Shown piece after piece: positions 1 through 64,000 of a stretch of DNA of 64,000 nt. The notes beneath the pieces are model-generated. The model was not told the DNA's origin. It searched no databases and saw only the letters and a program-made list of their open reading frames with translations. Position 1 is the first letter of the stretch; the number at the start of each line of letters is the position of its first letter. Both the position numbers and the translations under genes were made by a program. The stretch comes from Streptomyces sp. SN-593 (lineage in GTDB: Bacteria; Actinomycetota; Actinomycetes; Streptomycetales; Streptomycetaceae): the NCBI RefSeq assembly GCF_016756395.1, contig NZ_AP018365.1, positions 1,054,001 through 1,118,000 on the forward strand, read 5' to 3'.

Positions 1-1560
1 GCGCACCTCGCCCTCCGCCAGGGGGACCAGGCCGAGCAGGGCCTGGACCAGCGTGGACTTCCCGGCGCCGGAGGCTCCGACCACGCCGACGAACTCGCCC
101 GGTCCGACGTCCAGGTCCACGCCCCGCAGCAGGGCCGCGCCGCCCGGGGCGCGTACGCCCACCCCGCGCAGTGCCAGCCGGCGGGCGGGGGGCACGGCGG
201 CGCCGGCGGGCTCCGCCTCCAGCCCCACCACCTCCAGCAGCCGGTCCACGACGGGGACCACGCCGAAGACGGCGGTGGCGATCCGCCCGGCCTGGCCGAC
301 GGAGCCGATGAACTGCGTCAGGGCGATGTTGAGGGCCAGCAGGCCGCCGGCGCCCGGGTACGCGGTCCCCAGCAGCAGCGGCGCCCCCAGCAGCAGGGCG
401 TAGAGCAGGCCCGGAAGGGCCGCCGTGAGCCCGCTGGCGGCGGACTGCCAGCCCACCGCCGCCAGGTCCTGCCGCTTCTGCTCCGCGAACACCTCCAGCC
501 AGCGGCCGAAGGCGCGTTCCTCCCGCCCGGCCACCCGGATCTTGTCCAGCCCGCGCAGCATTTCCAGGAGCGTCGACGACGCCTCCCCGTAGAGCGCGAA
601 CACCCGGCGGTCATGGCGGAGTTGGCGCATGCCGAACCAGCCGGAGAGGGCGGCGGCGGCGAGTACCAGGGCGAGGGCGGGCAGGCTCGGCAGCGGCGCC
701 AGCACGATGACGACGACGAGGCTCGCGGCGCCGAACAGCAGGTTCAGGAGGGCCGACAAGGTGGTGTTGCCCAGCATCTGGCGCACCGCGTCGACTCCGG
801 CGACCCGCACGGCGAGGTCGCCGGCGGTGTACTCGCGCAGCCGCCAAGCCCGCGTCCGCAGCAGCCGGTCCAGGGCGGCGGGCCCGAGGACCGCCTCGGC
901 GTAGGACTCCAGCCGGGCCAGCACCAGGTTCCGCAGCCAGACCAGGCCGGCGTAGACGCCCAGTCCGAAGCCGGCCAGGACCGCCAGCTCGCCGAGGAGT
1001 CCGGTACGGTCCCCGAGCACCGCGGACAGGGCGAGGGCGCCCGCCGACGGCAGGAACGCGCCGAGCACCGCGGCGGCCAGGCCGGCGGCCAGCAGCAGGG
1101 CCAGGTCCCCGCGCCTGCGCCCGTGGGCCGCCAGGTCCCGGGCCCGGCGCGCCTCCAGCGGCCGTGTCACCTCCCACGCCCACGGCGTCAGGTCGGCGGC
1201 GGTGGCCGCGTCCACCCGCCCGATCGCGCCGTGGCCCGGCAGGACCAGCCGGAAGGAGCGCCCGCGGGGCAGGAGCGCGACGGGCGAGCCGTCCCGCCAG
1301 TAGCCGAGGAGGGGGTGCAGCGGGGTGCGGTGCCAGTCGTCGGCGAGCGTCACCACGCGGGCTCGCAGCCCGAGCGCCTCGAAGGCGCCCTGGACGTCCG
1401 CCGGGCCCTCCTCGTCCCGTGTCCCGGACCGGTCCGCCGCGGGGGCGGCGCCGAGGTGGGCCGCCACCTCCTCGACGCAGCCGCGGGGCGGGGCGGCGGA
1501 CACCGGGGCTCCGGCCCGGAACCGGTCCAGCGGGGAGAGGGGCGAAGCCGCGGCGCTCAC
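1..1560 (-). CDS. NHLP-type bacteriocin-export ABC transporter, permease/ATPase subunit (3' end beyond window)
   Basis: The frame is open from a GTG at 1560 to base 1 (520 codons, no stop), so the gene is cut by the window edge. The protein has an N-terminal region of about 150 residues without the peptidase Cys, then hydrophobic segments, then a nucleotide-binding domain with Walker A GASGAGKST close to the edge. The ABC signature and Walker B lie outside. The start overlaps the stop of the C39 transporter by GTGA, so the two are translationally coupled. In NHLM export systems such an ATPase without peptidase pairs with a peptidase-bearing ATPase and a HlyD-like protein, and exactly those neighbours are present. 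It should act in the cytoplasmic membrane exporting the peptide encoded at 6111-6437. The substrate is inferred. Confidence 0.8.
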   Translation of the reverse strand, partial: MSAAASPLSPLDRFRAGAPVSAAPPRGCVEEVAAHLGAAPAADRSGTRDEEGPADVQGAFEALGLRARVVTLADDWHRTPLHPLLGYWRDGSPVALLPRGRSFRLVLPGHGAIGRVDAATAADLTPWAWEVTRPLEARRARDLAAHGRRRGDLALLLAAGLAAAVLGAFLPSAGALALSAVLGDRTGLLGELAVLAGFGLGVYAGLVWLRNLVLARLESYAEAVLGPAALDRLLRTRAWRLREYTAGDLAVRVAGVDAVRQMLGNTTLSALLNLLFGAASLVVVIVLAPLPSLPALALVLAAAALSGWFGMRQLRHDRRVFALYGEASSTLLEMLRGLDKIRVAGREERAFGRWLEVFAEQKRQDLAAVGWQSAASGLTAALPGLLYALLLGAPLLLGTAYPGAGGLLALNIALTQFIGSVGQAGRIATAVFGVVPVVDRLLEVVGLEAEPAGAAVPPARRLALRGVGVRAPGGAALLRGVDLDVGPGEFVGVVGASGAGKSTLVQALLGLVPLAEGEVR

Positions 1561-3758
1561 CGGTCGCCCACCCTCGCCGCTCGCGCCCCGGCCAGCGGGC
1601 CGGTGGCGGACCGGCCGGCGGGCGGCGTTCCGCCGGGCGGACCCGTAGGGGCCGGGCCGGACGGCGTCACACGGCCTTCGCGCACGACCAGTTCGCGGTC
1701 GCACGCCCGCACCGCCGAGCGCCGGTGGGCCAGCATCACGACCGTCACGCCGCGCCGCCGCAGCCGGGCGAAGAGCTGCTGCTCCACGGCCCGGTCCAGC
1801 GCGCCCGTCGCCTCGTCGAGGACCAGGAGCGACGGGTCGCAGGCGAGCGCCCGGGCGATCTCCAGGCGCTGCCGCTCACCGCCGCTGAAGTTGGCGCCGC
1901 CCTCGTCGACCACCGCCCGGTGGCAGCCGCCCCGGAGTTCGACCACACGGTCCAGGCAGGCGTCGTGGACGGCCCGTTCGATCGCCTCGTCGCTCACCGT
2001 CTCGTCCCACAGCGCCACGTTCTCCGCCACCGTTCCCGCGAACAGCTCGATGGTCTGGTCCACCCAGGCGACGCTCCGCACCAGCTCGCCCCTGGGCCTC
2101 TCGTCCGACGGCCGGCCGTCGAGCAGCACCCGGCCGGTCAGCGGGGCCAGCACCCCCGCCGCCAGCCGCGCCAGCGTGGTCTTGCCGGCACCGGTCGGCC
2201 CGGTGATCGCCACCCACTCCCCCGCCGCCACGTCGAGGTCCACCTCGCGCAGCACCGGCCGGCCCGGGGCGTACCCGGCCGTCACCTGCTCCATCCGCAA
2301 CGAGCCCCCGGCGCGCGCACCGGTGTCCGGCTCCACGGTCCGCACCGCGGACGGGTCGTACGGCTCGGCGAGGAGGTCGTCCAGCAGCCCGATGCGGGTG
2401 AGCAGTCCGGGCACCGCGAGGAGCCCGCCGACCGCCGTAGCGGCCGCCGCCGTGAACCCGCCCGTCAGGCTCTGCACCGCGAAGAGCGCGCCGAGGGTCA
2501 TGTGCAGGTGGAGGATGCGCGGCGCCGCGGCCAGGACGACCAGCGACGAGGCGCCCACGGTCAGCACCGCCGGCAGGGCGGTGAGCGTCTGCTGCTGCCG
2601 GTTGTGCACCGACGTGGCGCGCACCGCGACCGCGTGCAGGCTGCTCCACCGACCGGTCACCTCGGCCTCGCCGCCGCCCGCCTTGACCGCGTCCAGCGCC
2701 CTCAGCGCCGCGAAGCCCGCCGCGTCCCGGCAGGCGGTCAGCCGGGCCTCCACCAGCGCGGCGGCGGACTGGCGCCGCCAGCTGGTCAGCGGCACCCCGA
2801 CCACCAGCAGGCCGAGTCCGACCGCGAGGCCGCCGACCACGGAGTCCTCGCGCACGATCACCGTGCCGAGCAGGGCGGCGTTGACCACCGCGCCCGCCGC
2901 CGGCACCAGTTGGTGCACGAGGCCCAGGCTGAACGCGTCGACGGCCTGCGCCCGGGCCGCCATCGCACCCGGGTCGCGCCGCAGCAGGGTCCGTCCGTCG
3001 ATGTGCAGCAGCCGCCACACCAGGTCCACCGACATCGTCAGGGACTGGCGCACCTGGAGACGGCCCAGGAGCTGGTTCTGCGCGGCCACCGCCAGCCCGG
3101 ACACCAGGCCCACGGCCACCGTGACCGCGTAGAGCCGCAGCCCGCCGCCGGACCCTCCCGACACCGCGTCCGCGGCCAGGAGCTTCAACACCATCGCCAG
3201 CAGCAGGGACATGGCCCCGCCCACCAGGGACAGCGCGACGGCGCACAGGACGCCCGGCCACTGGGCGGCCAGCGCCGCCGCCAGCCGCCGGCCCGCGGTG
3301 CCGCGCGGCCCGCCCCGGGTGAACTCCGCGCCCGGCTGCGCCGTCAGCAGCACCCCGCTCAGTTCCGGTGCCAGTTCGGCGAACGGCATCCGGTGCCGGC
3401 CGATCGCGGGGTCCACGACGGTCACCAGGTCGCCGCGCACCCGCTCGACCACGACGAAGTGGCCGTCCGCGAGATGCGCCACCACCGGCAGCGCCACCGT
3501 AGCGAGGCCGGAAGGGTCGGGGACGCCGTCGCGCCACGGGACGGTGATCCGTACCGCCGAGGCTCGAAGACCCTGGTCCCGGGCCGCGCGCAGCCAGGTC
3601 AGCGCGTCGACGCCGTCCCGGGACGCGCCGGTGGCCTCGCGCAGGTCGCGCAGCGGCACGCGCCGGCCGTGGCAGGCCAGCACGGACGCGAGGCAGGCGG
3701 GCGCGCAGTCGGTCTCCTCGGCCTGCGGCACGTAGGGGACGCGGAGGGTGCGGCTCAC
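1557..3758 (-). CDS. NHLP-type ABC transporter with C39 leader peptidase domain
   Basis: The 733-aa protein has three parts. The N-terminus is a C39 papain-like peptidase with the nucleophile Cys in ETDCAPACL and the His/Asp region GHFVVV...VVDPA. A multi-spanning membrane domain follows (about residues 150-440). The C-terminal ATPase has Walker A GPTGAGKTT, signature SGGERQRLE and Walker B LLVLDEA. The family cuts leader peptides after a double-Gly motif and exports the core in the same cycle. The putative substrate at 6111-6437 has such a GG. The start is GTG at 3758, overlapping the HlyD stop by GTGA, and its stop overlaps the next ABC gene the same way. The last 35 residues or so are Pro/Gly-rich with no known role. 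Motifs are clear; the peptide substrate is inferred from context. Confidence 0.9.
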   Translation of the reverse strand: MSRTLRVPYVPQAEETDCAPACLASVLACHGRRVPLRDLREATGASRDGVDALTWLRAARDQGLRASAVRITVPWRDGVPDPSGLATVALPVVAHLADGHFVVVERVRGDLVTVVDPAIGRHRMPFAELAPELSGVLLTAQPGAEFTRGGPRGTAGRRLAAALAAQWPGVLCAVALSLVGGAMSLLLAMVLKLLAADAVSGGSGGGLRLYAVTVAVGLVSGLAVAAQNQLLGRLQVRQSLTMSVDLVWRLLHIDGRTLLRRDPGAMAARAQAVDAFSLGLVHQLVPAAGAVVNAALLGTVIVREDSVVGGLAVGLGLLVVGVPLTSWRRQSAAALVEARLTACRDAAGFAALRALDAVKAGGGEAEVTGRWSSLHAVAVRATSVHNRQQQTLTALPAVLTVGASSLVVLAAAPRILHLHMTLGALFAVQSLTGGFTAAAATAVGGLLAVPGLLTRIGLLDDLLAEPYDPSAVRTVEPDTGARAGGSLRMEQVTAGYAPGRPVLREVDLDVAAGEWVAITGPTGAGKTTLARLAAGVLAPLTGRVLLDGRPSDERPRGELVRSVAWVDQTIELFAGTVAENVALWDETVSDEAIERAVHDACLDRVVELRGGCHRAVVDEGGANFSGGERQRLEIARALACDPSLLVLDEATGALDRAVEQQLFARLRRRGVTVVMLAHRRSAVRACDRELVVREGRVTPSGPAPTGPPGGTPPAGRSATGPLAGARAARVGDR

Positions 3759-4750
3759 CAGTGCCCTCCCGTCAGCTCGTCCAGGGGGTGCACCGATCCC
3801 GTCCGGACCCGCGCGATCACCGGTACCAGCGCCGGGAGTTGGGACGCCACGTCGCCGCTCCCCAGCCCGATCCGCGCCGCGCCGGCGACCAGCGCGTCGT
3901 GGAGGTCCACCGTCACCAGGCGATACGGGCCGTGCCCGCTCACCGCGAGGGAGGCGGACAGCCCGCCCAGCATCCGGCTGACCTCCGCGGCGGTGACCGG
4001 GTAGCGCCCCACCGAGCCGACCTCGCCGCTCACCGAGACCGCCGACTGGTCGGAGGACAACTGGGCGCTGACCGCCGCCCCTTCGGTCACCGGGAAGCCG
4101 CGGTCGCTGCCGAGGAACATCCAGGCGCGCAGGCCCCCCGAGCCGCTATCCACGGACACCACCGGCGTGCCCGGGGAGACCGCCGTGCCCGGAGCCGAGA
4201 CGATGCCCAGCACGCTGCCGTCGACGGGTGCGAGGACCGCACGGGTGCCGCCTCCCGCGACGGCGACCTGTCCGACCCGCTGGCCGGAGCGCACCGCGTC
4301 GCCGGGCGCGACGTCCACGCTCAGTACGGTTCCGGTGACCGGGGAGGCCACCGGCCTCGGGCCGCTGCCGTGCACCAGCACGCCCTCCAGCCGGACGGTC
4401 GACTGCACCGTGCCGATCGCCGCCCAGGACACCAGGCCCGCGACCGCCGCGAGCACCACGGCCAGCGCGGTCAGCAGGCCCGGGGGCACCAGGGTCATCC
4501 GCTGGCCGGCGATGCGCGCCGCCGACGCCAGCCGCTCCTGCGCCCGCGCCTCGGCGGCGGCTTCCTGCCCGGCGATGGCTTCCTGCTCGGCGGTGGCCTT
4601 CTCCTCGGCGGCGGTTTCCTGCCCGCCCGGCGCTCCGGTCCCGGCCGTGCCGTCCGCCTCGACCCCGTGCTCCGCCTCGGCTGCGGCCACCCGTCCCGTC
4701 CGGGCCGCGCCCCGCGCGTCGTCCGCCGTTCCCCTGCCGTGCTCGGACAT
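3755..4750 (-). CDS. HlyD-like secretion (membrane fusion) protein of NHLP export system
   Basis: The 331-aa protein has a long charged N-terminus rich in Glu/Ala (about residues 1-90), one transmembrane segment (about 93-115, LLTALAVVLAAVAGLVSW) and a lipoyl/barrel-sandwich region typical of HlyD adaptors (VASPVTGTVLSVDVAPGDAVRSG, then a second half-motif APVDGSVLGIVSAPGTAV). These adaptors link an ABC exporter to the outside face of the membrane; NHLM loci carry one with two ABC subunits. The ATG at 4750 is chosen because it overlaps the P450 stop (ATGA). A longer open frame upstream runs antiparallel through the P450 frame and looks artefactual. The stop overlaps the C39 transporter start, so all of these genes are coupled. 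Confidence 0.85.
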   Translation of the reverse strand: MSEHGRGTADDARGAARTGRVAAAEAEHGVEADGTAGTGAPGGQETAAEEKATAEQEAIAGQEAAAEARAQERLASAARIAGQRMTLVPPGLLTALAVVLAAVAGLVSWAAIGTVQSTVRLEGVLVHGSGPRPVASPVTGTVLSVDVAPGDAVRSGQRVGQVAVAGGGTRAVLAPVDGSVLGIVSAPGTAVSPGTPVVSVDSGSGGLRAWMFLGSDRGFPVTEGAAVSAQLSSDQSAVSVSGEVGSVGRYPVTAAEVSRMLGGLSASLAVSGHGPYRLVTVDLHDALVAGAARIGLGSGDVASQLPALVPVIARVRTGSVHPLDELTGGHW

Positions 4751-6027
4751 CACTCGCCCCCCGCGGGACGGTTCGCGCCGTCGTGGGCGCTCTCCCGGCC
4801 GCCCGGCGCGGGCGTCGGGTCCGGCTCCGGCTCCGGCTCCGGCGGGAGCTCGCGCACCGGCAGACGGGACCAGCCCTGGACCGCCGGCGACCGGTGCGGC
4901 ACGGCACCCGGCAGAAGGGCGAGCCTTCCCGGCCGCCCGGCCAGGAACCGCAGGAACTCCGCGCCCGCGAGGTCGGCGTGGTGCATGCCCAGGCAGATGT
5001 GGGGGCCGTGCCCGTAGGCGAGGGCGGCCTCCGGGCCCGTGCGGGGGCCGGGGCCGGCGTCCTCGCCGGCGAGCGCGGAGGCCAGCAGCAGCACCACCGT
5101 CTGCCCCGCCGGGAGGGCGAGGCCGCCGACCGACGCGGGGCAGGCCGCCCGCCGGGCCAGCATCCTCAGCGGGCTCGCGGCCCGCAGGGTGGAACGGAAG
5201 GCGTCGTGCGCCCGGTCCGGCTCCTCGCGCAGCCGGGCCAGCAGCTCCGGCTCGGCTGCGGCCCGGTGCGCCGCCTGGGCCAACGCCTGGCTGAGGGTCT
5301 CCAGCCCCGCCGTGAGCAGGAGTACGAAGAGCGCAAAACCCTCTGCCTCGTCGGCGGTCCCCGTCCGCACGGCCTCGCCGACCGCGTACAGCGGCCCGCC
5401 GTCCGCGGCCGCCAGGGCACCCCTCACGTACCGCCGCAGCGCGGCGAGTTCGCCGGCGAGGGCGTCCGCTTCCTCCCCCGAAGGGCCGGCTCCGGGACCG
5501 ATACGGTCGCGCAGCAGCCGCGCCCAGCGCTCCAGTTCGTCGGCGTCCCCGGCGGGCAGTCCCATGACCAGGAGCGCCAGTCGCACCGGCAGGCGGTCCG
5601 CGTAGCCGCTGACGAAGTCGAAGCCCTCGCCGGCGTCCGCCGGCCACGTCCGCTCGACCGCCTCGGCGATGGCGGCGCGCGCCGCCGACGCCCGGCGCCG
5701 GGTGAAGTACGGCGCGACCAGGCGGCGCAGCCGGGCGTGTGCCGACCCGTCGCGCAGGCTGGGCATGGCCCGGAACACCGCGTCGAGGTCGTCGTGCGGG
5801 CTGATCCGCAGCGCGGGCAGCCTGCCGTCGCCGTCCCCGACGACCAGGCGTGGATCGCCCAGCGCCTCGCGCGCGGCGTCGGCCCGTGCCACCACCGTCA
5901 GCCCGGTGCCCGCGTGGAGGGCGGGCCAGCGGCGGGCGACGGACGGACTGAGCGTCGGACGCCGGCCGGCCAGGCACGCCAGGACCTCGCCGACCGCCGC
6001 GGAGGTCGGGTTCGCGGTCTCCCCCAT
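4750..6027 (-). CDS. Cytochrome P450, probably RiPP-tailoring, atypical ExxR
   Basis: The 425-aa protein has the P450 heme-ligand motif in the form AYGHGPHICLG (Cys ligand present, usual Phe replaced by Tyr) and an I-helix AGLET with the acid-Thr pair. The K-helix ExxR, almost invariant in P450s, reads STLR here: the Arg is kept but the Glu is replaced by Ser. The ANRDP-like segment after it is replaced by a Gly/Pro-rich stretch, and the tail is a Pro/Glu repeat. The gene follows the precursor-peptide gene after a strong hairpin and overlaps the HlyD gene by ATGA, so it very likely belongs to the same operon and may hydroxylate or crosslink the peptide. No ferredoxin is nearby, so its redox partner would come from elsewhere. 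The ribosome binding site is weak. Confidence 0.8.
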   Translation of the reverse strand: MGETANPTSAAVGEVLACLAGRRPTLSPSVARRWPALHAGTGLTVVARADAAREALGDPRLVVGDGDGRLPALRISPHDDLDAVFRAMPSLRDGSAHARLRRLVAPYFTRRRASAARAAIAEAVERTWPADAGEGFDFVSGYADRLPVRLALLVMGLPAGDADELERWARLLRDRIGPGAGPSGEEADALAGELAALRRYVRGALAAADGGPLYAVGEAVRTGTADEAEGFALFVLLLTAGLETLSQALAQAAHRAAAEPELLARLREEPDRAHDAFRSTLRAASPLRMLARRAACPASVGGLALPAGQTVVLLLASALAGEDAGPGPRTGPEAALAYGHGPHICLGMHHADLAGAEFLRFLAGRPGRLALLPGAVPHRSPAVQGWSRLPVRELPPEPEPEPDPTPAPGGRESAHDGANRPAGGE

Positions 6028-6053
6028 GGGCTGTTCACGCTCTTCCGTCAGTG

Positions 6054-6083
6054 CCGGCGGGCAGGGTTCGCCCTGCCCGCCGG
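6054..6083 (-). terminator. Perfect 13-bp hairpin between RiPP precursor and P450 (partial terminator)
   Basis: The arms 6054-6066 and 6071-6083 are exact reverse complements (CCGGCGGGCAGGG) around a 4-nt loop, CGAA on the transcribed strand. The hairpin sits 28 nt after the precursor stop and 27 nt before the P450 start, with no U-run. Such hairpins after precursor genes commonly protect the upstream mRNA or partly terminate, giving more precursor than enzyme. That role is inferred here. Confidence 0.65.
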
Positions 6084-6110
6084 CGGCGAATCACCGGCGG
6101 GGCCGGAGGA

Positions 6111-6437
6111 TCACGACACGGGCAGGGTGGGCTGCGAGCCGCAGCAGGTGCCGGACCCGACGGTGCTCGCGGTGCAGCCGGGACAGGAGAACGAGCTGGC
6201 CGAGCCGCAGGTGCTCAGGCCGCCGACGGCCCCCAGCAGCCCGAGGGACTCGTCGCTGATCTCCTCGACCGGAGCGGGCGGCACCGGCAGTGCCTCCTGC
6301 GCGCTGATCCCGTACTCGGCGAGCACCGCGACCGGCTCGTCCCGGTAGCGCGTCGCGAGTTCCTCGTCGCTCCAGAGCTGTGCCACGAGAGCACCGAAAC
6401 TGCGTCTTTCCTCGGCGGTCAGCTGGATGTCGGACAT
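6111..6437 (-). CDS. RiPP precursor peptide with nitrile-hydratase-like leader and Cys/Ser/Thr-rich core
   Basis: The protein has 108 aa. Residues 7-45 match the pattern of nitrile-hydratase-alpha-like leader peptides (LVAQLWSDEELATRY, then DEPVAVLAEYGI). An acidic, Pro-containing spacer leads to GAVGG, with GG at 72-73 as the likely C39 cleavage site. The predicted core is 35 residues (74-108) with 5 Cys (77, 85, 88, 98, 99), 9 Ser and 5 Thr, including TCC and CPGC, ending PTLPVS. This suits thioether, azole or dehydro-amino-acid chemistry. The modifying enzyme is not in the window, so the class (lanthipeptide or azol(in)e-type) stays open. The ATG at 6437 was chosen; an in-frame GTG lies 6 nt upstream, and both have weak ribosome binding sites. 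It is the first gene of the leftward operon and diverges from the LuxR regulator. Confidence 0.85.
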   Translation of the reverse strand: MSDIQLTAEERRSFGALVAQLWSDEELATRYRDEPVAVLAEYGISAQEALPVPPAPVEEISDESLGLLGAVGGLSTCGSASSFSCPGCTASTVGSGTCCGSQPTLPVS

Positions 6438-6865
6438 CGACACGTCCAATCTCGGATCGGGGTCCCGGGCCACACGGCCCGGGGACCAGGCAGGTGGCTT
6501 CCACCGATCGGGGCCCGACGGCCCCGTACCGTGCGGAACGCGAAGCGGAATCCCCGTATCCGGGTCCGCCGAGACGGAAATGTGGCACAGCGCGTCCCTG
6601 CCCGACATCGGGGAAACCCCTACGCGCGACCCCAACACCGCTTCCGGCGTGCGGGGTTGGCCCTCCTTCTCGGCACGGCAGCGGCCGTCGTCCCCCCGAA
6701 AGGGGGTGCGGGAACGGCGCGCGTGTGACGGACGGGAGGCAGGTGACGGAATGGAGTCAGGTGGGGACAGGACCTGTCCGGCGACCCGCGACAGCCGCCC
6801 TGACCGTGGGTAAGGTGCCGTGTGTCCGCCAGGGGAAGGCGGAGACCGGCAGGGGGAACGAAGAC
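6438..6865. promoter_or_regulatory. Divergent promoter region with three short palindromes, RiPP operon / LuxR regulator
   Basis: This 428-bp gap separates the precursor gene (leftward) from the LAL regulator (rightward). No convincing protein is encoded in it. It holds three perfect inverted repeats: GGTGG-CTT-CCACC (6493-6505), GGGGAAACCCC (6610-6620) and CCCCCGAAAGGGGG (arms 6693-6697 and 6702-6706). The G-run/C-run palindromes resemble the kind of site bound by LuxR/LAL-type HTH proteins, such as the regulator next door, but no regulator is shown to bind them. A possible -10 element for the regulator (TAAGGT, 6811-6816) has no good -35. GGGGGAA just before the TTG at 6866 is the ribosome binding site that decides that start. 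Confidence 0.5.
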
Positions 6866-9649
6866 TTGACCAGTCCGCCGCGGATATCACCGGAGCACGC
6901 GTCCGTCGGCACCCGGCAGATCGTCGGCAGACACGCGCACCTGGACCGGCTGCGCGCCGCACTCGACGAGCCGGGCCCACGCGGAACACTGCTCGAACTG
7001 CCGGGGGAGCCGGCTTCCGGGAAGACCAGACTGCTGGCCGCCTTCCGGGAGGAGGCGAAGGCGCGGGAGGTGCCGGTGTGGACGGCCTCGGGCGCCCTGC
7101 ACGGCGCCCGCCCGGGCGGTGGACGGCCGCGCGCGGGCGCCGCCCCGCCTGTCCGGCACCCCGCCGGCGCACCGGACGGCCGGGGCGGCGCGGGTGCGGA
7201 CCTGCGGGCCGCCTTCGCCGCGGCGACGGGCCCCGGCGGCACCGGCCTGTTACTGCTCGACGACCTGCACGCCGCCGACCGGCGCTCGGCGCAGACGCTC
7301 GCCGCGCTCCTGCGGGACCCGGTGCCCGGACTGGTCGTCGCCGCCGCGTACCGTCCGCGCCAGTGCCCGCCCTGGGTGCGGTCGGCGCTGGAGGGCGGGG
7401 CCACCGCCTCGTGGCGGCTGCCGGTCGGTCCGCTCTCGCGCGCCGACGCGGCGCTGATGGCGCCGGGCCACCCCGCCGCCTCCGTCGACCGGGCGCACGC
7501 CCTCTCCCAGGGGCTGCCCGGGTACGCGGCGGCCCTGCTCCGCGAGGCGGAGGGCGCCCCGGCCCCGGACTTCCAGGAGGAGCCGGTGCCCCTCCAGGTC
7601 CCGGGCCTGGACGCGGAACTCGCGGCGCTCGGCGAGGACGAGCGGCAGGTGCTGGACATCGCCGCGGTGCTGGGGGAACCGGTCGATCCCGGTCTGCTCG
7701 TGGCCGTCGCCGCCAGGAGTCCGGCGCACTGCGCCCATGTCGTGGACCGGCTGGCGGCGCTGGATCTGCTGCGGCCCTACCCCGACCCGCCCCACGCGTG
7801 GGGGTTCCGCCATCCGCTGGTGCGCGCCGCCTGCTACCACCGGGTGCTCCCCGGGCAGCGGTGGCTGCTGCACACCCGGGCCGCCGCGGTGCTGCGGCGC
7901 CGGGCCGCGCCGCTCACCGAGATCGCCGAGCACGTGGCGCGCGGCGACTGCGGCTCGGACCCGCACGCCGCCGCCGACCTCGCCGCGGCCGCCCACGACG
8001 TGCTCCCCACCCGCCCGGACCGGGCCGCGCGCTGGCTGCGGACCGCGCTCCGGCTGACCAGGGACCCCGCGGGCCGGGCGGGCATCACCCTGGCCCTCGC
8101 CGAGGCCGAGATGGCCTCGGGGCGGCCCTGGGTGAGCCGCACCCTCCTGACGGACATGTGCGCGGCCCAGGGGGACCAGCACCAGCTCACGCTGGCGAGG
8201 CTGGCGCACTCCCGGGCCGAACTGATGATGGGACGGCCCCGCGAGGGGTACGTGCCGCTGCGCCGGGAACTGCCCCGCGCCGAACGCGTGGGCGGGGCGC
8301 TGGGGGTGCGGGTCGCCGCGGAGGCGGCCGTCTGCGCGGTGCTGGACGGCAACCGCGACGCGGTCCGGCACCTCGAACTGGCGTCCCGCCTGCTGCCCAG
8401 CGCGCCCGCGGCCGCGTTCGACACGCGGCTGGCCGTCATCGAGGCGTTCACGGCCGCCTACGTCGGCGGCATCCCCGCGGTCGGCGGGCGGCTCGCCTCG
8501 GCGGCCGCCGTGATCGACGAGCGCTCCGACGACGAGTGCGCCGCCGACCTCGGCACGCTGACCCTGCTGGCCTGGGCGGAGACCATGCTGGAGCGCGACG
8601 GCGAGGCGCTGCGGCACTTCGCCCGCGGGCTGCGGGTGACCGACCGGGGCGGTCCCCGGGCACTGACGCCCTACCTGCTGGCGGGGCAGGCCCACGCGGC
8701 GGCCCGGCAGGGCCGCGTCGAGGCGGCCCTGGCCGCGGCGGCGGAGGCCCGCGGCGCCGCCCGCCGGATGGGCAACGCACCGCTGGCGGAGTTCGCCGAC
8801 GTCACGCACGCGGCCTCGGTCGCGCGCCGCGACGGCTCCACCGCCGCCACGCCCACCCCCGTGGCGGGCGCCGGCGGGTCGCCCCCCGACGCGGGGAGCT
8901 GGTTCGCCGCGATGACCGCGCGGACGGCGGTGCGCCTGCGGTGGGAGCGGGGCGATCCCGCCGTGACCACGGAGCTGCTGCTGCGGGCCTGCGGCGGCGC
9001 GGAGTTGCCGCGCGTCGAGGCGTGCGGAGCCGCGTACTGGGCGGGCGTGCTCATGGACCTGGCGCTGGCCCGGGGGGACACCGTCCAGGCCGCCGGGTGG
9101 GCGCGGACGGCCGAGGAGCGGGCCGAGCAGTCCGGGCTGGACGGGCAGCGCGGCCACGCGCTGGCGTCGCGCGCCCGGCTGGAGGCCCACAGGGAACGGC
9201 CGACGACGGCGGCGGCGCTCGCGGCCGGGGCGGCGGAGCGTTTCGCCGCCCTGGGCTTCCTCCATGACGAGGCGTCGGCTCGGCTGGTCCGCGCCCGCGC
9301 CCTGGGAGACCTGCGGGAGTGGCGTGAGGCGGAGGTCGAGATGGCGCAGGTGCGGGTGATCGCCCAGGCGACCGGTTCGCGCGCGCTGTTGGGGGTCGTC
9401 GTCACGGAGCAGCGCCGGGTCGGCGCCTGCGCCGGCCGGCAGTCCGCGCCCGCCTCGCCCGGCCATCTGGGACTGACCCGCCGCGAGTGGGACATCGCCC
9501 GCCGGGTGGCGGCGGGCGCCAGCAACGCCGAGGTGGCCGCGACGCTCTACGTCTCGGTCAAGACCGTGGAGTCCCACCTGACGAGGATCTTCCGCAAGTT
9601 GGGCATGACCTCCCGCAACGGCCTGGCGGCGGCCCTCACCGTCGCCTGA
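6866..9649 (+). CDS. LAL-family LuxR regulator with AAA ATPase domain and TTA codon
   Basis: The 927-aa protein has an N-terminal P-loop ATPase with Walker A GEPASGKT (residues 47-54) and Walker B LLLLDD (about 128-133), a long helical TPR-like middle, and a C-terminal LuxR HTH (LTRREWDIARRVAAGASN, then VSVKTVESHLTRIFRKLG). This is the large ATP-binding LuxR architecture common as pathway-specific activators in Streptomyces. The TTG at 6866 is chosen for AGGGGGA spaced 8-9 nt before it; the open frame runs further upstream through non-coding palindromic DNA. Codon 129 (7250-7252), inside Walker B, is TTA, the rare Leu codon read by the bldA tRNA. It is divergent from the RiPP operon and followed by a strong terminator, so it is probably the cluster regulator. 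Confidence 0.85.
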   Translation: MTSPPRISPEHASVGTRQIVGRHAHLDRLRAALDEPGPRGTLLELPGEPASGKTRLLAAFREEAKAREVPVWTASGALHGARPGGGRPRAGAAPPVRHPAGAPDGRGGAGADLRAAFAAATGPGGTGLLLLDDLHAADRRSAQTLAALLRDPVPGLVVAAAYRPRQCPPWVRSALEGGATASWRLPVGPLSRADAALMAPGHPAASVDRAHALSQGLPGYAAALLREAEGAPAPDFQEEPVPLQVPGLDAELAALGEDERQVLDIAAVLGEPVDPGLLVAVAARSPAHCAHVVDRLAALDLLRPYPDPPHAWGFRHPLVRAACYHRVLPGQRWLLHTRAAAVLRRRAAPLTEIAEHVARGDCGSDPHAAADLAAAAHDVLPTRPDRAARWLRTALRLTRDPAGRAGITLALAEAEMASGRPWVSRTLLTDMCAAQGDQHQLTLARLAHSRAELMMGRPREGYVPLRRELPRAERVGGALGVRVAAEAAVCAVLDGNRDAVRHLELASRLLPSAPAAAFDTRLAVIEAFTAAYVGGIPAVGGRLASAAAVIDERSDDECAADLGTLTLLAWAETMLERDGEALRHFARGLRVTDRGGPRALTPYLLAGQAHAAARQGRVEAALAAAAEARGAARRMGNAPLAEFADVTHAASVARRDGSTAATPTPVAGAGGSPPDAGSWFAAMTARTAVRLRWERGDPAVTTELLLRACGGAELPRVEACGAAYWAGVLMDLALARGDTVQAAGWARTAEERAEQSGLDGQRGHALASRARLEAHRERPTTAAALAAGAAERFAALGFLHDEASARLVRARALGDLREWREAEVEMAQVRVIAQATGSRALLGVVVTEQRRVGACAGRQSAPASPGHLGLTRREWDIARRVAAGASNAEVAATLYVSVKTVESHLTRIFRKLGMTSRNGLAAALTVA

Positions 9650-9726
9650 CGGCGGGAGGCCCCCGTCGGCCGCGTCCTGGGGGCACAGCAGGAGCGGCGG
9701 CCGATCGAGGCCGCCGGGACGACGGA

Positions 9727-9759
9727 CACGCCCCCAGGCGCTCGGCACCTGGGGGCGTG
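9727..9759. terminator. Bidirectional terminator, perfect 12-bp stem
   Basis: The arms 9727-9738 (CACGCCCCCAGG) and 9748-9759 pair perfectly around a 9-nt loop. The hairpin lies between the convergent LuxR regulator (ends 9649) and S53 peptidase (ends 9773), so it can serve both transcripts. Confidence 0.8.
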
Positions 9760-9772
9760 ATCGCGGCGGAGG

Positions 9773-12700
9773 TCAGGCGTAGTAGCCGAACAGGTCGGCG
9801 ACGACGTCCACGGAGCCGGCGCTCGCGTGGAAGTCGATCTTCCCGTCGACCACCGGGACGGTCACGAGGTTCGCGATCGTCTGCCCGGCCGACCAGTTGA
9901 GGTTGGACGAGGTCGGTCGCGCCTGGCCGTCGGGCCACACGGTGAGCACACCGCCGGTGGTGCCGTTCACCACCGTCACGTTGAGGACGACGGCCTTGGC
10001 CCCGGCCAGCGCGCCGCCGTCGGCGAGGCTGAGCGCGAGCGAACCGGTGGAGCTGAGCTTGCCGATGCTGGGGGCGCCGGTCCCGGTGCGGGTGTCCAGC
10101 AGCCGGACCGGGGCGGCCGGGTGGAACAGCGCGCCGCCGGCGTCGGCCCGGTAGTAGCCGAACACGTCGGCCACGAAGTGGGTCGTGCCCGAACTGGCGT
10201 TGTACAGGTCCACGGTGCCGTCCGCGCCGACCGGCACGATCACCAGGTTCGGCACCGACTTGCCCGCGATCCAGTTGAGGTTCGAGGAGTCGGGCCGGGT
10301 GGTGCCGCCCGGGTAGGCGATCAGGTGCCCGGCCGCCTGCTCGCCGGTGGCCGTCACGTTGAGCACCACCGCCGTGGCCCCCGACGCGGGCACGCCGCCC
10401 GCTCCGGCGACCTTGAGCGCCACGGTGCCGTTCGCCTTGACCGGGGTCGTGGTGGTGACGCCGATCTTCGACCGGGTGTCCAGCACCCGGGCCGGACCGA
10501 CGGGGTAGTACGTCGCGCCGGACGGGTCGGTGGAGAAGTACCCGAAGGCGTCGGCCACGAAGTGCACGGTGCCCGAACTGGCGTTGACCAGGTCGATCCT
10601 GCCGTCGTCGCCGACCGGCACGATCACCAGGTTCGGGATGTTGCGCCCGGGCGTCCAGTTGAGGTTGGACGAGGTGGGCTCGGTGCCGCCGTCGGGGTAG
10701 GCGATCAGGTGGCCGCCGGTGGTCTCCGCGGTGGCGGTGACGTTGAGCACGACGGAGGTCACGCCGAAGGACGGGACCGCGCCGCCGGCGCTGCCGGCGA
10801 CCTGGAGGACCACCTTGCCGCCCGGAGCGACCGGAGTGGTGGTGGCCACGCCGATCGCGGCGCGGGTGTCCAGCACCCGGGCCGGGTTGACCGGGGTGAA
10901 GGTGCCTCCGACGGTGGTGGAGGTGGCCTTGCACAGCGCGGCGATCGCGGTGCGCGCGTTCTGCGGCGTGCCCAGGCCGGTGGTCAGGTCGTAACCGGTG
11001 CCGGCGGTGTAGAGGCCGGCGGGCAGGACGTTCTGGCCGGGGACGATGTTGTTGCCGTCGACGACGTCGTGGAAGGCGCTCGACGGGAGCCGGTAGAGCG
11101 CGGTGTTGGCGAAGCCGATCGGCCCGTCGGCGGCGCAGCCGAGGTCGAGGTCGGCCTGCGCGGCGAGGGCCGCCCAGGTCGGGGAGGCGCCGCTGGTGCC
11201 GCCGATGACGTACCAGCCCGCGTCCACCTGGTTCTTGGAGGCTTCGCCCCACTCGACGAGGTAGCCGTGGTCCGGGTCGGCCAGCGCGGCCACGTCCGGA
11301 ACCTGCCGGCAGTCCTGGTCCGTGCCGGCGGAGCAGGCGTCGAAGTACCCGGGTCCCCGTCGGCCGGACTGGTAGCCGCTGGCGGAGTCCATCTGGAAGT
11401 ACGACGAGACGCCGCCGCCGGTGGCGCCGCCCTCGCTGTTCCAGACCCGCTGGGTGGCGTTGGAGCCGGTCATGGTCGTGCCGCCGACGCCCAGCACGTA
11501 GGGCTGCCCGGCCGGGTCGTCCACGGCGACCCTGCCGCCGTTCGGGTCGTCGTTGGTGCCGTCGCCGTTCACGTCGTACCAGCAGTCACCGGAGCCGTCG
11601 TCGCCGGAGGCGGCCGTCACGGTCTGGCCCTGGGCAGCGGCCTCGGCGAAGATCTGGTTCTCGGCGTCGAGGTACGCCCGGCTCTGGTCGGCGGTGCAGG
11701 CACCCCAACTGGTCGATATGACCTTGACCTTGTTGTCGGTGACCATCTTCTGGTACACGTCCAGCACGTTCTGGTCGCTCGCGCCCGCCGCGTCGGGGCC
11801 CTCGTAGACGACCAGGGACGCCTGCGGGACCAGCCCGATCAGGTCCTCGATGTCCAGCGCCGACTCCATGCCCACCGCGGAGCCGTACGCGTCGGTCGTG
11901 TCGGCCGGCGCCGTCGGGCCGCCGTCGACCTTGACCGCGCTGACGGAGACCTTCGTGCCGTAGCAGGACTGGTAGGCGGCGATGTCCTGCGGGCCGTAGT
12001 TCTCCAGCTCGAAGATCCCGACGGACACGCCGGTGCCGACGTCCGGCTGGTCGGCCATGCCGTAGGCGGTGGCCAGCGAGCGGGCGCTCCAGTAGTCCTG
12101 GGTGTCGGTGTAACCGGCCGCCGACAGGCCCGACTTGGTGGCCGTGCACAGGCTCGGGGTGGTGCCGGTCACGCGCGGGGTGACGGCCTGGGCGCCGGCC
12201 GTGGAAGCACCGGCCGTGGAGGCGGCGGCCTTCCGCACGTGTGACGACAGGTGCGGGCTGAGGTGCGCGAGCGTGTCCAGGCCGGTGACGCCGGTCACGG
12301 CGGGCGCGGCGTCGGCGGGCAGCGCGGGCGCGGAGGTGTTGAGGATGCCGCGCCGGCCGTCGGGGGCGCGGAAGCCGGTGAAACCGGTGTGCAGCGCCTT
12401 GGCCGCGGTGGCGAGGGTGGTGTGCACGGGCAGCGTGGTGCCGTCGGCCGACAGCGTGCCCACGGTCAGGCCCTGCGCCGTCAGGGCCGCCCGGACCCGG
12501 TTGACGGTCGCGGCGCTCGGCCCGAACTCCGTCTTGTACTGACCGGTCTTCAGGTAGTGGTGGTACAGCGGCGAGCCGGGCGTCGACACGTCCGCGATGA
12601 ACGTCCGCAGCGCGGCCGGGTCGCGCGGTGCCAGTTCGACGCCCAGGTCGATCGGCGTGCCGCCGTCGGGCGCCGACGTCCGCACCGCGCCGTGCGGCAG

Positions 12701-12895
12701 GGCCGGCGCGGTGCCGATCCGCTGCGGCGCGACGGCCGTTCCCCCGCTCCCGCCGTCCGCGACGGCGGCCGGCGCGCCCGCCGCCACCACGGCCAGGGCC
12801 GCCACGGCCACCACCGGGCCGAGCACCCCCCGGCGCCTACTCCCCTGCCGTGCGCGGTCGGCCTCCCGGCCGGTCGCACGCGTGCCTGTCCCCAT
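9773..12895 (-). CDS. Secreted S53 (sedolisin/kumamolisin-like) peptidase with three C-terminal repeats
   Basis: The 1040-aa protein has an Arg-rich N-terminus and hydrophobic signal segment ending near AVADGG. A pro-kumamolisin activation domain follows (about 70-220). The S53 catalytic domain has the Glu/Asp pair in ESALDIED, a SWGAC segment and the Ser motif GGTSGASPTWA. From about residue 655 there are three copies of a module of some 125 residues, each opening with RVLDTR or RLLDTR, containing LNVTA/LNVTV and SNLNW, and ending VADxFGYx. Such modules are common in secreted actinobacterial proteins and are of unclear role. The peptidase should act outside the cell on proteins at acid pH. 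The ATG at 12895 follows a GAAGGAGAA ribosome binding site. The gene is single and ends at the terminator shared with the LuxR gene. Confidence 0.9.
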   Translation of the reverse strand: MGTGTRATGREADRARQGSRRRGVLGPVVAVAALAVVAAGAPAAVADGGSGGTAVAPQRIGTAPALPHGAVRTSAPDGGTPIDLGVELAPRDPAALRTFIADVSTPGSPLYHHYLKTGQYKTEFGPSAATVNRVRAALTAQGLTVGTLSADGTTLPVHTTLATAAKALHTGFTGFRAPDGRRGILNTSAPALPADAAPAVTGVTGLDTLAHLSPHLSSHVRKAAASTAGASTAGAQAVTPRVTGTTPSLCTATKSGLSAAGYTDTQDYWSARSLATAYGMADQPDVGTGVSVGIFELENYGPQDIAAYQSCYGTKVSVSAVKVDGGPTAPADTTDAYGSAVGMESALDIEDLIGLVPQASLVVYEGPDAAGASDQNVLDVYQKMVTDNKVKVISTSWGACTADQSRAYLDAENQIFAEAAAQGQTVTAASGDDGSGDCWYDVNGDGTNDDPNGGRVAVDDPAGQPYVLGVGGTTMTGSNATQRVWNSEGGATGGGVSSYFQMDSASGYQSGRRGPGYFDACSAGTDQDCRQVPDVAALADPDHGYLVEWGEASKNQVDAGWYVIGGTSGASPTWAALAAQADLDLGCAADGPIGFANTALYRLPSSAFHDVVDGNNIVPGQNVLPAGLYTAGTGYDLTTGLGTPQNARTAIAALCKATSTTVGGTFTPVNPARVLDTRAAIGVATTTPVAPGGKVVLQVAGSAGGAVPSFGVTSVVLNVTATAETTGGHLIAYPDGGTEPTSSNLNWTPGRNIPNLVIVPVGDDGRIDLVNASSGTVHFVADAFGYFSTDPSGATYYPVGPARVLDTRSKIGVTTTTPVKANGTVALKVAGAGGVPASGATAVVLNVTATGEQAAGHLIAYPGGTTRPDSSNLNWIAGKSVPNLVIVPVGADGTVDLYNASSGTTHFVADVFGYYRADAGGALFHPAAPVRLLDTRTGTGAPSIGKLSSTGSLALSLADGGALAGAKAVVLNVTVVNGTTGGVLTVWPDGQARPTSSNLNWSAGQTIANLVTVPVVDGKIDFHASAGSVDVVADLFGYYA

Positions 12896-13370
12896 GTGCG
12901 GTTCTCCTTCGTGTGCGCCGCGGCCGGCCGCGCGGGCGCGCTGGTGCCTCGCATACGGGAGCGCCGCGCGTCACCGCGGACGCCCGGCGCCGTGTGGAAC
13001 GGTTCCCCCCGGTCGCCGCCCGGCGCGGACCGCACTGGCCCGGGTCGGGAAGCGAATTCCCCCCTGCGAGACGGCGTCGCGACGTCGCGGGAGGTATTCG
13101 TCCGCGCGTGCGAGAGCCGGCGTTGCTTTGTACCAGCTATGCGGCGGAGCCCGCGCGTCCGGGTGCGGGTGTTTTACCCGCTCTTGGCATTCGGGCGGGT
13201 CCCGGCCGGCCCACCGCCCCATGCCCGGCGGCCACTTGGCGTCCGGCCGCCCGGCCTGCGGGGTCTCACGGGCCCGGGCTCCGAGGGCGCCCGGGCTCCG
13301 AGGACTCCCGGCCTCCGCGGCGTCGTACCTCCCCGGTCCGCCCGGTCCCCGGCGGGGCCGGCGGTCCCCG
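12896..13370. promoter_or_regulatory. Intergenic region upstream of S53 peptidase
   Basis: This 475-bp gap lies between two leftward genes. I see no credible coding sequence. It has a locally less GC-rich patch (about 13120-13190) that may hold the peptidase promoter, a hairpin GCGGGT-GTTTT-ACCCGC (13165-13181), and a short direct repeat CCCGGGCTCCGAGG (about 13270-13305). The hairpin could be an operator or a weak terminator for the TetR gene. Confidence 0.35.
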
Positions 13371-14084
13371 CTACCGGCCCGCGTCCCCGGAGGCGGCCTT
13401 GACGGACGCGACGCGGCGGACGACGACGTCGATCGCGGCGTCGATGGCGTACGCGTACCCCTCCTCCCGGTCGAAGCGCGCCAGTTCGGCGGCGGCCTCG
13501 GCCACATGGGGCAGGCCGGAGCGCACCAGCAGCCCGCGCCGCTGGGAGAGCCCCCGCGCCTCCACGACCCCGTACGTCGGTCCGGCCTGGACCTCGCGGA
13601 GCAGGGTGCCGATGAGCGCCGCCACCATCAGGCGGAGCAGGCGCACGGCCTCGCCGACCGGGCACCCGGCGCCGCGCAGCACCGTGAGCAGCGCCTCGGC
13701 GGGGGCGAGGGCGGCGAGCGAGGAGATCTGGCGCGTCATCACGAGCGTCGCCGCCTCGGGGTGCAGGAGCGCCCGCGCGCGGAAGGCGTCGGCGACCGCG
13801 CGCAGGTCGGTGGCGAAGTCCCCGGTCAGATCGGGCAGCGCGATGCCGTCCAGCAGGTGTTCCGCGACGGCGTCGAGCAGGCCGTCCTTGCCGTCCACGT
13901 GGTTGTAGAGGCTCTTCGCGTCGACGCCGAGCGTGCGGGCGACCGACCGCATCGAGACCGCGGCGATCCCGTCCGCGTCGATGACCTTCAAGGTGGCCCC
14001 GACGATCACGTCCCTGGAGAGGTGGGCGGTCCCCTTCGGCGGCCGGCCGCGCCGCGTGCTGCCTGTCTCCGAGGAGTGCGTCAT
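13371..14084 (-). CDS. TetR-family regulator (TetR_C class), divergent from P450
   Basis: The 237-aa protein starts with a basic tail (STRRGRPPKG) and a TetR HTH (VSMRSVARTLGVDAKSLYNH, about residues 43-62), followed by an all-helical ligand-binding domain like that of TetR/ActR repressors. The gene diverges from the P450 at 14199, and the 114-bp gap has two perfect palindromes of the same sequence, which strongly suggests it represses itself and the P450. The ATG at 14084 is the first possible start because an in-frame stop lies just upstream. The good ribosome binding site (AAGGGAGGG) is 14 nt away and better placed for an out-of-frame ATG at 14094. The inducer is unknown. Confidence 0.88.
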   Translation of the reverse strand: MTHSSETGSTRRGRPPKGTAHLSRDVIVGATLKVIDADGIAAVSMRSVARTLGVDAKSLYNHVDGKDGLLDAVAEHLLDGIALPDLTGDFATDLRAVADAFRARALLHPEAATLVMTRQISSLAALAPAEALLTVLRGAGCPVGEAVRLLRLMVAALIGTLLREVQAGPTYGVVEARGLSQRRGLLVRSGLPHVAEAAAELARFDREEGYAYAIDAAIDVVVRRVASVKAASGDAGR

Positions 14085-14113
14085 AGCAGCTCATTGTGCC
14101 CTCCCTTGCATAA

Positions 14114-14128
14114 ACCCACAACGTGGGT
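14114..14128. promoter_or_regulatory. Putative TetR operator O1
   Basis: Perfect palindrome ACCCAC-AAC-GTGGGT, 30 nt upstream of the TetR start. It has the same arms and 3-nt spacer as O2. The centres are 34 bp apart, about three helical turns. Confidence 0.75.
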
Positions 14129-14146
14129 ATGGTGGGGGCCGATATT

Positions 14147-14163
14147 TACCCACGCTGTGGGTA
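14147..14163. promoter_or_regulatory. Putative TetR operator O2
   Basis: Perfect palindrome TACCCAC-GCT-GTGGGTA, 36 nt upstream of the P450 start. With O1 it forms a matched pair, consistent with repression of both divergent promoters by the TetR protein encoded at 13371-14084. Confidence 0.78.
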
Positions 14164-14198
14164 ATGAGGATCGTGGCTGTTGAGGATGAGGAGCGCAG

Positions 14199-15539
14199 AT
14201 GCACTTCGCCCGGACCGCGCCGCCCGCACGCCGTACGCTCGACCGCCGGGTCAAGCAGGTGGTCCGGTGGGGCACCAGCCACGCCCTCCCGCGCACGGCG
14301 GTCGCGCTCGGGGCCCGGCGCGGCGACCTCCAGGGCCGGCTCGTCGCCCAGATGTCGAACGGGACCAGCGCCGAGCTCTTCACCCTGCTCGACGAGATCC
14401 GCGGGAAGGGCCCGGTGTTCCTCTCGAAGCTGGGCGCCGTCGTGGCCTCGCACGAGGCCGTCCGGGAGACGCTGGCCAACCCGGACGTGGAGGCCGGCCG
14501 GTTCGTCCCGCCGGACAGCGTGCTCGCCAGGATCGGCGCCTGGTCCGAGATCGACGTCCTGCACCCCGTCCGCCCGCCGTCGCTGCTGGCGGTCGAGCCG
14601 CCGCAGCACACCCGGTACCGCAAGCTCGTCACCAAGGTGTTCTCGGCGCGCGCGGTGGCGCAGCTCAAGGACCGCACCCAGCAGATCGCCGACGAACTCG
14701 TCGCGGCGATACCCGCCGGCGAACCCGGCGACCTGATAGCGAGCTACTGCGCCCTGCTGCCCGTCACGGTGATCTGCGAGATCCTCGGCGTGCCGCCCGG
14801 CGAACGGCACCGCGTCCTGGAACTCGGCGAGGCGGCCGCGCCCAGCCTCGACCTGGGACTGCCCTGGCGGGAGTTCCGCCGGGTCGAGAGCGCGCTGGCC
14901 ACGTTCGACCGGTGGCTGACCGGGCACCTGGACCGGCTGCGCGCCCAGCCCGGTGACGACCTGCTCAGCCAGCTCGTCACCGCCCAGGAGGACGGCGCGG
15001 GCCTCACCGACCAGGAGGTGAAGTCCACCGCGGGGCTGGTCCTCGCGGCCGGCTTCGAGACCACCGTGAACCTGCTCGGCAACGGCATCGCCCTGCTCGC
15101 GGCCGACCCCGCACAGCGCGCCCTCCTGCGCGAGCGGCCGGACCTGTGGGACAACGCCGTCAACGAGATCCTGCGCTACGACCCGCCCGTCCTGCTCACC
15201 GGCCGCATGACGGTGCGCCGGACCACCATCGCCGGCGCCGGGGTGCCGGCCGGACGGCTGGTCAGCGTGGCGCTGGCCGGGGCCAACCGCGACCCCGACG
15301 TCTTCCCGCGTCCGCACGTGTTCGACGTGACCCGCGACAACGCCCGCGACCACCTCTCGTTCGGCGCCGGACGGCACTACTGCCTCGGGGCGTCGCTCGC
15401 CCGGATGGAGGGCGCGATCGGCCTGCGCACGCTCTTCGAGCGGTTCCCCGCCGTCGAGTTGCGCCCCGGGGCCCGCCGCCGCCCGACCCGCATCCTGCGC
15501 GGCTACGGCACGCTGCCCGCCGTGGCCCGGACGCGCTGA
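14199..15539 (+). CDS. Cytochrome P450
   Basis: The 446-aa protein has all P450 signatures: I-helix AGFETT, K-helix EILR (ExxR), and heme loop FGAGRHYCLG with the Cys ligand. It is of the soluble bacterial class I type. An extra basic N-terminus of about 40 residues precedes the usual first motifs. The ATG at 14199 follows GAGGAG. Control by the divergent TetR protein through two palindromes is likely, so the enzyme may be induced by its substrate or a related compound. No ferredoxin or reductase is adjacent. Its stop lies only 15 nt from the stop of the convergent SHOCT gene. The substrate cannot be read from the sequence. Confidence 0.92.
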   Translation: MHFARTAPPARRTLDRRVKQVVRWGTSHALPRTAVALGARRGDLQGRLVAQMSNGTSAELFTLLDEIRGKGPVFLSKLGAVVASHEAVRETLANPDVEAGRFVPPDSVLARIGAWSEIDVLHPVRPPSLLAVEPPQHTRYRKLVTKVFSARAVAQLKDRTQQIADELVAAIPAGEPGDLIASYCALLPVTVICEILGVPPGERHRVLELGEAAAPSLDLGLPWREFRRVESALATFDRWLTGHLDRLRAQPGDDLLSQLVTAQEDGAGLTDQEVKSTAGLVLAAGFETTVNLLGNGIALLAADPAQRALLRERPDLWDNAVNEILRYDPPVLLTGRMTVRRTTIAGAGVPAGRLVSVALAGANRDPDVFPRPHVFDVTRDNARDHLSFGAGRHYCLGASLARMEGAIGLRTLFERFPAVELRPGARRRPTRILRGYGTLPAVARTR

Positions 15540-15554
15540 GCCACGCGGCGCTCC

Positions 15555-15965
15555 TCAGTGCAGCACCTTCTCCTTCGCCTGCTGGTACTCACGGTCGGAG
15601 ATGGCGCCCTTGTCGTGCATCTCGGCGAGCCGGGAGAGCTGCTCCACCTCGGGCGTGCCCGTGCCGGCCGCGCTGCGGACGTAGGAGTCGAACTCCTCCT
15701 GCCGCGCCTGCGCGTGGGCCACTTCGCGCGCGCCCATGTTCCGGCCACGGGCGACGACGTAGACGAACACACCGAGGAACGGCAGCAGGATCACGAACAG
15801 CAGCCACCCCGTCTTGCCCCCTCCCCCGAGGTCGTCGTCGCGGAAGATGTCCACGATGACCCGGAAGAGGAGCGCGAACCACAGCACGGCCATGCCCAGG
15901 AGGAACACGGTCCAGAACGCACCGAGGATCGGATAGTCGTACGCGAGAAAGACGGTCCCTGCCAT
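15555..15965 (-). CDS. Small membrane protein with PLDc_N-like segment and SHOCT domain
   Basis: The 136-aa protein has two transmembrane helices (about residues 9-35 and 50-72) resembling the PLDc_N pattern, a short linker, and a C-terminal SHOCT motif (LSRLAEMHDKGAISDREYQQ). SHOCT helices are found at the ends of many bacterial proteins and are thought to mediate oligomerisation. The ATG at 15965 is chosen for the GAAGGGAGAA ribosome binding site; the open frame starts 18 codons earlier without one. It is a stand-alone gene convergent with the P450. Function unknown. Confidence 0.8.
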   Translation of the reverse strand: MAGTVFLAYDYPILGAFWTVFLLGMAVLWFALLFRVIVDIFRDDDLGGGGKTGWLLFVILLPFLGVFVYVVARGRNMGAREVAHAQARQEEFDSYVRSAAGTGTPEVEQLSRLAEMHDKGAISDREYQQAKEKVLH

Positions 15966-16069
15966 GGTCTTCTCCCTTCTGCCAGGGACGGCGCGCCTGC
16001 CTCCGCGCCTCCACCGCACCGGCGTTCACCCCGAGCCGCCGCGGCGGACGCGCGAGGGGGAGCCGCGTG

Positions 16070-16390
16070 TCAGGACGGGCCCTCGTCCTCGGCCACCGCG
16101 ATCGCGATGCCCAGGGCCTCGGTGATGTGGCCCGCGGCGGACATCACCCGCGCGGTGCCGACGACCGGGGCGATCGCCACCAGCACGTCCTGGACCTGCC
16201 GGGCGGTCAGTCCCCGCTCGACCGCGGGGCCGAGGTGGGCCGCGTAGGAGAGCGCGGGAGCGTCCATGGACGCCAGGGCCGCGATCCGGGTCAGGAGGAG
16301 CGTCCGCTCGTCCAGACCGCAGCGCTCCAGGGAGTCGACCGTCATGGCGGCGAGGGTGTCCAGCACCGGAGTCTCCGTCGGTGCGGCCAT
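16070..16390 (-). CDS. Carboxymuconolactone decarboxylase-family protein (no CxxC)
   Basis: The 106-aa protein is an all-helical CMD/AhpD-like domain (LTRIAALASMDAPALSYAAH, then GLTARQVQDVLVAIAPVVG). It lacks the CxxC pair used by alkylhydroperoxidases of this fold, so peroxidase activity is unlikely and the role is uncertain. The start is set by spacing: AAAGGGG is 8 nt before the ATG at 16390, whereas the upstream in-frame GTG at 16399 directly abuts that ribosome binding site. It is separated by about 100 bp from the SHOCT gene and may share its transcript. Confidence 0.8.
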   Translation of the reverse strand: MAAPTETPVLDTLAAMTVDSLERCGLDERTLLLTRIAALASMDAPALSYAAHLGPAVERGLTARQVQDVLVAIAPVVGTARVMSAAGHITEALGIAIAVAEDEGPS

Positions 16391-16453
16391 GATCGTCACC
16401 CCTTTCGACGACTTAGGGGTTTGCCTCCATGATATCGCCCGATACGTCCCTGA

Positions 16454-17619
<1,166 letters not shown>

Positions 17620-17680
17620 CGCTCCTCGTTCCTCCTGATGATCTCCCTGGTGCCAACGGTGGCCGGCCGGGGGGAATTCC

Positions 17681-17734
17681 GGGTGCCGACGCGGTTCCGG
17701 GTGCCAGCGCGGTTCCGGGCGCCAGCGCGGTTCG
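17681..17734. repeat. Three tandem 18-bp repeats upstream of aldo/keto reductase
   Basis: Three units of the form GGGTGCCAGCGCGGTTCC lie end to end (17681-17698, 17699-17716, 17717-17734) with one to three differences. They sit 62-115 bp upstream of the reductase start, between it and the IclR gene end. Confidence 0.75.
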
Positions 17735-17816
17735 GGGCGTCGGACCGCTGCCGCTCGCCGGACCGGTACCGGGCGTCACCGGACGGCGTGGTCCGCCGGC
17801 CGGCGCCGGGCCGGCC

Positions 17817-19685
17817 CTACGCGGGGAGTTCCTGGGCGACGGTGACGGCGGCGACGTCCGCCGAGATCGCCGCGGCGGCCTCGCGCAGGTACGGCAGGAA
17901 GTCCTCGCGGGCCTGCTCGGCGGAGGTGCGGCCCGCGTGCAGGGAGACGTTGACCGCCGCGAGCACCCTGCCGTCGGCGCCCCGGACGGGGACGGCGATC
18001 GAGCGCAGCCCCTCCTCCAGTTCCTGGTCCACGATCGTGTACCCGTCGGCCGCCACCTGCCGGAGGATGCCGGCGAGCCGCACGGGGTCGGTCACGGTGT
18101 GCCGGGTGGGCGCGGGCAGCGGCCCGGCGGCCGCCCACCGCTCCCACTCCGGGGGCGACAGCTCGGCGAGCAGCACCCGGCCCATGGAGGTGGCATGCGC
18201 CGGGAAGCGGGTCCCGAGGGTGATGCTGACGCTCATGATCCGGTGGGCCGCCACCCGGGCGACGTAGCGGATGTCGCGGCCGTCCAGGACCGCGAGCGAC
18301 GCCGACTCGCCCACCCGCTCGACGAGTTCGACCAGGTGGGGATGGGCGAGCTCGCCCAGGGTGAGCCGGGACAGCACCGGGTAGCCGAGGTCCAGTGCCC
18401 GGGGCAGCGGCCGGAACCTGCCCGCGTCCGACGTCACGTAGCCCGCCGCCTCCAGGGTGAGCAGCGACCGGCGCGCGGTGGCCCGGGCCAGGCCGGTGCG
18501 CTGAGCGACCGCGGAGAGCGTCATCCCGTCGGCGTCCGCGCCCAGCGCGGCCAGGACGGACAGGCCGCGCGCGAGGGACTGGAGGTACTCGGGGCCGAGG
18601 TCGCGCTTGGCCGCGGCGGTACGGTCCAGGGTCGCCGCGGGGCCGGCGCCGGCGGGCTCCCCCGCAGGCTCCGCCGGGTGGGCGGCGCCGCCCGAACCGT
18701 CGCGCGCCCCCGGGCCGTCCGCGCCGCCACCGGTGCCCGGGAAGCCGTCGGACGCCGCGTCCGCCGGCGATGCGGTCGGTGCGGTCGATGCGGTCTGTGG
18801 CGTCGGTGCCGTCGTCCGCCGCGCCGGGCCGCCACCACTGCCCGACAGGGCCGCCGCCATGCGCGCGGCGACGGCCCGCATCCGGGGCAGCGCGAAGTCC
18901 CGCAGTTCCCGCGCCGAGTGCCGGCTGGTGTGGCTGACCACGCTCAGCGCGGCGACGGTGACGGTCTCCGCGCCGTCTCCCGCACGGCCCGCGGCCCTGC
19001 CCTCGCCCCGGCCCGCCGCCGTCCCCCGCGCCGGAACCGTCACGGGGACCGCGACCGCGACCAGGCCGGGCTCCAGCAACTGGTCGTCGCAGGCCCACCC
19101 GTCGCGGGCCGCCCCGGCCGCGGCCCGGCGCAGCTCCGGCTCGTCGGGCCCGCCCGCACCCGCCTGCGGGAGGGTGCGGAGGCGGACGGGCGGGCCCGCG
19201 CGCCACGCGGCGAACCGCTCGTCGTCCCATTCGGCCGCGAACAGCAGCCCGGCGGCGCAGCGTTCGGCCGGTAGGAGATCACCCACGCGGAAGCTCACCG
19301 ACAGCGCTCGGCGCCGGGTGTACTGGACGACGAAGCGGGCGGCGGTCCCGTCCGGCACGGCGACCGACACCGACTCGTCGAGGTCGTCGGCGAGTTCGCG
19401 GGCCAGCGGGGCCAGCACGTCCGGGACGGCGGCGGCCCGCAGATAGGCCCCGCCGAGGGCCAGCAGCGCCGGGGCCACCACGAGGTCCGCGCCCTCCTCC
19501 CGCAGGTAGCCCAGGTGGAGCAGCGTCGTGGCGATCCGGTCGACCGGGGACCTGGCCAGCCCGGTCGCCTTCACCAGCGCGCTCGCCCGCGTCCTGCCGT
19601 CGGGGGCCCCGGCGACGTTCTCCAGGACCAGCAGCCCGCGTTCGAGCGGGCCCACCGACGCGTCGGGGTGGCCGCCGTCCGGCAT
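17817..19685 (-). CDS. Double-domain IclR-family regulator (two fused IclR units)
   Basis: The 622-aa protein has two complete IclR units. Unit one (about 1-310) has an N-terminal winged helix (LERGLLVLENVAG, then KATGLARSPVDRIATTLL) and an effector domain. A Gly/Ala/Pro-rich linker of about 60 residues follows. Unit two (about 370-622) has a helix (LARGLSVLAALG, RTGLARATARRSLLTLEAAG) and the classic effector end DQELEEGLRSIAVPVR. A usual IclR protein is about 250 residues and works as a dimer of dimers, so the fusion may give an obligate intramolecular pair. Unit one has diverged and has its own Gly-rich insert. The ATG at 19685 is set by GGAGG 6 nt before it. The start is 226 bp from the next gene. 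No target is evident. Confidence 0.88.
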   Translation of the reverse strand: MPDGGHPDASVGPLERGLLVLENVAGAPDGRTRASALVKATGLARSPVDRIATTLLHLGYLREEGADLVVAPALLALGGAYLRAAAVPDVLAPLARELADDLDESVSVAVPDGTAARFVVQYTRRRALSVSFRVGDLLPAERCAAGLLFAAEWDDERFAAWRAGPPVRLRTLPQAGAGGPDEPELRRAAAGAARDGWACDDQLLEPGLVAVAVPVTVPARGTAAGRGEGRAAGRAGDGAETVTVAALSVVSHTSRHSARELRDFALPRMRAVAARMAAALSGSGGGPARRTTAPTPQTASTAPTASPADAASDGFPGTGGGADGPGARDGSGGAAHPAEPAGEPAGAGPAATLDRTAAAKRDLGPEYLQSLARGLSVLAALGADADGMTLSAVAQRTGLARATARRSLLTLEAAGYVTSDAGRFRPLPRALDLGYPVLSRLTLGELAHPHLVELVERVGESASLAVLDGRDIRYVARVAAHRIMSVSITLGTRFPAHATSMGRVLLAELSPPEWERWAAAGPLPAPTRHTVTDPVRLAGILRQVAADGYTIVDQELEEGLRSIAVPVRGADGRVLAAVNVSLHAGRTSAEQAREDFLPYLREAAAAISADVAAVTVAQELPA

Positions 19686-19911
19686 GGCATTCCTCCCCCG
19701 CTCCCACGCGCGCCCGAACCGTCGTCCCCGCCCCCGCCCTGCGGGGCCGGGTGCGCGGGCCACCAGATGGTGACCCGCGCAACCTAGTTCATTGGGCGAA
19801 CGGCGACAAGCGGCGGCCGATGACGGCGCGGCGCGCCGGCCCCCGGCGGGCGCACCGCAACCGCGGCGGGCGCACCGGAACCGCGGCGGGCGGACCGGAA
19901 GCGGCCCGCGC

Positions 19912-20556
19912 CTACTTGCGCCAGAACAGGTGGTGGGTCACCCCGCTCGGGCTGGGCACGACGTCCACGTGGAAGCGGTCGCGCAGATCGTCGGGGGAAT
20001 CCCACAGCCGCAGCCCGGACCCGAAGCGCACCGGCGAGACGGTGACGTGCAGCGTGTCGACGAGGTCGGCGTCCAGGAACTCCCGGATGGTGGTCACCCC
20101 GCCACCGAGCCGGACGTCCTTGCCCTGCGCCGCCTCCCGGGCCCGCGCGAGGGCCGTGGCCGGGTCGGTGTCGATGAAGTGGAACGTGGTGTCGCCCAGG
20201 GTGAGCGACGGCCGTTGGTGGTGGGTCAGCACGAACACCGGGGTGTGGAACGGGGGTTCGTCGCCCCACCAGCCGCGCCACTCGTCGTCCCGCCAGGGCC
20301 CGCGCACGGGACCGAACTTGTTGCGCCCCATGATCTCGGCCCCGATGTTGCGGGCGTAGTCGCGGGTGAGGTAGTCGTCCAGCCCCCGGCTGCCGCCGGG
20401 GTCGGTGCGCATGGGCCAGCTCGCGGTGGCCCCCGCCCAGGCGAAGAGCCGGCCGGGATCGACGTGCCCGAACGGCCGCTCGAGCGTCTGGTCCTCGCCG
20501 GCGCCGACGCCGTCGCTGGACACGTTGAAGTTCTGGACACGCAGCAGCTGCGCCAC
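19912..20556 (-). CDS. RibD C-terminal / dihydrofolate reductase-like protein
   Basis: The 214-aa protein matches the stand-alone RibD-C (YwjB-like) fold: opening LLRVQNFNVSSDGVG, a nucleotide-binding segment KDVRLGGGVTTIREFLDADL, and DTLHVTVSPVRFGSGLRL near the end. Relatives bind NADPH and reduce pterin- or flavin-precursor-like substrates, but most stand-alone members have no known reaction. The start is a GTG at 20556, after AGGAGG spaced 5 nt. It appears monocistronic. Confidence 0.88.
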   Translation of the reverse strand: MAQLLRVQNFNVSSDGVGAGEDQTLERPFGHVDPGRLFAWAGATASWPMRTDPGGSRGLDDYLTRDYARNIGAEIMGRNKFGPVRGPWRDDEWRGWWGDEPPFHTPVFVLTHHQRPSLTLGDTTFHFIDTDPATALARAREAAQGKDVRLGGGVTTIREFLDADLVDTLHVTVSPVRFGSGLRLWDSPDDLRDRFHVDVVPSPSGVTHHLFWRK

Positions 20557-20724
20557 GATCTCCTCCTGTGCGGGTAGGCAACGGTCATGAGACTGCCGGC
20601 GCCGCCGGAACTCATCGCTGCCGTCGAAAACGTGGGAGGCGGGCGGCAGGTGGAGGGCGGCGCGGAACCACGCCCCGCCCGGCCCTCCCGCCTCCGCCCC
20701 CTCGCTTCCGCTTCCCCGCTCCCG

Positions 20725-22410
20725 CTACGCCTGCGTGAAGAGCGGGTCGTAGGCGGTGGAGTGCGCGCGGCCGGACATGAAGGAGAGGAAGTCCTTCACG
20801 AACGCCGCGCGGGAGTACCGGGCCTCGCCGCCCGCGACGGTGCGACGGAACCCCGTGCGGAACAGCGCCCGGTACTCGTCCGCGTCGATGTACTGGTTCC
20901 CGTCCGCGTCGGTGACGTCGAAGAGCACCTCGGCGACCCGGATCAGCGCGGGACCGGCGAGGGAGGGCACCGCGGCGGCGTACTCCTCCGCGCTGATCCG
21001 CCCGTCGCCGTTGGCGTCGAGGTCCGACTGGAGTTCCTTCCACCACGCCGCGAACGCGTTGTAGAGCCTGGTCTCCTCCGGCTCGTCCAGGTCCAGGCGG
21101 TAGGACAGCTCCCGCGCCATGGCGGCGAGGTCGGGCCAGTCCAGGTAGCCGTCGCCGGTCTGGTCCAGCACCGCCGTGAAGAACTCGGCGGCGCTCCTGC
21201 CGCGTGCGTCCTGCTCACGCGCCGCGCCGCGGTCGCCCGCCGGGGCGTGCCCGCCGCCGCGCGTGCCGCCCGCGTCGGCGGCGGCGCGCTCGGCCCCGCC
21301 CCAGACGTCGTCGTGCCCGTGGCCGCGCTGCGCGGGCAGCGGCGCGACCAGCCGGAACAGGGCACCGGCCCGTTTCACCTGGCCGCGCAGCGCGTCGAGC
21401 GTCGCCGCGCGCGGGTCGTCGCTTCCCGGGGTGAGGTAGAGCAGGTCGGTGACGCTCTCGGTCCGCAGCCAGCCCTCGGGCAGGAACCGCGCGAGGCCGG
21501 CCGCCAGGTACGCGCTCTGCATGAGCGTCTGGGCTCCCGGCGTCTCCGGCAGCCCGGCCCGGCGGCGGAACGCCTCGGGCAGCGAGGCCACGGTGATCGC
21601 GCCGAGCACCGGCCCGGCGACGGTCCGGCCGGCGGCCCACACGGTGGGCAGGCCGTCCAGCAGCGGCGGCGCCGGGAGGTGGTCGAAGAGCTTGTAGAGG
21701 ATGACCCGGACCGCGTCCGTGTTCTCCAGTTCCTCCTCGATCACGCGGTCGTAGTAGCGCCAGAACTCCGGCAGCGTGGGCGGGAGATGGCCGGCGCGGT
21801 CCCCCAACGCGGCCAGGTAGGCGCGGAACTCGGCGTACAGCCGCACCATCGTGGCCTGGTCCAGCGGCTGTCCGCTGAGCCGGCACATCGTCACGGAGCT
21901 CTCGAAGAGCGTCGCCACCACCCAGGCGCGCACCGACGGGTCCATGGCGTCGTACGCGCGGCTCTGCGCGTCGGTGCCGGACAGCCGGGCGTGCAGGCGG
22001 TTGAGCCGCGCGGCCTCCCGCTGCCGGGTGTGGTCGTCGGCGCCGAACATCCGCTGGAGGCTGACGAGGGTGTTGCGCAGCCGCCGCCACGGGTGCGCCA
22101 CGAAGGTCGAGTTGTCGATCAGGGCCGCGCCGACCTGCGGATGGGCGGCTTCGAGCACCGTGGCCCTGATCACGGCCAGCGCCCAGCGCGGGTCGTTGAA
22201 GAACCGGTGGAACTGAGCGTCGGGCCCGAACAGCGAGCCGTCGGAGGGGAGTTCGGATCGCGGCTCGGACGGGCCCCCGGCCGGGTCCCCGGCCGGGCGG
22301 GCGCTGCCGGGATCGCCGTTGCCGGCGCGGTCGGTGCCCGCGTGGTCGGCGCCCGCGTGGTCGGCGCCGGAGCCCGTGCTCCTCGGGGCGCTGCTGCCTG
22401 CTTGCGTCAC
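20725..22410 (-). CDS. DUF2236 (MpaB/latex-clearing-like) oxygenase fused to EF-hand calcium-binding domain
   Basis: The 561-aa protein has a low-complexity N-terminus (1-50), a DUF2236 domain (about 58-330; AAHPQVGAALIDNSTFVAHP, PWRRLRNT, SSVTMCRLSG), a Gly/Ala/Arg linker, and a C-terminal module with three EF-hand loops at 416-427, 465-476 and 501-512, each with the expected Asp/Asn ligands. DUF2236 includes heme-dependent oxygenases such as Lcp, which cleaves cis-polyisoprene; the EF-hands should bind Ca2+. Start is GTG at 22410, overlapping the stop of the cis-prenyltransferase by GTGA. That coupling suggests action on a prenyl or polyprenyl compound. No signal peptide is visible. Domain calls are firm; the substrate is inferred. 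Confidence 0.85.
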   Translation of the reverse strand: MTQAGSSAPRSTGSGADHAGADHAGTDRAGNGDPGSARPAGDPAGGPSEPRSELPSDGSLFGPDAQFHRFFNDPRWALAVIRATVLEAAHPQVGAALIDNSTFVAHPWRRLRNTLVSLQRMFGADDHTRQREAARLNRLHARLSGTDAQSRAYDAMDPSVRAWVVATLFESSVTMCRLSGQPLDQATMVRLYAEFRAYLAALGDRAGHLPPTLPEFWRYYDRVIEEELENTDAVRVILYKLFDHLPAPPLLDGLPTVWAAGRTVAGPVLGAITVASLPEAFRRRAGLPETPGAQTLMQSAYLAAGLARFLPEGWLRTESVTDLLYLTPGSDDPRAATLDALRGQVKRAGALFRLVAPLPAQRGHGHDDVWGGAERAAADAGGTRGGGHAPAGDRGAAREQDARGRSAAEFFTAVLDQTGDGYLDWPDLAAMARELSYRLDLDEPEETRLYNAFAAWWKELQSDLDANGDGRISAEEYAAAVPSLAGPALIRVAEVLFDVTDADGNQYIDADEYRALFRTGFRRTVAGGEARYSRAAFVKDFLSFMSGRAHSTAYDPLFTQA

Positions 22411-23219
22411 AGGTGGGTCTCTCCGTTCGGGTGCGGGGTCACGCCGCCGAAGCGGCGGTCGCGGTGCTGGTAGGCGCGGACGCACTCCAGGAAGTGCGGC
22501 GCGCGGAAGTCCGGCCAGAGCACCGGCGGGAAGACCCACTCGGCGTAGGCGACCTGCCAGAGCATGAAGTTGGAGATCCGCTGCTCGCCGGAGGTGCGGA
22601 TGACGAGGTCCACGTCCGGGGTGTCGGGGAACGGCAGGTGCGCGGCGAAGTGCCGCTCGTCCACGGCGTCGGCCGGGATGGAACTGCGGATGAGCGAGCG
22701 CGCCGCCTCCACGATGTCGCGGCGTCCGCCGTGGTCGAACGCCACCGTCAGCGTCATGCCGCGGTTCGCCTCGGTCAGCGTCATCAGGTCGGCGAAGTCG
22801 CGGGCCAGCGGCGCGGGAATCCTCGGGTCCGTGACGCCGAGGAACCGGCAGCGGATGCGGCGCGCGTGCAGCAGCGCCGCGTGCTTGCGGACCACGCGGC
22901 GCACCAACTCCATCAGGAAGTCCACCTCGCTGGTCGGCCGGCGCCAGTTCTCGGTGGAGAACGCGTACAGGCTCAGCCACTTCACGCCCGCCGACCGCGC
23001 CGCCTCGATCACCTCGATCACCGGCGTCTCCGCCGCCCGGTGGCCCGACGTCCGGGGCAGGGAGCGCTGCTGGGCCCACCGGCCGTTGCCGTCCATCACG
23101 CAGGCGACGTGCCGCGGAACGTCCCTTGGTTGTACGGCGCCGGGCTCGCACGGTGGCCGCGGACCGGCCTGCGCCGGGATCGCGGCACGGATGCCGCCGT
23201 CTCGTTCGTCGACCGTCAC
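22407..23219 (-). CDS. uppS: cis-Prenyltransferase (undecaprenyl diphosphate synthase family)
   Basis: The 270-aa protein has the family motifs: HVACVMDGNGRWA with the catalytic Asp (residue 43), FSTENWRRP, and the C-terminal RTSGEQRISNFMLWQ plus AEWVF. These enzymes condense isopentenyl diphosphate onto an allylic diphosphate in cis geometry to give C15 to C55 products. The GTG at 23219 follows GGGGGAG; the open frame starts 47 codons earlier in unlike sequence. It is coupled to the DUF2236/EF-hand gene by GTGA. Streptomyces usually carry several paralogues, so this is probably an accessory enzyme, not the cell-wall one; chain length cannot be told from sequence alone. Confidence 0.9.
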   Translation of the reverse strand: MTVDERDGGIRAAIPAQAGPRPPCEPGAVQPRDVPRHVACVMDGNGRWAQQRSLPRTSGHRAAETPVIEVIEAARSAGVKWLSLYAFSTENWRRPTSEVDFLMELVRRVVRKHAALLHARRIRCRFLGVTDPRIPAPLARDFADLMTLTEANRGMTLTVAFDHGGRRDIVEAARSLIRSSIPADAVDERHFAAHLPFPDTPDVDLVIRTSGEQRISNFMLWQVAYAEWVFPPVLWPDFRAPHFLECVRAYQHRDRRFGGVTPHPNGETHL

Positions 23220-23478
23220 CAGTGCTCCCCCGCTGTCGCGCAGTCCCCCGTCGCGGACCGGCCCCGAACGGGGGCCCGGCCGCGTGCGGTTCGGCTTCCA
23301 GCAGAGTGCCGCCGCCGGGGTGCGACCGCACCGCGTTACCGGGGGATTCACCCGTAGCACTCCAGCACGATTGCGCCACCGGCGGCACAGCCGACCCGCG
23401 CACCCCCGCCGGTCGCGGCGGGTCCACCGGACCCATCGGCCCCACTGGCCTCACCGGACCTGCCGGACCCACCGGCCG

Positions 23479-24405
23479 TCAGCCTCGCTCGTACGCGTCC
23501 ACGACCTCGTCCGCGGGGCCGTCCATGAGGAGTTCGCCCTTCTCGATCCACAGCGCCCGGTCGCAGGTGTCCCGGATGGACTTGTTGTTGTGCGACACCA
23601 GGAAGACGGTGCCGGCCTCCTCGCGCAGTTCGCGGATGCGTTCCTCCGAGCGCTTCTGGAACGCCCGGTCGCCGGTGGCCAGCGCCTCGTCGATCATCAG
23701 CACGTCGTGGTTCTTCGCGGCCGCGATCGAGAACCGCAGCCGGGCCGACATCCCGGAGGAGTACGTCCGCATGGGCAGCGAGATGAAGTCGCCCTTGTCG
23801 TTGATCCCGGAGAAGTCGACGATCTGCTGGTAGCGGGCCTGGACCTCCTCCTGGCCCATGCCCATCGCCAGGCCGCCCAGGACCACGTTGGCGCCGCCGG
23901 TCAGGTCGTTCATCAGCGCGGCGTTCACGCCCAGCAGCGACGGCTGGCCCTCGGTGTAGACGCGGCCCCGCTCGGCCGGCAGCAGCCCGGCGATCGCCTT
24001 GAGCAGGGTGGACTTGCCGGAGCCGTTCGAGCCGATGATGCCGACGGCCTCGCCGCGGTACGCCACGAACGACACGCCGCGGACCGCGTGCACGACGTGG
24101 ACGTTCGGCGAGCCGCGGCGCAGCACCAGGCGCGCCAGGGCCGTCGCGGCGTTGCCGCGGCCCGTGCCGGCGGTGTGGACGCGGTAGACCACGTGCAGGT
24201 CGTCCACGACGACGGTGGGGGCGGGCGGGCGGCCCGCGGCGTCCCCGCGCGGCGTCTCCCCGGACCCCTCCCCCGCCGCCAGCCGCGTCGGCGCCGCGTC
24301 CTCGATCTCGGCGCGGGCCTCCGCGGACTCGGCGCGTTCCAGTTCCTCGAGCCGTTCGATCCGCTCGACGCGCCGCGCGTCCCGCTCCGCTTCCTCGTCC
24401 GCCAC
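23479..24405 (-). CDS. ABC transporter ATPase of TagH/Wzt (polysaccharide/teichoic acid export) type
   Basis: The 308-aa protein has a charged, Glu/Arg-rich N-terminus (coiled-coil-like) and then an ATPase with Walker A GSNGSGKST, signature YSSGMSARLRFS, Walker B VLMIDEA and H-loop VSHN. The insertion of about 30 residues before Walker A and the GxxNVVLGG region are typical of TagH/KpsT/RfbE ATPases, which drive export of lipid-linked polysaccharides. Such genes normally sit beside a permease (TagG) and glycosyltransferases. None is within the window, so its partner is elsewhere or lost. The GTG at 24405 has AAAGGAAC before it. Upstream lies 1.2 kb of repeat DNA. Confidence 0.85.
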   Translation of the reverse strand: MADEEAERDARRVERIERLEELERAESAEARAEIEDAAPTRLAAGEGSGETPRGDAAGRPPAPTVVVDDLHVVYRVHTAGTGRGNAATALARLVLRRGSPNVHVVHAVRGVSFVAYRGEAVGIIGSNGSGKSTLLKAIAGLLPAERGRVYTEGQPSLLGVNAALMNDLTGGANVVLGGLAMGMGQEEVQARYQQIVDFSGINDKGDFISLPMRTYSSGMSARLRFSIAAAKNHDVLMIDEALATGDRAFQKRSEERIRELREEAGTVFLVSHNNKSIRDTCDRALWIEKGELLMDGPADEVVDAYERG

Positions 24406-25630
24406 GTTCCTTTCCCTCCACCGCCTCGCGTACCCCCACCCCACCCGCTTGCCCCCGAGCACGCAAATCGGCACACATGCCGCAGGCGGACACGGCGGCG
24501 GAGCCGACCCTCGTCAGCAGGGCGTGCGGCACTCGCCGCCGACGAGCCGACCGGCGCGCTGGGCACTGCGGCTCGGGCGGCCGGTGCCGGCGCTGCCCCA
24601 GGCAGGTGTCGGGTGGTCCGAGCGGCGGAATGGCCGTGGTCGCCCCCAACTCGGCCGCGGCCCGCACGCGGCGCGGGCGCCCCTCCTCACCCACGGCGAG
24701 CCGATGCACGGCCCGCCGCACCCGAACCCGGCAAGAGTCACCCGGCAGGGAGCCCAAGGCCGCGCCCGCGGACGCACCGGCAGGCAGGCACAGGTGACCG
24801 GCGCCGCAGGACGACGGCGGCGGTGTGCCGACGACCGGACCGGCGCGACCCACGGCAGAACCTCGACCGGACAGCGGACATACGGTGCCGCTGCCGGTGA
24901 CCCGCAGCCGACCCTGCCGACCAACCGCTCCGGACGGCAACCGCCTCCAGCGCACGAGCCGCCGCACCCGAACCCGGCAGAAGTCACCCCGGCGGAGAAC
25001 CCCAGGCCGCACCTCCGCCCGCAGACTCAGCGGCAGGCAGGGTGACCGGCACCGCTGCACGACGGCGGCGGTACGCCAGCAACCGGACCGGTGCACGCCT
25101 CCGCCGGAGGCCCGCGCGGCCCACGGCAGAACCTCGACCGGACAGCGGACATACGGTGCCGCTGCCGGTGACCCGCAGCCGACCCTGCCGACCAACCGCT
25201 CCGGACGGCAACCGCCGCCGACGCACCGGCCGCCGCACCCGAACCCGAACCCGAACCCGGCAAGAGTCACCCGGTGGAGAACCCCAGGCCGCACCTCCGC
25301 CCGCGGACGTGGCGGCAGAACACCGCGCCCCGGGTCCGCGGCATCCCGTCGTTCGCTGCGGCGTGCGGGGCCCGATCGCACGGCGGAGGATCGTCCTCGG
25401 AGCGGGCCCGCTCCGACGAGCCCGACGACGCCGGGGGCGGCCCCCACCGTCGGCGGGGAAGAGCCCGCGTGCCGGGCGCCGCCGGCCAGGCGGGACGTGC
25501 CCGGCGGGCGTGTGGGCCCCCGGGCGAAGCTCCGGGGTGTCACGCGGCAAGGCCCCTCCAGGGGGTGGTCCCGGAACCGACAGGACGCACCCCCCTGGAG
25601 GGGCCCGCTAGGACCTCGCCACCTCGTGGG
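24406..25630. repeat. 1.2-kb gap with long direct repeats (main block 24713-25320)
   Basis: No convincing gene is present: frames on both strands are Arg/Pro/Gly-rich and follow the repeats. The block 24713-25320 contains just over two copies of a unit of about 250-270 bp. Its core of some 96 bp at about 24849-24945 recurs with near identity at about 25120-25215, a spacing of 271 bp. A flanking motif (CCGCACCCGAACCCGG, then AGTCACC) occurs three times, at about 24715, 24962 and 25232, and the last copy has an expanded (CCCGAA)n tract at 25237-25260. Near identity points to recent duplication. The remaining DNA up to 25550 is unremarkable. Confidence 0.75.
25551..25605 (-). terminator. Terminator downstream of pheT
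   Basis: Arms GGCCCCTCCAGGGGGTG (25551-25567) and its near-exact complement (25588-25605, one extra C) form a 17-bp stem 26 bp after the pheT stop. It is the strongest hairpin near the end of the pheS-pheT transcript. Confidence 0.8.
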
Positions 25631-28128
25631 CTAGCTGCGCAGCACCGCGTCGGTGCGCTCGGCCGCGCGGGCCACCGCCGCCTCACGGGCGGCGGACGCC
25701 TCCTCCGCGGTGAGCGTGCGGTCCGCCGCCCGGAAGCGCAGCGCGTACGCCAGGGACTTGCGCCCCTCGCCGATCTGCGGACCGGTGAAGACGTCGAAGA
25801 GCCGCAGGGACTCCAGGAGTCCACCGGCCCCCTCGCGCAGCGCCGTCTCGACCTCGGCCGCGGGCACGTCGGACGCGACGACCAGCGCGACGTCCTGCGT
25901 GGCGACGGGGAACGTCGACACGCGCGGTCCGCTCGGCCGGTAGCCGGCCCCGGCGCTCTCGATCAGGTCGAGGTCGACCTCCATCGCCGAGGTGCGTTCG
26001 GGCACACCGAGCGCCTTGGTGACCCGCGGGTGCAGCTCGCCGCCGTGCCCGATCAGCACCTCCGTACCGTCGGGGGCGACGGCGTAGAAGGCCGCGCACC
26101 GTCCGGGGTGGTAGGGCGCGTGCTGGTCCTGGCGCAGGATCAGCTCGACCCCGGCCTCGCGGGCGACCCGGCGGGCGGCCTCGATCGCGTCGGCCCATCC
26201 GGCCGGGTGCCCCGGGCCCCACCAGCCGGAGGGCTCGCGGGCCCCGGCCAGCACCACGGCGGCGTGCCGCGGCTGGTCCGGCAGGGCGGCCTCCAGCGAC
26301 GCGATCTCCTCCGCCGTGGGCCGGCGGTCGACCGGCAGCCGCGGCGGGACGCCGGCGCCGTCCTGGGGATGGAAGACCAGGCCGGTCTCGAAGAGCGCGA
26401 GGTCGTGGCTGCCGCGCCCGTCGTTGCGGCGCAGGGCGCCGAGCAGTCCGGGCAGCAGGGTGGTGCGCAGCGCCGGCTCGTTGTCGGACAGCGGGTTGGC
26501 CAGCAGCACGGTGCGGCGGCGCGGGTCGTCCGCGTCGAGCCCGAGCGCGTCGAAGGCGTCGGCGCCGAGGAAGGGGTAGTTCGGCGCCTCCACGTAGCCG
26601 GCGCCGGCCAGCGCGCGGCCGATCCGGCGGCGCAGGAGCTGGGAGTCGGTCAGGCCGCGCTGCGAGGGCACCTTGGGCAGGGTGGAGGGCAGGTTCTCGT
26701 AGCCCTCCAGCCGGATGACCTCCTCCGCGAGGTCGTTGGGGAAGGCGAGGTCGGGCCGCCAGCTCGGCACGCTGACGACCAGCTCGTCGGAGCCGGTGAC
26801 GTGGCAGCCGATCTGCTGGAGCCGGCGCACCACGGTCTCGCGGCCGTACCCGGTGCCGGCCACCCGGTCGGGGTGGTCGGCGGCCATCGCCACGGTGCGC
26901 GGCTCGGCCGGCACCGCGACGTCGGTGACGCCGGGCTCCGCGGCGCCGCCGGCCAGCAGCACCAGCAGGTCCACGGCGCGCTGCGCGGCGGCCGCGGTCG
27001 CCTGCGGGTCGGTGCCGCGCTCGAAGCGGCGGGCCGCCTCGGAGCCGAGCTTGTGCCGGCGGGCGGTGCGGGCGATCGACACCGGGTCGAAGTGCGCGGC
27101 CTCGATGACGATCTCGCTGGTGCCGGAGTCGGCGATCTCGGTGTGCGCGCCGCCCATCACCCCGGCCAGGCCGATCGGCCCGGTCGCGTCGGTGATCACC
27201 AGGTCCTCGGCGTCCAGCACCCGCTCGACGCCGTCGAGGGTGGTGAGCTTCTCGCCGGCCCCGGCGCGTCGCACCCCGATCGGGCCGTTCAGCCGGGTCC
27301 GGTCGTAGGCGTGCAGCGGCTGCCCGACCTCGAACATCACGTAGTTGGTGATGTCCACGGCGAGCGAGATCGGCCGCATGCCGACCTTCTGAAGCCGGCG
27401 CTGGAGCCAGATCGGCGATCGGGCCTCGTGGTTGACGCCGGTGACGGTGCGCGCGGTGAAGCGGTCGCAGCCGGCCGGGTCGGAGACCTGGACCGGGTAG
27501 CCGCCCTCCCTGGGGCCGGGCACGTCGATCAGCGCCGGATCGCTCAGCGGCAGCCCGAACGCGGTCGCGACCTCCCGGGCCACCCCGCGCAGCGACAGGC
27601 AGTAGCCGCGGTCGGGGGTGACCGCGATGTCCAGCACGTCATCGACGAGTTCGAGCAGGCCGATCGCGTCGGTGCCCGTCTCGTGCTCGGGCGGCAGCAC
27701 CACGATGCCGTCGTGGTCGTCGCCCATGCCCAGCTCGCGGGCGGAGCAGATCATGCCGTGCGAGACCCGGCCGTAGGTCTTGCGGGCGGAGATCCGGAAG
27801 TCGCCGGGCAGCACGCCGCCGGGCAGGATCACCACGACCTTGTCGCCGACCGCGAAGTTGCGGGCGCCGCAGACGATCTCCTGCGGCTCGCCGGTGCCGT
27901 TCGCCTTGCCGACGTCCACGGTGCAGAACCGGATCGGCTTCTTGAAGCCCTCCAGTTCCTCGATGGTCAGCACCTGGCCGACGACCAGCGGCCCTTGCAG
28001 CCCGGCGCCCACGTGCTCGACCGTCTCGACCTCCAGACCGGCGGAAATGAGCTTGGCCTGGACGTCGCGGCCGGTGGTGCCGGCCGGCAGGTCGACGTAC
28101 TCCCGCAGCCAAGAAAGCGGGACCCGCA

Positions 28129-28129
<1 letters not shown>
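25631..28129 (-). CDS. pheT: Phenylalanyl-tRNA synthetase beta subunit
   Basis: The 832-aa protein has the full bacterial PheT order: N-terminal tRNA-binding (EMAP/Trbp111-like) domain including [19 protein letters not shown]3/B4 editing domain ([15 protein letters not shown]), B5 domain, class II-like core, and a C-terminal ferredoxin-fold anticodon-binding domain ([12 protein letters not shown]). With PheS it forms the alpha2beta2 enzyme that charges tRNA-Phe and edits Tyr errors in the cytoplasm. The ATG at 28129 overlaps the pheS stop by ATGA. Length is normal for actinobacteria. Confidence 0.98.
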
Positions 28130-29568
<1,439 letters not shown>

Positions 29569-30711
29569 TCAGGCCAGGTAGGCGGGGGCCCCGACGGGCA
29601 GGATAAATCGGAACTCGGCGCCGCCGCCGGGCGCCCGCCCGACGCTGATGGTGCCGCCGTGCGCCTCGACGATGCCCTTGACGATGTACAGGCCCAGGCC
29701 GGTGCCGCCCCGCTTGCTGCCCCGCCAGAAACGGGTGAAGACGCGGCTCATCGACTCCTCGGGGATGCCGGGCCCTTCGTCGCTCACCGTGACCGCCGTG
29801 CCTTCCGTCGTCCGGTCGTCGCCACCGAGGCCGGTGGCGCGGGTCACCTCGATGGTGACAGTCCCGTCGCCGTGCCGCACCGCGTTTTCCAGCAGGTTGC
29901 CGAGGATCTGGTCGATCTTGTCCGGGTCGGCCCACAGCGCCGGCAGCGGCCCGGGCACGAGGACCGCGAACCGTTCGGGGCCCTGCCCGGCCGCGACGTG
30001 GGCGTCCACGTGGTGCCGGACGGCCGCCGCCATGTCCACCGGCTGGCGGCGCACCTCCAGCCGGCCGGAGTCGATCCGGGAGATGTCGAGCAGCTCGGCG
30101 ATCAGCCGGGTCACCCGGTTGGCGTCGGCGTCGACGGTCTCCAGCATCAGCTTCTTGTGGTCGTCGGTGAACCGCTCCCACTTCGCCAGCAGCGTCGCGG
30201 TGAAGCCCTTGACCGAGGTGAGCGGGGAGCGCAGTTCGTGGGCGACGGTGGCGATCAGTTCGGCGTGCGAGCGCTCGGTACGGCGCCGCGCCTCGGTGCC
30301 GCGCAGCGTCACCACCAGCCGCCGCACCGGCCCGCGCGGCCGCTGCCGCACGTACCGCGCCGAGACCAGCACCTCGCGGCCGCCGGGCAGCAGCAGGTTC
30401 CGCTCGGGCTGCGCGACCCGGATGGCGAGCCCGCCGTAGGGGTCGGTGAGCTGCCACCAGCGGCGCCCCTCCAGGTCCTCCAGCGGCAGTGCCTGCTCCA
30501 CCGGGCGGCCGAGCACGTCGGCCGGGCGCAGCGCGGTGATCCGGGCGGCGGCGGCGTTGAAGCAGATCACCCGCCCGCTCTCGTCGGCGACCACCAGCCC
30601 GTCGGGCAGGTCGTCGGGGTCGATGCCCAAGGAGTACGGGGCCGTGCCGGCGGGCCGGTCCGCCGCCACGCCGCGCACGCCGTTCTGCGGCATCACGTCC
30701 AACGCCGCCAC
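29569..30711 (-). CDS. PAS-domain sensor histidine kinase (orphan)
   Basis: The 380-aa protein has no transmembrane helices. It has a PAS domain (about 30-130; LPDGLVVADESGRVICFNAAA), then HisKA with the phospho-accepting His in VAHELRSPLTSVKGF, and HATPase_c with N-box NLLENAVRHG, G1 DEGPGIP and G2 GGTGLGLYIVKG. It should autophosphorylate on sensing a cytoplasmic signal. No response regulator is in the window. The start is uncertain: the GTG at 30711 directly abuts GAGAGGGGG, and in-frame GTG/ATG codons follow 5-6 codons later. It lies between pheS and an RNA methyltransferase gene. Confidence 0.9.
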   Translation of the reverse strand: MAALDVMPQNGVRGVAADRPAGTAPYSLGIDPDDLPDGLVVADESGRVICFNAAAARITALRPADVLGRPVEQALPLEDLEGRRWWQLTDPYGGLAIRVAQPERNLLLPGGREVLVSARYVRQRPRGPVRRLVVTLRGTEARRRTERSHAELIATVAHELRSPLTSVKGFTATLLAKWERFTDDHKKLMLETVDADANRVTRLIAELLDISRIDSGRLEVRRQPVDMAAAVRHHVDAHVAAGQGPERFAVLVPGPLPALWADPDKIDQILGNLLENAVRHGDGTVTIEVTRATGLGGDDRTTEGTAVTVSDEGPGIPEESMSRVFTRFWRGSKRGGTGLGLYIVKGIVEAHGGTISVGRAPGGGAEFRFILPVGAPAYLA

Positions 30712-30741
30712 CCCCCTCTCAGGGCCCGGGCGGCCACCCTA

Positions 30742-31605
30742 CTAGCTCGGGGTGATGCCGCGGCACCCCGCCGAGGTGCGCTGGGCGCGGGCGGAGGCGT
30801 ACAGGCAGACGGCGGCGGCCGTCGCGAGGTTCAGGCTCTCCGCCCGGCCGTGGATCGGCACCCGGACCACCTCGTCCGTCAGCGCCCTGGTCTCCTCGGG
30901 CAGCCCCCACGCCTCGTTCCCGAACACCCAGGCGGTCGGCCCGGCCATCCGGCCCTCGTCGAGTTCGGTGTCCAGGTCGCGCCGCCCGGCGCCGTCGGCG
31001 GCCAGCACCCGGACGCCCTGGGCCCGCAGGTCCGCCACGGCCGCCTCCACCGGCACGCCGACCGCGACCGGCAGGTGGAAGAGGCTGCCGGCGGAGGCGC
31101 GTACGGCCTTGGGGTTGTACAGGTCGACGGAGGCGTCGGTGAGCACCACCGCGTCGGCGCCGGCCGCGTCCGCGCAGCGCAGTACGGTGCCGGCGTTGCC
31201 CGGGTCGCGGACGTGCGCGAGCACGGCCACCAGCCGCGGCCGGGCGGCGAGCACCCGCTCGAACGGCGTGTCCAGGAACCGGCAGACCCCGACCAGGCCC
31301 TGCGGGGTGACGGTGTCGGAGACGTCGGCGACCACCTCGGGGGTGGTGGTCAGCACGGGGGCGCCGGCGGCGCGGGCCGCCTCGATGACGTCGGGGTGCC
31401 GTTCGGCGGCTTCCGCGGTGGCGTACAGCTCGATCAGCGTCCGGCCGTCCGGCCCGCCCGGGTGCGCGGCCGCCTCCCGCACGGCCTGCGGCCCCTCCGC
31501 GAGGAACCGTCGCTCCTTCGCCCGGAACGACCGTCTGGCGAGCCGGCGCGCCGCGGTCACCCGCGCGGACCGCAACGAGGTCAGATCCGTCGGGGGCGTA
31601 CTCAC
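30742..31605 (-). CDS. SpoU/TrmH-family RNA 2'-O-methyltransferase
   Basis: The 287-aa protein has an N-terminal SpoU substrate-binding domain (RFLAEGPQAVREAA) and a SPOUT methyltransferase domain with motif 1 LAHVRDPGNAGTVLRCADAAGAD, motif 2 VFGNEAWGLP and motif 3 ESLNLATAAAVCLYA. It should methylate ribose in 23S rRNA or tRNA using AdoMet; the exact nucleotide is not evident. The GTG at 31605 has AGAGAG upstream; an open frame of 61 codons before it looks non-coding. It lies downstream of rplT, separated by 245 bp with a terminator-like hairpin. Confidence 0.93.
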   Translation of the reverse strand: MSTPPTDLTSLRSARVTAARRLARRSFRAKERRFLAEGPQAVREAAAHPGGPDGRTLIELYATAEAAERHPDVIEAARAAGAPVLTTTPEVVADVSDTVTPQGLVGVCRFLDTPFERVLAARPRLVAVLAHVRDPGNAGTVLRCADAAGADAVVLTDASVDLYNPKAVRASAGSLFHLPVAVGVPVEAAVADLRAQGVRVLAADGAGRRDLDTELDEGRMAGPTAWVFGNEAWGLPEETRALTDEVVRVPIHGRAESLNLATAAAVCLYASARAQRTSAGCRGITPS

Positions 31606-31775
31606 GCGTGCGGCTCTCTCTCGGTCGACGGATGGGGGGTCGTGACGGGGTCGTGGTGCGCACGGGCCGTGGTTCCCGGGGGCGCGGGTGGCCGGGGGGC
31701 GGGTTGCCGGGCGATCGGAAACGGACCGGGGAAGCTCCCGCGACCGGCGGCAGGGACCGTCCCGGGGGCAAACGC

Positions 31776-31820
31776 ACCGCGGGCCCACAAGCGGGGAAAC
31801 CGCCTGCGGACCCGCGCACC
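31776..31820 (-). terminator. Probable terminator after rplT
   Basis: On the transcribed strand GCGGGTCC and GGGCCCGC pair (one G-U), enclosing an inner GCGG/CCGC stem, and the hairpin is followed by a short TTT. It lies 30 bp after the rplT stop and would end the infC-rpmI-rplT transcript. Confidence 0.55.
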
Positions 31821-31849
31821 GTCACTCCACGGCCGGGCTCAGCGCAGCG

Positions 31850-32233
31850 TCACGCGGCCTTGGGCGCGTTCACGTCCGACGGGAGCGCCTTCTGCGCGAC
31901 CTCGACCAGCGCGGCGAACGCGGGGGCGTCGGTCACCGCGAGCTCCGCGAGGATCTTGCGGTCCACCTCGATGTTGGCGGCCTTCAGACCCTGGATGAAG
32001 CGGTTGTAGGTGATGCCGTTCGCACGGGCAGCGGCGTTGATCCGCTGGATCCAGAGCTGGCGGAAGTCGCCCTTGCGCTTCTTGCGGTCGTTGTAGTTGT
32101 AGACCAGGGAGTGGGTGACCTGCTCCTTGGCCTTGCGGTACAGGCGCGAACGCTGACCGCGGTAGCCGCTGGCCTGCTCGAGGATCGCCCGGCGCTTCTT
32201 CTGGGCGTTGACTGCCCGCTTGACGCGTGCCAC
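31850..32233 (-). CDS. rplT: 50S ribosomal protein L20
   Basis: The 127-aa protein has the L20 signature: [15 protein letters not shown] start, [35 protein letters not shown], and the C-terminal RNA-binding fold ([18 protein letters not shown]). L20 binds 23S rRNA early in 50S assembly and in several bacteria feeds back on its own operon. It is third in infC-rpmI-rplT, 98 bp after rpmI. The ATG follows AGAAGGAGTT. Confidence 0.99.
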
Positions 32234-32331
32234 TTGATAACTCCTTCTGCGGGACCGCGGTATGCGTCACACGGTCCGAAAGCGATGGGGGTCCCGGATC
32301 GGACCGCGCGCCCCGGTCGGGGGCGCGCGGC

Positions 32332-32526
32332 TCACTTGCCGAGAAGCTTCTTGATCTTCTTGGCGTCGGCCGGGGCCACCTCGACGGTGCCGGTCAGGGC
32401 GCGCGTCTTGCTGGACGGCTTGTGCTCGAGCAGGTGGCGCTTGCCCGCACGCTCGCGGAGCACCTTGCCGGAGCCGGTGATCTTGAAGCGCTTGCTCGCA
32501 CCACTGTGGGTCTTGTTCTTCGGCAT
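32332..32526 (-). CDS. rpmI: 50S ribosomal protein L35
   Basis: The 64-aa protein has the L35 pattern: [34 protein letters not shown], and a basic C-terminus. It is a component of the large subunit, second in the infC operon. The ATG is at 32526. A stable hairpin lies in the 133-bp gap after infC. Confidence 0.99.
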
Positions 32527-32606
32527 GGCGCCGTGGTCTCCTCGTCGCTGGCCCTCCCGGGCGCCCGCGTGAGGGCGTACGGGGAGCGTCAGTCCTGCTA
32601 TTACCA

Positions 32607-32640
32607 CCCGAAGCCGCCAGGTGCGGCGGGGCTTTCGGGG
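32607..32640 (-). promoter_or_regulatory. Hairpin between infC and rpmI
   Basis: CCGAA.GCC.CGCC-type arms (32607-32618 and 32625-32640 on the plus strand) pair around a 6-nt loop, with one or two bulges. It has no U-run. It may set the ratio of IF3 to L35/L20 or be a protein-binding site; this is inferred from position only. Confidence 0.4.
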
Positions 32641-32659
32641 TACCTCTCGAACCGCGGTG

Positions 32660-33301
32660 TCAGCCGGCGTCGGCCGGGGCCTCGACCTGCGACTGGGCGT
32701 CGGCGGCCTCGCCGTCGCCCTCGTCGTCACCCTGGCGGCCCGCCTTGCGGGCTGCCTGGGCCTCACGGGCCTCGGCCATGGCCTCGGTCTTCTTCTTGTG
32801 CGGACCGAGGACCATGATCATGTTGCGGCCGTCCTGCTTCGGGTTCGACTCGACGAACCCGAGGTCCTGGACGTCCTCCGCGAGCCGCTGGAGCAGGCGG
32901 TAGCCCAGCTCCGGGCGGGACTGCTCACGGCCGCGGAACATGATCGTGATCTTGACCTTGTCGCCCTGCTTGAGGAACCGGACGACGTGACCCTTCTTGG
33001 TGTCATAGTCGTGCGGGTCGATCTTCGGCCGGAGCTTCATCTCCTTGATGACCGTGTGCGCCTGGTTCTTGCGCGCCTCACGGGCCTTCATGGCCGACTC
33101 GTACTTGAACTTCCCGTAGTCCATGAGCTTGCACACGGGCGGACGGGCGTTCGCCGCGACCTCGACCAGGTCGAGGTCGTACTCCTGCGCAAGCTCCAGG
33201 GCCTTGGCAAGCGGCACGATGCCGACCTGCTCGCCACTGGGACCGACAAGTCGCACCTCGGGAACGCGAATCCGGTCGTTGATGCGGGGCTCGGCGCTGA
33301 T
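32660..33301 (-). CDS. infC: Translation initiation factor IF-3, AUC start
   Basis: The 213-aa protein has IF3-N ([20 protein letters not shown], then [19 protein letters not shown]) and IF3-C ([12 protein letters not shown], then MIMVLGPHK), plus an acidic Ala/Asp-rich tail usual in actinobacteria. Conserved IF3 sequence extends 15 codons upstream of the first GTG (33256) to an ATC at 33299-33301, preceded by GAGGAGG with 4-nt spacing; no ATG, GTG or TTG lies closer to that ribosome binding site. IF3 rejects non-standard starts, and rare infC starts (AUU, AUC, AUA) are a known autoregulatory device. First gene of the operon. Confidence 0.95.
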
Positions 33302-33666
33302 GGGGCCTCCTCGGTTGCACGACGCGACTGACTGGCCGACAGCCGCGCTTCGGGTCTTCTTCTGCTCCTACCCCGTGCACCGTGCCCGGACGTCAGAAAC
33401 GCCCCGTACGGCACACAGGCGGGCTCCTCACAACCGGGAGCACCGCCGCGTTATTCCGCGGGGCGCATCGGACGGCGGAGGCCGGACGCGGGAAACGCCG
33501 ACCGAAGCCGTCTGACCGGGGACCCCTCGGCCGACAGGCCGAGCAGGTGGGAGTTCGGAGCCTCCACTTGGTGGCCGGACACGCTGATGTCCGACCGGTC
33601 GTCTTCAAGCATAGCAGCGCGGGCCCCCGGGTCGTAATCGGCCGGACGGGGCATATCGTGGCGGCC
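33302..33666. promoter_or_regulatory. infC leader and divergent promoter region
   Basis: This 365-bp gap lies between infC (leftward) and the DUF1844 gene (rightward). A leftward -10 TATGCT (33606-33611) would give infC a leader of about 300 nt. That leader contains a perfect 7-bp hairpin CTCGGCC-GACA-GGCCGAG (33526-33543) and a second CG-rich hairpin near 33450. The rightward gene has TATCGT (33654-33659) 7 nt before its ATG, compatible with a leaderless transcript. No protein is evident in between. Confidence 0.45.
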
Positions 33667-34059
33667 ATGAGCGACGCACCGGCCTCCACCTCCGCCTCCA
33701 CCCCCGCCGCGGCACCCGCGACCGCACCCGGCTTCGACGACATGACCCGCGACATCGCGGACGTCCCCGCGGTGGAGGTGATCACCACGGTGGCGGTCCA
33801 CCTGATGAGCGCCGCCGCGGTGAACCTGGGGCTGGCCGAGAGCGGCGAGCAGCACAAGGACCTCGACGAGGCCCGCAAGCTCATCCAGGCGCTGGCCGGA
33901 CTGGTCACCGCCGGCGCGACGGAGATCAGCTCCTTCCACGCGGCCCCGCTGCGGGACGGCCTGAAGTCGCTCCAGCTCGCCTTCCGCGAAGCCTCCCTCG
34001 TGCCGGACGAGCCCGGCCAGGGCCCCGGGGAGAAGTTCACCGGCCCGGTGTACGGCTAA
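33667..34059 (+). CDS. DUF1844 domain protein
   Basis: The 130-aa protein has an Ala/Pro/Thr-rich N-terminus (1-20) and a DUF1844 core (DVPAVEVITTVAVHLMSAAAVNLG, then KDLDEARKLIQALAGLV). The family is small, helical and widespread; no biochemical role is established. It lies divergent from infC, its usual neighbour in Streptomyces. Lack of a ribosome binding site and a -10-like TATCGT 7 nt upstream suggest leaderless translation from the ATG. Confidence 0.9.
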   Translation: MSDAPASTSASTPAAAPATAPGFDDMTRDIADVPAVEVITTVAVHLMSAAAVNLGLAESGEQHKDLDEARKLIQALAGLVTAGATEISSFHAAPLRDGLKSLQLAFREASLVPDEPGQGPGEKFTGPVYG

Positions 34060-34079
34060 GGGCCGGACTCCGGCCCGTC

Positions 34080-34880
34080 CTAGGCGCCGCCCTCCTTGGT
34101 GCGGGCGGCCGCCTCGGCCTCGACGGCGGCGGCTCGGGCGGCCCTCGCCGCGGCCATCGCGGGGTGGGTCGCCTGGTGCACGAGCGCGGCGATCGCCGCG
34201 CCGACCAGCGGGGCGACCAGGAACAGCCAGACCTGGGTGAGCGCGGGGCTGCCAGCGAACAGCGCGGGCGCCAGGCTGCGGGCCGGGTTCACGCCGGTGC
34301 CGGTGAGCGGGATGCCGACCAGGTGGACCACGGCGAGGGCCAGGCCGATCGCCAGACCGTCGAAGCCGACCACGGCGATCTTGTGCGTCACCGCGAGCAC
34401 CACGAAGACCAGCAGGAACGTCATGAGCATCTCCGCGACGAACGCGCCGAAGATGTCGATGCCGACCGCCGACCGCGTGCCGTAGCCGTTGGTGCCGAAC
34501 GCACCGTGCCGCTGGAAGCCGGGGACCTGCTCGGACACCAGCAGCAGGAGCGCGGCGCCCACGATCGCCCCGACGAACTGCGCCACCCAGTACTCGACCG
34601 CCCGGCGCAGCTCGATCCGCCCGGCCAGCAGCATGCCGAGCGTCACCGCGGGGTTGACGTGGCTGCCGGAGATCGGCCCGATCGCGTACGCGATGGCGAG
34701 CAGCACGAAGCCGAAGGCCAGCGCGATGCCGAGGGTGCCGATGTACGACCCGGACAGCACCGCGGCGCCGACCGCGAAGAAGACGAGTGCGAGCGTGCCG
34801 ACGAACTCGCAGACGACGGCGCGGGGGTCCGTGAGCCGGTAGCTCGTCACATCCGCCGCGGTGAAGGTTCGCCGGTCCAT
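34080..34880 (-). CDS. Aquaporin / MIP-family channel
   Basis: The 266-aa protein has six transmembrane helices and both half-helix motifs, SHVNPAVT and TGVNPARS, which form the pore. Narrow-filter residues look closer to AqpZ-type water channels than glycerol facilitators, but this is not certain. The C-terminus is an Ala/Arg/Glu-rich tail of about 35 residues in the cytoplasm. The ATG at 34880 follows GAGGAGG; the longer frame upstream is not supported. It ends 20 bp from the convergent DUF1844 gene. Confidence 0.93.
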   Translation of the reverse strand: MDRRTFTAADVTSYRLTDPRAVVCEFVGTLALVFFAVGAAVLSGSYIGTLGIALAFGFVLLAIAYAIGPISGSHVNPAVTLGMLLAGRIELRRAVEYWVAQFVGAIVGAALLLLVSEQVPGFQRHGAFGTNGYGTRSAVGIDIFGAFVAEMLMTFLLVFVVLAVTHKIAVVGFDGLAIGLALAVVHLVGIPLTGTGVNPARSLAPALFAGSPALTQVWLFLVAPLVGAAIAALVHQATHPAMAAARAARAAAVEAEAAARTKEGGA

Positions 34881-34983
34881 CGTGCCTCCTCGAAACGACC
34901 AGGCCCCGCCCATTGCATTGTCAGCACCATGGGCGAATCCCACATCTCGGGGCATATACGGCATGCGGCGGCGCGCCGGGCGT

Positions 34984-35053
34984 CCGGCCGTCCGGCACTA
35001 CGGGGGTCCGGCGGAAGTCCGGCGGTCCGGGCCACGGAAGGCCGGACGGCCGG
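34984..35053 (-). terminator. Inverted repeat downstream of sseB-like gene
   Basis: Arms 34984-34996 (CCGGCCGTCCGGC) and 35041-35053 are perfect complements, 44 bp apart, in DNA rich in GTCCGG words. It lies 44 bp after the SseB stop and could end its transcript; the wide loop makes this uncertain. Confidence 0.4.
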
Positions 35054-35096
35054 TGTCCGGCGCTACGACGCCGGGGCGATCCGGCCCGCGCGGCGC

Positions 35097-35834
35097 TCAG
35101 CGGGCGAAGAGCGGCTCCCCGGGAGGGCTCGCCGTCGGCGGGAGGAGCGCCAGGTCGAGCCCCTGGAGCAGCGCGGCACGCAGCGTCTCGTCGGCGGCCA
35201 GGGCACCGGCCACCCGGTTCGCGGCCGCGGAGACGTCGGTGTCCTCGGCGAGCACCAGGCTCAGGGTTCCGTCGCTGCCCGGGCCGCCGGGGGTGAGGTG
35301 CGCGCGGGAGATCCCCGGTTCCGCGGCCACGGCGGCCCGCAGCGCCGACCGCACCGCCGGGTCGGCCAGCGGGTCGGTCCGGTCCGGTCCGGCCGCCGCG
35401 GCGCGCAGCGCGGCCCCGGTCAGTTCGTACGTCACCGGTCCGGCCATGTCGATCAGCAGGGTGTCCGCCCGCTCGTGGGCGAGCGCCTGGAGCGCCTGGT
35501 GCAGCGGGACCGCCACCGGGCGGGCGTCCGCGCGCCAGCGCGCCAGCGAGGCGACCCCGGTGAAGGCCGGCAGCGCGCGTCGGCCGTCGGGTGCCTGAAT
35601 GGTCGGCACCGCCATGTCGCTGCTCTTCTCGCGGGTCAGCCCGTCGGGCCCGGTCTCCGCCTCGCCGAGCACCGCCACCACCGGGACGAGCAGCCGGGCG
35701 CCGTGCAGCGCCGCCACCACGTCCGCGTCCGCGGCCCGGCCGGCCGCGTAGGCCGCGAGCGCCTCCGCCAGCCCCGCGTCCGCCGATCCGTCGTCCTGCG
35801 CGAACCCTGGGTCCGGAATGTTCTTCAACGCCAC
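35097..35834 (-). CDS. SseB-family protein
   Basis: The 245-aa protein has an SseB N-terminal domain (about residues 20-120; LLVPVVAVLG, AFTGVASLARW, VAVPLHQALQALA) and a C-terminal region of the SseB_C type. The family is named for enhanced serine sensitivity in E. coli; its molecular role is unknown. The GTG at 35834 is used (GCGTTGAAGAAC follows). It is transcribed like the mycosin gene upstream, 176 bp away, and this neighbourhood is common in Streptomyces. Confidence 0.85.
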   Translation of the reverse strand: MALKNIPDPGFAQDDGSADAGLAEALAAYAAGRAADADVVAALHGARLLVPVVAVLGEAETGPDGLTREKSSDMAVPTIQAPDGRRALPAFTGVASLARWRADARPVAVPLHQALQALAHERADTLLIDMAGPVTYELTGAALRAAAAGPDRTDPLADPAVRSALRAAVAAEPGISRAHLTPGGPGSDGTLSLVLAEDTDVSAAANRVAGALAADETLRAALLQGLDLALLPPTASPPGEPLFAR

Positions 35835-36010
35835 ACCGGCACCCTATCCGCCGCCCTGCCGGGCCCCGGCGACGGGCCGCTTCCCGCCCGCGGAGCCGCC
35901 ACCCGCGCGGCCGGGTCGGCACCGGGGCCGCACCCCGCGGCGGCCGGCGCCAGGCGACGGACCGGCGGCGAGTGGCCGGCGGTCGGCCGGCGGGCAGCGG
36001 CCGGGGGTGG

Positions 36011-37330
36011 TCAGCGGGTGCGGCGGAGCCGGAAGTGCAGCAGGGCCGCCACGGCGATGAGCACCGCGCCGGCGGCGGCGAACCCGGTGGCGGCGCCGTT
36101 GGCGAGGAGTTGCGAGGAGGAGCCGGCCTTGGCCGGGTCCGCCGGGCCGGGCGCGAAGTACGCCTGCGGGTAGGCCGCGGGCGTGGGCTGCACGGGCCCG
36201 GGCGTGAGTTTCCCCGCCGCGGCGAGCGCGGCCGCCGGGTCGATCAGCCCGGTGCCGACCTCGTCGTCGCGCCCTCCCGCGGGCTTGTCCCGCGTGGTGT
36301 CCTCCAGCACCTGCTTGACCTGCGCCGGGCTGAGCTTCGGGTACGCGGAGCGGATCAGCGCCACCGCGCCCGAGGCGTACGCCGAGGCGGCGCTGGTGCC
36401 CCAGCCGTTGTAGTACGTCCGGTCCGGGTCGGCGATGACGACCTCGACGCCGGGCGCGGACACCGACGTGTACCAGCGGTGGGTGGAGAACGAGGCGTGC
36501 TCGCCGTGCCGGTCGACCGCCGCCACCGCGATCACCCCGGGGTAGGCGGCGGGGTACGAGGAGCGGTCCGCGGCGTCGCCGCCGTTGCCCGCGGACGCCA
36601 CGACGACCGCGCCCTTGCCGAGCGCGTAGCGGATGGCGTCGTCCTCGGCGGCGACCGGCGCCGCGGTGGCGCTGTCGTCGCCGAGCGAGAGGTTGATGAC
36701 GTCGGCGCCGTGGTCCACGGCCCAGCGGATGCCCGCGGGCAGCGCGTCCCCCCGGTCGGTCCTGGCCTTCTGCCGCTGCGGGTCCTTGTCCTCCAGGATC
36801 ACCCGCACCGGCAGGATGCGGGCCTCGGGGGCGATGCCGAGCACGCCGTCGCCGTCCCCGGGGCCGTGGCCGTGCCCGGCGATGATCGCCGCCATCCCGG
36901 TGCCGTGCTTGGCCCACGCCTTGTCGCCGGGCTTCGCGCCGAACCCGACCTCGTCCTTGCCCTTGAGCACCTGGCCGGTGAGGTCCGGGTGGGTCGCGTC
37001 GACCCCGGTGTCGAGCACCGCCACGGTGACGCCCGCGCCCTTGGTGGTCCGCCACGCCTGCTGCGCGTGCAGCGCGGACAGCGCCCAGTCCGAGGCACGC
37101 GCGCTGTCGGCGGCAGCGGGGGCCGCGGCGAGCGCGACGGTGCCGACGGTCACGGCCAGCGCGGTGAGGGCCCGTCCGAGGGCGTGCGGACGACGGGGCG
37201 GGCGCGGAAGGCGTGACCGGCGCGGGCGGCTCCCGGCGGGGGCGGGGCGGGCCGTGCGGCGGTGGCGCTCGCCCGCGGCGGTGCCCGTCGCGGGCGGCAG
37301 ACGGCGCGGGGAGGGGGCGGCGGGGGTCAT
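36011..37330 (-). CDS. Type VII secretion-associated serine protease (mycosin, S8 family)
   Basis: The 439-aa protein has a long basic N-terminus, a signal-type helix (about 55-75), and a subtilisin domain with Asp (VAVLDTGVD), His (KHGTGMAAI), Asn (VASAGNGGD) and Ser (WGTSAASA), ending in a single transmembrane helix (AGAVLIAVAALLHF) and a basic stop-transfer tail. This is the mycosin layout: membrane-anchored, active site outside. Mycosins process ESX substrates, but no ESX core gene is in the window. The ATG at 37330 overlaps the stop of the proline-rich protein by ATGA, so the pair is coupled. Confidence 0.9.
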   Translation of the reverse strand: MTPAAPSPRRLPPATGTAAGERHRRTARPAPAGSRPRRSRLPRPPRRPHALGRALTALAVTVGTVALAAAPAAADSARASDWALSALHAQQAWRTTKGAGVTVAVLDTGVDATHPDLTGQVLKGKDEVGFGAKPGDKAWAKHGTGMAAIIAGHGHGPGDGDGVLGIAPEARILPVRVILEDKDPQRQKARTDRGDALPAGIRWAVDHGADVINLSLGDDSATAAPVAAEDDAIRYALGKGAVVVASAGNGGDAADRSSYPAAYPGVIAVAAVDRHGEHASFSTHRWYTSVSAPGVEVVIADPDRTYYNGWGTSAASAYASGAVALIRSAYPKLSPAQVKQVLEDTTRDKPAGGRDDEVGTGLIDPAAALAAAGKLTPGPVQPTPAAYPQAYFAPGPADPAKAGSSSQLLANGAATGFAAAGAVLIAVAALLHFRLRRTR

Positions 37331-38643
37331 GCGTGGTGCTCCGAGCCGGTGGTCGGCGGTTGGCGGAGGGCCTTGACGGCCGTGTGCAGCCGGTCGTCGA
37401 CGGCGGAGGCGAGCCCGCTGGCGTCGAACCCGAGGCCGGCCTGCCCGGTCGCGGTGGTGCTGCCCTGGGCGTCGGCCTTGTCCGCCGGCTCCGGCTGGGC
37501 GACGGTGCGGCCGTCGGCGAAGCCGCTGACGGCGTAGACCACGAACGGCAGGTCCGAGGAGACCCGGACGTCCCAACTCCCGCGCTGGTGGTCGCCGAAG
37601 CCGGCGGCGGGGGTGCCGGGGAAGGCGACCGGCCGCGGCAGCAGGTCGATGCGTTCGCCGAGGTGCTGGCCGGTCCACCGCTTGCCGAGCGCGCTCATGG
37701 CGGCGGCCTCGCCCGAGCCGACGAGCAGGCCCACGGTGGTGACGGTGGTCGAGGTGCTGTCGACGTACGTGGCGCGCAGCAGGCGCACGCAGCCGGCCGG
37801 TGCCAGCACTTCCTGGAGCAGCGGGTCGAAGGCGCCGGCGCAGCCGGCGGGGGTGGCCACGCCGACCCGGACCCAGGAGCGGTCGGCGCCTCCGGGCCCG
37901 CCGTCGCTGCCGTCGACGGTGGGCGGGAACAGCTTGTCCACGGGGGTGTCGCGCCAGACGTCGCGGGCCTGTGCGAACGCCTGCGGGCTGCCGTCGGCGA
38001 CCGGGGCGGGCCGGTCGGGCGTGTGCGTGACGGCGGCGCCGGCGACGGCCCCGCCGACCAGGCCGAGTCCGACGACCAGGCTCACCGCGGCGAGCAGTCG
38101 CCGCCCGCGGGTGGCCGCCGGCCCGGCGGGTGCGGCGGCCGGGTACGACGGCGCGGGCGGGGCCGTGGGCGGGGCAGGCGGCGCGAACGCGGCCGCCGGC
38201 CGGTCGTCTGACGGTCGGTCAGGGGAGCGGCGGCCGACGGAGGGCTGCCGCACGGGCGGTGGGGGCACGGCCCGCGCGGGCGGCGCGCCCGCCGGGGGCG
38301 CCGGGGCCGCTGCCGGGCGGGCGGTGGGCGGGGCACCCGGCGGAGTCGGAGGGGGCGCGGCGGCCGGGTGCGCGGCGGGCCGGGGCGGCGTGGAGGGCGG
38401 CGGGGGCACGGGAGTCGGGCGCCCCGGCCCCGGTGGTCCGGACGGCGGCGGCCCTGCCATGGATCCGGTCGGGGAGCCGCTCGCGAACCCTCCCGGGGGC
38501 GGCGCGGATGCCCCGGCCCGCGCTCCGGACGAGGGTCCGGCCGGCGGTCCGGACGGCCGCTCCCCCGGTGGTCGCCCGGAGGTCGGACGCAGCGTGGGGA
38601 AGGAGGCTGGCGGGGTGCTTCCGCTGTCCACTCCGGTGCTCAC
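37327..38643 (-). CDS. Proline-rich single-pass membrane protein coupled to mycosin
   Basis: The 438-aa protein has about 185 residues dominated by Pro, Ala and Gly (cytoplasmic, disordered), one transmembrane helix (RLLAAVSLVVGLGLVGGAV), and an extracellular domain of about 220 residues with two Cys (VATPAGCAG, LAPAGCVRLL) that could pair. I do not recognise the extracellular domain. The layout is like regulatory or scaffold membrane proteins near T7SS mycosins. GTG at 38643 follows GAGGGAG. Its stop overlaps the mycosin start, so the two probably work together at the membrane. Confidence 0.75.
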   Translation of the reverse strand: MSTGVDSGSTPPASFPTLRPTSGRPPGERPSGPPAGPSSGARAGASAPPPGGFASGSPTGSMAGPPPSGPPGPGRPTPVPPPPSTPPRPAAHPAAAPPPTPPGAPPTARPAAAPAPPAGAPPARAVPPPPVRQPSVGRRSPDRPSDDRPAAAFAPPAPPTAPPAPSYPAAAPAGPAATRGRRLLAAVSLVVGLGLVGGAVAGAAVTHTPDRPAPVADGSPQAFAQARDVWRDTPVDKLFPPTVDGSDGGPGGADRSWVRVGVATPAGCAGAFDPLLQEVLAPAGCVRLLRATYVDSTSTTVTTVGLLVGSGEAAAMSALGKRWTGQHLGERIDLLPRPVAFPGTPAAGFGDHQRGSWDVRVSSDLPFVVYAVSGFADGRTVAQPEPADKADAQGSTTATGQAGLGFDASGLASAVDDRLHTAVKALRQPPTTGSEHHA

Positions 38644-38772
38644 CCGGCGCTCCCTCGTGACCGTTCCCGTCGATGTGCGCGTCACTCTACGGGGTTGCCG
38701 GGGGGTGCGGTTGCCACCGGGCGGAGCCGCGAGGTCTACCGCTCGGTAGGGCGGGTCTGGCAGGCTGCGGTC

Positions 38773-39978
38773 ATGTCCCACCGCACTGCCGACCGCGCCC
38801 GGTATGACCGGGCCACCGCACACCTCGACGCGCCGCTGGCGATCGTCGACCTGGACGCCTTCGACGCGAACGCCGCGGACCTGGTCCGGCGGGCGGGCGG
38901 CAAGCCGATCCGGATCGCGTCCAAGTCGGTGCGCTGCCGCGCGCTGCTCGAACGGGCCCTGGCCCGCGAGGGGTTCGAGGGCATCATGTCCTTCACCCTC
39001 GCCGAGTCGCTGTGGCTGGCGCGCACCGGGTTCACGGACGTCCTGCTGGCGTACCCGTCGGCGGACCGGGACGGCTTCGCGGAGCTGACCTCGGACCCGA
39101 AACTGGCCCGCACGGTCACGGTGATGGTCGACGACCTCGCCCAACTCGACCTGATCGACGCCTCGCGCGGCGCCGGCGGCACCGAGAGGGTCCGGGTCTG
39201 TCTCGAACTCGACACGAGCCTGCGGAAGTTGGGCGGCCGGCTGCGGATCGGCGCGCTGCGCTCACCGCTGCACTCACCGGAGCGGATCGCCGACACCGCC
39301 CGCGCCGTCGGCGCCCGCCCGGGGTTCCGGGTGGTCGGGATCATGGCCTACGAAGGGCACATAGCCGGGGTCGGCGACGCGGTGAGGGGCCGGCCGGCGC
39401 GGTCGCTCGCGGTCCGGCTGATGCAGTCCGCGGCGCGGCGGGAGTTGGCGGTGCGGCGGGCGGAGGCGGTGCGGGCGGTCCGCGCGGTCGTGCCGGACCT
39501 GGAGTTCGTCAACGGCGGCGGCACCGGCAGCGTGCAGTCCACCGCGGCGGAGAACGCGGTCACCGAGATCGCGGCCGGCTCCGGCCTGTACGTGCCGCGG
39601 CTGTTCGACAACTACACGTCGTTCACCGGGCGTCCGGCCGCGCTGTTCGGGATGCCCGTGGTGCGCCGTCCCGGGGTCGGCGTGGTCACCGTGCTCGGCG
39701 GCGGGTACCCGGCCTCGGGGGCGCCGGGCGCGGACCGGCTGCCGGTGCCGTACCTGCCCGAGGGGCTGCGCTACGACGCGCAGGAGGGCCCGGGCGAGGT
39801 GCAGACGCCGCTGCTCGGCTCGGCCGCCGACGACCTGCTGATCGGCGACAAGGTGTGGTTCCGGCACGCCAAGGCGGGCGAACTGTGCGAGCGCTTCGAC
39901 CGGTTGCGGCTGATCGAGGGCGACCGGGTGGTGTCGGAGGTGCCGACCTACCGCGGCGAGGGCAAGACGTTCCTGTGA
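38773..39978 (+). CDS. PLP-dependent amino acid deaminase/aldolase (alanine-racemase-fold)
   Basis: The 401-aa protein has an alanine-racemase-like N-terminal barrel with the PLP Lys in IRIASKSVRC (about residue 56), substrate/PLP segments GIMAYEGHIAG and VNGGGTGSVQ, and a C-terminal beta domain (DLLIGDKVWFRHAKAGELCER) as in D-threonine aldolase and D-serine dehydratase relatives. It probably cleaves or deaminates a D-beta-hydroxy amino acid; the substrate is not certain. The ATG at 38773 has a weak ribosome binding site. It diverges from the proline-rich protein gene and ends at a strong terminator. Confidence 0.85.
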   Translation: MSHRTADRARYDRATAHLDAPLAIVDLDAFDANAADLVRRAGGKPIRIASKSVRCRALLERALAREGFEGIMSFTLAESLWLARTGFTDVLLAYPSADRDGFAELTSDPKLARTVTVMVDDLAQLDLIDASRGAGGTERVRVCLELDTSLRKLGGRLRIGALRSPLHSPERIADTARAVGARPGFRVVGIMAYEGHIAGVGDAVRGRPARSLAVRLMQSAARRELAVRRAEAVRAVRAVVPDLEFVNGGGTGSVQSTAAENAVTEIAAGSGLYVPRLFDNYTSFTGRPAALFGMPVVRRPGVGVVTVLGGGYPASGAPGADRLPVPYLPEGLRYDAQEGPGEVQTPLLGSAADDLLIGDKVWFRHAKAGELCERFDRLRLIEGDRVVSEVPTYRGEGKTFL

Positions 39979-39984
39979 GCGGCG

Positions 39985-40021
39985 GGCCGGCGGCTTCCCG
40001 GTGGCCGGGAAGCCGCCGGCC
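39985..40021. terminator. Terminator, perfect 17-bp stem
   Basis: Arms 39985-40001 and 40005-40021 are exact complements around a 3-nt loop, starting 7 nt after the deaminase stop. The region is convergent with the DUF2510 gene, so it may act in both directions. Confidence 0.85.
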
Positions 40022-40152
40022 GGGTGCCGACCGGGCTGCCGGGGCTGTCAGGTCCCAGGGGCCGTCGGCTGCCGGGCGCGTCCCCGCGCGGGTGCGGGGG
40101 GACGCGCCGGCCAGGGGGGCGGGTGGAAGGTCGAGGGGCCGGGCCGGCCGGC

Positions 40153-41157
40153 TCAGACGCCGGTGCCGCCCGTGCTGCCGCTGGACGATCCGGTGCTGTC
40201 GGCCTTGATGCCGTCGGTGATCTGGTCGATGACGTCCTGCCCGGGCGCCTTGGCGGAGATGTCGAACCCGAAGCGGACGATGACGATCTGGCTGCTCTTG
40301 CCCGGTGCGGGGAAGGCCAGCGACTCGACGTACCCGTCGGTGCCGGACTTGGTGGCGACCTTCCAGCGGACCAGGTAGCCCTTCTGCCCGGCGACCGTGA
40401 CCGCCTTGGACTGGAGCTCCTGGTGCGAGGTCGTCGCGCCGTAGGTGTCCGAGCTGTAGGCGGTGGAGGCGTTGCCGGAGATGTCCTGCTTGGCGGCGGC
40501 CTCCGCGGTGGTCGCGGTGACCTTCAGTTCCTTGGCGGGCTCGGAGTACGCGCCGCCGAGCGAGCACGCCTGGTCGCCGCTGGTGTCGTTGGGGCAGTCG
40601 TAGCTGCCGGTCGAGATGCTGGCGCTGCCGTCCTGCGCGGTGCCGCCGGTCCAGCCGTCGGGTACCGGCAGGCTGATGCCGTCGAGGAGGTCGACGGCGG
40701 GGCCGCCGGTGGAGGGGGCGCCGGGCGCGTCCGGGTCGCTCGGGTCGTCCGGGTTCTGCGACTGCGGGGCCTGCGGCTGGCCGGAACGCTGCGGCAGCGT
40801 GGCGGTCGGCCCGGGGCCGTTCTTGCTCGCGCTGTCGTCCCCGTTGTTGTTGCCGACGGCGACGACCGCGGCCACGATGCCGCCGATGACGACGAGGGCG
40901 ACGCCGATGGCTATCGCCACGGTGCGCGTACGCCGGCTGCCGCCGCCCGGCGAGCCTATGACGTCGCCCGAGGGGTACGGCGCGTACGCGGGCGGTCCGC
41001 CGTAGGGCTGCTGCCCGTTGACCGGAGCCCCGGCCGGCACGGGCGCCGTCCTGGTGTACTCCGTCCACGCGGTCCCGTCCCACCAGCGTTCCATGGCCGG
41101 GCCGTTGCCTGTGTGCCCGGGCTCCTGGTACCAGCCGGGCGGGGTCGTCGTCGTCAC
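40153..41157 (-). CDS. DUF2510 membrane protein
   Basis: The 334-aa protein opens with a DUF2510 motif (PPGWYQEPG, then RWWDGTAWTEYT), a Pro/Gly/Tyr linker, one transmembrane helix (about 90-115, TVAIAIGVALVVIGGIVAAV), a Pro/Asp/Gln-rich stalk, and an extracellular domain of about 170 residues with two Cys (SYDCPNDTSGDQACS) that I cannot name. The start is set at the GTG at 41157, giving the family-typical MTTTTPPGWY with AAGG 8 nt upstream; an in-frame GTG at 41166 is the alternative. Function unknown, probably cell-envelope. Confidence 0.8.
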   Translation of the reverse strand: MTTTTPPGWYQEPGHTGNGPAMERWWDGTAWTEYTRTAPVPAGAPVNGQQPYGGPPAYAPYPSGDVIGSPGGGSRRTRTVAIAIGVALVVIGGIVAAVVAVGNNNGDDSASKNGPGPTATLPQRSGQPQAPQSQNPDDPSDPDAPGAPSTGGPAVDLLDGISLPVPDGWTGGTAQDGSASISTGSYDCPNDTSGDQACSLGGAYSEPAKELKVTATTAEAAAKQDISGNASTAYSSDTYGATTSHQELQSKAVTVAGQKGYLVRWKVATKSGTDGYVESLAFPAPGKSSQIVIVRFGFDISAKAPGQDVIDQITDGIKADSTGSSSGSTGGTGV

Positions 41158-41215
41158 GGGCGTCACCTTATGACCCCAGGATGAGAATCCTGTAAGGACG
41201 GGGGTCACATCCCGG

Positions 41216-42103
41216 TCACGCCCCGCGGGCCGGCCCCGCCGGGCGGGTGCGCGCGGATCGCAGCGCCGCCCCGAGGACCGCGGGCGCCTCGACGAGCGAG
41301 GGGCCGTACCAGGTCAGGTGCCGGCCGCTGACGAGCGCGGCGGGCAGGGCGGGGAACGCCTCGGGGCCGTCGTCCGCGGTGAAGCGGTAGGGCTCGTCGG
41401 GCAGCACCACGAGGTCGGCCGGGGGCAGGGCCGACGGGTCGAAGCGGGGGTAGCGCTCGGCGTGGCCGGCGAGGACGTGGTCGACGCCGAGGCGGGCGAG
41501 CAGGTCGCCGGCGAACGTGTCGCGGCCGAGCGCCATCCAGGGGCGCCGCCAGACCGGCACGATCGCGCGGCGCCGGGCCGCGGTGCGGACGGCGTCCGCG
41601 GCCCCGCCGCGGCGAGCGGTTCCGGGGCCCGTGCCGGAGCCGGCCCCGGCACCGGGGCCCGTGCTCCCGCCGGGTCCGGCGTCCGCGGACGTCTCGGCCC
41701 GCCGCGCCAGGCCCCACGCGGACCGTGCCGCGTCCAGCCAGCCGGGGCGGGGCAGTCCGCACCCGTCGACCAGCACCCGGTGCAGTTCGGTGAACGCCTG
41801 CGGCAGCGAGCGGACCTCGGTGACCAGCACCCGCAGCCCGGCCGCGCGCAGCTCCGCCAGGTCGGGCGCGCGGTTCTCCTCCTCGTTGGCGATCACCAGG
41901 TCGGGGGCGAGGGCGGCGACCGCCCGTGGGTCGGGGTTCTTCGTGCCGCCGATCCGCACCACGTCCAGGCCGGCCGGGTGGGTGCACCAGTCGGTGGCGC
42001 CGACGAGCAGGCCGGGCGCGCTGCGGGCGACCGCCTCGGTCAGCGACGGCACCAGGGACACCACCCGCCGTACCGGCGGTCGGACGGACTCGTGTGCGGT
42101 CAC
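41216..42103 (-). CDS. BtuF-like helical-backbone metal receptor (cobalamin-binding type)
   Basis: The 295-aa protein shows the periplasmic-binding fold of BtuF/FhuD relatives: VSLVPSLTEAVARSAPGLLVGATDWCTHP, DLVIANEEENR, and the C-terminal lobe (PADLVVLPDEPYRF). It lacks any signal peptide or lipobox, so it seems cytoplasmic and not the capture protein of a transporter. A Gly/Ala/Ser/Pro insert (about 145-180) interrupts the backbone helix. No transporter genes are near. The GTG at 42103 is used. It is divergent from the exonuclease gene. Confidence 0.8.
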   Translation of the reverse strand: MTAHESVRPPVRRVVSLVPSLTEAVARSAPGLLVGATDWCTHPAGLDVVRIGGTKNPDPRAVAALAPDLVIANEEENRAPDLAELRAAGLRVLVTEVRSLPQAFTELHRVLVDGCGLPRPGWLDAARSAWGLARRAETSADAGPGGSTGPGAGAGSGTGPGTARRGGAADAVRTAARRRAIVPVWRRPWMALGRDTFAGDLLARLGVDHVLAGHAERYPRFDPSALPPADLVVLPDEPYRFTADDGPEAFPALPAALVSGRHLTWYGPSLVEAPAVLGAALRSARTRPAGPARGA

Positions 42104-42151
42104 CGTCCCACGGTACGGCCGGCTGTCGGTGGGGCGTGCGATGCTGACCGC

Positions 42152-43099
42152 GTGACCAACGTGAAGCCCGGCGACGGCGACCGTACCTCCGGGGAACTGC
42201 TGCTGCTCGACACCGCGAGCCTGTACTTCCGCGCGTACTTCGGGGTGCCGGAGTCGGTGCGCGCGCCGGACGGCACACCGGTCAACGCGGTGCGCGGGCT
42301 GATCGACTTCGTCGCCCGGCTGGTGGCCGACCACTCCCCCGCCGCGCTGGTGGCGTGCATGGACGCGGACTGGCGGCCGCAATGGCGGGTCGATCTCATC
42401 CCCTCGTACAAGGCGCACCGCGTCGCCGACGAGGAGGCGGGCAGCGAGGAGGTCCCGGACACGCTCTCCCCGCAGGTCCCGGTGATCGAGGCGGTGCTCG
42501 ACGCGGTCGGCATCGCCCGGGTCGGCGTGCCCGGTTACGAGGCGGACGACGTGATCGGCACCCTCGCCACCGCCTCCGCGGCGCCCGTGGCCATCGTCAC
42601 CGGCGACCGCGACCTCTTCCAACTCGTCGACGACCGGCGCGGGGTGCGTGTGCTCTACCCCCGCAAGGGCGTCGGGGACTGCGACGTGGTCGACGGCGAG
42701 GCGATCGAGACGCGGTACGGCGTGCGCGCGGAGCAGTACGCCGACTTCGCCGCGCTGCGGGGCGACCCGAGCGACGGGCTGCCCGGGGTGAAGGGGATCG
42801 GCGAGAAGACGGCCGCCGAACTGGTCACCCTCTACGGCGACCTGGCGGGCGTGCGGGCCGCGGCCGGCGAGCCCTTCTCCAAGCTCACCCCGGCCCGCCG
42901 CCGCAACATCCTCGCGGCCTCGGACTACCTGGACGTCGCCCCCCGGGTGGTCCGCGTCGCGACGGACGTCCCGCTGCCGCCGTTCGACCCGGCCCTGCCG
43001 GGCGGCCCCGCCGACCCGGCGGCCTTCGCCGCCCTGTCCGACCGCTGGGGCCTGAACTCGCCGCTGTCCCGGCTGTCCGCGGCCCTCGGCTGGACCTGA
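42152..43099 (+). CDS. 5'-3' exonuclease (FEN/PolA N-terminal type)
   Basis: The 315-aa protein matches stand-alone bacterial 5'-3' exonucleases. It has the Asp of LLLLDTASLYFRAYF, metal-binding acids in ACMDADWRPQWR, GYEADDVIGTLA and VTGDRDLFQLVDD, and the helix-3-turn-helix DNA-binding segment GDPSDGLPGVKGIGEKTAAELV. It should remove RNA primers or flaps. The GTG at 42152 gives the family-like N-terminus; there is no clear ribosome binding site, and GATGCT lies 6 nt before it, so the mRNA may be leaderless. It converges with the MFS gene, 13 bp between stops. Confidence 0.92.
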   Translation: MTNVKPGDGDRTSGELLLLDTASLYFRAYFGVPESVRAPDGTPVNAVRGLIDFVARLVADHSPAALVACMDADWRPQWRVDLIPSYKAHRVADEEAGSEEVPDTLSPQVPVIEAVLDAVGIARVGVPGYEADDVIGTLATASAAPVAIVTGDRDLFQLVDDRRGVRVLYPRKGVGDCDVVDGEAIETRYGVRAEQYADFAALRGDPSDGLPGVKGIGEKTAAELVTLYGDLAGVRAAAGEPFSKLTPARRRNILAASDYLDVAPRVVRVATDVPLPPFDPALPGGPADPAAFAALSDRWGLNSPLSRLSAALGWT

Positions 43100-43112
43100 C
43101 GGCCGGCCGGCG

Positions 43113-44567
43113 TCAGCGGCGGGCCCACCGGCCGGGCTCGGCGAGGAGGACGCCGCCCGACGCGAGGCCGACGGCGCCCAGCACCCACCACACGTGGTGG
43201 TACGCGGACACCAGCGCCGTGGGCGCGGGGGTGCCCAGCAGCGCCACGAAGAGGCTCACCCCGAGCACCGCCCCGAGCTGCCGGAAGCTCGCGCTGATCG
43301 CCGATCCCACGGCGAACCGGGCCGGCGGCAACTGCGCCACCGCGGCGCCCGACTGCACGGGCAGCGTGCACCCGATCGCGACACCGGTCCCCACCGACAG
43401 CGGCAGCCAGTGCGTGAGCCACTGCGGCTGCTCCCCGACCGCGAGCGCGAAGCCCGCCAGCGTGGCACCCCAGACCACCGCGCCGGCCAGCAGCACCGGG
43501 CGCGGCCCGATCCGCCCGGCCAGCTTGCTGGACTGCCGGGCGAGGAGGGTGACGACGACCGGGCCCGGCGCGTTCGCGAGGGCGGCGCGCAGCACCGAGT
43601 AGTGCCATCCGGTCTGGAGGAAGACGATGTTGGCCAGCAGCATCCCGTAGAACGCGGTGGAGAACAGCAGCGACGCCGCGTTGACCAGGCGGAACTGCCG
43701 GACCCGGAAGAGCGACAGGTCCATGACGGGCTGCGCGGCGCGCGCGGTGCGCAGCAGGAACACCGGCAGCAGCGCCGCGGCCAGGACGAACGACCCGACC
43801 ACCCGGGCGTCGGACCACCCCCACGACGAGCCCTCGATGATGCCGAGGCTCAGCAGCGCGGGTACCGCGGCGACCAGCAGCACACCGACCGGGTCGGGCA
43901 GGCCGTGCGCGCCGGGGTCGCGGGACTCGCGCAGCATCCGCCGGGCGAGCAGCGCGATCACCGCGCAGATCGGCACGTTGACCAGGAAGATCCAGCGCCA
44001 GGAGGCGTACTGGGTGAGCAGCGCGCCGAGCGTGGGTCCGAGCGCGGCCGCCGCGGCGCCCATCGCGCCCCAGGTCCCGACGGCGACGCTGCGCCGCGCG
44101 GGCGGGAACTCCGGCAGGACCAGCGCGAGCGACGTCGGCACCACCAGCGCGGCGAAGACCGCCTGGAGCGCGCGGCCCGCGTCGAGCACGCCGGGGTCGG
44201 GCGCGGCCCCGCACAGCGCGCTCATCGCGGCGAAGCCCGCCAGCCCGGTCAGGAACATCCGCTTGCGGCCGTAGCGGTCGGCCACCCGTCCGGCCGGGAT
44301 GAGCATGGCGGCGAAGACCAGGCTGTAGGCGTTGAGCACCCACGCCAGGTGGTCGGTCGTGGTGTCGAAACTGCGGCTGATCGTCTCGAAGGCGACGTTC
44401 ACGATCGTGGTGTCGAGGAACACCACGAACACGCCGAAGCTGCCGAGCGCCAGCACGCGCAGCGCGTGGCGGCGCGCGGCCGGCGACGGCGGGTCGTCCG
44501 CGCCGGCGGCCGCGGGCGGGCCGGGCGGCGCGGTCTCGGGGGTGGGCGGGGTCCCGGAAACGGTCAT
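43113..44567 (-). CDS. MFS drug:H+ antiporter, DHA2 (EmrB/QacA) family
   Basis: The 484-aa protein has 14 predicted transmembrane helices and DHA2 motifs: FLDTTIVNVAF (motif D1), LAWVLNAYSLVFAAMLIPAGRVADRYGRKR (motif A), and the motif-C-like GPTLGALL. It should pump small molecules out of the cell in exchange for protons. The ATG at 44567 has GAGG 6 nt before it. It is divergent from an HxlR regulator with shared upstream half-sites, which suggests that regulator controls it. Confidence 0.9.
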   Translation of the reverse strand: MTVSGTPPTPETAPPGPPAAAGADDPPSPAARRHALRVLALGSFGVFVVFLDTTIVNVAFETISRSFDTTTDHLAWVLNAYSLVFAAMLIPAGRVADRYGRKRMFLTGLAGFAAMSALCGAAPDPGVLDAGRALQAVFAALVVPTSLALVLPEFPPARRSVAVGTWGAMGAAAAALGPTLGALLTQYASWRWIFLVNVPICAVIALLARRMLRESRDPGAHGLPDPVGVLLVAAVPALLSLGIIEGSSWGWSDARVVGSFVLAAALLPVFLLRTARAAQPVMDLSLFRVRQFRLVNAASLLFSTAFYGMLLANIVFLQTGWHYSVLRAALANAPGPVVVTLLARQSSKLAGRIGPRPVLLAGAVVWGATLAGFALAVGEQPQWLTHWLPLSVGTGVAIGCTLPVQSGAAVAQLPPARFAVGSAISASFRQLGAVLGVSLFVALLGTPAPTALVSAYHHVWWVLGAVGLASGGVLLAEPGRWARR

Positions 44568-44623
44568 GACGGGCCTCACGGGGGACGGGCGAGGGTCTCG
44601 CGGCGAGTGTGTTGTGATATCCA

Positions 44624-44683
44624 ACCGACTCCGAAGGACGCTAGCAGCAGTCGGTAGGAAAGGACAACCGACCCGGTTACAGT
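44624..44683. promoter_or_regulatory. MFS/HxlR divergent control region with ACCGAC half-sites
   Basis: Three copies of ACCGAC occur: direct at 44624-44629 and 44667-44672, and inverted at 44650-44655. The first two form a 7-bp inverted repeat (ACCGACT...AGTCGGT). TACAGT (44678-44683) is a likely -10 for the HxlR gene, 6 nt before its ATG, which suits a leaderless mRNA. Binding by HxlR is inferred from position. Confidence 0.5.
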
Positions 44684-44689
44684 GGGTTC

Positions 44690-45286
44690 ATGGACACGCG
44701 AACGGAATCCGCGCCGGCGCGGGCGGACGAGCCGGCGGACGGTCGGACGAAGGCCCCCTCCGCGGACGGACCGGCGACGGCGCGGACGGACGGATCGGGG
44801 CACGGAGCGGGGGCGGGGCGGGCGATGGTGGACATGGCCGGGGCCCCGCTCGGGGTCCGCCCCTGCTCCATGGCCGCCGCGCTCGACGTCCTCGGCGAGC
44901 GCTGGTCCCTGCTGGCGGTGCGCGAGATGGCGTACGGCGTGCACCGGTTCGCGCGCATCGCGGCCTTCACCGGGGCGTCGCGGGACATCCTGGCCGACCG
45001 CCTGCGGAAGCTGGAGGCCGCGGGCGTGGTCGAGCGGCGCCGCTACAGCGAGCACCCGCCGCGGTACGAGTACCACCTCACCGCGGCGGGACGGGAGCTG
45101 TTCCCGGTGATGGTCTCCCTGCTGCGGTGGGGCGACCGCTGGGCGGTGGACACCCCGGCGGTGGACGTACGGCACACCTGCGGTCGCGTGGTGGACGCCG
45201 AGTTGCGGTGCGCGCACTGCGGCGAGCCGGTCACGCGGGAGTCGCTGGCCCTGTCGCCGCACCGGGACGAGGACGCACGGGCGTGA
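44690..45286 (+). CDS. HxlR-family transcriptional regulator
   Basis: The 198-aa protein has a long low-complexity N-terminus (1-45), then the HxlR winged helix (CSMAAALDVLGERWSLLAVREMAYGVHRFARI, DRLRKLEAAGVVERRRYSEHPPRYEYHLT) and a C-terminal CGR...CAHCGE element with three Cys that may bind metal or sense redox. HxlR proteins often control divergent transporters or reductases, here the MFS pump. ATG at 44690 is used; an internal ATG near 44825 would give a conventional length. It ends at a terminator shared with leuA. Confidence 0.9.
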   Translation: MDTRTESAPARADEPADGRTKAPSADGPATARTDGSGHGAGAGRAMVDMAGAPLGVRPCSMAAALDVLGERWSLLAVREMAYGVHRFARIAAFTGASRDILADRLRKLEAAGVVERRRYSEHPPRYEYHLTAAGRELFPVMVSLLRWGDRWAVDTPAVDVRHTCGRVVDAELRCAHCGEPVTRESLALSPHRDEDARA

Positions 45287-45315
45287 GGGCGGGGCGCCCG
45301 GCCTGCCCCACCCCG

Positions 45316-45350
45316 GTGCGGGCCGGCCGCGGGGGGCGGCCGGCCCGCAC
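45316..45350. terminator. Bidirectional terminator between HxlR gene and leuA
   Basis: Perfect 15-bp stem GTGCGGGCCGGCCGC (45316-45330) with its complement (45336-45350), 5-nt G loop. It lies in the 87-bp gap between convergent genes. Confidence 0.85.
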
Positions 45351-45373
45351 AGGCTGTCGGCTCCGACCGGCCG

Positions 45374-47326
45374 TCACGAACGGTCGGCGCGGGCCCGGTT
45401 GACGGCCGACAGCACGGAGCGGACCGAGGCGGTCAGGACGGAGGTGTCCTGCCCGGCGCCCCACCAGCCGTCCTCGCCCGACCTGATGCGGACGTAGGCG
45501 ACCGCGGGGCTGTCGGGGCCGGGGCCGGTGGCGTGCTCGGCGTAGTGCTCGATGTGCACCGGGACCCCGGCGGTGGCGAGCGCCCCGGCCAGCGCGGACA
45601 GCGGCCCGTTGCCGGTGCCCGTGATCGTGCGACCGCCGCCGTCCCGGCCCCCGGCGCCGTCCCCCGGGCCGCGCAGGATGCCGGTGAACTCGTGCCGGCC
45701 CGGGGCGGCCTCGACCGCGCGCCAGCCGGTCAGCGTGAGCGGGCCGCGGTCGGCGGGCGCCAGGTAGGCGGCGTCGAACAGGTCCCACAGCGCCTTCGCG
45801 GTGATCTCCTCGCCGCTGTCGTCGGCCGCGGCCTGCACGATCCGGGAGAAGTCCGCGCGCAGGGCCGGCGGCAGGTCCAGGCCGTACCGGTCCTTGAGCA
45901 GGTAGGCGATCCCGCCCTTGCCCGACTGGCTGTTGACGCGGATCACCGCTTCGTAGTCGCGGCCGAGGTCGGCCGGGTCGATCGGCAGGTACGGCACGTC
46001 CCACGGCGCCCGGGCCGCCGGCACGCCCAACTCGGCGGCGCGGCGGGCGTGGTGCTCGAAGCCCTTCTTGATCGCGTCCTGGTGGGTGCCGGAGTAGGCG
46101 GTGTGCACCAGGTCGCCGACGTAGGGGTGGCGGCCGGGCACCGGCAGGCGGTTGCAGTGCTCGACGGTGGCGCGGATCGCGTCGATGTCGGAGAAGTCCA
46201 GCATCGGGTCGACGCCCTGGGTGTGCAGGTTCAGCGCGAGGGTGACCAGGTCCACGTTGCCGGTGCGCTCGCCGTTGCCGAACAGGCAGCCCTCGACGCG
46301 CTGCGCCCCGGCCAGCAGGGCGAGTTCGGCGCAGGCCACACCGGTGCCGCGGTCGTTGTGCGGGTGCACCGACAGGATCACCGCGTCCCGGCGGTCGAGG
46401 TGGCGGTGCATGTACTCGATCTGGTCGGCGTAGACGTTGGGCGTGGCGATCTCCACGGTGGCCGGCAGGTTGTGGACCACCGGCCGGTCCGGGGAGGCGT
46501 CCCACAGCGCGGTCAGGCCGTTGCACACCTCCAGGACGAAGTCGGGCTCGGTGAGGTTGAAGACCTCCGGCGAGAACTGGAAGCGCACGCCGGGCGCCCG
46601 GTCGGCGAGCCGGGCCATCAGGGTCGCCGCCTCCTCGACCAGTGACCGCAGCTCGGCCCGCTCCCGGCGGATCACGACCTCGCGCCAGACCGGCGCGGTC
46701 GCGGTGTACAGGTGCACCACCGCGCGCGGCAGGCCGGCGATCGAGGCGAAGGTGCGCTCGATCAGGTCGGCCCGGGCCGCGGTGAAGACCACCGCGGTCA
46801 CGTCGTCGGGCACCGCGCCGGAGTCGGCGAGGTGGCGGACGAAGTCGAAGTCGGCGCGGCTGGCCGAGGGGTAGCCGACCTCGATCTCCTTGAAGCCCAT
46901 GGCGACCTGGACGTCGAACATCCGGCGCTTGCGGGCGGGGTCCATCGGTTCGGCGAGTGCCTGGTTGCCGTCCCGCAGGTCCACCGGGACCCACAGCGGC
47001 GCCCGCTCGATCTGCCGGGAGGGCCACTGCCGGCCCTCGGGATTCGTCCGTACCTCGACGCGCTCCCGCGCCGGGCGGTAGCGGTGGAAGGGCATCGCGC
47101 TGCCGCGCTGCGGGTTCCACCAGGGGGCGCCGGCGGGGACCGGGCCGGCCGGGGTGCGCAGGGCGGGTGCGGCCGCGGGTACGGCCATGGCCGCGGACGC
47201 GGTCATGGCGCCGGGCGCGGCGGGGCCGGTTCCGTCGCCGGCGGAGGTGTCGGCAGATCGGGGCGCGGGGTGCGGGTCGCCCGGGCGGGCGCCGCCGCGC
47301 GGGTGGTCTGCGGAGTGCGTGGTCAT
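45374..47326 (-). CDS. leuA: 2-Isopropylmalate synthase
   Basis: The 650-aa protein is a LeuA of the type found in actinobacteria: catalytic barrel with [15 protein letters not shown] (metal/substrate Asp-Arg-Asp), the His pair in [10 protein letters not shown], and [12 protein letters not shown], followed by a C-terminal regulatory (LeuA dimer) domain that binds leucine. It condenses acetyl-CoA with 2-oxoisovalerate, the first step of leucine synthesis. The N-terminal 75 residues are an Ala/Pro-rich extension; a later ATG could be the true start. Upstream lies a leader peptide with three Leu codons and strong hairpins, so it is probably controlled by attenuation and by leucine feedback. Confidence 0.96.
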
Positions 47327-47339
47327 GGTGGGGCCGTTC

Positions 47340-47399
47340 CGTTCGTGGTCGCCGGTGTTCGACCGGCAGCACCGAACCCCGCGGCGGGGTGCCGGTCCC
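47340..47399 (-). promoter_or_regulatory. leuA attenuator hairpins
   Basis: Between the leader-peptide stop and leuA, GACCGGCA (47390-47397) pairs with TGCCGGTC (47371-47378), around an inner ACCCCG-CGG-CGGGGT hairpin. Further CCGGTGTTCGACCGG-type pairings downstream could form the alternative fold. The order leader peptide, then mutually exclusive hairpins, then leuA, matches ribosome-mediated attenuation as known for leuA in Streptomyces. Confidence 0.65.
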
Positions 47400-47444
47400 T
47401 CAGGCCCCGCCGCGGCGGCCGAGGAGAAGGCTCCGCTGCGTCAT
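47400..47444 (-). CDS. leuA leader peptide (LLL)
   Basis: A 14-codon open frame, [14 protein letters not shown], has three successive Leu codons (CTT CTC CTC) at positions 6-8. It begins 7 nt after a -10-like TAGGGT, so the mRNA is probably leaderless and the peptide ATG is at or next to the 5' end. Stalling of ribosomes at the Leu codons when leucine is short would favour antitermination into leuA. It lies 73 nt before the leuA ATG. Confidence 0.82.
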
Positions 47445-47451
47445 GGGCGCC

Positions 47452-47481
47452 ACCCTAGCCACCTCTCAGGTCCTCAGACAA
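47452..47481 (-). promoter_or_regulatory. leuA promoter
   Basis: On the minus strand TTGTCT (47476-47481) and TAGGGT (47452-47457) are 18 nt apart, a sound vegetative-type promoter. Transcription would start at about the leader-peptide ATG. Confidence 0.65.
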
Positions 47482-47548
47482 GCTGAGCGGTCGCGGCAGC
47501 CGATAGAGTCGGCGCACACGAGGGCGGACGACGAGGTGGGAGACGGCG

Positions 47549-48664
47549 ATGACGCTCGGTTCGCTGCGGCCCAGCCCGCTGGTGGAGCAGGCCGCGGAGC
47601 GGTTGCGGGAGCAGATCACCGGCGGGCAGTGGCCGGTCGGCACGAAGCTGCCCGGCGAGACCACGCTCGCCACGCTGCTGGGCGTGGGCCGCTCGACCGT
47701 GCGCGAGGCGCTGCGGGCGCTGGCCGGGGCGGGGATGGTGCGGACCCGCCAGGGCGCGGGCGTCTTCGTCATCGCCGACCGTCCGGTGCAGGACTGGCCG
47801 GCGAGGCTGCGGCGGGCCGCCCTGGCCGACGTGTACGAGGTGCGGGTGCTGATGGAGGTCCAGGCGGCCCGGCTGGCGGCGGCCCGGCGCACCCCCGAGG
47901 ACGTGGCGGCGCTGCGCGCGGCGCTCGCGGCGCGGACGGTGGCCGCGACGGCGGCGGGCCTGCGCGGGGCGCGCCCCGCAGGCGAGGTCCCGGGCCCGGC
48001 CGCGGCCGGCGGATCGGCACCCCCCGCCGCCGGCGGCCTCCAGGCCCCGACCCCGAGCGGACGCTCGGCGCCCTCGTCCGCCTCCGACGTCCCCGGCCCG
48101 GCCGCGGCCGACGTCCCGGCGCCGTCCGCCGCCGGCCTTCCCGGTCCCGCCGCCGCCGGCCTTCCCGGTCCCGCCGGCGGCCTCCCGGCCCCCGCGCCCG
48201 GGGGCGCCGCGGGGCGCTCGGCGGCGGAAGGCGGCGCCGCCCCCACCGCGGTCGTCCGCTCCCGGGCCGGCGAGGACGCCGGAGTCCTGGGGCCCCGCGA
48301 CGTCTCCGGCCTCCGCGCGGAGCGCGCGCACGGCGGCACGGCCTCCGCCGCCGCCCGGGCCGCCTTCGTCGACGCGGACATCGCGCTGCACACCGCCGTC
48401 GTCGCCGCCGCGTACAACCCGGTGCTCACCGACCTGTTCGCCGAGTTCACACCGGTGCTCCGGGAGAACGTGCTCGCGCTGCTGGACCTGATGGACGTGC
48501 GCACCCACGACGAGGAGCACGGCGAGGCCGCCCACGCCGCCCTGGTGGAGGCGATCGCCGAAGGGGACGCCGACCTCGCCGCGCGCGTGCTGCGCGACGA
48601 ACTTGCCACCACCCAGGCCCACTTGGCGGACCGCCACGCACCGGTCGGGGACGAACCGTCGTGA
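47549..48664 (+). CDS. GntR/FadR-type regulator with low-complexity insert in the FCD domain
   Basis: The 371-aa protein has a GntR winged helix (residues 8-75; KLPGETTLATLLGVGRSTVREALRAL), then the FCD effector domain. The FCD is split by about 130 residues (about 138-266) of Pro/Ala/Gly with PGPAAAG-like repeats, after which FCD helices resume with metal-ligand-like Asp/His (VDADIALHTAVV, then EEHGEAAHAALVEAI). Without the insert the length (about 240) is normal for the family. ATG at 47549 follows GAGGTGGGAGA. Its stop overlaps the start of an AlkB-like gene by GTGA. It is divergent from leuA, about 100 bp away. The ligand is unknown. Confidence 0.88.
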   Translation: MTLGSLRPSPLVEQAAERLREQITGGQWPVGTKLPGETTLATLLGVGRSTVREALRALAGAGMVRTRQGAGVFVIADRPVQDWPARLRRAALADVYEVRVLMEVQAARLAAARRTPEDVAALRAALAARTVAATAAGLRGARPAGEVPGPAAAGGSAPPAAGGLQAPTPSGRSAPSSASDVPGPAAADVPAPSAAGLPGPAAAGLPGPAGGLPAPAPGGAAGRSAAEGGAAPTAVVRSRAGEDAGVLGPRDVSGLRAERAHGGTASAAARAAFVDADIALHTAVVAAAYNPVLTDLFAEFTPVLRENVLALLDLMDVRTHDEEHGEAAHAALVEAIAEGDADLAARVLRDELATTQAHLADRHAPVGDEPS

Positions 48665-49320
48665 ACGCGCTGCTTCCGCGCCCCCGCAGCAGCCCCGCGC
48701 CCGGCGCGGTCCACGTGCCCGGCTGGCTCGACCTGGACCGGCAGCGCGAACTGGTCGCCGCCTGCCGGGAGTGGGCGAGGGGGCCGGTCCCGATGCGGCA
48801 CACCCGGCTGCCGCGCGGCGGTGTGATGTCCGTGCAAAGCGTCTGCGTCGGCTGGCACTGGCGCCCGTACTCCTACTCGCGCACCGCGCTCGACGTGAAC
48901 GGCGCGCGGGTCGCCGACTTCCCCTCCTGGCTGGCGGAGTTGGGCCGCGCGGCCGTCGCCGACGCCTACCGGGACCCGGCGGCCAGCGCCGCGTACGCGC
49001 CCGACACCGCGCTGGTCAACTTCTACGGCGCGGACGCCGTGATGGGCATGCACCAGGACCGGGACGAGCGCAGCGACGCGCCGGTGGTTTCCCTGAGCAT
49101 CGGCGACACCTGCGTCTTCCGCTTCGGCAACACCCGTACCCGCACGAAGCCGTACACCGACGTGGAGCTGGAGTCCGGGGACCTCTTCGTCTTCGGCGGG
49201 GCGTCGCGCCACGCCTACCACGGCGTTCCCCGGGTCCGTCCCCGCACCGGCGACCCCGCGACCGGCCTGGCCGCCGGCCGGCTCAACCTCACGCTGCGCA
49301 CGACCGGCCTGCCGGGCTGA
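48661..49320 (+). CDS. AlkB-like 2-oxoglutarate/Fe(II) dioxygenase
   Basis: The 219-aa protein follows the bacterial AlkB pattern: substrate lid region, VNFYGADAVMGMHQDRDERS with the HxD iron ligands, second His in RHAYHGV, and RLNLTLR with the 2-oxoglutarate-binding Arg. AlkB proteins oxidatively demethylate 1-methyladenine and 3-methylcytosine in DNA or RNA. GTG at 48661 overlaps the GntR regulator stop, so the two are coupled; that pairing is found in other Streptomyces and suggests regulated repair. Length is normal. Confidence 0.93.
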   Translation: MNALLPRPRSSPAPGAVHVPGWLDLDRQRELVAACREWARGPVPMRHTRLPRGGVMSVQSVCVGWHWRPYSYSRTALDVNGARVADFPSWLAELGRAAVADAYRDPAASAAYAPDTALVNFYGADAVMGMHQDRDERSDAPVVSLSIGDTCVFRFGNTRTRTKPYTDVELESGDLFVFGGASRHAYHGVPRVRPRTGDPATGLAAGRLNLTLRTTGLPG

Positions 49321-49405
49321 TCCCCCCGGGCCCCGCGCCGGGCGCGCCGGGCGCGGAGGGACGCGTGGGGGTCCGGCGGGAAGGGCCGACACCCGGCACA
49401 GGGCC

Positions 49406-49424
49406 ATCGGTTAGGCTTACCTAA
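49406..49424. promoter_or_regulatory. Iron box (DmdR/IdeR-type operator)
   Basis: The 19-mer at 49406-49424 matches the DmdR/IdeR consensus TTAGGTTAGGCTAACCTAA at 16 of 19 positions, with core TTAGGCTTACCTAA at 49411-49424. It lies 59 bp before the siderophore-interacting protein gene, so iron-replete repression of that gene is expected. Confidence 0.88.
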
Positions 49425-49482
49425 GTACACGAGGACACGGAGAGCCGAGCGCGCGAGACAGCGCGAGGAAGCGGGCGCACCG

Positions 49483-50334
49483 ATGGCGGACCGACCGCAA
49501 CGCAGGACCCCCACCCCGAAGCGCGCGACCGTGGTGCGCGGCGAGAGGATCACCCCGCACATGGTCCGGGTGGTGCTCGCCGTGGACCCGGCCGCCGCCC
49601 TCGACATCGGGGAGTACACCGACCACTACGTGAAGCTGCTCTTCCCCGCCGAGGGCGAGACCTTCCCCGAGCCGCTGGACATCGAGGCGATCCGCCGCGA
49701 CCTGCCCCGCGAGCGCTGGCCGCGCACCCGGACGTACACCGTGCGGTCCTACGACGCGGCGACCCGCGAGATGACCGTGGACTTCGTGGTGCACGGCGAC
49801 GAGGGCGTCGCCGGGCCGTGGGCGGCCGCGGCCAAGCCCGGCGAGGTGCTGTACTTCATGGGCCCGGGCGGCGCCTACGCCCCGGACCCGGCCGCCGACT
49901 GGCACCTGCTGGTCGGCGACGAGAGCGCGCTGCCCGCCGTCGCCGCCGCGCTCGACCGGCTGCCGGCCGACGCGACCGCGAGGGTCTTCGTCGAGGTCGC
50001 CGGCCCCGAGGAGCAGCAGGAGGTGCAGGCCGGCCCCGGCGTCGAGGTGGTGTGGCTGCACCGCGGGAGCGGGCAGGTCGGCGCCGCGCTGGTCGACGCC
50101 GTCACCGGACTCGACTTCCCGGCCGGCCGTGTGCACGCCTTCGTGCACGGCGAGGCGACGTTCGTCCGCGAGTTGCGGCGCCACCTGCGCCTGGACCGCG
50201 GCATCGGGCGGGAGGACCTGTCGATCTCCGGGTACTGGCGCCGCGGCAAGGACGAGGACGGCTGGCAGTCCTCCAAGCGCGAGTGGAACGCGGAGATCGA
50301 GCGCGAGCAGGAAGGCGCTCCCGCGGCCTCCTGA
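49483..50334 (+). CDS. Siderophore-interacting protein (flavin ferric reductase)
   Basis: The 283-aa protein has the SIP layout: an FAD-binding barrel with RTRTYTVRSYD (RxYTxR), HGDEGVAGPW, then a NAD(P)H-binding half (HLLVGDESALPAVAAALDRLP, VHAFVHGEATFVRELRRHL, ISGYWRRGKDEDGW). Such proteins reduce Fe(III)-siderophores in the cytoplasm to release iron. The iron box upstream fits. The ATG at 49483 has a poor ribosome binding site (GAGGAAG 12 nt away). It ends before a hairpin shared with the convergent reductase gene. Confidence 0.95.
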   Translation: MADRPQRRTPTPKRATVVRGERITPHMVRVVLAVDPAAALDIGEYTDHYVKLLFPAEGETFPEPLDIEAIRRDLPRERWPRTRTYTVRSYDAATREMTVDFVVHGDEGVAGPWAAAAKPGEVLYFMGPGGAYAPDPAADWHLLVGDESALPAVAAALDRLPADATARVFVEVAGPEEQQEVQAGPGVEVVWLHRGSGQVGAALVDAVTGLDFPAGRVHAFVHGEATFVRELRRHLRLDRGIGREDLSISGYWRRGKDEDGWQSSKREWNAEIEREQEGAPAAS

Positions 50335-50405
50335 CCCGTCCCGCCGACCGCGACGACCTGCGGGACGCCCCACCCGACGACCACCTCGGGCGGCGCCCAC
50401 GGCGA

Positions 50406-50442
50406 CGGCCCTGCCCCGGCACCGGCGTGCCCGGCAGGGCCG
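50406..50442. terminator. Terminator between SIP and ferredoxin reductase
   Basis: CGGCCCTGCC (50406-50415) pairs with GGCAGGGCCG (50433-50442), with an inner GC-rich loop. It lies in a 142-bp convergent gap. Confidence 0.65.
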
Positions 50443-50476
50443 CGCTCGTTCGGCGGCCGCGCGGCGGACCCGCCCG

Positions 50477-51682
50477 TCACGGCACGGACAGGGCCTCCTC
50501 CCACGCGGTGCGGTCGGCCACCGCGGTCCGCCACCCGCGCAGGGTCCGCGGCGGTATGCCCGCACCCAGCACACCGGTCAGCCGCTCTCCGGTGCGGTAG
50601 GCGACGAGGAAGCGGCCGTCCGCGAGGTCGCCCTCGACCACCCGTGCCTGGCTGCTGCCGCGCAGCACGCCGTACGCCTGGAACTTCACGTCGTACTGGT
50701 CGGACCAGAAGTACGGGACCGGGGCGAAGGGCCTGGCCTCCCCCGGGTGCAGGAGGTTGCGGGCGGCGGCCATGCCCTGCTCGGCGGCGTTGGTGCGGTG
50801 CTCGATCCGCATCGGTGTGCCGAAGAGCGGGTTGGGCCAGCGCGCGACGTCCCCGGCGGCATAGACGCCGGGCGCGGCGGCGCAGTGCTCGTCGCACTCG
50901 ATCCCGTCCGCCACGCGCAGGCCGCTGCCCCGCAGCCATTCGGTGTTGGGGGTCGAGCCGATCGCCACGAGCACGTCGTCGGCCGGCAGCCGGGTGCCGT
51001 CCGCCAGCCGTACCCCGGTCACCCGGCCGTCCGCCGCCACGATCTCCGCGACCGCCGTCCCGGTCCTCAGGTCCACCCCGCGGTCGCGGTGCGTGCGCGC
51101 CAGGTGGGCGCCCACCTGCTGCCCGACCAGGTGGGCGAGGGGTACCGGGGCCGGCTCGACGACGGTCACGGCGGCGCCGAGCGTCAGGGCGGCGGCGGCC
51201 ACCTCGGTGCCGAGGAACCCCGCCCCCACCACGACCAGGCGCCGTCCGGGGCCCAGCCGCTCCCGCAGGGCGACGGCGTCCTCCAGGTCGCGCAGCACGT
51301 GGACCCCGTGGGTGCCGGCCGGCACCAGCCGCCGCGGGCGCACGCCGGTGGCCAGCACCAGGCCGTCGTAGGCGAGTTCGGCGCCGTCGGCGAGGGTGAC
51401 GCTGCGCGCGGCCACCGACAGGGCCGCGGCCGGCACACCCAGGCGCAGGTCCACGTCGAGCGCGTCCAGGTCGGCCTGCCCGCGCAGGGCGGTGCGCTCG
51501 ACCGGCCAACTGCCGCTGAGCACCTGCTTGGACAGCGGCGGCCGGTCGTACGGGAGGTGCTTCTCCGCGCCGACCAGGGTCAGGGAGCCGTCGTACCCGT
51601 CGCGGCGCAGGGTCTCGACCGCCGCCAGACCGGCGGCCGAGGCCCCGACGACCACCACCCGGCCGGGGTGGGCGCCCGTCAC
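50477..51682 (-). CDS. Ferredoxin reductase (FAD/NAD-dependent)
   Basis: The 401-aa protein has two dinucleotide-binding folds: FAD motif VVVGASAAGLAAVETLR near the N-terminus and NAD(P)H motif VVVGAGFLGTEVAAA in the middle, with GVYAAGDVARW near the end, as in BphA4/PuR-type P450 ferredoxin reductases. It moves electrons from NAD(P)H to the adjacent ferredoxin. GTG at 51682 overlaps the ferredoxin stop (GTGA). It is the third gene of the P450-ferredoxin-reductase operon. Confidence 0.93.
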   Translation of the reverse strand: MTGAHPGRVVVVGASAAGLAAVETLRRDGYDGSLTLVGAEKHLPYDRPPLSKQVLSGSWPVERTALRGQADLDALDVDLRLGVPAAALSVAARSVTLADGAELAYDGLVLATGVRPRRLVPAGTHGVHVLRDLEDAVALRERLGPGRRLVVVGAGFLGTEVAAAALTLGAAVTVVEPAPVPLAHLVGQQVGAHLARTHRDRGVDLRTGTAVAEIVAADGRVTGVRLADGTRLPADDVLVAIGSTPNTEWLRGSGLRVADGIECDEHCAAAPGVYAAGDVARWPNPLFGTPMRIEHRTNAAEQGMAAARNLLHPGEARPFAPVPYFWSDQYDVKFQAYGVLRGSSQARVVEGDLADGRFLVAYRTGERLTGVLGAGIPPRTLRGWRTAVADRTAWEEALSVP

Positions 51683-51885
51683 TCACTCACCAGCCGGATG
51701 GCCGCGGCGGGGCAGAGGGCGGCCGCCTCCTTCACGTCGTCGTGCCGGTCGGCGGCGGGCCGGTCGGTCAGGATCTCGACGATGCCGTCGTCGTCCTGGT
51801 CGAAGACGTCGGGCGCCGCCAGGACGCACTGCCCGGACGCCACGCACTTGGGCTGCTCCACCTCGACACGCATGTCGGCACTCAT
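51679..51885 (-). CDS. 3Fe-4S ferredoxin (P450 partner)
   Basis: The 68-aa protein has three cluster Cys: C-x5-C in KCVASGQC and a final CP in ALCPAAAI, with VFDQDDDG between, typical of [3Fe-4S] ferredoxins that serve bacterial P450s. ATG at 51885 has GCGAGG 5 nt before it. It lies 29 bp after the P450 stop and overlaps the reductase start, so the three proteins form a complete electron chain. Confidence 0.94.
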   Translation of the reverse strand: MSADMRVEVEQPKCVASGQCVLAAPDVFDQDDDGIVEILTDRPAADRHDDVKEAAALCPAAAIRLVSE

Positions 51886-51914
51886 GGGAACCTCGCTTTC
51901 GAAGGGGACCGCTG

Positions 51915-53156
51915 CTACCAGGTGACGGGGAGTTCGTACACGCCGTAGACCAACCCGTCGTGCTTGTACTCCAGTCGGTCGGCGTCCACGGCCAGCCGCA
52001 GGGTCGGGATCCGGGAGTACAGGGTGCTGTAGACGACCTGCAGCTCGACCCGGGCCAGCGGCTGGCCGAGGCACTGGTGGACGCCGTAGCCGAACGCGAC
52101 GTGGTGCCGGGCGTTGCGGGTGACGTCGAGCCGCTGCGGGTCGGGGAAGGCCCGCGGGTCGCGGTTGGCGACGTCGCCGGCCAGGATGACGCCGTCTCCG
52201 GCGCGGATCAGCCGGCCGTCGATCTCGATGTCCTCCAGGGCCACGCGGCGCCGCCCGGAGTGCGTGATGGTGAGGTAGCGCAGCAGTTCCTCCACCGCGC
52301 CCGCGACCACCTTCGGGTCGTCGGTGTCGCGCAGCAGGGCGAACTGGTCCGGGTGCTGGAGGAGCGCGACGGTGCCGAGCGCGATCATGTTCGCGGTCGT
52401 CTCGTGGCCGGCGCTGAGCAGCAGCACGCCCATCTGGGCGGCCTCGCGCCGCGTCATCTGCCCGGTGTCCACGCGCTGTCCGGCGAGCTTGGACAGCACG
52501 TCCTCGCCGGGCCGGGTCAGCTTGTCGCCCAGCAACTCGTCGAGGTAGTCGATGAGGGCGGTCTGCGCGGCGACGACCTCCTCCGTGGTGGAGGTGCGGC
52601 GGACGATGACCCGGGTGTTGCGCTGGAAGAAGTCGTGGTCGGCGTACGGCACGCCGAGCAGGTCGCAGATGACCAGGCTCGGCACCGGCGTCGCGAACGC
52701 CTCGACCAGGTCGACGGGTTTCGGACCGGCCAGGAGGCGGTCGATCAGGTCGTCGACGATGGCCTGCACGGCCGGGCGCAGGGCCTCGACGTTCCTGATC
52801 GCGAAGGGCCCGGTGACCATGCGCCGCAGCCGGGCGTGGTCGGGGTCGTCCATGGTGATGAAGGTCCGCCGGACCTGGTCGCTGACCCGGCCCGCCTCGC
52901 TGCGGTGCGGGTAGCCGGCGCGGGTGGTGTCGGAGCTGATCCGCGGGTCGCCGAGCAGGGCCCGCACCTGGTCGTAGCGGGTGACGATCCAGGGGGTGGT
53001 GCCGTCCCATATGCGCGCCCGGGCCAGGGGCTGTTCCTCCTCGTGCAGGGCCAGCAGCGCGGGCGGCGGGTCGAAGGGGCACCCGGTCGCGCGGGGCGCC
53101 GGGTATTCGAGGTCTTCGAGGTGTTCGGACGGTGCGACGGTCGAGGGCTCGGCCAT
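51915..53156 (-). CDS. Cytochrome P450 with own ferredoxin and reductase
   Basis: The 413-aa protein has I-helix SAGHETTAN, K-helix EELLRY (ExxR) and heme loop FGYGVHQCLGQ with the Cys ligand, of the CYP105-like soluble type. ATG at 53156 follows GAGGAGG with 5-nt spacing; the open frame begins 9 codons earlier. Ferredoxin and reductase genes follow in the same operon, and a TetR gene lies upstream in the same direction with a palindrome in the gap. It is probably a xenobiotic or secondary-metabolite hydroxylase; the substrate cannot be told. Confidence 0.94.
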   Translation of the reverse strand: MAEPSTVAPSEHLEDLEYPAPRATGCPFDPPPALLALHEEEQPLARARIWDGTTPWIVTRYDQVRALLGDPRISSDTTRAGYPHRSEAGRVSDQVRRTFITMDDPDHARLRRMVTGPFAIRNVEALRPAVQAIVDDLIDRLLAGPKPVDLVEAFATPVPSLVICDLLGVPYADHDFFQRNTRVIVRRTSTTEEVVAAQTALIDYLDELLGDKLTRPGEDVLSKLAGQRVDTGQMTRREAAQMGVLLLSAGHETTANMIALGTVALLQHPDQFALLRDTDDPKVVAGAVEELLRYLTITHSGRRRVALEDIEIDGRLIRAGDGVILAGDVANRDPRAFPDPQRLDVTRNARHHVAFGYGVHQCLGQPLARVELQVVYSTLYSRIPTLRLAVDADRLEYKHDGLVYGVYELPVTW

Positions 53157-53189
53157 ACGTGCCTCCTCGGCAGGAGCGGCCACCCAACA

Positions 53190-53218
53190 TCCCTAACGGC
53201 GTTAGGTGCCATGGCCAA
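53190..53218 (-). promoter_or_regulatory. P450 operon promoter with embedded palindrome
   Basis: On the minus strand TTGGCC (53213-53218) and TAGGGA (53190-53195) are 17 nt apart. A perfect palindrome CCTAAC-GGC-GTTAGG (53192-53206) covers the -10 and spacer, a typical place for repressor binding. The TetR protein encoded just upstream is the likely binder. Confidence 0.65.
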
Positions 53219-53267
53219 CGGTATCCACCCCGCGTGTCACATCAACACCACGCAGTCACCGCCGCCG

Positions 53268-53885
53268 CTATTCGGCCATCACGCGGTCGAACAGGTCGTC
53301 CGCCCGGCGCGCGATCCCCTCCCGGTCGGTCTCGAAGGGCAGCGCCATGGCGATGGCCACGATCCCGTGCAGCGCCGACCACAGCAGCAGCGCGTCCTTG
53401 CGGTCCCGCTCGGCGCACGGACGCGCGGTGCGGCAGGCGGCGACCGCGTCCTGCCAGGCGCCGTACAGCAGCCACACCGGGTGCTGCGGGGACTGCTCGC
53501 GCGGCGCCGTCACCCGCTCCAGGCCGAACATCAGCCGGTACCGGGTCGGGTTCTCCAGTGCGAAGCCGCAGTACCGCCGGGCCATGGCGCGCAGCGCGGG
53601 CAGCGGGCCGGCGCCCGCCTCCCGGTCCCAGGTGGCGCGCAGGTCGGCCAGCAGCGTCGCGTACGCCTCCTGCGTCACCGCCGCCACCAGGTCGGAACGG
53701 TCCTTGAAGTGCAGGTAGATGCTGGGCGCGGAGATCCCGACCTCCCGGGCGACCGCGCGCAGCGAGACCGCGTCCTCCCGGCCGGACGCCGCCAGCAGCC
53801 GCGCCGCCGCCGCCAGGATCTCCGCCTTCAGGACGGCGCCCTCCCCCCACTGGCTGGGCGTGCGCCGCTTGAACCCCTCCGCCAT
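53268..53885 (-). CDS. TetR-family regulator upstream of P450 operon
   Basis: The 205-aa protein has a TetR HTH (SLRAVAREVGISAPSIYLHFKDRSDLVAAV, about 41-70) and a C-terminal ligand domain of the WHG/TetR_C13 kind (LRAMARRYCGFALENPTRYRLMFG). ATG at 53885 has AAGGAG 5 nt before it. Transcribed like the P450 operon, with 111 bp between that hold the palindrome at 53192-53206. It probably represses the P450 set and responds to its substrate. Confidence 0.9.
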   Translation of the reverse strand: MAEGFKRRTPSQWGEGAVLKAEILAAAARLLAASGREDAVSLRAVAREVGISAPSIYLHFKDRSDLVAAVTQEAYATLLADLRATWDREAGAGPLPALRAMARRYCGFALENPTRYRLMFGLERVTAPREQSPQHPVWLLYGAWQDAVAACRTARPCAERDRKDALLLWSALHGIVAIAMALPFETDREGIARRADDLFDRVMAE

Positions 53886-54056
53886 CCCCACTCCTTCTGC
53901 CGCCTCCCGCCCTGTCGAAGCTGACCGGAATACCCCGCCCCGGCACCCCGCCCCCTTGCGCCGCGCCCGGGACCGACCGTAGGGGCCCGCGCGGGCGGCC
54001 CGCCCGCCTTCGGACGCCCAACCCGGACGCCCACCCGGCACGCCGCCGGACCGGCC

Positions 54057-54773
54057 CTAGACCAGGAAGGCCGTGGACGGGCGGGGGCGCCGCGGCCGCA
54101 GCGACTGGGCCGCGGCACTGGTCGCGAGGAACAGCAGGGTGCCGACGAGCATGCACCAGAACCCGAAGTCCACGTGGACGGCGTAGGACATGTCGCGCCG
54201 CCCCGGGTCGGTGCCGCCGACGGCGAAGACGGTCAGGCGGGTCGGCACGGTCGCCCGGGTCACTTCGAGCAGGGCCCGGGCCTGTCCGGCGGATCGTGCC
54301 GGTCGAGCTCGCGGCGTCCGGTGCCGTGCATCGCAAGGCGGAGAACCGTCCTCGTACCGGGTCGTACGTGGAGGGTTCGACAACGCGGGGAGGTGCGGCG
54401 CCGGGCGTCGCGGGCCCGGCAGGATCCGCCGGACAGGCCCGAGAGCGCCGAGACCGATCAGGGCGCCCGGCAGGGCGCCCCGGGCCGGATCACCGCCCTC
54501 CTCCCGGCGGGCGCCGCGCCGCCAGTCCGACGGCGCGGGGACGCGCGACCACCCGCGCGCCGCACCGAGCCAGCGCGCGGCCTCGTAGATCATGAAGACC
54601 GGTCCGAGCACGCCCAGCCAGTCGAGCGAGAACGCGCCGTAGCCGTGGCCGGCGGTGCCGAGCGGCGCCCCCGCGGGCGGCACCGTGGTGTACCAGTGCG
54701 CGAAGAGGCCGAGCAGGGCGGCGGCCCCGCCCGCCACGAACCCCCACCCCCACCAGGGCGCCGGCCCGTTCAC
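54057..54773 (-). CDS. Small membrane protein with in-frame MITE-like insertion
   Basis: The 238-aa protein has transmembrane helices at about 8-27, 48-66, possibly 100-111 and 203-222. Residues 111-165 are unlike the rest: hydrophilic and Arg/Pro-rich (RRPAPHLPALSNPPRTTRY, then [17 protein letters not shown]). They correspond exactly to a 165-bp segment bounded by 19-bp perfect inverted repeats. As 165 is divisible by 3, the frame stays open. The start is GTG at 54773, overlapping the stop of a small upstream frame (GTGA). I do not recognise the family. The insert may have ruined or remodelled the protein. Confidence 0.65.
   Translation of the reverse strand: MNGPAPWWGWGFVAGGAAALLGLFAHWYTTVPPAGAPLGTAGHGYGAFSLDWLGVLGPVFMIYEAARWLGAARGWSRVPAPSDWRRGARREEGGDPARGALPGALIGLGALGPVRRILPGPRRPAPHLPALSNPPRTTRYEDGSPPCDARHRTPRARPARSAGQARALLEVTRATVPTRLTVFAVGGTDPGRRDMSYAVHVDFGFWCMLVGTLLFLATSAAAQSLRPRRPRPSTAFLV
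54277..54441. mobile_element. MITE-like element, 165 bp with perfect 19-bp terminal inverted repeats
   Basis: CGGGCCTGTCCGGCGGATC at 54277-54295 and its exact reverse complement at 54423-54441 flank 127 bp without coding sense. The pairing stops sharply on both sides. The termini look like those of a small non-autonomous derivative of an insertion sequence. A clear target-site duplication is not visible; if the ends are GGCCTG/CAGGCC, a 2-bp CG duplication is possible. No transposase is encoded. Confidence 0.7.
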
Positions 54774-54910
54774 CGGGCGTCCCGCCCGCGGACGTCCGGG
54801 CGGGTGGACGGCGCCACCGTGCCGTCGGTCCCGACGCCGTGCACCAGGTCCACCCCGAGCGCCCGCGGGTGCTCCCCAAGCAGCGGACCGAGCCGCACTG
54901 TTGTGGCCAT
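54770..54910 (-). CDS. Possible small protein, 46 aa
   Basis: The frame MATTVRLGPLLGEHPRALG... ends DVRGRDAR and its TGA overlaps the GTG start of the membrane protein (GTGA), which is the coupling seen all over this genome. There is no strong ribosome binding site and I do not recognise the sequence. It may be a real leader gene or a chance frame. Confidence 0.4.
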   Translation of the reverse strand: MATTVRLGPLLGEHPRALGVDLVHGVGTDGTVAPSTRPDVRGRDAR

Positions 54911-55054
54911 GGCGTCGAACCTACGCGAACGACGCGGGAGTTCGGGGACGATCCGCCGGAGTCGCCGGGCCCCGGCGGCCGGACTCCGCGCACGGGGCGT
55001 GACCGGTGCGGGAGTCGGGCCGCGAGGGGCGTGAGGGGCCGGCGTGCGGGGCCG

Positions 55055-56305
55055 CTACCCGGCCTGGCCGGGCACCGCGACCGGCGCGGTGACGAGCGGC
55101 TCCTGCGGCCGCTCTCCCCCGCCGCGTCCGCTCGGCTTGCCGCGGCGGCGCTGCTTGAGGCGCCGGCAGGGCTCCTCCACCAGGAAGTAGGACGCCAGCG
55201 CCATGATGAACGTGGCCAGCAGGGTGGACGGGAAGAGCATCCGCTGCACGCCCAGGTCGCTCAGCAGGTGCATGAGCGGGTAGTGCCACAGGTAGAGGCC
55301 GTAGCTGAGGTTGCGCCCGATCCACGCGACCGGAGCGACCGAGAACACCTTCGTCAGCGGTGAGGACGGCAGCAGTTCGAGCGCGGTGAGCAGGACCACC
55401 GCGAGCAGTGCGGTGACGAGGAACCCGACGGTGTACTCCGGCGCGATCCAGGCGCTGTTGCCGGTGATCTGGACCTGCCAGACCATCAGGCCCAGCAGCA
55501 CGACGGCGGGCGCCCACAGCCGCGCCGCCCAGGTCCGCATGGTCTCCCGCCACGGGTCGTCCGGGGCGAGCCGGGCCAGCACGATCGCCAGCACCGCGCC
55601 GGCCAGGAGCTGGTCGGCGCGGGTGTCCGGGCCGTTGTAGATGCGGTGCGCGGCCCCCGAGCCCCACAGGTGGAAGCGCCAGAGCACCGGCAGCAGCGTC
55701 AGCACGACCGCGGCCACCAGCACCGTGCGGGCCTTGAGCCGGCGCAGCAGCAGGAGCAGCACCGGCGGCCACACCAGGTAGAACTGCTCCTCGACGCCGA
55801 GCGACCAGGTGTGGCCGAGCGGCGCGGTGACGCCGCTGTACGCGCCCGGCTGGGCCGCGCGGACCAGGTTCACCAGCGAGAACGCCGACAGCAGGGACGC
55901 CGAGACGCCGTGCCGGAAGGACTGCACCGGCGTGAAGCTGAGCAGCGCGGTCAGCACGCAGACCACCAGGAGCGCGGGCACCAGCCGCAGCCAGCGGCGC
56001 CGGTAGAACTGCCGCAGCCCGATGTCGCCGGTCCGGGCGAACTCCGCGATCAGCAGCCGCGTGATCACGAAGCCGCTGATCGTGTAGAAGATGTCCACCC
56101 CGATGGAACCGCCCGGCAGTATCTCCGGGTGGAAGTGGTAGACGATGACGAGCATCACGGCGAGCGTGCGCAGCCCGTCGATGCCGTCGACCCGTTTGCC
56201 GGGCACCCGGACGGCCGACGGGAACGGCTCGGCCTCCGGTCCTTCTCGTACCGCTTCTCGCTGGCCGTCGTGCTGCCGCGTGCTGGTGGGGGGTTGACTG
56301 CTCAC
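55055..56305 (-). CDS. Acyltransferase 3 family membrane protein (OafA/YrhL-like)
   Basis: The 416-aa protein has a basic cytoplasmic N-terminus, then about ten transmembrane helices. It shows the family motifs GIDGLRTLAVMLVIVYHF (first helix with the conserved His), SIGVDIFYTISGFVI, the RRRWLRLVPALL segment and HTWSLGVEEQFYLVWP. Members acetylate or acylate cell-surface sugars, antibiotics or lipids at the membrane. No SGNH domain is attached. GTG at 56305 is the likely start, with a poor ribosome binding site. Upstream DNA (56320-56410) is the least GC-rich stretch nearby and probably holds its promoter. The acceptor is unknown. Confidence 0.9.
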   Translation of the reverse strand: MSSQPPTSTRQHDGQREAVREGPEAEPFPSAVRVPGKRVDGIDGLRTLAVMLVIVYHFHPEILPGGSIGVDIFYTISGFVITRLLIAEFARTGDIGLRQFYRRRWLRLVPALLVVCVLTALLSFTPVQSFRHGVSASLLSAFSLVNLVRAAQPGAYSGVTAPLGHTWSLGVEEQFYLVWPPVLLLLLRRLKARTVLVAAVVLTLLPVLWRFHLWGSGAAHRIYNGPDTRADQLLAGAVLAIVLARLAPDDPWRETMRTWAARLWAPAVVLLGLMVWQVQITGNSAWIAPEYTVGFLVTALLAVVLLTALELLPSSPLTKVFSVAPVAWIGRNLSYGLYLWHYPLMHLLSDLGVQRMLFPSTLLATFIMALASYFLVEEPCRRLKQRRRGKPSGRGGGERPQEPLVTAPVAVPGQAG

Positions 56306-56594
56306 GCAGGTACCGCTTCCCTGCTGTCGCTGATTGATGGCAAATGCATTCGCCTCAGCCAAGCAGTGTTTCGGTAAACGCCCGATAAAACGGAACCGGT
56401 CCCTCACACGATCCTCACAGCTCAGCGCCCGTCGGCGGGGCCGATCCGCAGGTCGCGGCGGGACCCCGGGAGGCTCCCGGAACCGCCGGACCACCGGGCG
56501 TGGCCAGGGAGTTGACCGGCCGGGGCCAGACCGCCGCGGTGCGCCGCCCCCGGGGAGGGCGACCACCGCGACCGTCAACACGGCGTGGCGAATT

Positions 56595-59414
56595 TCACCC
56601 CACCGAGGAGTACGCCACCACGCCCCGCAGCAACCCGTCGACCGCCTTGTGGGCGTTGCGCCGCACCGGGCTCCCCTCCGGTGCCGCGTTGCCGATCTGG
56701 CCGAGCACGTCGATGAGCTGCTTGCACCAGCGCACGAAGTCGCCGGCGGGCATGTCGGCGTCGGAGAGCACCGTGTCCAGGCCGTGCCCGGACGCCCACC
56801 GGTACGCCGGCCAGGCGAAGCCGAGGTCGGGCTCGCGCTGCCCGACCCCCTCGGTCTGGTTGATCCGGTGGTCCTCCTCCAGCGCGTCCAACCGCCCCCA
56901 GATCCGCACCATCTCGCCGAGCGCCGCCTTCGCGTTGCCGGTGGGCAGCTTCGGCATCACCGCGTCGTCGGACTGCCGGGACTCGTAGACCAGCGCCGAG
57001 GCGCACGCGGCCAGTTCGGCCGGGCCCAGCCCGTCCCACACCCCGTCCCGCAGGCATTCGCTGGCCAGCAGGTCGAGTTCGCCGTAGAGCCGGGCCAGCC
57101 GGCGTCCCTCGGGGGTGACGGTGTCGCCCTCCAGGTAGCCCAACTCGTCGAGCACCGAGCACACCCGGTCGAAGGTGCGCGCGATGGTGTTGGTCCGGCC
57201 GGCGATCCGCCGCTCCAACTGCTGGGTGTCGCGGCGCAGCCGGTGGTACCGCTCGGCCCACCGGGCGTGGTCCTCGCGGTCGGCGCAGCCGTGGCAGGGG
57301 TGCGCGCGGATCTCGGCGCGCAGCCGGGCGATCTCGGTGTCGTCGGCGGCCGCCGAGCGCTGCTTGCGGTGCCGGGCCGGCGCCGCCCAGCCGGCGGTGC
57401 CGGCCTTGGTGCGCATCGCCGAGGCGAGGTCGCGCCGGGACTGCGGGCTGCGCGCGTTGAACGACTTGGGGATGCGCATCCGGTCCAACGCCTCGACCGG
57501 CACCGGGAAGTCCATCTGGGCCAGCCGCTTGACCTGGCGCTCGGCGGTGAGCACCAGAGGGCGCGGCCCGTCGTGGTACTCCTCGCCGCGCCGGTGGCCG
57601 GCGGCCCGGCCGGCGGGCACCCCCGGGTCCAGCACCAGCGCGAGGCCGGCGTACTTCCCGGCCGGCACGTGGATGATGTCGCCCGGCTTCAGCTTCTCCA
57701 GCGCGTCCGAGGCGGCCGCGCGGCGCTGCACGGCCCCCTGCCGGGCCAGGTCGGCCTCGCGGTCCTTCAGCTCGCGGCGCAGCCGCATGTAGTCGCCGAA
57801 GTCGCCGAGGTGGCAGGTCATCGACTCCTGGTAGCCGTCGAGCCCTTCCTCGTTGCGCTGCACCTGCCGGGAGATGCCGACCACCGAGCGGTCCGCCTGG
57901 AACTGCGCGAACGACGTCTCCAGCAGTTCCCGCGAGCGGTGCCGGCCGAACTGGCCGACCAGGTTGACCGCCATGTTGTACGACGGCTTGAACGACGAGC
58001 GCAGCGGGTAGGTGCGGGTGCCGGCCAGGCCGGCCACGGCCGCCGGGTCGAAGCCGCGCTGCCACAGCACCACCGCGTGGCCCTCGACGTCGATGCCGCG
58101 CCGTCCGGCGCGCCCGGTGAGCTGCGTGTACTCGCCGGGGGTGATGTCGGCGTGGGTCTCGCCGTTCCACTTCACCAGCTTCTCCAGCACCACCGAGCGG
58201 GCCGGCATGTTGATGCCGAGCGCCAGCGTCTCGGTGGCGAACACCGCCTTGACCAGGCCCTTGACGAACAGCTCCTCGACCACCTCCTTGAAGGTGGGCA
58301 GCATGCCGGCGTGGTGGGCGGCGATGCCGCGCTCCAGGCCCTCCAGCCACTCGAAGTAGCCGAGCACGTGCAGGTCCTCGTCGGGGATGGCGCGGGTGCG
58401 CTCCTCCACGATGGACCGCACCCGCAGCCGGGCCTCGTCGTTGTTCAGCCGCAGGCCCGCGTAGAGGCACTGCTGGACGGCCGCCTCGCAGCCGGCCCGG
58501 CTGAAGATGAAGGTGATCGCGGGCAGCAGCCCCTCGTTGTCGAGCCGGTCGATCACCTCGGCCCGGCTCGGCGTCCAGATCCGGCTGCGGGCACGCCGCT
58601 CGCGCTCCCGGTCGGCCTCCCGGCCGCGCCGGCCGCGCGGGTAGGTGCGCTGGTTCTCCATCCGGGCCAGCCGTTCGAGGTCGGCGTTGACCTCGCGGCG
58701 CCCGCCGGGGTCGGCGGGCCCGGACTTCTCCTCGAACAGGTCGTACATCCGCCGCCCGGCCAGGACGTGCTGCCACAGCGGCACCGGCCGGTGCTCGGAG
58801 ACGATCACCCGGGTGTCGCCGCGCACGGTGTCCAGCCAGTCGCCGAACTCCTCCGCGTTCGAGACCGTCGCGGACAGCGACACCAGCGTCACCGACTGCG
58901 GCAGGTGGATGATCACCTCCTCCCACACCGCGCCGCGGAAGCGGTCGGAGAGGTAGTGCACCTCGTCCATCACCACGTACCCGAGGCCGTCGAGCGCGGC
59001 GGAACCCGCGTAGAGCATGTTCCGCAGCACCTCGGTGGTCATGACGATGACGGGCGCGTCGCCGTTGACGCTGTTGTCACCGGTGAGCAGGCCGACCTTC
59101 TCGGCGCCGTAGCGTTTCGCCAGGTCGTTGTACTTCTGGTTGGACAGGGCCTTGATCGGCGTGGTGTAGAAGCACTTGCGGCCCTCGGCCAGGGCCAGGT
59201 GGACGGCGAACTCGCCGACGATGGTCTTCCCGGAGCCGGTGGGCGCGGCGACCAGGACGCCGCTGCCGCCCTCCAGGGCCCGGCAGGCGTCTATCTGGAA
59301 CGGGTCGAGGCCGAACTCGTACAGCTCGCGGAACTGCGCGAGCGCGGTGGCGTTCTCTTCGGCGCGGCGACGGCTTGCGGCGTAGCGCTCGGCTGGCGAC
59401 ATCTCTTCGGTCAT
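56595..59414 (-). CDS. helY: Ski2/Mtr4-like RNA helicase (HelY)
   Basis: The 939-aa protein has helicase motifs I (APTGSGKT), Ia (TTPIKALSNQKY), II (DEVH), III (SLSAT), and VI (QLTGRAGRRGID), then a middle beta-barrel-like region and a C-terminal DSHCT domain (LYGELDLLASECLRDGVWDGL). This is the actinobacterial HelY/DEVH family related to Mtr4 and Ski2, which unwinds RNA with ATP. ATG at 59414 is used; an ATG 4 codons later (MSPAERYAAS) is equally placed relative to GGGAG. The site near tatC is its usual one in Streptomyces. Confidence 0.95.
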   Translation of the reverse strand: MTEEMSPAERYAASRRRAEENATALAQFRELYEFGLDPFQIDACRALEGGSGVLVAAPTGSGKTIVGEFAVHLALAEGRKCFYTTPIKALSNQKYNDLAKRYGAEKVGLLTGDNSVNGDAPVIVMTTEVLRNMLYAGSAALDGLGYVVMDEVHYLSDRFRGAVWEEVIIHLPQSVTLVSLSATVSNAEEFGDWLDTVRGDTRVIVSEHRPVPLWQHVLAGRRMYDLFEEKSGPADPGGRREVNADLERLARMENQRTYPRGRRGREADRERERRARSRIWTPSRAEVIDRLDNEGLLPAITFIFSRAGCEAAVQQCLYAGLRLNNDEARLRVRSIVEERTRAIPDEDLHVLGYFEWLEGLERGIAAHHAGMLPTFKEVVEELFVKGLVKAVFATETLALGINMPARSVVLEKLVKWNGETHADITPGEYTQLTGRAGRRGIDVEGHAVVLWQRGFDPAAVAGLAGTRTYPLRSSFKPSYNMAVNLVGQFGRHRSRELLETSFAQFQADRSVVGISRQVQRNEEGLDGYQESMTCHLGDFGDYMRLRRELKDREADLARQGAVQRRAAASDALEKLKPGDIIHVPAGKYAGLALVLDPGVPAGRAAGHRRGEEYHDGPRPLVLTAERQVKRLAQMDFPVPVEALDRMRIPKSFNARSPQSRRDLASAMRTKAGTAGWAAPARHRKQRSAAADDTEIARLRAEIRAHPCHGCADREDHARWAERYHRLRRDTQQLERRIAGRTNTIARTFDRVCSVLDELGYLEGDTVTPEGRRLARLYGELDLLASECLRDGVWDGLGPAELAACASALVYESRQSDDAVMPKLPTGNAKAALGEMVRIWGRLDALEEDHRINQTEGVGQREPDLGFAWPAYRWASGHGLDTVLSDADMPAGDFVRWCKQLIDVLGQIGNAAPEGSPVRRNAHKAVDGLLRGVVAYSSVG

Positions 59415-59546
59415 CTCCCGCACGAGCCTACCCGGGGCGGCCGACACCGTGCGTGACCTTTACCGCCCGGCTTCCCTTCCGCCGGCGGTACGGCCCCGGG
59501 TCGCGGCCCCGGGGCGGCGTCCGGGGCCGCGCACCGCGGGCGTGGT

Positions 59547-60458
59547 TCAGACCAGCAGCCGGAGGGCGCCGGGCACGGTGGCGGCGGTCAGCGGGAGCGG
59601 GCCGATCGGCTCACCGTCGGCGTACCCGGTGACGCCTTCGGCGCTCAGCCGCACGCGCGCGGCGCGGTGCACGGTGACCACCGGGTGGCCGGGGTGGGTG
59701 CCGCGGTAGACCCGGGGGAAGACCCGCAGCAGCGTGGTGCGGCTGCACGGCCCGACCACGCACACGTCGAAGAGCCCGTCGTCCATCCGCGCGTCCGTGC
59801 AGATCCGCATCCCGCCGCCGTAGGAGGAGCCGTTGCCGACCGCGACGAGGGTCGCCTCCAGCTCCCGTTCGTCGGTGTCGTCGAAGGCCACGGTGTAGCG
59901 GATCGGGCGCAGCGCGGCCAGCTCGGCGAGCATCGCCACGTCGTAGCGGAAGCGGCCGCCCGGGAAGCGCATCCGGTTGCCGCGGTCGTTGACCCGCGAG
60001 TCGAAGCCGGAGGCGAGCACGGTGCCGAACCAGCGGGGGGCGCCGGGGCCGCCGGGGCCGCCCTCGACCCGACCGAGGTCGAGCGACCGGGTGCGGCCCG
60101 CGGACAGCGCCGCCGCGACCACGGCGCCCGCGGCGGCGGGGTCGCGCACCGGCAGGCCGTTGACCCGGGCGAAGTCGTTGCCGGTGCCGACGGCGACGAC
60201 GCCGAGCGGGGTGCCGGTGCCGGCGACCGCCTGGAGTGCCAGGGAGACCAGGCCGTCGCCCCCGACGGCCACGAGGGCGCGGGTGCCGCCGGCGACGGCG
60301 GCGCGTGCCCCGGCGAGCGCGTCGGCGGCGTCGGCCCCGACCACCTCGCGGACGTCGAAGCCGGCGGCGCGGAGGGCGCCGGCGGCGGGCCCGGCCGCGC
60401 GGGCACCCCGTCCGCGGCCGGCGGACGGGTTGACGAACAGGGTGATCTCGCTGGTCAC
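59547..60458 (-). CDS. Diacylglycerol/sphingosine kinase-family lipid kinase
   Basis: The 303-aa protein has the DAGK catalytic motifs: FVNPSAGRG, AVGGDGLVSLALQ (GGDG), VGTGNDFAR, and the C-terminal GVTGYADGEPI. It transfers phosphate from ATP to a lipid, at the membrane face. GTG at 60458 is used; no good ribosome binding site is visible and TATCGT lies 7 nt upstream, so the mRNA may be leaderless. It sits between helY and tatC, transcribed the same way. Confidence 0.92.
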   Translation of the reverse strand: MTSEITLFVNPSAGRGRGARAAGPAAGALRAAGFDVREVVGADAADALAGARAAVAGGTRALVAVGGDGLVSLALQAVAGTGTPLGVVAVGTGNDFARVNGLPVRDPAAAGAVVAAALSAGRTRSLDLGRVEGGPGGPGAPRWFGTVLASGFDSRVNDRGNRMRFPGGRFRYDVAMLAELAALRPIRYTVAFDDTDERELEATLVAVGNGSSYGGGMRICTDARMDDGLFDVCVVGPCSRTTLLRVFPRVYRGTHPGHPVVTVHRAARVRLSAEGVTGYADGEPIGPLPLTAATVPGALRLLV

Positions 60459-60663
60459 CGGCGTGACGATATCCGCCCCCGGCCGACCAGCGGAAGATCC
60501 CCGCCACACCAACGCTTCCGGGTGCCCGCGGCCCGCCTCGTGCGCTGCGGAGGGACGCCTCCCCAGGGGCGCGGGAGGACTGCGCGACCAGCCCACCACC
60601 GGGCGGCAGCCGGGAACGCGGCGCGGGCCCTACGGCGGGAAGCGGTGCGACGGGGAAGCGGGA

Positions 60664-61611
60664 TCAGGTCGCGTCGTCGTAGCCGTCGTCGGCGGCGCGG
60701 CGCTCCGCCTCCGCGTCGAACGCCTGCGCGTCGACCTGCTCCGGCACGTAGTCGAGGTTCGCCGCCTCGTCCGGGTCCAACCCGAAATCGGGGTCCGCCG
60801 CGCGGCGGCGGTCCCTGCGCCGGTCGTTGAAGAAGCAGACCGCCATCGCCAGGAAATACAGCAGCACGATCGGCGCGGCCAGCAGCGACATCGTCAGCGG
60901 GTCGCCGGTCGGCGTGGCGACCGCCGCGAAGACGGTGATGCCGACGACCATGCCGCGCCACCACCCCAGCATCCGGCGCCCGGTCACGATCCCGGTGAAG
61001 TTCAGCAGCACCAGCACGAGTGGCAGCTCGAACGCGAGGCCGAAGACGACGATCATCCGGGCCACCAGGTCCAGGAAGTCGTCCAGCGGCAGCAGGTTCG
61101 TGGTGTCGCTCGGCACGAACCCGATCATGATCCGCGCGGTCTGGGGCAGGATCGCGTAGGCCAGCACCGCGCCGGCCAGGAACAGCGGGACACCGGCGGC
61201 CACGAAGCCGAGGGTGTAGCGCTTCTCGTTCTTGTGCAGGCCGGGCGCGAGGAACGCCCAGAGCTGGTAGAGCCACACCGGGGAGGAGACGACCACGCCG
61301 GCCATCAGCGAGACCTTCAGCGCGATCGAGAAGCCGCCGAGCAGACCGCTGACGGTCATCTGCGCGCACGCCTCGGTGTGCGTCTTCTGGTCCGCCGAGG
61401 GCATCGCGCCGTTCACGCAGCGCACGGTGGACGGGATGCGGTGCTGGAGCAGCTCGATGATGTGCTTGTAGAACACCGCTGCCACGATCGTGACGACGAG
61501 GATCGCCAGGACCGACTTGAACAGCCTGTTGCGCAGCTCACGCAGATGGTCCGCGAGGGGCATCCGACCCTCGGGGTCCTTCGTCGCCTGCTTGCGGGCA
61601 GTCTTGAGCAC
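60664..61611 (-). CDS. tatC: Twin-arginine translocase subunit TatC
   Basis: The 315-aa protein has six transmembrane helices and the TatC motif set: MPLADHLRELRNRLFKS at the N-terminus, SSPVWLYQLWAFLAPGLHKNEKRY, FGLAFELPLVLVLL, and a final pair of helices with TPTGDPLTM. The acidic C-terminal tail of about 50 residues is usual in actinobacteria. It recognises twin-arginine signals of folded proteins. It lies 112 bp after tatA in the same operon. Confidence 0.98.
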   Translation of the reverse strand: MLKTARKQATKDPEGRMPLADHLRELRNRLFKSVLAILVVTIVAAVFYKHIIELLQHRIPSTVRCVNGAMPSADQKTHTEACAQMTVSGLLGGFSIALKVSLMAGVVVSSPVWLYQLWAFLAPGLHKNEKRYTLGFVAAGVPLFLAGAVLAYAILPQTARIMIGFVPSDTTNLLPLDDFLDLVARMIVVFGLAFELPLVLVLLNFTGIVTGRRMLGWWRGMVVGITVFAAVATPTGDPLTMSLLAAPIVLLYFLAMAVCFFNDRRRDRRRAADPDFGLDPDEAANLDYVPEQVDAQAFDAEAERRAADDGYDDAT

Positions 61612-61723
61612 CCACGTCCTCGTCTCGTGCGGCAGCCGCCACCGGAGCGACCGGTCCCGGCTTGGTCCTTCACCTGTCGCCGGTCGCCGCGGAGAACGGC
61701 CGGGCGCGGTTATCGGTCTCGGA

Positions 61724-61999
61724 TCAGCTCTGGCTGGTGGTGCGCTCCGGCTCGCTCACCGGGCGGGCGCTGGCGGTGTCGCCCGGGGCGGACTGGATGG
61801 TGCGGGCCGCGGTCTGCGGCGCGGTGGAACCCTCGGCCGGCGACGCGCCCTCGCTCTTCATCGCCTTGGCCTCGCTCTTGAGGATGCGGGCGGACTTGCC
61901 GACCGAGCGCGCCAGGTCGGGAAGCTTCTTCGCACCGAACAACACGACGATGACGGCGACGATGAGGAGGATTTCCAGGGGCTTGAGGTTGCTGAGCAT
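61724..61999 (-). CDS. tatA: Twin-arginine translocase subunit TatA
   Basis: The 91-aa protein has one N-terminal transmembrane helix ([20 protein letters not shown]), the FGAKKLP hinge, an amphipathic helix ([19 protein letters not shown]) and a Ser/Thr/Ala-rich tail. TatA oligomers form the transport path with TatC. ATG at 61999 has GGTGG upstream. Confidence 0.97.
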
Positions 62000-62209
62000 T
62001 AAGGTCCACCTTGTCACCTTGGCGGCGTGGTCCGTGCGTCCACGGTACTGAGCCGGGCGGGTGCCCGAAGCCGGTGCCGCGCAGTGATCGTAGCGCGCGA
62101 CTGCGGACGTCGGAGTGTGCCGCCGTCCACCCGGCTGCGGCCCGAGTCGCGCCAGGTTCGCGGGCCGCCGGGGCAAGAGTACCCTCACCTGCCGGAATCG
62201 CGGCAGGCT

Positions 62210-62413
62210 TCAACGGCGTGAGATCTCCCCGGTCCGCTCGGCCAGCGGGCCGGCGGCCCGGCGCAGCCGCTCGCTCGCCGCGGTCAGCGCGTCGGTGCTC
62301 GCCGCGACCTGGTGCGTGAGTGCCTGCACGGCCGCGAAGACCCGGACCGCCAGGACGCCCAGCACCAGCAGGCCGGCGGTCGACAGGCCGACGTAGAGAA
62401 AGAGCCACCACAT
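62210..62413 (-). CDS. Small membrane protein upstream of tatA
   Basis: The 67-aa protein has one transmembrane helix (WLFLYVGLSTAGLLVLGVLAV) and a cytoplasmic amphipathic tail with heptad-like hydrophobics. It is a recurrent neighbour of tatA in Streptomyces but has no known role. There is no ribosome binding site; TAGGCT lies 8 nt before the ATG, which suits a leaderless mRNA. Confidence 0.75.
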   Translation of the reverse strand: MWWLFLYVGLSTAGLLVLGVLAVRVFAAVQALTHQVAASTDALTAASERLRRAAGPLAERTGEISRR

Positions 62414-62525
62414 GGGTCGGGAGCCTATCGGTGGACCGCCCGGCCCCGCGCGCCCGGCCCCGGGCCGGAGAGCGGGCGTCCGCCCCGCCGCCGACCCGGC
62501 GTCCGGTGTGCGAGGTGCCCGTCCG

Positions 62526-62591
62526 GCGCCCGGTCAGCGCCCGGTCAGCGCCCGGTCAGCGCCCGGTCAGCGCCCGGTCAGCGCCCGGTCA
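62526..62591. repeat. Six perfect tandem 11-bp repeats at the end of the zinc-ribbon gene
   Basis: GCGCCCGGTCA occurs six times without interruption (62526-62591). The stop codon of the zinc-ribbon gene (62578-62580) is inside the fifth unit; the other units are downstream of it. Slippage could change the 3' flank but not the coding length unless it disrupts the stop unit. Confidence 0.92.
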
Positions 62592-62880
62592 GCCGGATCG
62601 TCGGCACCCCGCCACCGGTGAGCAGCTCCACGATCCGCTCCCCGGCCGGTTTGCGAACGGCCTCGCCGCACTCCGGGCAGGTGAAGGAGTAGAAAGTGGT
62701 GCGGGACGAGGCCCCGATGGCCAACCGCAGCGCGCCGGCGTCCAGTTCGAAGCTGCTGCGGCAGTGCGTGCAGTTCGCCCGGAACAGCACCGCGGGCGCC
62801 GCCGGGCCGTCCGCGGTGGCGGGGGCGTCCTCCGGCGGGCGGACCACGCGCAGGGTGCCGCCGTCCGTGCCCTCACTCAC
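62578..62880 (-). CDS. FmdB-like zinc-ribbon protein
   Basis: The 100-aa protein has two CxxC pairs (RANCTHCRSS and FTCPECGEAV) forming a zinc ribbon, an acidic N-terminus and a C-terminus RLTGR. GTG at 62880 overlaps the stop of pafC by 8 nt, so translation is probably coupled. Role unknown; such ribbons are common next to tatA in Streptomyces. Confidence 0.75.
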   Translation of the reverse strand: MSEGTDGGTLRVVRPPEDAPATADGPAAPAVLFRANCTHCRSSFELDAGALRLAIGASSRTTFYSFTCPECGEAVRKPAGERIVELLTGGGVPTIRLTGR

Positions 62881-63829
62881 CGTAGGCGGCCAGGGCCCGC
62901 ACCGCGGCGTCGCGGGCGCCGTCGGCGAGGTCCGGCGGGGAGACGATCCGGCCGTCGCGGCCCAGCCGCAGCGCCAGCCGGCGCAGCGAACCGGGGTCGG
63001 GGGTGCGCAGGGTGATCCGCAGGCCGCCGTCGGGCAGCTCCTCGGCGCTGTCGTGCGGGTAGTACTCGGCGACCCAGCGCCCGCCGGGGCCGACCTCGAC
63101 CACCACCTCGGGGTCGTCGCCGGCCGGCTGCACCAGTCCCTGCGACAGGTCGCGCGGCTCGATCCGGGGCGGGTCGGCCGGCTCGTCGAGCAGCCGGATC
63201 TCGGCGACGCGGTCCAGCCGGAAGGTGCGGCGGTCCTCCGACAGCCGGCACCAGCCCTCGACATAGGTGTGCCCGACGGCGAAGAGCCGGATCGGGTCCA
63301 CCTCTCGGTCGGTCAGCGTGTCGCGGGCCGGCGAGTAGTAGCGCATCCACAGCCTGCGCCGCTCGGTCAGCGCGCGGTCGACGGTGGCGAACACGCTGCC
63401 CTCGGACTCGAAGGTCACCGACAGCCGCCCGCTGGCGCCGGCCGCCTCGCCGGCCGCCGTCTCCAGCTTGGCGGCCGCCCGCTGGAGCGCCTGCCGGTCG
63501 CCCTCGCGCAGCCCGGGCAGGTTCGCCACCGCGCGGGCGGCGACCAGCAGCGCGGTCGCCTCGTCGGCGGCCAGCCGCAGCGGCTGCGCCACGTCGTCGG
63601 CGGTGCCGGGGTTGTGCCACCAGATCCGCTCGCCGTCGGTGTCGATGTCCAGCAGGTCGCCGCCCCTGAAGCTGGTGCCGCACAGCGGCAGCACGTTCAG
63701 GTCGCCGATCAGCTCGGCCTCGCTCACCCCGAAGGCCCGCGCCACCTCGCTCACCCGCGCCCCGGGCCGCTCGCGCAGATACGTCACCAGGGACAGCATC
63801 CTGCGGGTCTGGTCGATCGCGTTGCTCAT
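62873..63829 (-). CDS. pafC: WYL-domain regulator PafC
   Basis: The 318-aa protein has an N-terminal winged HTH (SNAIDQTRRMLSLVTYLRERPGARVSEVARAFGV), a WYL domain (MRYYSPARDTLTDREVDPIRLFAVGHTYVEGWC) and a WCX C-terminal domain (EVGPGGRWVAEYYPHDSAEEL). PafB and PafC together activate the LexA-independent DNA-damage response in actinobacteria. ATG at 63829 has GGGGGAG 6 nt upstream. It lies 26 bp after the pafB-like stop. Confidence 0.93.
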   Translation of the reverse strand: MSNAIDQTRRMLSLVTYLRERPGARVSEVARAFGVSEAELIGDLNVLPLCGTSFRGGDLLDIDTDGERIWWHNPGTADDVAQPLRLAADEATALLVAARAVANLPGLREGDRQALQRAAAKLETAAGEAAGASGRLSVTFESEGSVFATVDRALTERRRLWMRYYSPARDTLTDREVDPIRLFAVGHTYVEGWCRLSEDRRTFRLDRVAEIRLLDEPADPPRIEPRDLSQGLVQPAGDDPEVVVEVGPGGRWVAEYYPHDSAEELPDGGLRITLRTPDPGSLRRLALRLGRDGRIVSPPDLADGARDAAVRALAAYGE

Positions 63830-63855
63830 CGGTCACTCCCCCACTGGCTCACAGA

Positions 63856-64000
63856 TCAGCCCTTCGCCACGGCGCGCAGCCGGTCCACCAGTTCCGCGCG
63901 CAGCTCCTCGGGGGCCAGCACGACGACGTCGGGGCCGAACTCGGCCAGCCACGCGTCCAGGCCGTGCCCGTAGGGGACCTACAGCTCGTCCCACTCCGCG
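63856..64000 (-). pseudogene. pafB: PafB-like WYL regulator, 3' end, with in-frame TAG
   Basis: The frame ending in TGA at 63856-63858 encodes a typical PafB C-terminus (VPYGHGLDAWLAEFGPDVVVLAPEELRAELVDRLRAVAKG). Reading back, an in-frame TAG (63979-63981) separates it from EWDEL. In homologues the sequence is continuous here, so this TAG looks like a point mutation (GAG, CAG or AAG to TAG) or a sequence error. The rest of the gene is beyond the window. If real, the protein lacks its last 41 residues. Confidence 0.6.

Follow-up and report, generated by a model that had tools for sequence, protein, structure and literature searches.

What peptide is made from a short Streptomyces sp. SN-593 gene encoding an NHLP-type leader and a Cys-, Ser- and Thr-rich tail, and which enzymes make it? 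The original prediction, drawn from a stretch of 64,000 nucleotides (the window), took the product of this gene for a RiPP precursor with a Gly-Gly site and a 35-residue core holding 14 Ser/Thr and five Cys. Its translation, the family model TIGR04351 and its orthologues bear this out. Gly72-Gly73 stands directly before the core, which has nine Ser, five Thr and five Cys, the latter at positions 77, 85, 88, 98 and 99. For the leader, NCBIfam TIGR04351 (putative TOMM peptide) gives E 4e-12 and 45.5 bits, short of its curated cut-off of 65; for residues 70-97, the thiocillin-family RiPP model NF033482 gives E 3e-4 and 20.9 bits, short of its cut-off of 25. There is no Pfam match to the precursor. 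Judged from these scores, the resemblance to the family models is more than chance.

No modification enzyme was seen at first, because the window begins inside the operon. The original prediction pointed to the left of base 1 as the place for such genes, and there they are, on the same strand: a DUF4135 (LanM-type) dehydratase, a YcaO cyclodehydratase and a SagB dehydrogenase, with 13.7 kb between the far end of SagB and the precursor start (Table). The possibility that 20 kb would hold no modification enzyme is thereby removed. The YcaO protein, which has a TOMM leader-binding domain of its own (TIGR03882, E 2.9e-32), also matches the SagD family (E 1.8e-77); both scores exceed the cut-off. 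At three junctions (P450-HlyD, ABC2-DUF4135 and DUF4135-YcaO) the stop codon of one gene overlaps the start codon of the next, a sign of a single transcription unit. (A 1689-residue frame considered as the left-side gene was rejected: its first 923 residues are wrong, the dehydratase sitting in another frame.) The cluster proteins scanned include neither a radical SAM epimerase nor a methyltransferase, and no LanB-type (glutamyl-tRNA) dehydratase was found among the proteins scanned for it (sets of nine, seven and one). Two other DUF4135 proteins were found in the same genome, far off (C1:33572 and C1:7997226).

Table. Features of the precursor locus; negative positions lie to the left of base 1 of the window.
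Feature	Position	Strand	Size and basis
RiPP precursor gene	6111..6437	(-), 6437 down to 6111	108 aa + stop; translation
NHLP-type leader, residues 1-73	6219..6437	(-)	Gly-Gly at 6219-6224
Predicted core, residues 74-108	6114..6218	(-)	35 aa; translation
Hairpin between precursor and P450 gene	6053..6084	(-)	14-bp stem; folding
P450-like protein	4750..6027	(-)	Pfam p450 E 1.2e-5
HlyD-type exporter adaptor	3755..4750	(-)	HlyD_3 E 9e-8; TIGR03794 E 4e-14, below cut-off
C39 peptidase-ABC exporter	1557..3758	(-)	Peptidase_C39 E 1.4e-24; TIGR03796 E 2.7e-149, below cut-off
Second NHLM-type ABC protein	1..1704, frame continuing to -557	(-)	TIGR03797 E 4.3e-134, below cut-off
DUF4135 (LanM-type) dehydratase	-554 to -3244	same strand	896 aa; DUF4135 E 6e-66
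YcaO cyclodehydratase	-3241 to -5541	same strand	766 aa; YcaO E 1e-94
SagB dehydrogenase	-5639 to -7219	same strand	SagB E 1.3e-37, above cut-off

With a probability that we put at about 0.86, the gene encodes the precursor of a dehydrazole, a linear azole-containing proteusin, processed by these neighbouring enzymes. Dehydrazoles were described in 2023 with carnazolamide of Chryseobacterium carnipullorum (PMC10676384). As reported there, YcaO and a dehydrogenase make eight azoles, after which the DUF4135 enzyme CcaM acts, dehydrating only Ser directly before an azole and needing no leader. The window cluster shares with that system a YcaO gene adjoining the DUF4135 dehydratase gene (an order kept in two further genomes), an azoline dehydrogenase, which is of the SagB family and scores above cut-off, and an NHLP-type leader, though with a match below the curated cut-off, on a Ser/Thr/Cys-rich core. 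The suggestion that this might be an undescribed peptide class thus falls, the set of YcaO, DUF4135, dehydrogenase and NHLP leader being that of the dehydrazoles. One sentence of the same paper refers to a cluster with a P450-like gene in Streptomyces sp. SN-593, perhaps orthologous to the window cluster or to the group B clusters introduced below.

From the genes, their order, their conservation and the catalytic motifs we infer every chemical step of the following pathway. YcaO would bind the leader and convert Cys, Ser and Thr at the middle of core triplets to azolines, which SagB would oxidise to azoles. The DUF4135 protein, as a kinase-type dehydratase, would then phosphorylate and eliminate Ser (perhaps Thr) directly before an azole, leaving dehydroalanine, and the P450 would add an accessory oxidation. 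The C39-ABC protein would cut after Gly-Gly and export the peptide together with the second ABC protein and HlyD. Counting against the dehydrazole reading are the shortened C-terminus of the dehydratase, the replaced His of its kinase site, a triplet periodicity of the core that falls short of significance, and the precursor and exporter scores that stay below cut-off.

The cluster has close relatives. A precursor search of 394 genomes of the family gave matches at E <= 0.001 in 24, the window's own included. The strong ones elsewhere are confined to two genomes of the same genus, G071 and G132, the next best genome standing at E 3.5e-9. Each of the two has tandem precursor copies, ~70% and ~61% identical to the window precursor, and the window's gene order (precursors, P450, HlyD, C39-ABC, ABC2, DUF4135, YcaO, SagB). 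The expectation of a conserved leader holds for these direct orthologues: the five precursors aligned agree at 46 of 73 leader positions, the Gly-Gly among them. It does not hold for group B, whose candidate precursors have a different leader, or for relatives matched through the core only, whose leader is unrelated. The core is largely kept in copy 1 of both genomes (CGSASSxSCPGCTASTxGxGxC). The second precursors (L034:15669-15956 on the minus strand, L033:2993-3280 on the plus strand) have the core LAPACCSSATTIACIGCVMTAC or one close to it, and a second LanM lies divergent from the cluster (L034:16779-19874 on the plus strand; L132 in G071), that of G132 matching DUF4135 and LANC_like (E 1.9e-24). 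Neither second precursor nor second LanM occurs at the corresponding place in the window. In G071 and G132 one leader type perhaps serves two product types.

More distant clusters keep the enzymes. Fourteen of the 35 genomes of the genus have a DUF4135 match. The group B clusters, read over 20 kb around matches in eight of these genomes, carry P450, HlyD, C39-ABC, ABC2, DUF4135, YcaO and SagB in that order at all eight loci, so that at least 11 of the 35 genomes have such a cluster, counting the window, G071 and G132. Six of these loci have short candidate precursors ending SGG-[IL]SVSSLxSAACPVSSFSSxSN; their leader, EQFDIEVEELD[TS]VSGG in L114, L116, L118, L119, L121 and L122, is unlike the window's, and the enzymes are homologous. 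At the other two, L113 and L115, no candidate precursor passed the filter. Group C (G644 and G679, of another family) has the same set with six and four precursor matches; no P450 match lies in the 20 kb read. On a plasmid of Thalassospira marina (Alphaproteobacteria) a related precursor (30% identity, E 6e-12) is accompanied by YcaO, an enzyme of LanM type and a 920-residue protein in which SagB is fused to a P450 (L153:16306-19065); an S53 peptidase gene follows the fusion. No LanM is annotated within 9 kb of the plasmid YcaO matches of Methylovirgula, Nostoc (two), Gloeothece (two), Calothrix, Bradyrhizobium and Streptomyces NBC_01003, which are eight of 40 listed records of 271, the gene table being incomplete. 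Finally, sixteen loci (L035-L040, L042-L044, L046-L052) have a precursor match shortly before YcaO and no DUF4135 match; half of them (8/16) have a P450 match, and they are apparently azole-only relatives.

Export and oxidation functions within the window are as foreseen, with a C39 transporter in the same operon and an NHLM-like exporter. The NHLM/NHLP set is complete (C39-ABC, second ABC, HlyD and a Gly-Gly precursor), all models scoring below their curated cut-offs, and the C39-ABC exporter is expected to cleave after Gly-Gly. The TIGR03797 match begins at residue 80 of the frame of the second ABC protein, whose true start is probably nearer 1470-1560. The P450 is indeed atypical: its heme Cys loop GHGPHICLG is intact, and the Glu of ExxR is replaced, the alignment reading STLR. 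That position reads AALR in G071 and G132 and ECQR in both aligned group B sequences, with the heme Cys loop retained in all five P450s of the alignment. The Thalassospira P450 has an ExxR, reading ECLR, and since it is fused there to SagB, we infer that the P450 acts at the azoline-oxidation stage.

A hairpin after the precursor gene is a usual device for making more precursor than enzyme. Here the 88-nt stretch 6028-6115 folds with a z of -5.4, one of 200 shuffles being equally stable; hairpins also lie behind both precursors in L033 and L034 (G071 and G132), the shuffle control applying to the window's hairpin. The window's hairpin is perhaps an attenuator or an mRNA-stability element. Two neighbouring frames may be recorded. 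A large one at 6380-9649 on the plus strand, divergent from the precursor, is a candidate regulator, its C-terminus resembling by eye a LuxR-type helix-turn-helix. Over 460 residues, the protein encoded at 9773-12895 on the minus strand matches the Thalassospira S53 peptidase at 28%; that it belongs to the cluster is doubtful, because none of the twelve other cluster loci tested has a match to it.

The dehydratase itself repays closer inspection. By alignment, D252/H254, K274, D347, N352 and D364 of CylM correspond to its D300/H302, K322, D397, N402 and D414, and by motif and spacing R506/T512 of CylM would correspond to R552/T558 (residue roles as given in PMC4550811). The LanM kinase site carries a DxH element, Asp347 and His349 in CylM; in the window enzyme it reads DxW. 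That reading stands in all 14 DUF4135 enzymes from YcaO operons (13 from Actinomycetes, one from an Alphaproteobacterium), against DxH in 44 of the 44 other DUF4135 proteins read (43 from Actinomycetes, one from Nostoc), 21 duplicate loci and three duplicate hits having been removed by hand beforehand. The second LanM enzymes of G071 and G132 are of the DxH type, Azospirillum B510 provides one further DxH case, and the nine loci L123-L131, one of them just 7.5 kb long, have no YcaO near their DxH enzymes. In a midpoint-rooted tree of 31 of the sequences (a motif filter passed over five loci, of which Thalassospira was added afterwards) the Trp enzymes form one clade (support 0.999), and DxW therefore counts as one event, not fourteen. 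The replacement is compatible with activity. The CylM H349A enzyme gave little dehydrated product at first and almost full modification after 10 h, D347A and D364A remaining inactive (PMC4550811); the His is therefore helpful, not essential, and a Trp enzyme can be active. The words 'Trp', 'tryptophan' and 'DxH' are absent from the main text of the dehydrazole paper (PMC10676384).

If the dehydratase has decayed, its shortened cyclase part being the mark of that, the product would carry azoles only. Counted beyond alignment column 890, the window enzyme retains 171 residues and its G071 and G132 counterparts 257, against 384-397 for seven enzymes of group B and 344-356 for two of group C (L113, with 159 residues and an apparently broken frame, is left out), so that the C-terminal part is shortened in all three members of the sub-group. 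It bears on this that the dehydration domain of the carnazolamide enzyme, which needs its cyclase-like domain, is reported inactive alone, and also with the cyclase domain supplied in trans (PMC10676384). Against decay, the window protein retains 57% identity to the G071 and G132 dehydratases, the catalytic residues other than the DxH His are kept, and so, in all three, is the C-terminal piece LPDR...DGxPAVVLALLR. We regard a dead dehydratase as very improbable, and see in the sub-group a natural deletion experiment on the parts of the cyclase-like domain that are needed.

With a living dehydratase the product might instead be a class II lanthipeptide that carries a few azoles; the DUF4135 enzyme would then dehydrate Ser/Thr and close thioether rings with the five Cys of the core. 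DUF4135 is, after all, the dehydratase domain of LanM, and a second LanM adjoins the cluster in G071 and G132. Yet LANC_like finds no match in the window dehydratase at E <= 1 (Pfam is weak on such domains, giving E 0.1 for a relative in group B and 1.2e-8 for one in group C), the other DUF4135 proteins found in the genome are distant from the cluster, and the core resembles azole-peptide cores; these considerations leave the lanthipeptide only a shade more credible than decay. Least probable of all is a thiopeptide-like product in which azoles and dehydroalanines are condensed to a central pyridine. The sub-cut-off thiocillin-family match of residues 70-97 speaks for it, but the proteins scanned include no LanB-type dehydratase, and the Thalassospira precursor annotated 'thiocillin family RiPP' also neighbours a LanM-type enzyme, the name therefore seeming to track core type.

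Under the dehydrazole reading the core may be divided as L-STC-GSA-SSF-SCP-GCT-A-STV-GSG-TCC-GSQ-PTL-PVS, a division suggested by the Dha/Dhb-azole-X triplets of which nostatin A is largely built according to its reported structure (PMC11583998). All ten middle residues, T3 to T31, could become azoles, and five first residues (four Ser, one Thr) could be dehydrated. Triplet periodicity is not significant in the window core (lag-3 autocorrelation 0.19; 304 of 5000 shuffles in a comb test). Lag-3 values of 0.0002-0.01 were obtained for L033 copy 1, L041, both group B forms and two group C cores; of the other group C cores two gave 0.013 and 0.039, and four 0.18-0.75. In the comb test, 95 of 2000 shuffles did as well for L033 copy 1, five for L041, 229 for nostatin A and 1455 for Thalassospira, whose core thus clearly fails the test. 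The calculated [M+H]+ of the unmodified core is 3240.36; if the whole triplet reading holds, a product with up to ten azoles and up to five dehydrations would have [M+H]+ ~2950.05 before any change by the P450.

The core also turns up elsewhere. Through residues 57-104, the precursor search matched a second place in G044 and G268 (another genus of the family), where the precursors have an unrelated leader and lie beside a LanB-type dehydratase C-terminal domain, a YcaO and a nitroreductase. The core GSASTASCPGSSAATVGSASCIG (L041 and L045), set against GSASSFSCPGCTASTVGSGTCCG over 23 residues without gaps, scores 82 where shuffles average 34.5. None of 5000 shuffles reaches that score, nor does any of 5000 that permute C, S and T only among themselves and the other residues likewise. 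By the same kind of control the window core is not close to that of group B (0.25 of shuffles score as high) or to five of the eight group C cores (0.07-0.39). A core-profile search gave matches at E <= 0.01 in 19 of the 394 family genomes, the window's own included; G053 and G077 combine the same kind of core with the LanB-type set, and the G138 match looks like a chance frame. LanB-type azole peptide clusters whose cores contain SASTASCPGSSAATVG were noted in four family genomes (L041, L045, L155, L156). The DNA of the two similar cores is identical at 46 of 69 bases, with the same codon at nine of 15 identical residues (no control comparison accompanies these figures), and shows no clear sign of recent exchange between the two genes. 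That such core types resemble each other is already known, the nostatin paper aligning them (Fig. 1 legend, PMC11583998); the close match across two dehydration routes is an addition here. It suggests that selection may act on the core rather than on the pathway.

What keeps enzymes in order when they compete for the same Ser/Thr is the question that azole/dehydroalanine peptides raise, and the authors of PMC10676384 call the basis of the azole preference of TbtB unclear. We offer a speculation, which we ourselves think doubtful: that the Trp of DxW defines azole-dependent dehydratases by stacking on the azole next after the target Ser; only azole-bearing peptide would then be accepted, and YcaO would act before the dehydratase. 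One core could thus be served by a LanM-type machinery with an NHLP leader and by a LanB-type machinery with a short leader. If true, a kinase that reads the product would explain the near-identical core in the two unrelated machineries. Since a single residue separates the YcaO-operon dehydratases from the ordinary LanM enzymes read, the question is testable by point mutation.

Set beside known systems, the window dehydratase resembles the class II LanM synthetases (CylM, LicM2) in its DUF4135 domain and, by sequence, in most catalytic residues; it departs from them in having DxW for DxH and no recognisable LanC domain. The goadsporin/spongiicolazolicin-type clusters (L041, L045, L155, L156), in which the spongiicolazolicin assignment rests on the gene set and reported lengths of 29 and 28 residues and not on sequence, share the core. 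In contrast, their leader is short and unrelated, their YcaO is a different one (~29% identity), and they carry a nitroreductase and the C-terminal domain of a LanB-type dehydratase (PF14028, for which no partner domain was located). Nostatin A of Nostoc, as described in PMC11583998, has in common with the window an NHLP-type leader, YcaO, an oxidase and a LanM-like enzyme; it has a radical SAM C-methyltransferase, an epimerase and a sactionine bond where the window has a P450. The dehydrazoles, compared by their published description, come closest, with NHLP-type leader, YcaO, dehydrogenase, DUF4135 dehydratase and Ser/Thr/Cys-rich core. The window differs in its C39 exporter, carnazolamide having an S8 leader peptidase, in that its scanned cluster proteins include neither a radical SAM epimerase nor a methyltransferase, and in its shortened dehydratase. 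To that description the present analysis adds the DxW signature, the shortened cyclase-like part, a P450 without the Glu of ExxR and a core common to unrelated machineries.
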